A stretch of DNA of 25,396 bases from a virus, in the IMG/VR virus record IMGVR_UViG_3300009149_004072, positions 1 through 25,396 of that record. One strand, given 5' to 3'. Each line of letters starts with the position of its first letter. Position 1 is the first letter of the stretch. Positions 1 through 25,396 of the stretch are shown in pieces. The notes under the pieces are model-generated. The model worked only from the letters and a program-made list of their open reading frames with translations. It was not told the origin of the DNA and made no database searches. Made by a program: the position numbers and the translations under genes.

Positions 1-1
1 G

Positions 2-1315
2 AAATCCTCGGTGCCCCAGTGGGAGTCCGAGTTTGAGAGATTCACGGAGGGAGTCCAGGTCTTCATGGCTGTGGGCCCTCCGGCGAAGAGGGAAGCCGCG
101 CAGCGGGCTTGGGGGAAGGCGAAGGGCCCCTGTGTCCTGATCCAGGGCTACACCTCAGCGTGCAATGACTTCTCCAAGATCCAGCACTGGAAGGGCTACA
201 TCCTCGTCGCCGACGAGTGCACCGTGTTCAAGACGCCGACCACACGGGTCCACAAGGTCTGCAAGCATCTGTCGAGCCAGGCGGAGCGCGCCTGGGGGCT
301 GACGGCGACCCTGATCAAGAACAGCTTGATGGAGGGGTACGGGATCTTCCGGGTCATCGTCCCGGACCTGTTCCGGATGACCGCCAACGCGTTCATGAAC
401 CGGTTCTGTGTCGTGCAGATGCAGACGGTGGCCAAGGGGCGCCTGGTCCCCAAGATCGTCGGATACAAGCAGTCCGACATCGAGCTGTTCAGGGACACGA
501 TCGACTTCTACTACCTGGGCCGGCCGAAGCACTCGGTAGCAAAGGACCTTCCGCTCCTGACCACCCGGGACGTGACGGTCAGCCTGACGCGATGGCAGGA
601 GGCAAAGTACGCGGAGGCTCTCACGGGGCTCTTGGAGCATGGGGACGGAGAGGTCCGGGACTACGCCGAGACGCTCCAGATGACCAAGCTCATCTACTGC
701 CAGGAGATCGCGAACCATCCGGGACTGATCGAGTTCCCCGACTACTCCTCGGAGAAGCTGGACGCCCTGGTCGACATGGTGACCGAAGGCGGCGACTTCG
801 ACGGAGAGAAGGTCATCGTCTTCACGCGGTTCAAGACCATGGTGGACATCGCCATCCCCGTCTTGGAGAAGGCAGGGGTGAAGTGCACCCGAGTCACTGG
901 GGACGAGAAGGAGGCCCAGCGGAAGACCGCCATGGACGACTTCCAGGACCCCAACAACGACACCCAGGTCATCTTCATCACGATGGCCGGCGGGGACGCC
1001 ATCAACCTGCAGGCGGCGAAGGCCCTCATCTTCTACGACACCCCCTGGAGCGCTGGGGACTACCTTCAGATTCTCGGCCGCATGATCCGCATCGGGTCCG
1101 AGCATGACACCGTCTACGCCATCCACCTGATCGCCCGGGGGACGATTGACGAGCACGTTCTAGCGGTCGTCCTCAAGAAGATGAAGCTCATCGAAAAGGT
1201 CCTGGGGGAGAGGGTCAAGGGCAACAAGGGCGCCGAGATCGTGTACGACGCCAAGTCGGAGGCCAAGGACCTGATCGACAGGATGATCTCCACGGCACGG
1301 ACCATGGGCATATGA
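2..1315 (+). CDS. SNF2-family (superfamily 2) DNA helicase, C-terminal part, cut by window edge
   Basis: ATP-driven DNA translocase/helicase, probably acting in phage replication or recombination. The frame is open to the left edge; the first visible start (GTG at 11) is probably internal because no Walker A motif (motif I) lies in the visible part. Seen, numbered from that GTG: motif II VADEC at about 66-70, motif III GLTAT at 96-100, then the second RecA-like lobe with VIVFTRFK near 268, VTGDE near 297, GGDAINLQAA near 327 and the arginine motif QILGRMIRIGS near 353-363. This lobe-2 series is typical of SNF2 enzymes and of the related helicases common in phages. The stop overlaps the ATG of the next small gene (ATGA). 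The family is well supported; the exact substrate is unknown. Confidence 0.9.
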   Translation, partial: KSSVPQWESEFERFTEGVQVFMAVGPPAKREAAQRAWGKAKGPCVLIQGYTSACNDFSKIQHWKGYILVADECTVFKTPTTRVHKVCKHLSSQAERAWGLTATLIKNSLMEGYGIFRVIVPDLFRMTANAFMNRFCVVQMQTVAKGRLVPKIVGYKQSDIELFRDTIDFYYLGRPKHSVAKDLPLLTTRDVTVSLTRWQEAKYAEALTGLLEHGDGEVRDYAETLQMTKLIYCQEIANHPGLIEFPDYSSEKLDALVDMVTEGGDFDGEKVIVFTRFKTMVDIAIPVLEKAGVKCTRVTGDEKEAQRKTAMDDFQDPNNDTQVIFITMAGGDAINLQAAKALIFYDTPWSAGDYLQILGRMIRIGSEHDTVYAIHLIARGTIDEHVLAVVLKKMKLIEKVLGERVKGNKGAEIVYDAKSEAKDLIDRMISTARTMGI

Positions 1316-1407
1316 CCGTCCCTCTTTGGGTAGCACTCTCTTCGAGCTTGGCGGCCTTGATCGTAGGGTTCTATGCTGGCATTTCTGTACGGAGGTCCGG
1401 TGATTAG
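1312..1407 (+). CDS. 31-residue single-span membrane microprotein
   Basis: Short ORF starting at an ATG that overlaps the helicase stop as ATGA and ending in TAG, which overlaps the GTG start of the next gene. It encodes MTVPLWVALSSSLAALIVGF, then YAGISVRRSGD. Residues 4-24 are a continuous hydrophobic stretch long enough to span a membrane once, and the C-terminus is Arg-rich (RR), so by the positive-inside rule the tail probably faces the cytoplasm. There is no Cys-containing lipobox. No function can be assigned. It could be a small regulator of a membrane process, or a spanin- or holin-like accessory. The tight coupling on both sides is the main argument that it is real. Confidence 0.6.
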   Translation: MTVPLWVALSSSLAALIVGFYAGISVRRSGD

Positions 1408-1594
1408 GTTCGTGGTCCTGAACGAGGGGCAGGCCATCAAGTGCCTCACCTGTGAGCACACCTCCTGGCACCCCGAAGATGTGAAGCAGCGGTTCTGTGG
1501 GTACTGCAAGGTGTTCCATGATGACGAGGCGCTGAAATCGGTCCTTAAACAAGCGCTGAAATCGGCATTTCAACGGGATGAGGGGAAAACCTGA
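1400..1594 (+). CDS. Small zinc-ribbon protein, 64 residues, unknown function
   Basis: GTG at 1400 is chosen over the ATG at 1373 because GGAGG (1391-1395) sits just before it and it overlaps the stop of the preceding microprotein. The protein has two CxxC pairs, C15-x2-C18 and C33-x2-C36, with H20, H24 and H40 nearby, so a single zinc-ribbon fold is likely. The core (KCLTC, then RFCGYCKVFH) resembles small phage proteins known only as conserved hypotheticals. The C-terminal tail carries an 8-residue repeat (ALKSVLKQ, then ALKSAFQR) encoded by a 13-base direct repeat at 1529-1541 and 1553-1565, predicting a short amphipathic helix. Its TGA overlaps the next ATG as TGATG. Confidence 0.8.
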   Translation: MIRFVVLNEGQAIKCLTCEHTSWHPEDVKQRFCGYCKVFHDDEALKSVLKQALKSAFQRDEGKT

Positions 1595-1854
1595 TGACCC
1601 TGGATCAGCTCCGTTCCATGGCTGGGATCTTTGACGGGGTCTCGATCCACGTCTCCGCCCACCTCCTTTGCAAGAAGGAGTGGAAGCAGGTTCGCTTCCC
1701 GAAGACGCGGCGGAAACGGATCCGCAAGAAGTGGGCGAAGAACAAGAGGCGGAACTGGGCCTCTGTCGATGCCGAGCCTGTCTTCATGCACGTCAACGGC
1801 ATGATCTACACGAACGAACTGGGCTACCGGCAGATCAAGCGGGGATTCGCCTAG
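1594..1854 (+). CDS. Small basic protein, unknown function
   Basis: An 86-residue protein whose ATG overlaps the previous stop by one base. The middle (about residues 27-54) is very rich in Lys/Arg, including KTRRKRIRKKWAKNKRRNW, flanked by a Cys at 26 and a more ordered C-terminal part (VFMHVNGMIYTNELGYRQIK). The basic patch suggests nucleic-acid binding, but this is inference only. It is followed by a 63-base leader with hairpins before the kinase gene. No family is recognised with confidence. Confidence 0.75.
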   Translation: MTLDQLRSMAGIFDGVSIHVSAHLLCKKEWKQVRFPKTRRKRIRKKWAKNKRRNWASVDAEPVFMHVNGMIYTNELGYRQIKRGFA

Positions 1855-1859
1855 GGCTG

Positions 1860-1912
1860 ACCCCAAAGGGGGGTAGATCCTCTCCTGAAACCCGTAAGAG
1901 CGGGAAGGGAGA
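1860..1912 (+). promoter_or_regulatory. Leader hairpins covering the ribosome-binding site of the dNMP kinase gene
   Basis: Two stem-loops lie in the only gap between 1400 and 3675 that is longer than a few bases. The first pairs ACCCC (1860-1864) with GGGGT (1870-1874). The second pairs TCTCCT (1881-1886) with GGGAGA (1907-1912) and, inside, CCCG (1891-1894) with CGGG (1901-1904). The Shine-Dalgarno stretch GGGAAGGGAG of the TTG start at 1918 falls in the 3' arm, so folding would hide it. A role as a translation control element or RNA-processing site is inferred. Confidence 0.45.
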
Positions 1913-1917
1913 CAGCC

Positions 1918-2547
1918 TTGAAGATCATCGGCATTTGTGGACAGAAGCGGCACGGGAAGGACACGGTGGGGTCGATGCTCCAGGGCGAGCAGCGGGGGAC
2001 TCCCATTGCGTTCGCCGACCCGATCAAGCGCATCGCTATGGACCTCTACGGGTTCAGCTACGCCCAGTGCTACGGCGACGAGAAGGAAATTCCGGATCCG
2101 CGCTGGGATGGCCTCACGGCGCGACATGCTCTCCAGCAGATCGGGACCGAGATGGGACGGTCCATCCACCCGGAGACCTGGATCAGGTACTGCCTGAAGA
2201 CCATCGAGAGGGTGTCCAAAGGGGAGAACCTAGAGATCCACTGGGCCGCAGCTCAGGGGTTTGTACCTGCCAGGGAGGCGTATCTGGGGAGGGGAACCCA
2301 TGACCTCATCCCCCCTGACCTGACTCGTTGGTGCATCACCGACGTCAGGTTCCCAAACGAAGCCCAGTGCATCCGAGCTGCCGGCGGGATGATCCTCAAG
2401 GTGGTCCGGCCCTCTCTGGTCGGGACCCAGGGGGACACGCACGCCTCCGAAACCAGCGTGGATCAGATCAAGCCTGACCACACCCTCATCAACGACGGAA
2501 CTGTGGAGGACCTCCGCGAGAAGGTCCTCCGCTTCTTGGAGACCTGA
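1918..2547 (+). CDS. Deoxynucleoside monophosphate kinase
   Basis: Cytoplasmic enzyme of nucleotide supply that phosphorylates dNMPs to dNDPs with ATP, feeding phage DNA synthesis; same functional class as T4 gp1. Seen: an N-terminal P-loop GQKRHGKDT (residues 8-16), with the RHGKDT variant typical of phage dNMP kinases; FADPIKRIA near 40; RHALQQIGTEMGRSI, which fits the family QxxGTExxR substrate region; WITDVRF-like CITDVRFPNEA, followed by GGMILKVVRPS, which closes the core fold. The 209-residue length is usual. TTG at 1918 is chosen because MKIIGICG is the natural N-terminus and AAGGGAG lies 7 bases upstream. The TGA overlaps the ATG of the next gene. Confidence 0.92.
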   Translation: MKIIGICGQKRHGKDTVGSMLQGEQRGTPIAFADPIKRIAMDLYGFSYAQCYGDEKEIPDPRWDGLTARHALQQIGTEMGRSIHPETWIRYCLKTIERVSKGENLEIHWAAAQGFVPAREAYLGRGTHDLIPPDLTRWCITDVRFPNEAQCIRAAGGMILKVVRPSLVGTQGDTHASETSVDQIKPDHTLINDGTVEDLREKVLRFLET

Positions 2548-3122
2548 TGCTTTCAAACCGGCCCACCGACATCGATACGCAGCCCACGGGCCTGGACTAC
2601 TGGGTCCGCCGAGCCACAGACCAGGGTTCGGGGGAGAGCCACTTCGTCTACAAGGGCATCAACCTCGTCGTGCACCCCAAGCGTGTAGCCGAGCTGACCC
2701 AGGATGGGCGACGGGTGGTCGTGGAGAAGACCTACAAGGGGAGAGGTTGGTTCGACAAGTTCGTCAGCGACATCGAGGAAGGGGTCACATCCCTTCAGGC
2801 TGGTGGAGGGGAGGAGGCCGACAAGTGCCTCGGGGACAAGATCAGGGAAGAGATCGAGGCCCGGTCTGCGGGCACCCAGTCGACGGATCCCGATCGGGTG
2901 TGGTGGCAGTGGCTGACCGACGAGGAGCTTCCTCTCCTGCTCGGGTGCTGGCTTCACCAAACTGGGATCATGTCCCTCCGGTACGAGATCACCAAGAACC
3001 CCATGCTGGGCTTCTACACGACCAACCAGGAGTTCGAGTGGGGCGCCCAGGCATGCCAGACGCGGACCTTGTGGATCACCTTCCAGCGCCTCGGCTTCGC
3101 GCGGAAGCAGCTGGGAGCCTGA
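2547..3122 (+). CDS. Unknown phage protein, 191 residues
   Basis: ATG overlaps the kinase stop as TGATG, so translation is probably coupled. Mixed alpha/beta composition without membrane spans or signal peptide. An early strand-rich part (FVYKGINLVVHPKRVAEL, VVVEKTY) precedes an acidic middle helix (KIREEIEARS) and a tryptophan-rich C-terminal half (VWWQWL, LLLGCWLHQTGI). No catalytic motif is recognised. Its position beside the kinase suggests an early gene, nothing more specific. Confidence 0.75.
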   Translation: MLSNRPTDIDTQPTGLDYWVRRATDQGSGESHFVYKGINLVVHPKRVAELTQDGRRVVVEKTYKGRGWFDKFVSDIEEGVTSLQAGGGEEADKCLGDKIREEIEARSAGTQSTDPDRVWWQWLTDEELPLLLGCWLHQTGIMSLRYEITKNPMLGFYTTNQEFEWGAQACQTRTLWITFQRLGFARKQLGA

Positions 3123-3123
3123 G

Positions 3124-3675
3124 GTGGGCTACAACCTCCGAATCGGGGAGGCTCTCCCGGTCATTTACTGGGATGACCGGATGGCACGCATCCAAGCGGC
3201 CGATCAAGACGGAGTCGCCCTTGGGGCGCCTCTCAACACCAGCGGGGACCACTCCAACTTCTTCTACCCTGGCTACCTCGTCTGGAGTGAGTTCACGAAG
3301 CAGACGGGCCTCTTCTCGGTGTTCTATGCGCCGAGGTGCCCGAACTCCACCACCTTCCCTTGCAGCCGCTACAAGGACGACTGCCCGTTCTGTGGCGGGG
3401 GCCGGAAGTCCGTCTGGTGGGTGCCCGAGGGCCAGGATCCCAGCCAAGGGCAAGAGGGCCTGATTCGGAGCTGCGGGTCCTCCAAGCTCACCGAGGACCA
3501 CTACACGGCCTTCGTCACTGCACGACAGATCTGGCTTGACCTTCCTGGAGAGGTGCGTGCAGGGGCCGTAAACGCGGAAGACGGGCGTGACATGGGGCTT
3601 GCCCGCCTGGACTTCCTCGTCTTCTGGACACGCTGGGCCCTCGACAACTGCGAATACCCAACCTTCTCCTCCTAG
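3124..3675 (+). CDS. Conserved phage protein of unknown function, YxLxIGEA type
   Basis: GTG start with GGGAG about 6 bases upstream, one base after the preceding stop. The N-terminus (GYNLRIGEALP), the middle YPGYLVWSEFTKQTGL and the C-terminus (ARLDFLVFWTRWALDNCEYP) match a widespread class of phage hypothetical proteins as I remember them. This member differs by carrying a central cysteine-rich stretch (APRCPN, FPCSRYKDDCPFCGGG) that could bind a metal. The function of the class is unknown to me. It sits in a run of same-strand unknown genes. Confidence 0.8.
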   Translation: MGYNLRIGEALPVIYWDDRMARIQAADQDGVALGAPLNTSGDHSNFFYPGYLVWSEFTKQTGLFSVFYAPRCPNSTTFPCSRYKDDCPFCGGGRKSVWWVPEGQDPSQGQEGLIRSCGSSKLTEDHYTAFVTARQIWLDLPGEVRAGAVNAEDGRDMGLARLDFLVFWTRWALDNCEYPTFSS

Positions 3676-3685
3676 AGAGATTCCG

Positions 3686-4171
3686 ATGAGCACCCGCTGC
3701 ACCGAAGGCATGAGCGCCAACGGCGTGATCCACATCTACACCGAGTGCTTCGACCCTCGGGGCAACATCTACCTCGCGGTCGAGACGACCGACTTCTCCG
3801 CAGAGTCTGGAGTGGTCTCCTTCTCAGTACCTCGTGCCCTATGGGAGGAGGCCGTGTCGGACTACACGAGGAACCGGCAGCAGGCGCTGTTGCGAGAGAA
3901 AGCCCAGCAGGATCGGGAAGAGGCATGCTTGCGGGAGCGGGGGGCCCACGAGTTCCCCTCGGAAAAGATCTACCTGTTCCAGTGCGCCCACTGTGACGCT
4001 CTCAAGCCTCCGGGACATGTTCCCCAGCACCCGAAGGCGGTCTATGAGATCGCCCTGACCCTCGACCACGGTTTCGGGCTGATGGAGGAAGGATCCCCGG
4101 AGCGGGATGCGCTTCTCCGCCAGGCTCACCAGTTGTGGGAGCACCACGTCAAACCCCTGGAGACCCGATGA
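3686..4171 (+). CDS. Unknown protein with helical middle and CxxC, 161 residues
   Basis: ATG at 3686 follows the previous stop by 10 bases; an in-frame ATG at 3710 is an alternative start. The N-terminal half is beta-rich (VIHIYTECFDPRGNIYLAVET, shown here in part), followed by a charged helix (RNRQQALLREKAQQDREEA) and then a CAHC pair and a helical tail ending KPLETR. Too few cysteines remain for a confident zinc site. Its TGA overlaps the next ATG as ATGA. No family recognised. Confidence 0.72.
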   Translation: MSTRCTEGMSANGVIHIYTECFDPRGNIYLAVETTDFSAESGVVSFSVPRALWEEAVSDYTRNRQQALLREKAQQDREEACLRERGAHEFPSEKIYLFQCAHCDALKPPGHVPQHPKAVYEIALTLDHGFGLMEEGSPERDALLRQAHQLWEHHVKPLETR

Positions 4172-4911
4172 CCGCCACCGACTTCGACACCTGGGTCGCC
4201 TCCAACCCAGTCTCTGACCAGATGTACTGGAAGAAGCCTGCCGAGGGTCAGTTTGAGAAGTTTCAGGTTCTCGCTGAAGCCATCGGCGAGCCCATGCAGG
4301 TGATCAGCCACCACACGTCCAAGTCGATCAAGCTGCCCGTGGTCGCCTTCAGGGTGCACAACGGCTGGTTCATCCTCAGGGACAACTTCTACGGCGTCAA
4401 CCTCTGCTGCCTGTGGGACTTCGCCCCGACCATCCCTCTCTCGTCCCTCTATGCCACCAAGGACTTCGCCTGGTACCAGGAGGAGATGGAGAAGCTGCGA
4501 GGCTACTCTTACAGAGGCTGGACAGACGATGAGCTAGCCGATCCACGCATCCTCCGCGTCAGGGTGCACCCCCTCGGGGTCACCGAGGGTGTCGGCTACT
4601 GGAAGGTGGTGACGGGTGACCGGAAGGATCGTTGGGCGAAGCGGGCGGAGGACACCGAGTGGTACTCTCGGGACTGGTCCTCGGGGAAGCTGGTTCCCGA
4701 CGGTCCGCGCAACGACGACGGGACCTTTGGGCCGGACACCGTCTTCTACGTGACCGGGCACGCGTACGCCGAGGGGATCTCCAACGTGGTGGACTCGGAT
4801 GCCTTGAAGCCTTACGAGCCGGGGAAGACCAAGTTCACCTTGGACCTCAAAGACTACGACGATGCGCTGGAGAAGATGAAGGTGATCATGGGCAGTGTCC
4901 GTGTCAGCTGA
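4168..4911 (+). CDS. Unknown protein, 247 residues
   Basis: ATG at 4168 is preferred over the upstream GTG at 4135 because it gives the ATGA overlap used throughout this operon. Soluble protein with many aromatic residues (FAWYQEEMEKL, WYSRDWSSGKL) and beta-rich stretches (VAFRVHNGWFILRDNFYGVN). No catalytic motif, membrane span or repeat is seen. Its end overlaps the start of the next gene by 17 bases. Confidence 0.75.
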   Translation: MTATDFDTWVASNPVSDQMYWKKPAEGQFEKFQVLAEAIGEPMQVISHHTSKSIKLPVVAFRVHNGWFILRDNFYGVNLCCLWDFAPTIPLSSLYATKDFAWYQEEMEKLRGYSYRGWTDDELADPRILRVRVHPLGVTEGVGYWKVVTGDRKDRWAKRAEDTEWYSRDWSSGKLVPDGPRNDDGTFGPDTVFYVTGHAYAEGISNVVDSDALKPYEPGKTKFTLDLKDYDDALEKMKVIMGSVRVS

Positions 4912-5209
4912 GTGGGTGCTTCCTGCCTGGTGGGAGTTCAGAGAGTTCGAGGACGACACCTTTCTCCTAGTTCGAGTAGACGGGGTCGTCCTGTCCTCGT
5001 TCAAGTCAGAAATGGGGTTCTGGGGCTGGTGCGTCTCGGAAGGGGGTGATCCGTTCCTGGATCACTACGGGGAAGACGATGCGTTGGTGGAGGAGGACGA
5101 GGACGGGAACACTCGACTCCTGCCCGTCGTGACGGAGGCGCCGATGCGTTACCCCCACCCCGAGGAGTTCATCCACGAGGTGGACCGCATCTACTCAGTG
5201 GAAGCCTAG
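4895..5209 (+). CDS. Small acidic, tryptophan-rich protein, 104 residues
   Basis: GTG at 4895 lies inside the end of the upstream gene; a GTG at 4901 is an equally possible start. The N-terminus is tryptophan-rich (EWVLPAWWEF, MGFWGWCV) and the second half is very acidic (GEDDALVEEDEDGNTRL). The acidity is compatible with a nucleic-acid-mimic or protein-interaction role but does not show one. No family recognised. Confidence 0.65.
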   Translation: MSVSAEWVLPAWWEFREFEDDTFLLVRVDGVVLSSFKSEMGFWGWCVSEGGDPFLDHYGEDDALVEEDEDGNTRLLPVVTEAPMRYPHPEEFIHEVDRIYSVEA

Positions 5210-5215
5210 GCAACA

Positions 5216-5228
5216 GGGGCAAGGCCCC
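5216..5228 (+). promoter_or_regulatory. Short hairpin before the phosphoesterase gene
   Basis: GGGGC (5216-5220) pairs with GCCCC (5224-5228) around an AAG loop, in the 33-base gap before the ATG at 5243. The ribosome-binding site (CGGAG) lies after it and stays free. No T-run follows, so it is not a standard terminator. Confidence 0.3.
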
Positions 5229-5242
5229 ACTCGGAGCAACCA

Positions 5243-6064
5243 ATGGCCGTTCTTCAGATCCTGTCCGACCTCCACCTGGAGTTCCTGAACGACTTCGAGC
5301 GCGGTAGGTGGCTCGGGTCTCTGGATTCCACAGGGGTGGACGTCCTGGTCCTGGCTGGGGACATCTGCCTTATGCCTCAACTTCGGAAGGTCCTAGGGGC
5401 CTTCTGCGCCGCCTTCCCCCAGATCGTCTATGTGACGGGGAACCATGAGTACTACGGCAGCAGTCCCCAGCAGGTTCATGGTCTCCTCTGGGATCTCCAG
5501 GTCGAACACCCCAACCTGCATTGGTTGCACAACCAGGCGAAGGAGATCGCAGGTCTTCGGTTCGTCGGCGGCTCTCTGTGGTTCCCAAAACCCTCCGAGC
5601 CCACCTACAGCAGCCGTTTTGCGATGAACGACTTTAGGGTGATCCAGGACTTTGAACCCTGGGTCTACGAGGAGAACGCCATGTGCGAGGCGGTCCTGAG
5701 GGCTCTGGGCAGGACCGCGGATGTGGTCGTCACCCACCACATCCCCACGGACTTGTGCGTCTCCCCTCGGTACAGACAGGGCTCTGCGGCAACCCTGAAC
5801 CACTTCTTCTGCCGGGACCTCACCGCAGAGATCGAGGAGTGGAAGCCCACCCTCTGGTGCTTCGGCCACACCCATGATCGGATGGCGGTTCGCCTCTCGG
5901 ACACGGTCCTCGTCAGCAACCCCCTTGGATACCCCCAAGAGACGGAGTTTGCCGAGCGGGGTCGATATGCGCCTCGGTGCTTGATCCGGGTTGAACCTGG
6001 ACAAGTTGGCGTGTCCTTCATCGAGGAGGAGCCTGGCCCAGGCCACCCAAGTAGTCGCGGATAG
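5243..6064 (+). CDS. Calcineurin-like metallophosphoesterase
   Basis: Di-metal phosphoesterase, 273 residues, cytoplasmic; substrate unknown (candidates are nucleic-acid ends, cyclic nucleotides or nucleotide phosphates). All family metal and catalytic motifs are visible in order: SDLH (D9, H11), AGD (D40), GNHE (residues 66-69), THH (H165, H166) and GHTH (residues 208-211). Length suits a single-domain enzyme. It begins after a 33-base gap rather than an overlap, with GGAG about 7 bases before the ATG. Phages often carry such enzymes near replication genes; here it precedes the helicase loader-like gene. It lacks the extra domains of an SbcD/Mre11 nuclease, and no SbcC partner is seen. Confidence 0.9.
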   Translation: MAVLQILSDLHLEFLNDFERGRWLGSLDSTGVDVLVLAGDICLMPQLRKVLGAFCAAFPQIVYVTGNHEYYGSSPQQVHGLLWDLQVEHPNLHWLHNQAKEIAGLRFVGGSLWFPKPSEPTYSSRFAMNDFRVIQDFEPWVYEENAMCEAVLRALGRTADVVVTHHIPTDLCVSPRYRQGSAATLNHFFCRDLTAEIEEWKPTLWCFGHTHDRMAVRLSDTVLVSNPLGYPQETEFAERGRYAPRCLIRVEPGQVGVSFIEEEPGPGHPSSRG

Positions 6065-6069
6065 GGGGT

Positions 6070-6083
6070 CCGCAGCTTCGCGG
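6070..6083 (+). promoter_or_regulatory. Short hairpin before the helicase-loader-like gene
   Basis: CCGC (6070-6073) pairs with GCGG (6080-6083) around AGCTTC, in the 51-base gap before the ATG at 6116. It is a weak four-pair stem and is listed mainly because every comparable gap in this window also holds a hairpin. Confidence 0.22.
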
Positions 6084-6115
6084 CATCGGGTAGTAGTGGG
6101 GAACTTGGAGGGTTG

Positions 6116-6832
6116 ATGCCGGCACCGGATTCAGACTGCCCGAGGTGCGATGGGACTGGCATGGTTCCCACCGAGCCGAGGCCCCCACACCCTCCGAGTT
6201 TTACTCGGTGTACGTGCGTGCTTCGCTTGGACATCCTCCGGAACGTTGAGCAGGCCATGGTGGGTCTCTCCGAGGCCGATCCCATACAGGATTCCCCTCT
6301 CCTGGGCCGGGAGGAGGACAACCTCTGGATCACCGCGGGGGATGATTTCCGGTCACACCTTCGACATGTCGGTGTGCGTCAGCCTACTTCTTGGCTCCTC
6401 AAGGTGATCACCGATGCCGACCTGACAACCGCATGGCTGGCGAGCATCGCTCTTCAAGGGAAGGACATCCTGGATGCCGATGCGTACAAGGTGTCCACGA
6501 AGCACATCACCATCCCGGACCTCGTAGTGCCCCCGGACCTTTTGGTTATCAGGATGGGGGTGAAGGTCGCCCGGAACGCGGCTGCTGCCGAGTGCTTGGG
6601 GGAAGCTCTCAACATTCGCTACCACGAGGGGAAGCCCACCTGGCTGTGGGATGAGCCACACCACCCCCTCAACACAGGGCACCTGTTCTGGTCGGACGAT
6701 GTGGCCCGAATCCTCTCCCGATGGGAGCATAGGACCTTGAAGCCCGGAGAATCTGTGTCAGCGGCGAAGAAGAAAGGAGCGAGGCCCACACCCATTTCTG
6801 GGACGCGAAAGTCGCTTCGGGGAGGGGGTTGA
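6116..6832 (+). CDS. Helicase-loader-like (DnaC/AAA+-derived) zinc protein without a P-loop
   Basis: Start at ATG 6116, with GGAGG at 6107-6111; TTG at 6113 is an alternative. The N-terminus has a zinc-knuckle-like CPRCDGTGM with C8 and C11 and a second pair C32-x-C34 (RCTC). This arrangement is seen at the N-terminus of many phage DnaC-type loaders. The C-terminal half looks like the back half of an AAA+ core: DLLVIRMGVKVARN where Walker B would be, then LGEALNIRYHEGKPTWLWDE, typical of the region after it. No GxxxxGK[ST] is present anywhere, so ATP binding is unlikely. It lies 3 bases before the DnaB-like helicase gene, which supports a role in helicase loading or assembly. The loader link is inference from motif pattern plus position. 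Confidence 0.6.
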   Translation: MPAPDSDCPRCDGTGMVPTEPRPPHPPSFTRCTCVLRLDILRNVEQAMVGLSEADPIQDSPLLGREEDNLWITAGDDFRSHLRHVGVRQPTSWLLKVITDADLTTAWLASIALQGKDILDADAYKVSTKHITIPDLVVPPDLLVIRMGVKVARNAAAAECLGEALNIRYHEGKPTWLWDEPHHPLNTGHLFWSDDVARILSRWEHRTLKPGESVSAAKKKGARPTPISGTRKSLRGGG

Positions 6833-6835
6833 TCC

Positions 6836-8314
6836 GTGAAAACTCTCCTCCGCTCCACCTTCCGCGTAGACCCCTCCGACGATCCCACCCTCTTCCTCCG
6901 CAATGCCCAAGCCCTCGCTGACTCTGCCCTGGGGTTCAACGTTCCTGAGGAGGAGGTTCTCTGGAAGTGGATCCAGGACTTCGTCTCCCAGTACCATCAC
7001 GTCCCGGACATCTCAACGCTCCGCGGCCATTTCGAGTCCGTCGGACAGCTGCCCGTCGTGGATCGCCTCGATGCTCTCGCCATTGAGAGGGCTCGGACGC
7101 AAGGAGACTTTCTCAAGCTGATGGAGGTCCGCATCGAGGAGCGGCGCCTCAAGATGACCACCGAGATCCTCCGGGAGGCCAGCAACATCGCCCTCACCGG
7201 CGTGACCATCAAAGAGGGCCGGAAAGAGCTGCACCTGCGGGGGCCGATTCATGCTCTCCGGTATGTCGTGGACAAGGCACCCGAGGTCGTGGCCCCTTCC
7301 TCGGGGATGAGGCTTTCGGGCAACGTCACCGCAGACGGGGACTCCTTTAGCCGCGAGTACGAACGCGTCGAAGCAGACCCCCTCGCCGGGTTGGGGCAGT
7401 TGACCGGCATCGAACAGATGGACAACGCACTGAAGGGGTCCAAGAGAGGGGAGTTGTGGACTCACTCCGCTTTTACCGGCGGCCTGAAGTCCACCTTCGC
7501 CATCAACTGGCACTACAACCAAGCTGTTTTCTACAAGCACTCCTCCATCCTGTACTCCCTGGAGATGCCCTACCCCCAGGTTCGCCGCATCTTGATGGGG
7601 ATCCACACGGCCCACCCGAAGTTCGAAGCCGAGCGGAAGAAGCGAGGGATCAAGCGGTGCCTCCACTACGAGAAGATCCGAGATGGGGAACTCACCCCAG
7701 AAGAGAAGGAGTTCTTGTTCACGGTGGTTGTGCCTGACCTGGAAGATCCGGCCAACATGTACGGCAACCTGCACATCGAGGTCTCCAACCCGGACAAATC
7801 GGATTTCAACATCAACGACCTGCGCTCGAAGTCCGAGCTGCTGTTCAACAAGGACCCTGCCATCCGGATGCTGACCATCGATCACGTCGGCCTCATGTCG
7901 TCCCGAGAGAGGTACAGCAACACGACCGAGAAGCTGAACGAAATCATCCGGGACGCCAAGAAGTTGGCCATGAACTTCAACCGTGGCCTGGGGATCGCCG
8001 TCAACGCGCTCTTCCAGATCTCACGGGAAGGCTTCAAAGCCGCCGAGAAGAACGGGGGTCGGTACAACCTCACTCACCTCAGCTATGCCAACGAGGCAGA
8101 GAGGTCGTCGGACATCGTCACCGCATCCTACGTGGACCAGGAGCTGGAGGACTCCAACCTCGTCAAGTTCCAGTGCCTGAAGTCTCGGGACAACGCCAAG
8201 TTTAAGGATTTTTATGCAGGCGTTCTTTGGCCCTGTCGCCGTATCTACTGGGTGCACGATGTGACGCCGGATCAGGCCAAGAAAACGGGCGCAGACCTCG
8301 ACTTGGGCTTGTAG
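6836..8314 (+). CDS. DnaB-like replicative DNA helicase
   Basis: Ring helicase that would unwind the phage replication fork, 492 residues. GTG at 6836 has GGAGGGGG 7 bases upstream. The N-terminal about 180 residues are helical, as in DnaB-type proteins. The RecA-like motor follows: Walker A region AFTGGLKST (residues 212-220), a SLEMP segment (H1a-like, as in DnaB family SxEM), Walker B LTIDHVGLM with D349, then NALFQISREG and a C-terminal KSRDN segment typical of phage helicases. Oddity: the residue before the P-loop Lys is Leu (L217) where most have Gly. Placed between the loader-like gene and the primase zinc-domain gene, directly upstream of the polymerase. Confidence 0.88.
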   Translation: MKTLLRSTFRVDPSDDPTLFLRNAQALADSALGFNVPEEEVLWKWIQDFVSQYHHVPDISTLRGHFESVGQLPVVDRLDALAIERARTQGDFLKLMEVRIEERRLKMTTEILREASNIALTGVTIKEGRKELHLRGPIHALRYVVDKAPEVVAPSSGMRLSGNVTADGDSFSREYERVEADPLAGLGQLTGIEQMDNALKGSKRGELWTHSAFTGGLKSTFAINWHYNQAVFYKHSSILYSLEMPYPQVRRILMGIHTAHPKFEAERKKRGIKRCLHYEKIRDGELTPEEKEFLFTVVVPDLEDPANMYGNLHIEVSNPDKSDFNINDLRSKSELLFNKDPAIRMLTIDHVGLMSSRERYSNTTEKLNEIIRDAKKLAMNFNRGLGIAVNALFQISREGFKAAEKNGGRYNLTHLSYANEAERSSDIVTASYVDQELEDSNLVKFQCLKSRDNAKFKDFYAGVLWPCRRIYWVHDVTPDQAKKTGADLDLGL

Positions 8315-8575
8315 ATGGGTCGCGGACGCCAGGCTGCCGACCGAATCCGTGAGGAGATCCCAATCGTCAACGTCCTCGCGGACTATGGCTACGAGGTCTA
8401 CCTGGACGGGGGAGATCACGAACAGCAGTTTTCCTGCGACCTGCATGGAGACGGCCGAGACGGCAAGCCCTCGGCACGCCTCTACCCCGACAACAACCAG
8501 TTCTTCTGCTTTGCCTGTGCCAGGTCCAGGGACGCTATCGCACTGGTGCGGGAGAAGGAGGGCGTGTCCTTCTGA
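8315..8575 (+). CDS. CHC2-type primase zinc domain, 5' fragment ending at an in-frame TGA
   Basis: The ATG follows the helicase stop directly. The 86-residue product is a CHC2 zinc-binding domain like that at the N-terminus of DnaG primases: IPIVNVLADYGYEV, then the ligands C41 and H44 (CDLH), a KPSARLYPDNNQFF strand segment, and C65 and C68 (CFAC), followed by RDAIALVREKEGVSF. In the family this is followed by a residue that is often Arg, then a helix of the form EAxxxLExRYGL. Here the next codon is TGA, and the same frame continues at once with DAVKLLEKRYGLAPLPW. So this is either a truncated gene or the first half of a 198-codon gene read through a stop. It would recognise template DNA during priming. 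Confidence 0.85.
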   Translation: MGRGRQAADRIREEIPIVNVLADYGYEVYLDGGDHEQQFSCDLHGDGRDGKPSARLYPDNNQFFCFACARSRDAIALVREKEGVSF

Positions 8576-8581
8576 GATGCG

Positions 8582-8911
8582 GTGAAGCTCCTAGAGAAGC
8601 GGTACGGGCTCGCACCACTTCCATGGTCACCCGAGGAAGAGCCTCCTGAGAAGGTCCTCTCAACGGCCATGGCCGCGGCTCTCAACCCGCGAGAGACTCC
8701 AGAGATGGCCTTGGAGCGGGTCGCCAAGTTTTTGATGGGGCTGTGTCAGGATCGATCTTTGACTCCCCAGCGGCTTGCGGGGTTCTGGGAGGCCCATGAT
8801 CGGGTAGTCGTCTTCTTGAAGGACGGCGGCGACTCGACCCAAGCCCACACGATGGCCCACCGGGTATTGGCCGCCGCCAAAGACGCATTGAAAGAGGATT
8901 ACCCCACGTGA
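8582..8911 (+). CDS. CHC2 primase-domain protein, 3' part in the same frame after the TGA
   Basis: This reading frame is identical to that of the gene before it and separated only by TGA plus two codons. Its first residues (VKLLEKRYGLAPLPW) complete the helix that closes the CHC2 domain, so it is not an independent gene by content. GTG at 8582 could allow reinitiation, but no good ribosome-binding site precedes it. The rest is helical (ALERVAKFLMGLCQ, LAGFWEAHDRVVVFLKDG, MAHRVLAAAKDALKE). The TGA at its end overlaps the GTG of the polymerase gene (GTGA). Possible explanations are a recent nonsense change (for example CGA to TGA), readthrough, or a genuine two-piece protein. Confidence 0.72.
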   Translation: MKLLEKRYGLAPLPWSPEEEPPEKVLSTAMAAALNPRETPEMALERVAKFLMGLCQDRSLTPQRLAGFWEAHDRVVVFLKDGGDSTQAHTMAHRVLAAAKDALKEDYPT

Positions 8912-11799
8912 GTGAGATTCACTTCCTGGACCAGCTCGTTGAAATTGGGCGCCCCAACGTTGAGATGAAGCCCTGGATGAGGGACGTCGAGATGATTCTG
9001 GGGACGGTCGACCTCTTGGATCAGATCGCAGAGGAGTGCATCGCTTCGGGCAGGTTCGGCCTCGACCTGGAGACCACGGGCCTCGACCAGCGAGCCTTCC
9101 CTCTGCACGAAGGCGGGCCTCTCTCCACCGTGGACAAGATCGTGGGGTTCTGCGTCGCCCCCACGACATCCAAGGGCTACTACATCCCGGTTCGGCACAA
9201 AGAGCAGGAAGGCGACGCCAAAACGAATGTGCCTCCTCGACTCGTGGTCGCCATGATCAACCGCATCCAGGCGGGGGGTGCGATCGCCGTCTTCCACAAC
9301 GCGAAGTTCGACCAGAAGTTCCTTCAGTACGAGTCCTCGGGTCGAGCCGGCGAGTGGGACGATCAGAAGCTCTGGGACGACACCCTGATCCTCGCCTATC
9401 TCCGGAACAGCCGCGAGCGACAGAAGAACCTGAAGTACCTCTCCAAGATGGAGTTGGACCGGGAGATGGTCGAGCTGGAGCAGCTCTTCTTGCCCGAGCA
9501 GGTGAAGGCGAAGCAGCTGAACTTCTCGACCCTGGACCCCAAGTGGGAGCCCGTCATCTGGTATGCCGCCGCTGACGCGATCAACACTCTGGCCCTGTAC
9601 GACATCCTGGCACCCCAGGTCCTGGTCAAGGACAAGCACGGATGGACGCAGAAGACGGTCTACCAGATCGAGCAGATCTGCTCGACGGCGACGCGGTGGA
9701 TGGAGCAGTGCCGGATCTACATCGACCGGCCGAAGCTCATCGCCCTGATCCGGTTGGGCCAGAAGGAGTGGTGGGAGTGTCTCCAGGACGTGTACACCTC
9801 AGTGGGTGAGGCTCTGGATCGGGACGTACGGCCTGGCTGGGTCCATTCGATGGCGCCCTACGACCACACCATCCTCGATCCGGACTACATGGGGGCTCGG
9901 GAGCTGGCAAAGCGTCAGGCGATGCCGGATGCTCGACCCACGGTCAAGAAGTCGGTGCCCCAGCTCACGAACCCCAAGATCAGGGAGTCGGTCGTCTTCC
10001 CCGCGGCCTACGACATCACCATTCCAGCCGAGTTCGGGCTGATGCTCCGGGAGCTTGGGGTGGAGGGCCTGGAGGCGACGTTGAAGTCCGGCCAGGTGGC
10101 GACCGCAAAGGATGTGCTGGAGCGCATCATCGAGCGTGCAGGCGACAAACACATCTGGATGAAGTCGGTCAAGCGGTTCCGTGAGGTCGCCAAGGCTCTC
10201 GGGAACGTCCTCATCAACATCTACCTGGACACAACCCCAGAGCGGTCCCCCGACGGCTGCGTCTGGGCCAACTTCAACGGCACCAAGGTGGACACGGGCC
10301 GATTCTCCACTCCCGCGCCGAGGGACAAGAAGCACTTCCACGGCCAGGTCAACTGGAACGTCCAGTCCACCAAGGCGTCTTACTTCAACCCGAAGGATCC
10401 GCCCCCAGACTGTGTGTATCGCCAACGCGAAGTCATCGCGGCTCGGCCGGGATACATCCTCTTCGCCATCGACTTCAGCGGCGTCGAGCTTCGCATCGTC
10501 ACCAACATCTCTGGTGAGCCGAAGTGGCTGGCGGAGTTCTTCCGGTGTGCCTCATGTGAGCATGAGTTCGATCGGGACTCGCTGCCGCCCCCATTCTGCC
10601 CGCACTGCGGGTCCGACAAGATTGGGGACCTCCACTCCCTCACGGCGCTCGGAATCTACGGCGAGAAGATCAAAGACGACGCCAAGATGTTCAAGCTGAA
10701 GAGGCAGGTCGGGAAGATCGTCAACTTCCTCCTCTGCTACGGCGGCTCTGGGATGGCGGTGATGCACGCCACTGGGGTGGATGAGGAGGAAGGCTGGCGG
10801 ATCAAGCGCCAGTTCGATAAGACCTACACGGGCCTCTTGCGCTGGTGGAAGTCCCAGGAAACGACCGCGGAGAAGCAGCTGTACGTGACGACCGCCTTCG
10901 GTCGGAAGTACCCGGTCGAAGACATCATCAGCACGGACAAGCGCTTTCGATCGAAGGCGAAGCGGAACGCGGTCAACGGACCCGTCCAAGGATCGTCCGC
11001 GGACATCATGAAGCTGGCGATGGGTCTCCTCTACCGGGAGTTCAAGCGTCGTGGCTGGATCGATCGGGGCAACGGACTCCCTGACCTGGTCCTGATGGTC
11101 ATCACCATCCACGATGAGTTGGTCTTCGAGGTCCACGAGTCCATCGTGGCCGTGGCCATCCCGGTGATCGAGCGCATCATGTGCCAGGACACATGCAAGA
11201 GTCTGGGTTGGGCGATCCCCCTGAAGGTCGACATCGAGTTCGGAGAGAACTGGACGGTCCCCAACAACCTGACCGAGATGACGTGGAATAAGGGTGGCGG
11301 TACCTGGACGCCCCACATGGTGTCCCTGTACCCCGACCGGTATGTGAATTACTTGAGGTGCGGCGGGAAGCCCGTGGACGGGGAGATCCCCGAGCCGGCC
11401 GCTTTCCAAGTTCTCCCGGGACCTGTAGAGGCAGCCCCTGCGGCACAGGAGGCAGCTCCTGCGTCCCCCCAGGTCTCCCCTGAGCCTTCCACTACCTCTC
11501 CCGAGCCTTCAGCCCCCACGCCCCCTCAGGCGCTTTCTTCGACACCTGATCCGAAGCCCGCTCCTCCCGCCCCTTCGCCCAAGCCGACGAAGGAAGGGAA
11601 CGCTTTCGTCTTCACGATCCCCCAGCACCAGATGACGCCGGAGAATGCCGTCCGTCTCGCGCGGGTAGTGTCCCGCTGTGTCGGCCGGGGGATGGACATC
11701 CTTCGCGTCCGAGATGATCAGGGGAATGACCTCCTCGGGAGAGACGTGAAAGTTGCCTACGAAGAGTTCAGGGTGATCGCAGCCTACGAGGGCCTGTGA
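8908..11799 (+). CDS. Family A DNA polymerase with 3'-5' exonuclease, zinc-ribbon insert and C-terminal extra domain
   Basis: Phage replicative DNA polymerase, 963 residues. The proofreading domain is complete (DEDDy type): LDLETTG with D53 and E55, HNAKFD with D135, and YAAAD with Y219 and D223. Polymerase motif A is DFSGVELR (522-529; the usual form is DYSQIELR), motif B is R599-x3-K603 with NF at 606-607 and YG at 611-612, and motif C is HDE at 735-737. Phe607 at the O-helix position predicts discrimination against dideoxynucleotides. Between motifs A and B sits an extra zinc ribbon (C547, C550, C564, C567). After about residue 828 comes a Pro/Ala/Ser-rich linker to 895 and a compact C-terminal domain (896-963). 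No 5'-nuclease domain is present. GTG start overlaps the preceding stop. Confidence 0.96.
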   Translation: MSEIHFLDQLVEIGRPNVEMKPWMRDVEMILGTVDLLDQIAEECIASGRFGLDLETTGLDQRAFPLHEGGPLSTVDKIVGFCVAPTTSKGYYIPVRHKEQEGDAKTNVPPRLVVAMINRIQAGGAIAVFHNAKFDQKFLQYESSGRAGEWDDQKLWDDTLILAYLRNSRERQKNLKYLSKMELDREMVELEQLFLPEQVKAKQLNFSTLDPKWEPVIWYAAADAINTLALYDILAPQVLVKDKHGWTQKTVYQIEQICSTATRWMEQCRIYIDRPKLIALIRLGQKEWWECLQDVYTSVGEALDRDVRPGWVHSMAPYDHTILDPDYMGARELAKRQAMPDARPTVKKSVPQLTNPKIRESVVFPAAYDITIPAEFGLMLRELGVEGLEATLKSGQVATAKDVLERIIERAGDKHIWMKSVKRFREVAKALGNVLINIYLDTTPERSPDGCVWANFNGTKVDTGRFSTPAPRDKKHFHGQVNWNVQSTKASYFNPKDPPPDCVYRQREVIAARPGYILFAIDFSGVELRIVTNISGEPKWLAEFFRCASCEHEFDRDSLPPPFCPHCGSDKIGDLHSLTALGIYGEKIKDDAKMFKLKRQVGKIVNFLLCYGGSGMAVMHATGVDEEEGWRIKRQFDKTYTGLLRWWKSQETTAEKQLYVTTAFGRKYPVEDIISTDKRFRSKAKRNAVNGPVQGSSADIMKLAMGLLYREFKRRGWIDRGNGLPDLVLMVITIHDELVFEVHESIVAVAIPVIERIMCQDTCKSLGWAIPLKVDIEFGENWTVPNNLTEMTWNKGGGTWTPHMVSLYPDRYVNYLRCGGKPVDGEIPEPAAFQVLPGPVEAAPAAQEAAPASPQVSPEPSTTSPEPSAPTPPQALSSTPDPKPAPPAPSPKPTKEGNAFVFTIPQHQMTPENAVRLARVVSRCVGRGMDILRVRDDQGNDLLGRDVKVAYEEFRVIAAYEGL

Positions 11800-12143
11800 A
11801 AAGCCTGGAGGACGAGGTCCGAAGCCTTCGGATGATGCTGGGGCTCATGGGCATGGCCATGGCCGACCTGCTCGAATGGGCGAGGCAGGTGGAGCACACC
11901 GGCGTGGTCCCTGCGGGAACGATGGACCGGGCGAAGAAGGTCGTGGGCCTACACTCTCTCCAGGCCGAGCTGGACCACTGCAACGAGACCCTGGTGAAGC
12001 TGAATGCTCACAACGCCCCCACTCTCCAGCTAGAGCTTCGGAAGAGGGTGCATGTTCTCCGCTCGGACATCATGCAGCTGATCAAGGATATCGAAGACAT
12101 GGAGGGGAAAGATGGGTCGGCGCAAGAAGAATCTGCTGGGTGA
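11796..12143 (+). CDS. Small helical, coiled-coil-like protein, 115 residues
   Basis: GTG at 11796 overlaps the polymerase stop (GTGA), so translation is probably coupled. Almost entirely helical by composition: a methionine-rich stretch (MMLGLMGMAMADLLEWA, residues 13-29) precedes heptad-like segments (LHSLQAELDHCNETLVKLN; LELRKRVHVLRSDIMQLIKDIEDM). Coiled-coil oligomerisation is likely. No family recognised. It ends 32 bases inside the next gene. Confidence 0.75.
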   Translation: MKSLEDEVRSLRMMLGLMGMAMADLLEWARQVEHTGVVPAGTMDRAKKVVGLHSLQAELDHCNETLVKLNAHNAPTLQLELRKRVHVLRSDIMQLIKDIEDMEGKDGSAQEESAG

Positions 12144-12447
12144 ACTCGACATCGATGGGACGAACTACTCTTGCTCTCGATGGGAGTCCTGGCCGCCCAT
12201 CGAGATCATCATGCACGAGGACCCTCTGACGGTGCGGGTGGAGATGGGCAACGCTGCCTACCACCGGGTCCAGGTCTGGGAGGCTGCCTGTGGCCTGATG
12301 AAGATGGACCCAGGGAAGTGCCCGAGCTGTCCCTACGTCGAAGTCGACGGACTGATCCTCAAAGCGCCAGGGGGTGGGTTCCACATCCCCCGGACCATCG
12401 CAGCTACGCGAATGGCGGCCCTCCGTAAGAGAGGGAGGAAGAAGTGA
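12112..12447 (+). CDS. Unknown basic protein with cysteine cluster, 111 residues
   Basis: ATG at 12112 (with GGAGGGGAAAG shortly before it) lies within the end of the upstream coiled-coil gene. The N-terminus is basic (MGRRKKN) and so is the C-terminus (ALRKRGRKK). A cluster CGLMKMDPGKCPSCPYV near residue 63-80 has three cysteines and may bind zinc with one more ligand. No family recognised. It is followed by a 70-base leader containing a large hairpin. Confidence 0.75.
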   Translation: MGRRKKNLLGELDIDGTNYSCSRWESWPPIEIIMHEDPLTVRVEMGNAAYHRVQVWEAACGLMKMDPGKCPSCPYVEVDGLILKAPGGGFHIPRTIAATRMAALRKRGRKK

Positions 12448-12462
12448 TCCCTCTCTCGGCCC

Positions 12463-12498
12463 CTGGAAGGGCGGTAGCCCGGCTATCAAGCCCTCCAG
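12463..12498 (+). promoter_or_regulatory. Long imperfect hairpin containing a stem-loop repeated at 17868
   Basis: Pairs, from outside in: CTGG (12463-12466) with CCAG (12495-12498), AGGGC (12468-12472) with GCCCT (12490-12494), and GGTAGC (12473-12478) with GCTATC (12482-12487, one G-U pair) around a CCG loop. This gives 15 pairs with an A bulge on one side and an AA bulge on the other. It lies just after the stop at 12447 and 20 bases before the GTG at 12518. No T-run follows, so it is not a standard terminator; a processing site or protein-binding element is more likely. The inner 16 bases recur with one change at 17868-17883. Confidence 0.55.
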
Positions 12499-12517
12499 AT
12501 ACGACGAGGTGATCCCC

Positions 12518-13582
12518 GTGCCTACTTCCGCCAAAACGGCTGCTTCTCTCTCCATTGGCGACCGAGGTCTCCCCCTGGAGGCGGACCTGGGGTCCGACAT
12601 CGTCCGGACCCACGGGATCGTAGGGAAGGAAATCGAGGTGTCGCCAGTGGCCGGGGGCGACCTGTTCGCCCGAAAGGGAGAGAACGGGAAGGTCACAGGC
12701 GTGTTCCTCCGGTACGGCGTGGTCGTGGGTTACGAGGTAGAGATCGAGGGGAAGTCCTTCTTTGGCTCTTCCAAGGACTTCTACGTCGACCGGCAATACT
12801 TGGAGGACCTCCAGCCTCCTACAGCAACCTCTCACTCGTTGAGAGAGGGGCTGACCCACTGGTCCCAGCAGCGGGACTACTGGCACACAAGGGCTGACGG
12901 ACTGGAGGCGTTCTGCTTCGATCTCGCCTCGGTCACCCCTGAGGCCATCCCTCAGTGCCACCCCTGGGGATGGAAACTGCTGATCCCGAGCCCGATGCCT
13001 GGGGACCGGGCTGTGGTCGATTGCCGAGCCGCACTGCACGGCAACTTCTGGTCCCTGGGAACCTGCATCTACCCGGAGCGCCTGGCCGTGGAGCCCACGC
13101 CCGCCTTGATCCCGGACCACTGGGCGCGGGTGTTCACCTGGAGCTACTACATCGCACAGGGGATGGTGGAGCAGGGGTTCCCCTGGGAGCAGGCGGCCCG
13201 CGGCATCCAGACCCGAGCCAAGGCCACCCAGCAGATCCTCCGTCCAATGGTGGACCAAGCGCTCGCCACCTGCTTCCAGGCGAAGATGGAGCTGGCGGGG
13301 GAGGCCGACTACCTTCCCCCTGGCGGGCTCTCTGCCGCGTTCTCGGATGTTCGGCTGAAGGCCGGAACCATCGGCCTACTGGAGCCACCCACCGACCGAC
13401 GCCCCTACTCAATCATGTCGATCTCTCCGGCCGCAGTCCGGCGGAAGGGGGATTACCTCCAACAGGTCGTCCTACACGAGTGCCTCCACCTCGTCGTGGG
13501 GTCAAACGGCGGTGATCCCCACAACGACCTTTTCATCTCCTTGTCCAAGAAAGTGGGCTTGAGGCCAGAGCACAGGGACTAG
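12518..13582 (+). CDS. Zinc metallopeptidase-like protein (HExxH), 354 residues
   Basis: GTG at 12518 is chosen: it lies after the leader hairpin and has GAGG about 7 bases upstream, whereas the open frame further left overlaps the preceding gene out of frame. Only the C-terminus is recognisable: LHECLHL supplies H320, E321 and H324 of an HExxH zinc site, and H335 in DPHNDLF is placed like the third ligand of SprT-like and related metallopeptidases (HExxH-x10-H). The preceding part is mixed, with GVFLRYGVVVGYEVEIEG suggesting a small beta domain near residues 60-90. No signal peptide is visible, so it is probably cytoplasmic or virion-borne. Activity is inferred from the motif alone; some phage HExxH proteins are structural. 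Confidence 0.7.
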   Translation: MPTSAKTAASLSIGDRGLPLEADLGSDIVRTHGIVGKEIEVSPVAGGDLFARKGENGKVTGVFLRYGVVVGYEVEIEGKSFFGSSKDFYVDRQYLEDLQPPTATSHSLREGLTHWSQQRDYWHTRADGLEAFCFDLASVTPEAIPQCHPWGWKLLIPSPMPGDRAVVDCRAALHGNFWSLGTCIYPERLAVEPTPALIPDHWARVFTWSYYIAQGMVEQGFPWEQAARGIQTRAKATQQILRPMVDQALATCFQAKMELAGEADYLPPGGLSAAFSDVRLKAGTIGLLEPPTDRRPYSIMSISPAAVRRKGDYLQQVVLHECLHLVVGSNGGDPHNDLFISLSKKVGLRPEHRD

Positions 13583-13615
13583 GGAGTTCGGCGGAGCCCC
13601 TGAGAGGGTAATCCC

Positions 13616-13634
13616 GGACTCCAACCAGGAGTCC
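13616..13634 (+). promoter_or_regulatory. Perfect 7-pair hairpin hiding the Shine-Dalgarno of the next gene
   Basis: GGACTCC (13616-13622) pairs perfectly with GGAGTCC (13628-13634) around AACCA. AGGAG (13627-13631), the ribosome-binding site for the ATG at 13640, is within the 3' arm, so folding would restrict translation. It is in the 57-base gap between the metallopeptidase-like gene and the DUF2325-like gene. Confidence 0.5.
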
Positions 13635-13639
13635 TACCC

Positions 13640-15085
13640 ATGATGGTCGAAGTAGCATCCAAGATCGGCATCGTATCCAAGCTGGCCCACTGCAAGAGCC
13701 ACCTTGCCGCCCTCACGAAGGACGGATTCGATGTCGTCGCTCTAGGGGGCTCCCCTACAACGATCCCCCCAAGCATCGACGTGGTGGTGGTCCGAATCGA
13801 GTCCTGTAGCCACGGCGCCCACAAGGTCGCGCTGAACTGGAGCAGGAAGACCGGTGGGCGCCTAATCACCGAGAATGGCATCTCCGGTATCCGTCGTGCC
13901 CTTACAAAATCCCCTGACGAGACGGGGTACCTGAAGTACCGGCGCGCGGCGGAGGTGCTTCTTCGGGACCGCACCACCGACGACAAGTCGCAGGTTCTGG
14001 AAACCCTCCTCGCCATGGGTGCCGATTCTCTGACGGCGGACAAGGTGGTCTCGGAAGTCTTCGCAGCCCTTCCTGACCCCACCAAGGAGGATTCCGTGAC
14101 CCTGTTCCCCCAGCCCTACCCAAATCCCGCCGAGTGCGGCTGGGCCGCGCTCGTGAGCCAAGAGCGAGCCCATACCCAGGCGAAGTTGGGAGTAAAGGTA
14201 CTCCTGTCGCTCCCTGTCGAGCAGCGGGAGACGATTCGCAGCCTCTACCTGGCGGGGATGCGGTCCCCCACCCGCTACTTCCCCCCCGCAGGTTCTGCCG
14301 AATTCCAGGGGAAGAGCTGGGCCAGCTTCCGCGACCTCAACGGGCGCCCCCACCAGTTTTTCGTGGTGTTGTTGCTCTGTCTCTCTGCGAAGGAGCCCCA
14401 CCACCGCAATTCTCTCCAGCTCGCCTACCATTCCTTCTCGGGCAAGCGTACGGACGGCCGCGTAGCCAACGCTGCGGCATGGGCGACGGGCCGCATCTTG
14501 GCCCTGGAGCGCCAGCCGGCGGTCCCCTCTCCGACGGGCGAGGAGCCTCTCGTGATCCAGAATCCCCCCGTGGTCGAGGAGGATGCCGAGCTGGCCCCCA
14601 TGAAGGATTTCCCCGCCACCATCCAGGAGGTAGAAGCGGCAGCTGATCCTGTGGTGATGGTCACCTCTTCGGAGCAGGGGGTGCCATTCACTGTGATGGC
14701 CGCGGAGCCTCAGAAGACGAACTACGAGTCCTCCCCGGGCCTGGAGGCGCGGATGAAGGCCCTCCAGAACGACTTGGAGGGGCATCTCCTCGACGTGATG
14801 ACCCAGGCGGCTGACCTGAAGAGGGACCTCCTGAGTCTGGCCCAGGAGAACGCCACCCTCCGGGAGGAGGTGTCCGGCCTGCGGGCACAGGTCGAGGCGC
14901 ACACCAAGGTGCAATCCACCCTCCGGGAGGAAGTGTCCGACCTGCGTGCCCTGGTCGAGACCACGAAAGCCCTTCCCGGGGAATCCGAGGAGTCCAACGC
15001 TCTGCTCGCCCTCGGCAACCTCAAGGAATCATTGGATGCGCTCCGCGCGAAGGGCGTCAACGTCGCCCTGAAGTTGAAGCTGTGA
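13640..15085 (+). CDS. DUF2325-like N-terminal domain fused to a coiled-coil protein, 481 residues
   Basis: ATG ATG at 13640 after an SD-containing hairpin. Residues 1-95 look like a DUF2325-type Rossmann-like domain: IGIVSKLAHCKSHL, DGFDVVALGGSP, IDVVVVRIESCSHGAHKVAL and a C-terminal GGRLITENGISGIRRAL fit the spacing of a buried parallel sheet ending in a conserved SH-x-AxK-type segment. The central part is helical without known motifs. A low-complexity, acidic stretch (about 290-365) leads to a coiled coil (about 368-445) with an internal 21-residue repeat, LREEVSGLRAQVE then LREEVSDLRALVE. The repeat spacing is 63 bases at DNA level. Role unknown. Its stop overlaps the next GTG (GTGA). Confidence 0.8.
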   Translation: MMVEVASKIGIVSKLAHCKSHLAALTKDGFDVVALGGSPTTIPPSIDVVVVRIESCSHGAHKVALNWSRKTGGRLITENGISGIRRALTKSPDETGYLKYRRAAEVLLRDRTTDDKSQVLETLLAMGADSLTADKVVSEVFAALPDPTKEDSVTLFPQPYPNPAECGWAALVSQERAHTQAKLGVKVLLSLPVEQRETIRSLYLAGMRSPTRYFPPAGSAEFQGKSWASFRDLNGRPHQFFVVLLLCLSAKEPHHRNSLQLAYHSFSGKRTDGRVANAAAWATGRILALERQPAVPSPTGEEPLVIQNPPVVEEDAELAPMKDFPATIQEVEAAADPVVMVTSSEQGVPFTVMAAEPQKTNYESSPGLEARMKALQNDLEGHLLDVMTQAADLKRDLLSLAQENATLREEVSGLRAQVEAHTKVQSTLREEVSDLRALVETTKALPGESEESNALLALGNLKESLDALRAKGVNVALKLKL

Positions 15086-15288
15086 ACAGCTACCGGTACA
15101 TCACCAAGCGGAGCAGGATGCGCTCGGCCAAGGATCTCTACGAGGAGACGCCCCTCAGAACCTCCACGAGCCCCTGGAAGTTCCGCCGCTTCTTCGACGG
15201 GGTCGTGGATGAGGACCGTATTCCCGAAGAGGCGAACACCCGAGTTGAGTTGCGGATACTTCTACAGCACCGACGCCTTCGCCGATAG
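15082..15288 (+). CDS. Small basic protein, 68 residues, unknown
   Basis: GTG at 15082 overlaps the previous stop as GTGA, the coupling used elsewhere in this cluster. The product is very basic (YRYITKRSRMRSAKD, ending LLQHRRLRR) with a central SPWKFRRFFDGVVDED. No motif is recognised. An ATG at 15118 is an alternative start. It is supported mainly by overlap and by filling an otherwise empty stretch. Confidence 0.5.
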   Translation: MNSYRYITKRSRMRSAKDLYEETPLRTSTSPWKFRRFFDGVVDEDRIPEEANTRVELRILLQHRRLRR

Positions 15289-15314
15289 CGAGGACTCCTG
15301 AGGTTTTTGGCCTT

Positions 15315-15375
15315 GGGGGGTTCGTCCCCCCTGGTCCAGGCCGTAAAGACTCCAGAGGCACCCCCCCAGGGTGCC
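15315..15375 (+). promoter_or_regulatory. Tandem GC-rich hairpins in a 102-base leader
   Basis: The gap 15289-15390 holds two stem-loops: GGGGGG (15315-15320) with CCCCCC (15326-15331) around TTCGT, and GGCACCC (15357-15363) with GGGTGCC (15369-15375) around CCCCA. The first can be extended by GGCC (15309-15312) with GGCC (15339-15342). The ribosome-binding site GAGGAG of the ATG at 15391 begins just after the second hairpin. The T-run (TTTTT at 15304) precedes rather than follows the hairpin, so a + strand intrinsic terminator is not supported. Confidence 0.45.
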
Positions 15376-15390
15376 CGAGGAGACCTCACC

Positions 15391-15933
15391 ATGACCACCT
15401 ACGATCCCGAGAGCCTTGGTTCCAGGGAAGAGCTGGCTGTCAACTTGCTCGCCAAGATGCGCGAGTGCGGATTCACCCTGGAGAAGCAGGAGAACACCAA
15501 CGAGGCGCTCTACTCCCGTGTGGTGGGCGGAACCGACGGGACGATCCGCGTCATCGTCTACACCACGGTAGTGAATGGCAGTGTGCCGAAAACCCGGGAA
15601 GCGGGGAAGGACGCGATCCGTGTCTGCGCCGTCTACACCTCCGCCCGCACGGGTAAGGAGAAGGGCATCGCGAAGGAGACCCGCATCAACAGGGTGGGGG
15701 ACATCGACGACATCGTGGAACGCGCCTACGTCCGGATGCGCTCGGTGTACGGAAGCGCCATGAACCCCTGCCGGTGCCCTCGGTGCGGCTCGCCCACCTT
15801 CACGTCCAAGAACAAGAACCAGGTCTGTGCTGACCTCTGCTGGAAGACGGAGGCGGAGTTGGCTCAGGAAGCACGCCCGCGCCCAAGCTACGCACCTTCC
15901 AGCTACTCCAGCCGCTGGCGGAGGACCGCATGA
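15391..15933 (+). CDS. Unknown protein with C-terminal zinc ribbon, 180 residues
   Basis: ATG at 15391 has GAGGAGA 7 bases upstream; the longer open frame to 15307 would run through the hairpins. The first 120 residues look like one alpha/beta domain (LAVNLLAKMRECGF, TIRVIVYTTVVNG, DAIRVCAVYTS, DIDDIVERAYVRMRSVYG). Then come C127, C129 and C132 (CRCPRCGS) with C146 and C150, a probable zinc ribbon. The tail is Ser/Arg/Pro-rich. The overall plan recalls phage proteins of unknown role; nucleic-acid binding is a guess. Its TGA overlaps the next ATG. Confidence 0.8.
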   Translation: MTTYDPESLGSREELAVNLLAKMRECGFTLEKQENTNEALYSRVVGGTDGTIRVIVYTTVVNGSVPKTREAGKDAIRVCAVYTSARTGKEKGIAKETRINRVGDIDDIVERAYVRMRSVYGSAMNPCRCPRCGSPTFTSKNKNQVCADLCWKTEAELAQEARPRPSYAPSSYSSRWRRTA

Positions 15934-16196
15934 GTCGAGATCGAAAGACAGTGGCCCCCAGCAAAATCGGTCCCGGCTACTTCATGGTCTTCGGGTCTGA
16001 CTTGGGGCCGGTTGGGTTCTTCAAGGTCAGAGACCACCCACAGGAAGGGCTTGTCGTTTGGGGCCTCTCCCGATGGCGTGGGTCGGTGGCTTACCGCACC
16101 CTGGGGATCCCCCTCGCCACGTGGCTGGCGCGCCAGGAACGAGGTGCCCAATACCGTCCGGACCATGATCGGACCGACTGGCCTATGGAGGTCTGA
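15930..16196 (+). CDS. Small protein, 88 residues, unknown
   Basis: ATG overlaps the preceding stop as ATGA. Contains a beta-rich segment (GYFMVFGSDLGPVGFFKV; GLVVWGLSRWRG) and a charged tail. No motif recognised. Next gene overlaps by one base (TGATG), which supports it as a translated member of the operon. Confidence 0.68.
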   Translation: MSRDRKTVAPSKIGPGYFMVFGSDLGPVGFFKVRDHPQEGLVVWGLSRWRGSVAYRTLGIPLATWLARQERGAQYRPDHDRTDWPMEV

Positions 16197-16609
16197 TGCC
16201 TGCCCTCAACGCCCACACCCTCACTGTCTGGTGCCCGTTCTTCTACAGCCCCACCCTCGACGGCGAAGGGCACTTGGTCATGCCGACCGACTACTCCCCT
16301 GCGGCTGAGGGGGGTCGCCTCATCGACGAGATCCGCCGCCTGTGGGAGGGTGCCGACCGTCCGAACTGTGCTCAGGGATTCCAGCCCTCTCCGGTCCAAG
16401 GGAAGCACATCAACGGCTACTGCTCATTCACCGTCGCCTTCATCGAGCACGAAGGGGATGGTCCGCTCGTGGAGAGCTTGAAGAAGGCGTCTCTGCGCTG
16501 GCGGTACGACGATGACTCGACTCCCATCCGGATCACCCACATCGATGGTGGGGACCTGTCGGGTGAGTGGATCGAATCGGCCACAGACACCTACGGCTGG
16601 GGGCATTGA
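16196..16609 (+). CDS. Unknown protein, 137 residues
   Basis: ATG at 16196 in TGATG with the previous gene, and its own TGA overlaps the next ATG in the same way. Sequence includes LTVWCPFFYSPTLDGEG, a helix LIDEIRRLWEG and a C-terminal strand-rich half (CSFTVAFIEHEG; RITHIDGGDLSGEWIE). No catalytic or binding motif recognised. Confidence 0.7.
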   Translation: MPALNAHTLTVWCPFFYSPTLDGEGHLVMPTDYSPAAEGGRLIDEIRRLWEGADRPNCAQGFQPSPVQGKHINGYCSFTVAFIEHEGDGPLVESLKKASLRWRYDDDSTPIRITHIDGGDLSGEWIESATDTYGWGH

Positions 16610-17472
16610 TGCCCAAAGACGCGATTGACAGCATGATTGAGGGCTGGGCTTCCGGCCCCTCGGCACCGCCAACCCCCAAGCCTCCTGTCGAGAAAGCTGC
16701 TGTCGTGGAGGAGACTCCCTCGGGGACCCCGCTCGACGCCGCCACAGCCATCCGCCAAGCGCTCCTGAAGAACACCGGGCGCAGGAAGCATGTGAAGACC
16801 TGGGCCTCCGAGGCACGGAAGGTCTTGGGGCTCTCACGCCTCACTCCGAAGAGGTATGGCGAGGTGCTCGCCGCGGGGTTCTCTGCCGGTCTCTTCCAGC
16901 TGGACGAGACGAGCCTCTCGTTCCCCATCCTGGTGGCGACGGAACCCGCTCTGGAAGAGGAGCCCGAAGGAGAGCCTCCGAGCATGGAGTTGCTGGAGGC
17001 TGCTGGCGACCTGGCGGAATCGGACCTAAAGAGCCGGAGTTTCATCCGAGAGGAAGAGGGCGCACATCACCCTGAGTTCACTCCCCCGTCCCACTTGGCC
17101 TGTGGGCACTGGGACCTACAGTCGGTGCCGGACCCCACAGCCCCCGAGCCGCCCGCAGAGGACTACCAGAGGAAGGTCCAGACCATATCGGTGTCTGTCG
17201 AGTCCCCTGAATCGTGTCCGAGCTGTGCGGCGAGGAAGCCCGGTGATCCTCGCTACCAGGAGGGGGAGTACCGCAAGCCGGTCCCGCTTGCTTCCCGGAG
17301 GACTCCCGAGAAGTCTGCTAGATCTTACCCAGGATTCCCGGGTCTTTGTACGGACCCGGAGACCGGCTTCTACATCGGAGGAATCGCGAACGACTGCTCC
17401 AAGTACCATCCTGGGAAGGAGCGATGCGTGTTCCATGTGCCCAAATCCCCGAAGGAGGTCAACGATGTCTGA
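16609..17472 (+). CDS. Cysteine-rich protein with possible helix-turn-helix, 287 residues
   Basis: ATG at 16609 (TGATG) is preferred over the upstream ATG/GTG frame from 16567, which overlaps the preceding gene deeply. After a Pro/Ala-rich N-terminus (residues 15-40) comes a helical region, about 42-110 (AIRQALLKN, TWASEARKVLGLSRLTPKRY, VLAAGFSAGLFQL), that could be a winged-helix-like domain. Acidic and Pro-rich linkers follow. The C-terminal half has cysteines at 165, 203, 206, 247, 263 and 273, including CPSC and a GLCTDP/NDCSKY/ERCVFH set that suggests structural zinc. No family recognised. Confidence 0.72.
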   Translation: MPKDAIDSMIEGWASGPSAPPTPKPPVEKAAVVEETPSGTPLDAATAIRQALLKNTGRRKHVKTWASEARKVLGLSRLTPKRYGEVLAAGFSAGLFQLDETSLSFPILVATEPALEEEPEGEPPSMELLEAAGDLAESDLKSRSFIREEEGAHHPEFTPPSHLACGHWDLQSVPDPTAPEPPAEDYQRKVQTISVSVESPESCPSCAARKPGDPRYQEGEYRKPVPLASRRTPEKSARSYPGFPGLCTDPETGFYIGGIANDCSKYHPGKERCVFHVPKSPKEVNDV

Positions 17473-17833
17473 CGTTGACGAGGTCACGGCGATGATCCTG
17501 TCCGACTCTACGGAGGTGTTGGAGGCGAAGCTCCAGCGCCTCCATCGGTCGAAGCTGAGTGCGAACTGCCTCCTGAACCCGTCCTACCGCGACAAGGTAG
17601 ACCAGCTGGTATCGATGATCGGGAAGGAACTGAAGGAGCGACGTGAGCCCCACGAGCACAAGTTCAAGCTCGGAGGTCAGTGTGAGAAGGAGGGTTGTCA
17701 GAAGTGGTGCCCCCATCCGTTCTTCAAGCAGAACGGGGCCCTCACCGTCTGCCTCGACTGTGGCTGTCTCCAGCCATGGCAGGGAAGCCCCGACTTCTAC
17801 GAGATCCCCCTCGGCCAGCCCCAGAACTCTTGA
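17465..17833 (+). CDS. Small cysteine-rich zinc protein, 122 residues
   Basis: ATG at 17465 has GGAGG at 17455-17459 and overlaps the end of the previous gene by 8 bases. The N-terminal 60 residues are helical (VLEAKLQRLHRSKL; KVDQLVSMIGKELKERR). The C-terminal half has C73, C78, C82, H84, C96, C99 and C101, enough for one or two zinc sites (CLDCGC is distinctive). It is the last gene before the baseplate group and a 75-base leader. No function assigned. Confidence 0.78.
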   Translation: MSDVDEVTAMILSDSTEVLEAKLQRLHRSKLSANCLLNPSYRDKVDQLVSMIGKELKERREPHEHKFKLGGQCEKEGCQKWCPHPFFKQNGALTVCLDCGCLQPWQGSPDFYEIPLGQPQNS

Positions 17834-17867
17834 TCTAGGCCAGCAGTCTGACCTCGGTTCTGCGCGC

Positions 17868-17901
17868 CGGTAGCGCGGCTATCGACCCCGTCAGGAGACG
17901 G
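17868..17901 (+). promoter_or_regulatory. Two hairpins before the baseplate genes, the first shared with 12472
   Basis: CGGTAGC (17868-17874) pairs with GCTATCG (17878-17884) around GCG, then CCGTC (17888-17892) pairs with GACGG (17897-17901) around AGGA. The second stem overlaps the ribosome-binding region (AGGAGACGGAGG) of the TTG at 17909. The first element matches 12472-12487 at 15 of 16 bases. It marks the switch from small unknown genes to tail genes, so a role in separating transcripts or in translation control is plausible. Confidence 0.5.
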
Positions 17902-17908
17902 AGGCCGA

Positions 17909-19090
17909 TTGAGCATCGAGATCCGAGGGGGGTGGTCCTGCCCCCACCTGGTGATGGAAGAGCCGGTGTCCCTCGGGACAGACCGCCGCTCTGTGCAGAC
18001 TCGTGCACCGATTTCGGGCGCTGCCAGTGTCCGGATCCTGATCAACGACTCGGTCTACGTCCCTGCTGGGGGCCTCAACTCCCAGGCGGTGCTGACCTCG
18101 GCGATGGCCTCCCCCTACCGCATTGAGAGATGCCGAGGAACCGTCGGCCCTGACGGAAACATCTTCACCGTCACCACGGGGACGGGGTCCGCATCCGTCC
18201 GGCTCCCCGAGGGGAGCAGACTTCCCCTAGCTCAAATCCAGAGAGTGTTGCGCCTCTCACCTGTCAACGACCTGGTGACGGTCACCGAGTTGAACGGCGC
18301 CTTGAGCTTGGTCGAGGCCAACGATGCAGGACCCACGAGCTTCATTCGGGTCTCGGGGCGAGCTGCCGCCTCTCTGGGGTTTGTCCAGGTGGGTGCCCGA
18401 GGCCAGAAGGTCTACCCAGGGTGGGACCTTCTGGCGCGGTCGGACATCAACCCGATCATCTTCCCGAAGGGGGTAAAGATCGTCCCGGCTCGGTACCCCA
18501 TCTTCAAGGAAGAAGTTCGAGGGAACCCCACGATCAAGGCTACCTACGCGTCGATGCCCGAGCGGTGTCCTCGGTGTGGGGCCACCTATGTGGAGAACGA
18601 TTATCGGTTCGACCCCACGGGCGCGATCATCACCATCGAGAACGAGGACCTCCTGTACCAGGCGTGCCTCAAGGCCATCCTCACCGTCCAAGCGTCCAAC
18701 CCCTTCCACCCTTCCTACGGGTCCAAGATCATGACCCGGATCGGACGGAAGATCGTAGGGGCCTCGGCTTCCCTGGTGAAGGAAGACGTGATCAACGCGC
18801 TTACCCAGGTCAAGAACCTCCAGGGCGGTCAGCGCATCTACCAGAGGGTGAAGGATCGGGAGCTGCTGTTCGCTATCCAAAGCGTCGATGTGCGCCCCTC
18901 GGCGGACGATCCTACGGTCTACTTCGTGGACTGCATTGTGCGAAGCGGATCCAACAAGCCGGTGGCGCTGACCACCGTTTTCACGGTCCCCGGGGCCGTC
19001 GCCCTGGCGGGATCCAACAACCAGGTCTTGGGGCTGGAGGCTGCCGGCCTGACGGTCGAACAATCCAGGCGGCTCTTGCTGGATGGGTAG
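17909..19090 (+). CDS. Baseplate wedge protein with gp25-like domain, 393 residues
   Basis: Probable component of a contractile-tail baseplate. The C-terminal half, roughly residues 230-375, matches the gp25/W (baseplate lysozyme-like) plan: EDLLYQACLKAILTVQASNPF, then HPSYGSKIMTRIGRKI, with the conserved NPF and YGS, followed by an amphipathic helix and VRPSADDPTVYFVDCIV. A CPRC pair precedes it at 220-223. The N-terminal 200 residues are beta-rich with no known domain (VRILINDSVYVP, GNIFTVTTGTGSASVRLP). TTG at 17909 has GGAGG 4 bases and AGGAG 11 bases upstream. It lies directly before the J-like gene, as in myovirus clusters where gp25-like and gp6/J-like genes are adjacent. Longer than a typical gp25 of about 130 residues. 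Confidence 0.72.
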   Translation: MSIEIRGGWSCPHLVMEEPVSLGTDRRSVQTRAPISGAASVRILINDSVYVPAGGLNSQAVLTSAMASPYRIERCRGTVGPDGNIFTVTTGTGSASVRLPEGSRLPLAQIQRVLRLSPVNDLVTVTELNGALSLVEANDAGPTSFIRVSGRAAASLGFVQVGARGQKVYPGWDLLARSDINPIIFPKGVKIVPARYPIFKEEVRGNPTIKATYASMPERCPRCGATYVENDYRFDPTGAIITIENEDLLYQACLKAILTVQASNPFHPSYGSKIMTRIGRKIVGASASLVKEDVINALTQVKNLQGGQRIYQRVKDRELLFAIQSVDVRPSADDPTVYFVDCIVRSGSNKPVALTTVFTVPGAVALAGSNNQVLGLEAAGLTVEQSRRLLLDG

Positions 19091-19098
19091 GATGATCC

Positions 19099-22000
19099 AT
19101 GGCTACTGAACCCCAAATCCTCGGCCCAGACGGTGTTCTGCGGTCCAAAGTCAACTTCTCTACCTCTGTGGAGAGCCGCTTCACCTCGGGCACTGTTCCT
19201 ACAGATGCCGTTGACGTGCTGGTGTCGATCAACGGCTCGGGCTTCTCCTCCGATCCCGACCTCCTTCAATGGGGGGATGGTCAGTGGGTCGTCCCAAACC
19301 CTACAAGTGAGCCCAACGGCCTTCTTCTCCTTCCGGGAGTGAACACCATCGCTGTCCGTGCGATCCGGCCCTCAGGGTCGGTGACGGCGGACGCCACAGC
19401 GACCATCCGGCTGGTGTCCGATGCCGATGTGGGTGTCGTTGCCGCAGTACCGACGAACATCTCCCTGGCGCAGGAGGGCCGCTCGGTTCTGATCTCGGCT
19501 GAGTCCTCTTCCAACGCGGGCTTCCAGGGGATGAACTTCTACGCGTCCCTCAACGCTGGCGGTGGGGTTTCCGGGTACACTCGCCTCAACATCAACACGG
19601 TGTCCGAGGGGCTGACAACGACGGAGTCTGAGGAGTTCGGCACCCTCGACGTGAACGCCGAGGTGGTTGTGGATGCCGAGGGCGTCCCTGTGGCCGACCC
19701 TCTGTTCGTACGGCTCCAGGGGCAGCAGGAGGACGAGAACGCCGCCCTGATCCAGCAGGACTTCAACGAGACCTTCGAGGTCCCTGAGACGGCGCGCACC
19801 CTCCGCTACCAGATGGTCCTCAACTCGGTCCGGGACGTGACCCTCTACCAGTTCGACCACAATCGCACGGCCAACTCGACTTCGAGTCCCGCAACGGTCC
19901 AGGTAGGCAGCTTCTCGGCGATCTCCAACGAGACGCCGCTCTATTACGTGGTCACCGCGGTCTACTTTGACGTCACCCAGAACCTGGAGTTCGAGTCCTC
20001 CTTCTCCGAGGAAGTCCAGGGCAACCCGACGACGGTGACCACAGCTCTGGGGTCGTTCCCTTCCGTCTCCCGCGGCGATGTTGTCGAGCAGTTCATCACC
20101 TCGATCTTCCGCTCCAATCCGCAGATCAAGGTCGAAACAGGGTCGATCCTCCGAGATACGGTCATCGACCCGTTCTCCAACGAGTCCGAGCGCATCCGCT
20201 TCATCCTCGACTTCTTTCACCGTGCTCGGACCCCCGCACTGTTGCTTCAGATCGACGATCCGAACGGCACCGGCGTCTCCACACCAGTCTCCCAAAGCCC
20301 CTACAAGCAGGGCCTCCAGGCAGCCTTCTACCTGGAGAGCGCGGCGGCGGTCCAGAACGTTATCAACTCCGCCTTTGAGGCATCTGCCAGCAACTTCGGT
20401 CGGCGTCGCCGCACAGGCGTCGCCGCACAGGGGGAGGTCACTTTCTTCACCTCGCGGCGCCCAACAGCCACCCTCCCCATCCCCCTCGGGACCTTGGTGG
20501 GCGGTGGGGGAGTTCAGTTCCAGACGACGCGTGCAGCCTCGATCGCTTTTGAGAGGCTGGCCAGCTTCTTCGACCCCGTGTCGGGACGGTACTTGGTCAC
20601 CGTACCAGTGAAGGCGGCCACTACCGGCTCCGCGGGGAACGTGGGCACGGGGCAGGTGTCGACGGTGACCTCGTCTCTTCCCGGGTCCCTGTCGGTGGTC
20701 AACACCGCACCGATGGCGGGCGGGAAGGATCAGGAGTCAAACCTCGACCTCACGGTCAGGACCAACAACGCCTTGGCCTCGGTGGACTCGGGCACTGCTC
20801 GTGGCTACCTCCAGACGGCTGCGGACGTGGCAGGGGTGGTCAAGGCCAACGTCATCACTGCGGGGGACCCTCTGATGCAGCGGGACCTCGATTCTGCCGG
20901 CGTCCACAAGGGCGGCAAGGTGGACATCTGGGTCCAGGGCTCCAACATCGCGACGGTCACGGACACCTTCGCCTTCTCCTTTGAGATCGCCCAGGACATC
21001 CAATTCGAGATCATTGGGGACGTGTCCGAGTACCGGTTCCGTGCCCGCGACTCGTCGCTCTCCGAGGCGAACCCCATCGTGGAGATGCTGGACAACCCGA
21101 CGATCGGCTACGAGTTCCGGAACGCGTCGACAGGCGACGTGTTCGATCTGTCCGGCGTGACCATCACCTCGTTCGACACCATCCAGCTGGACACCTCCGT
21201 CATCCCACCACAGCCTTCTGTGGATATGACGGATGTTGTCCTGGGCTCCTACAGGCGTCGGGTGGGCAACCTCTTCGTCCTGCCGCGTCAACCGGTGGCG
21301 TCTATCACCTCGGTCGCGGGGACGGTGTCTGGGACGCTCCCCTCCGACTCGTACCTGCTCGTCCACCCGGACGCACCGCTGGCCACTGGACGGTCGGTTC
21401 TGGCTCGGGACTACCTCCAGGTCTTCGGCTACCTCGATGAAGATGGAAACCAGGTCCCCTCTGGGGCAACCCTCCCGGTCGTGGACGAGACCCACGTCCT
21501 CATCGGCCAGTACCCCGAGTTCCTCGACAGCCTTGGTGCCAACTTCCTCACCTTGGTGGTGACCAACGAAGCAGGGACCGTCACCTACAAGGGACCCAAC
21601 GACCCGGGTGGCGACCCCGACTACACGGTGAACCTCGGGACCCAGACCCAAGCGCTGTCCCTCACACGGACCGATACGGGGAACATCCCTTCAGGGGCGA
21701 CGGTCCTGGTCAGCTACGAACACGATGAGAACTTCACCGTCACCTACACGACCAATCTCATCGTCTCGCTCACCCAGGATGCGGTGGACGAGAAGAAGCA
21801 TGCCACGGCGGATGTGGTCGGGAAGGAGGCCATCCCGGTCCCTATCGACGTTGCGGCTACCGTCGTTCTGGCTCGGGGCAGGGATAAGTCCACCGTGGAC
21901 ACCGCCCTCCGAACGAACATGGCGAACTTCTTCGCCAACCTCCGACTGGGGGGCCCTGTCCGCCAGTCGGATGTGATCGACGTGATCGAGCAGACCAGCG

Positions 22001-22569
22001 GCGTATCCTACGTGGTCGTACCCCTCTCCAAGATGGTCCGGGCCGAGGGCGCTCAAGTGGTCCGGGAGGCTGTCTCAACGGACACCGCGGCCGAGAGCAC
22101 CTTCGTGCAGGTCTACTCGACCAACGCTGCCTCGGTCTACCTGCTGAACAACACTCTCTCCGCCGCTACGACGGATGGAGGAGGGCCAGACGGAGCCTTC
22201 AAGGGCGTCTTCCAGGATGACATCACCCTGAACCTCCTGGATGCCTCCGCCTCCTTGGAGTCTCTGGGTGTCGTCCCTGGTCGTGCCTACATCATCGGAT
22301 CTGGGGGGCGCTCCCTCGAAGGCATCTCCGACGACACGACCTTGATCTCCCAGGGCTTCGTCACCGCCTCTGCGATCGAAGCTCGTAGGAAAGAGCTGAC
22401 TTCCAATCACATCCTCGTCTCTCTGGCAGTGGGCCAGGCTCCAACGTCGTTCAGCTACGCAAGCACCTACATCGTCGGTGTGGACTCGGGCGCCAAGAAC
22501 ACGGACCCGAGCGGCGCGGCCTACCTGGTGGCGGGCGACCTCCTCTTCACCTACGACGAGGACCGGTAA
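19099..22569 (+). CDS. Baseplate protein J / gp6-like, 1156 residues
   Basis: Large baseplate wedge protein, in the virion. The central part, about residues 430-600, fits the baseplate J family: VAAQGEVTFF, IPLGTLV, VPVKAATTGSAGNVGTGQV, and the diagnostic GGKDQESNLDLTVRTNNALA followed by YLQTAADVAGVV. The N-terminal third has beta-sandwich-like segments (FTSGTVPTDAVDVLVSINGSG and repeats of similar hydrophobic strands) and the C-terminal third, from about 860, has VAATVVLARGRDKSTVDTA and SDVIDVIEQTSGVSYVVV, also J-like. It is much longer than P2 gpJ (about 300) and T4 gp6 (about 660), so it carries extra N- and C-terminal modules. The start at 19099 has a TAGGAT-like site. Encoded just after the gp25-like gene. 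Confidence 0.85.
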   Translation: MATEPQILGPDGVLRSKVNFSTSVESRFTSGTVPTDAVDVLVSINGSGFSSDPDLLQWGDGQWVVPNPTSEPNGLLLLPGVNTIAVRAIRPSGSVTADATATIRLVSDADVGVVAAVPTNISLAQEGRSVLISAESSSNAGFQGMNFYASLNAGGGVSGYTRLNINTVSEGLTTTESEEFGTLDVNAEVVVDAEGVPVADPLFVRLQGQQEDENAALIQQDFNETFEVPETARTLRYQMVLNSVRDVTLYQFDHNRTANSTSSPATVQVGSFSAISNETPLYYVVTAVYFDVTQNLEFESSFSEEVQGNPTTVTTALGSFPSVSRGDVVEQFITSIFRSNPQIKVETGSILRDTVIDPFSNESERIRFILDFFHRARTPALLLQIDDPNGTGVSTPVSQSPYKQGLQAAFYLESAAAVQNVINSAFEASASNFGRRRRTGVAAQGEVTFFTSRRPTATLPIPLGTLVGGGGVQFQTTRAASIAFERLASFFDPVSGRYLVTVPVKAATTGSAGNVGTGQVSTVTSSLPGSLSVVNTAPMAGGKDQESNLDLTVRTNNALASVDSGTARGYLQTAADVAGVVKANVITAGDPLMQRDLDSAGVHKGGKVDIWVQGSNIATVTDTFAFSFEIAQDIQFEIIGDVSEYRFRARDSSLSEANPIVEMLDNPTIGYEFRNASTGDVFDLSGVTITSFDTIQLDTSVIPPQPSVDMTDVVLGSYRRRVGNLFVLPRQPVASITSVAGTVSGTLPSDSYLLVHPDAPLATGRSVLARDYLQVFGYLDEDGNQVPSGATLPVVDETHVLIGQYPEFLDSLGANFLTLVVTNEAGTVTYKGPNDPGGDPDYTVNLGTQTQALSLTRTDTGNIPSGATVLVSYEHDENFTVTYTTNLIVSLTQDAVDEKKHATADVVGKEAIPVPIDVAATVVLARGRDKSTVDTALRTNMANFFANLRLGGPVRQSDVIDVIEQTSGVSYVVVPLSKMVRAEGAQVVREAVSTDTAAESTFVQVYSTNAASVYLLNNTLSAATTDGGGPDGAFKGVFQDDITLNLLDASASLESLGVVPGRAYIIGSGGRSLEGISDDTTLISQGFVTASAIEARRKELTSNHILVSLAVGQAPTSFSYASTYIVGVDSGAKNTDPSGAAYLVAGDLLFTYDEDR
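20402..20429 (+). repeat. 14-base tandem duplication inside the baseplate J gene
   Basis: GGCGTCGCCGCACA occurs twice in direct succession (20402-20415 and 20416-20429). As 14 is not a multiple of 3, the two copies are read in different frames, giving RRRRT then GVAAQ, and the frame after them is the one that carries the J family. Either the second copy arose with a compensating change or the similarity is chance in a GC-rich stretch. Confidence 0.6.
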
Positions 22570-22581
22570 GGGTTCTATGGG

Positions 22582-22597
22582 CCTCCTCCGGGGGAGG
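22582..22597 (+). promoter_or_regulatory. Hairpin containing the ribosome-binding site of the membrane protein gene
   Basis: CCTCC (22582-22586) pairs with GGAGG (22593-22597) around TCCGGG. GGAGG is the only good ribosome-binding site for the ATG at 22603, so folding would block it. It lies in the 33-base gap after the J gene. Confidence 0.45.
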
Positions 22598-22602
22598 TCC
22601 CC

Positions 22603-22953
22603 ATGGCCGGCAAAATCCTGGACGCTGACGACCCTACGCCTGTACCTACGCCTGGTGCGCAGAAGCCCGCTGCGGAGGCAGGACCAACGGTCAAAGACAG
22701 CCCCCCACTTTCCTCGAAGAAGTTCATCATCGCGTACACAGCGGTCTTGACCTCCAAGATCTTGATGCTCGTGGGCCTGCTGGTCCTGAAGGACAACGTA
22801 GATGCCGGGTCGGCCTTCATGTGGTGGTGGATGATGACTCTCACCGTCGTGGACGGCTTCGTCGTCACCGGGACCGTGATGGGCATCGCCTACGTCGACC
22901 GCTACGTCCGAGTCGCCCAGCTCGTTGCCCAGAGCCCGCCCTCGAAGACCTGA
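22603..22953 (+). CDS. Two-span membrane protein, possibly holin-like, 116 residues
   Basis: An N-terminal Pro/Ala-rich soluble part (1-38) precedes two hydrophobic helices, about 41-62 (FIIAYTAVLTSKILMLVGLL) and 71-98 (FMWWWMMTLTVVDGFVVTGT). Basic residues flank the outer ends (SKK before, DRYVR after), which suggests that both ends are cytoplasmic. Size and two spans fit some holins, but no endolysin gene is adjacent, so the function stays open; it could equally be a virion membrane protein. GGAGG lies 5 bases before the ATG. No Cys, no lipobox. Confidence 0.75.
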   Translation: MAGKILDADDPTPVPTPGAQKPAAEAGPTVKDSPPLSSKKFIIAYTAVLTSKILMLVGLLVLKDNVDAGSAFMWWWMMTLTVVDGFVVTGTVMGIAYVDRYVRVAQLVAQSPPSKT

Positions 22954-22954
22954 G

Positions 22955-22979
22955 GCTACCGCTTCAGGAAGCGGGTAGC
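22955..22979. terminator. Strong hairpin between convergent genes (possible two-way terminator)
   Basis: GCTACCGCTT (22955-22964) pairs with AAGC and GGTAGC (22969-22979) around CAGG, with one bulged G at 22973: ten pairs. It sits at the point where the + strand membrane protein gene (ending 22953) meets the - strand gene (ending 22956). No T-run follows on either strand, so it is not a textbook intrinsic terminator. The location is what suggests it ends both transcripts. Confidence 0.45.
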
Positions 22980-23174
22980 GGTGGACCAACCAGAAGCAGA
23001 GAGTTGGGTTGCGTCCTTCAGGAGCCACTTCTTCGAGATCGCATAGTCGACATAGACCCCGGGAAGGTCCTTTCCGATGTCCCCCCCGCGGACTTGGTTG
23101 TCCGCCCACTGCACCAAGAGCTTGCGGGTCATCTGGTCGATGAAGGCGATCTCGCCTTTGCTGCGGTCGGACAT
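22956..23174 (-). CDS. Lone minus-strand gene, 72 residues, unknown
   Basis: The only gene on the reverse strand in this window. ATG (23172-23174) has a perfect GGAGGT ribosome-binding site on that strand (complement of 23178-23183). The product looks like a real globular small protein: EIAFIDQMTRKLLVQWADNQ, then GKDLPGVYVDYAISKKWLL and a basic tail. The sequence is more natural than the + strand frames over the same bases. It is convergent with the membrane protein gene and divergent from the coiled-coil gene. Unknown function; I recall no named family. Confidence 0.72.
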   Translation of the reverse strand: MSDRSKGEIAFIDQMTRKLLVQWADNQVRGGDIGKDLPGVYVDYAISKKWLLKDATQLSASGWSTATRFLKR

Positions 23175-23219
23175 GGGACCTCCGGGGACGGTTGCCTCCC
23201 TATACCCGCGCGTCTAGTA

Positions 23220-23269
23220 GGCTCGGCCCCACTGCGGGGGTAGGGTTGGGGAAATCCCAAAGGAGAGCC
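23220..23269 (+). promoter_or_regulatory. Three-stem leader RNA before the coiled-coil gene
   Basis: GGCTC (23220-23224) can pair with GAGCC (23265-23269), enclosing two hairpins: CCCC (23227-23230) with GGGG (23236-23239), and TTGGG (23246-23250) with CCCAA (23256-23260). GGAG, the ribosome-binding site for the ATG at 23275, lies at 23262-23265, partly inside the closing stem. The 100-base divergent gap (23175-23274) must also hold promoters for both directions, but no convincing -35/-10 pair is visible. Confidence 0.35.
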
Positions 23270-23274
23270 GCCCC

Positions 23275-23553
23275 ATGAGCACCCCATCTGAAATGGTCGA
23301 AGTTGGAGTCGTCGCCCCGGAAATCGTGTCCGGAGTCCAGGCGATGAGGACCCGCACTGCCACCCTCCTCCAGGAGGTGGGCCGTCTGGAGATGTCCAAG
23401 GCCAACATGCTCAACGAGATTCGACGCCTGGAGAACCAGTCCCAGACCCTCCTCCGCCAGGAAGCCGAGAAGCTCGGCATCGCCGAAGGCACCCCCTGGC
23501 AGCTGACCCCCGAAGGGAAGGCGCTGATCCCAACCTCGGCACAGGCAGGCTGA
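23275..23553 (+). CDS. Small coiled-coil protein, 92 residues
   Basis: ATG at 23275 with AGGAGAG upstream. Residues 20-66 form a heptad-rich helix (LLQEVGRLEMSKANMLNEI, RRLENQSQTLLRQEAEKLGI), followed by a short ordered tail with EGTPWQLTPEGKALIP. Helix plus 'GTPWQ.TP.GK' tail resembles small phage proteins encoded among structural genes, from memory; role unknown. Divergent from the minus-strand gene and 4 bases upstream of the large tail protein gene. Confidence 0.8.
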   Translation: MSTPSEMVEVGVVAPEIVSGVQAMRTRTATLLQEVGRLEMSKANMLNEIRRLENQSQTLLRQEAEKLGIAEGTPWQLTPEGKALIPTSAQAG

Positions 23554-23557
23554 ACTG

Positions 23558-25396
23558 ATGGAAGACTGCGGGCCCACTCCAGGCCAGTTCCCATGGCCAC
23601 CGTCCAATGCGACGGCCATGTCGGCGTTCCACCTATCGGACGCTGACATTCGATGGGATGATCCCGCAGTCCTCGACACGGGCCCCGGCCCTGCGACCCT
23701 CGCCCCTGTTGTGACTACGGCGGTGATGGAGATCATCTGTGTGGCCAACCCTACCGTCTTCGGATCGGCGACGGGGACCCTCCAGGTGATCAGCGCTCCT
23801 CTCACCGCAGGAGCCACGGTCGAGATCGACGGTGTGGTTCTCACAGCGACCGCGGGGCCCTCGGGCATCGCCGATGAGTTCGACGGGTCCTCCGCAGATC
23901 CGGCGGTGGTGGCCGCCAACCTGACCGCAGCGATCCTGACGGGAAGTCCTGGGGCCTGGGGCATCGTCACTGCTTCGGCGGTGGGCACCTTGATCACGGT
24001 CTCCTCCGTGGCCTCCGGAGAGACCGGGAACGACATCACCCTGGCCACGACTTCGCCACGGATCATCCCCTCAGCTCCGACCCTGAGCGGCGGGTCCGAA
24101 GTGACGACGATCACCATCGGCGGCATCACCTTGTTCGCCGCCGCGACCCGGACACCTGGGAATCGGGACTTCTCCGTCACCGATGCTCTCAACTCGTTGG
24201 TGGCGGCGATCAACGACCCCGAGAACGGGATGGCCTACTTCGTACGGGCGCAGCGCTTCGGTGAGTGTGTGCGCGTCTACGCCCGGTTGGAGGGATCCTC
24301 GGGGAACGGAATCCCTGTGGGCACCACAACGGGGGCCTTCATCCTCTCCAGCCCCTACACCACGGGTGGCGTTGGGATCCCTTGCCCTCCAGGACGCACC
24401 AACGCTGGGTGGAACGTCCTGGGTGTCAACGTCTACCGTTCGGACACCGGAGAGCGAGGCCCCTACTTCCGAGTGAACCAGGTGCCCGTCCAGACTCTCT
24501 TCTACAGGGACCGGACAGACATCGCCGAGGTCCCTGCGGAGATCGTGGCCTGGGACGGAGGATGGATCTTCAAGGGGGACTCCCCCAACAACAAGGGCTG
24601 GCGTCTGAAGACCCGGTACGACCGCGTCGTGAAGAGGGTAGGCAACGCCATCCCTGCGGACTCTCCGTTCGACGTCGAAGTCACCTGCGATGGCATCCCC
24701 TGGCCTGTGGTCCAAGTGTTCGGTCCTCGGGGTGAGATCGACATGTCCACGGAACGTGTCTGGGATCCCTCAACTGAGACGTTCACGGACCCACCCATCC
24801 CCATCGAGACTTCGGTGGTCGTGGTCCGCTACCGCTACCAGCGGACCAACAAGCTGATGAACACCCTCGATGACCGGTGGAAGGTCTACTACCGTCTGAC
24901 CACGGTGGCGGAAGACCCCTTCGGGACCTCCCCCACCGGAATGATCGAGTCGCCCTTGGGCTACTCGCCTCCGATCTCTCCCATGGAGTCGGAGCGCATC
25001 GACGCCTACTGGCAGGAGGGAGTCCGACGGAATCGGTTCATCCTGGAGCAGGGCGGAGAGCGCGTGAAGTTGTTCATCCGGCGAGTGAACGGGATCAAGT
25101 GCCGGTGCGTCTGGGACGACCGCCTCCGGGAGTACAGCAAGCAGCCAATGAACATGTGCCTCTCCTGCTTCGGGACTGGGTGGGTTGGCGGATACGAGGG
25201 TCCCTACGACATCATCGTGGGCCCCGATGATTCCGAGAGACGCGTGACCCAGACCCCGAACGGGAGGCGGTTGGAGCACACCTACGAGGTGTGGATCGGC
25301 CACTCCCCAGGAGTCTCTCAACGAGATTTCATCGTGAAGCAGAACGGGGAGAGGTACAGCATCGGCCCCGTCCGCCGAACCCAGGTCCGCGGAGTC
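23558..25396 (+). CDS. Large phage tail/virion structural protein, 5' part (runs off the right edge)
   Basis: An uninterrupted frame of 613 codons from ATG 23558 to the end of the window without a stop. Residues about 85-160 and 180-265 look like two copies of a beta-domain found in phage tail proteins (EIDGVVLTATAGP, then TASAVGTLITVSS and ETGNDITLATT; second copy TITIGGITLFAAATRT). A middle part (about 290-470) is beta-rich. Near the right edge are C515, C517, C534 and C537, in KCRCVWDD and CLSCFGTGWVGGYEGPYDII, a zinc-ribbon plus GGYxGPYDI segment as seen in phage virion proteins. It follows the coiled-coil gene by 4 bases and belongs to the baseplate/tail module. The end and full length are unknown. 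Confidence 0.82.
   Translation, partial: MEDCGPTPGQFPWPPSNATAMSAFHLSDADIRWDDPAVLDTGPGPATLAPVVTTAVMEIICVANPTVFGSATGTLQVISAPLTAGATVEIDGVVLTATAGPSGIADEFDGSSADPAVVAANLTAAILTGSPGAWGIVTASAVGTLITVSSVASGETGNDITLATTSPRIIPSAPTLSGGSEVTTITIGGITLFAAATRTPGNRDFSVTDALNSLVAAINDPENGMAYFVRAQRFGECVRVYARLEGSSGNGIPVGTTTGAFILSSPYTTGGVGIPCPPGRTNAGWNVLGVNVYRSDTGERGPYFRVNQVPVQTLFYRDRTDIAEVPAEIVAWDGGWIFKGDSPNNKGWRLKTRYDRVVKRVGNAIPADSPFDVEVTCDGIPWPVVQVFGPRGEIDMSTERVWDPSTETFTDPPIPIETSVVVVRYRYQRTNKLMNTLDDRWKVYYRLTTVAEDPFGTSPTGMIESPLGYSPPISPMESERIDAYWQEGVRRNRFILEQGGERVKLFIRRVNGIKCRCVWDDRLREYSKQPMNMCLSCFGTGWVGGYEGPYDIIVGPDDSERRVTQTPNGRRLEHTYEVWIGHSPGVSQRDFIVKQNGERYSIGPVRRTQVRGV

Follow-up and report, generated by a model that had tools for sequence, protein, structure and literature searches.

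The locus at 8315-8911 of the IMG/VR virus record analysed here (the window, 25,396 bases) raises the question of whether a lone stop codon separates two genes or interrupts a single one and, if the latter, how it arose. As originally predicted, the ORFs at 8315-8575 and 8582-8911 lie in the same frame with a single TGA at 8573-8575 between them, and the translation joined across that TGA reads ...REKEGVSF-stop-DAVKLLEKRYGLAPLPW.... The features of the locus are:

8315..8911, plus strand: gene for a standalone primase zinc-binding (CHC2) protein, cut by one TGA here; PF01807 spans the stop, and the gene is a single continuous ORF in 53 matches
8315..8575, plus strand: N half, 86 codons including the C-x2-H and C-x2-C zinc ligands in the translation, then TGA; scores 31.9 bits alone with the CHC2 profile
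8573..8575, plus strand: in-frame TGA, codon 87; TGG (Trp) in the seven closest loci by comparison with relatives
8576..8911, plus strand: C half, with the last zinc-binding-domain helix and a C-terminal helical bundle (full-length alignment to relatives; predicted model) and its own TGA at the end
8582..8584, plus strand: GTG suggested as a restart; internal to a helix in relatives, none of which starts there

The two-ORF geometry alone is weak evidence, because such arrangements are common in this GC-rich window, where two stop-free stretches of 80 codons or more follow each other in one frame 43 times over the six frames. We accept the split gene as real because the CHC2 profile crosses the stop and the relatives are uninterrupted. 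The N half by itself gains 8.6 bits on joining to reach 40.5 bits, well past the curated PF01807 cut-off of 24.9, with the match extending to residue 99, in agreement with the earlier proposal that the primase domain runs across the TGA. All 33 family members match the same profile, and the zinc ligands C41, H44, C65 and C68 are invariant across 33 sequences. Thus, 8315-8911 is one gene, encoding a standalone primase zinc-binding protein of ~198 residues from a large-phage lineage. With TGA at codon 87, the complete CHC2 domain is not present in one chain, and its last helix is dropped unless the stop is read through.

Relatives were recovered by a polymerase query and by a protein alignment search, the latter yielding 49 viral and 3 genome loci that together with LR745208 make 53 matches, a count that includes near-identical ones and a remote genome match (L072). 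DNA-level searches of phages and plasmids returned no match to the window, and scans with a single protein, either the C half or DnaB, returned no relatives. The genes of the window that give it its context are:

11-1315: helicase, replication block
6836-8314: DnaB-like helicase, replication block
8908-11799: DNA polymerase, replication block, with the CHC2 gene
17909-19090: baseplate-like protein, after the replication block
19099-22569: large conserved protein, after the replication block

The contigs G001 (89.5 kb) and G002 (57 kb) and an uncultured phage of 485 kb, LR745208.1, have these genes too, so the window probably represents part of the genome of a large phage from the same lineage, as judged from gene content. 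The zinc-binding protein itself resembles PHROG 360 and related phage DNA primase families, matching phrog_360 at 6e-11. All six large-phage records tested also match phrog_360, once each, and the window's copy is the only one with an internal stop. Homologues of the zinc-binding protein also occur on two contigs (L070 and L071) binned as uncultured bacterium or Actinomycetota MAG, which are perhaps misbinned phage or a pointer to hosts.

At the position of the stop, every one of the 53 matches has a sense codon within one ORF, and none has a stop. Aligning the homologues at this column thus bore out half of the original expectation, that a sense codon would replace the stop; the residue in the closest relatives proved to be Trp and not Arg. 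In the tree, the window's protein pairs with those of L021 and L028 (support 99/93) inside a seven-protein clade (support 98/93), and the other six proteins of the clade, which come from seven loci with two identical, have TGG in all cases. Since these seven loci are uniform, the ancestral codon at position 87 was most likely TGG, from which TGA is a single transition, and the change is TGG to TGA rather than the CGA to TGA first suggested. Outside the clade the column is tolerant; the residues over the 53 matches are S 10, N 9, G 8, W 7, M 7, H 4, R 2, K 2, P 2, I 1 and V 1. A scan for the pattern REKEG-x-x-F followed by stop or TGG picked up two loci beyond the known relatives. In one (L073), the TGA sits in an unrelated frame with more stops, and in the other (L077) the TGG belongs to an unrelated protein, so the scan provided no second family member with a stop. 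The idea of an ordinary gene pair is refuted because no relative has two genes.

The portion of the gene downstream of the stop gives an indication of its age. In the C half, the window shares 45% amino-acid identity with L021, the relative nearest to it, and intact relatives compared across subclades share 30-42%; in the N half the window is 69-77% identical to relatives. We used only amino-acid identity and dN because synonymous sites are saturated, which makes dN/dS unreliable and dS often undefined. By these measures, the window's C half is diverging no faster than that of intact relatives, and G+C by codon position retains the coding pattern in both halves. A C half without excess divergence implies that the stop arose recently, is an error or is suppressed at the level of phenotype. 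The comparison therefore reveals no sign of long decay of the gene, consistent with the earlier reading that the halves are otherwise intact and the event recent, if not an error.

A structure prediction for the full-length protein (mean pLDDT 91, pTM 0.56, from 33 sequences) places helices at residues 86-96, the last of the zinc-binding domain, and 113-195, with residue 87 falling at the start of the former. Among solved structures, the closest in sequence is 1d0q, a DNA primase zinc-binding domain (E 1.5e-08, profile positions 5-103). According to the model, a product of 86 residues would retain all four zinc ligands but would be without the last domain helix and the C-terminal bundle. Like the DnaG zinc-binding domain (PF01807; PDB 1d0q, 2au3), the protein has a CHC2 zinc ribbon and following helices, but unlike DnaG it stands alone: its chain lacks a Toprim core and ends in a helical bundle of its own. 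It is therefore not a complete DnaG primase, in which the zinc-binding domain and the Toprim catalytic core belong to one protein, and there is no Toprim match across the window. A Toprim_2 protein of ~240 residues is encoded far from the CHC2 gene in G003 and LR745208 (L083 1126-1848; L082 1339-2079, minus strand), and is a candidate that may be the catalytic partner of the CHC2 protein in a primase split over distant genes.

We consider it very probable, from the comparison with relatives, that TGA at codon 87 is a private nonsense substitution of TGG, either a real recent mutation or a consensus error. The chance that it is a real mutation is about even; a consensus error is a possibility to be taken seriously though a less likely one, and the conserved genes count against it, as they give no further hint of an assembly error. 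No contig near-identical to the window was found. One base change in the sampled phage population would have converted Trp codon 87 to TGA and, if the change is real, most translation would end after residue 86, so that the product keeps the zinc ribbon but is without the last zinc-binding-domain helix and the C-terminal helical bundle. In favor of the substitution are the lack of any stop among the 53 matches, the uniform TGG of the clade mates, and the failure to find a recoding structure or a tRNA gene. The conserved C half and its coding composition count against it, being compatible with ongoing translation. Also counting against plain truncation is the identity of the lost codon, as leaky UGA decoding rescues Trp codons more easily than any others. 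We infer that the stop has no evolved function; it has the look of a commonplace single-base mutation or an error of assembly, involving no novel genetic mechanism.

Other explanations for the stop can be weighed against this one. That TGA is a sense codon throughout the phage, specifying Trp or selenocysteine, would fit its occurrence at an ancestral Trp position, but 40 of the 41 Trp sites common to G001 and G002 are TGG in the window, the one remaining being the TGA at 8573-8575 itself. Moreover, TGA terminates 20 of the 29 gene models (with the CHC2 gene counted as two), and Cys occurs at the site in none of the relatives. A UGA-to-Trp code would place TGA at conserved Trp positions genome-wide and not at one of 41, so REASSIGNMENT is excluded: TGA is not generally reassigned in the window, as had been anticipated, and we regard phage-wide recoding as having almost no chance of being correct. 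The window's conserved genes contain no further in-frame stops in comparison with three relatives. Apparent internal stops in the codon count stemmed from a gene-model slip at 17469, the correct frame being open. Taken as a base rate, the 50,824 aligned codons of relatives contain no stop within a conserved region; the sole in-frame stop (L030, polymerase query) was discounted because it lies beyond the conserved part, in a proline-rich tail that aligns poorly. Reinitiation at GTG 8582, a suggestion of the original prediction, would instead produce the halves as separate chains that may associate. The GTG lies two codons past the stop, a spacing that fits coupled reinitiation, and primase is annotated over two adjacent genes in some actinobacterial phages. 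However, no relative in the CHC2-protein family has two genes, the cut would land at the start of a predicted helix and split the domain, and there is no suitably spaced ribosome-binding site for this GTG, the AAGGAGG ~20 nt upstream being part of the conserved EKEG codons. Two proteins are thus highly improbable. The Rhodococcus and Mycobacterium phage primases (Bonanza 48/49, AnnaL29 gp61/gp62) are similar in having primase annotated over adjacent genes, the first with CHC2, but they are separate ORFs cut elsewhere, only ~39% identical over the N half, in place of one in-frame stop inside the zinc-binding domain.

Readthrough of the UGA, tolerated or functional, would have the host tRNA-Trp (CCA) or a UGA-reading variant in the host insert Trp at a low level, which would restore the ancestral protein and generate short and long forms. 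It draws support from the lost residue being Trp and from the still-conserved C half, and bacterial tRNA-Trp variants with a 4-bp anticodon stem enhance UGA readthrough in E. coli (PMC13092985). A programmed element is nevertheless unsupported, because the stop is conserved in none of the relatives (0/53) and the 100 nt after it fold no better than shuffles (z = 0.24), giving no stimulatory structure 3' of the stop. Nor did we find a tRNA gene in the window, the loci L002-L004, G001, G002 or G003. A literature search on primases that have in-frame stops and readthrough yielded no results. Overall, we view readthrough as unlikely. Near-cognate background decoding by tRNA-Trp would insert the exact residue that was lost, making it plausible, as a possibility and not a finding, that the CHC2 protein would retain partial function if the TGA is real. 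That the phage population stably keeps UGA at the ancestral Trp codon, with a host that usefully decodes it as Trp, is very doubtful; were it so, the level of full-length primase protein would be tied to host readthrough.

The private substitution offers a calibration for similar cases: when relatives have a sense codon there and other genes are unaffected, one changed base is the best explanation for a solitary in-frame TGA in a phage gene from a metagenome. Should the TGA be real and fixed, the locus would serve as a natural experiment on the ability of leaky UGA-as-Trp decoding to sustain a phage replication gene.

Two further observations concern the relatives. Intein or homing-endonuclease domains occur in three neighboring replication genes of LR745208.1 (L105, L106 and L107; 293818-296670, 284693-289981 and 297557-300556): DnaB has an intein splicing domain, and the polymerase and SNF2 helicase have LAGLIDADG. 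The window's copies are without these domains. The related contig G001, which carries zero tRNA genes, encodes a full-length tmRNA (L012 18317-18683, G001 58317-58683; Rfam RF00023, 91.7 bits) with the tag ANNNNAFRAAA.
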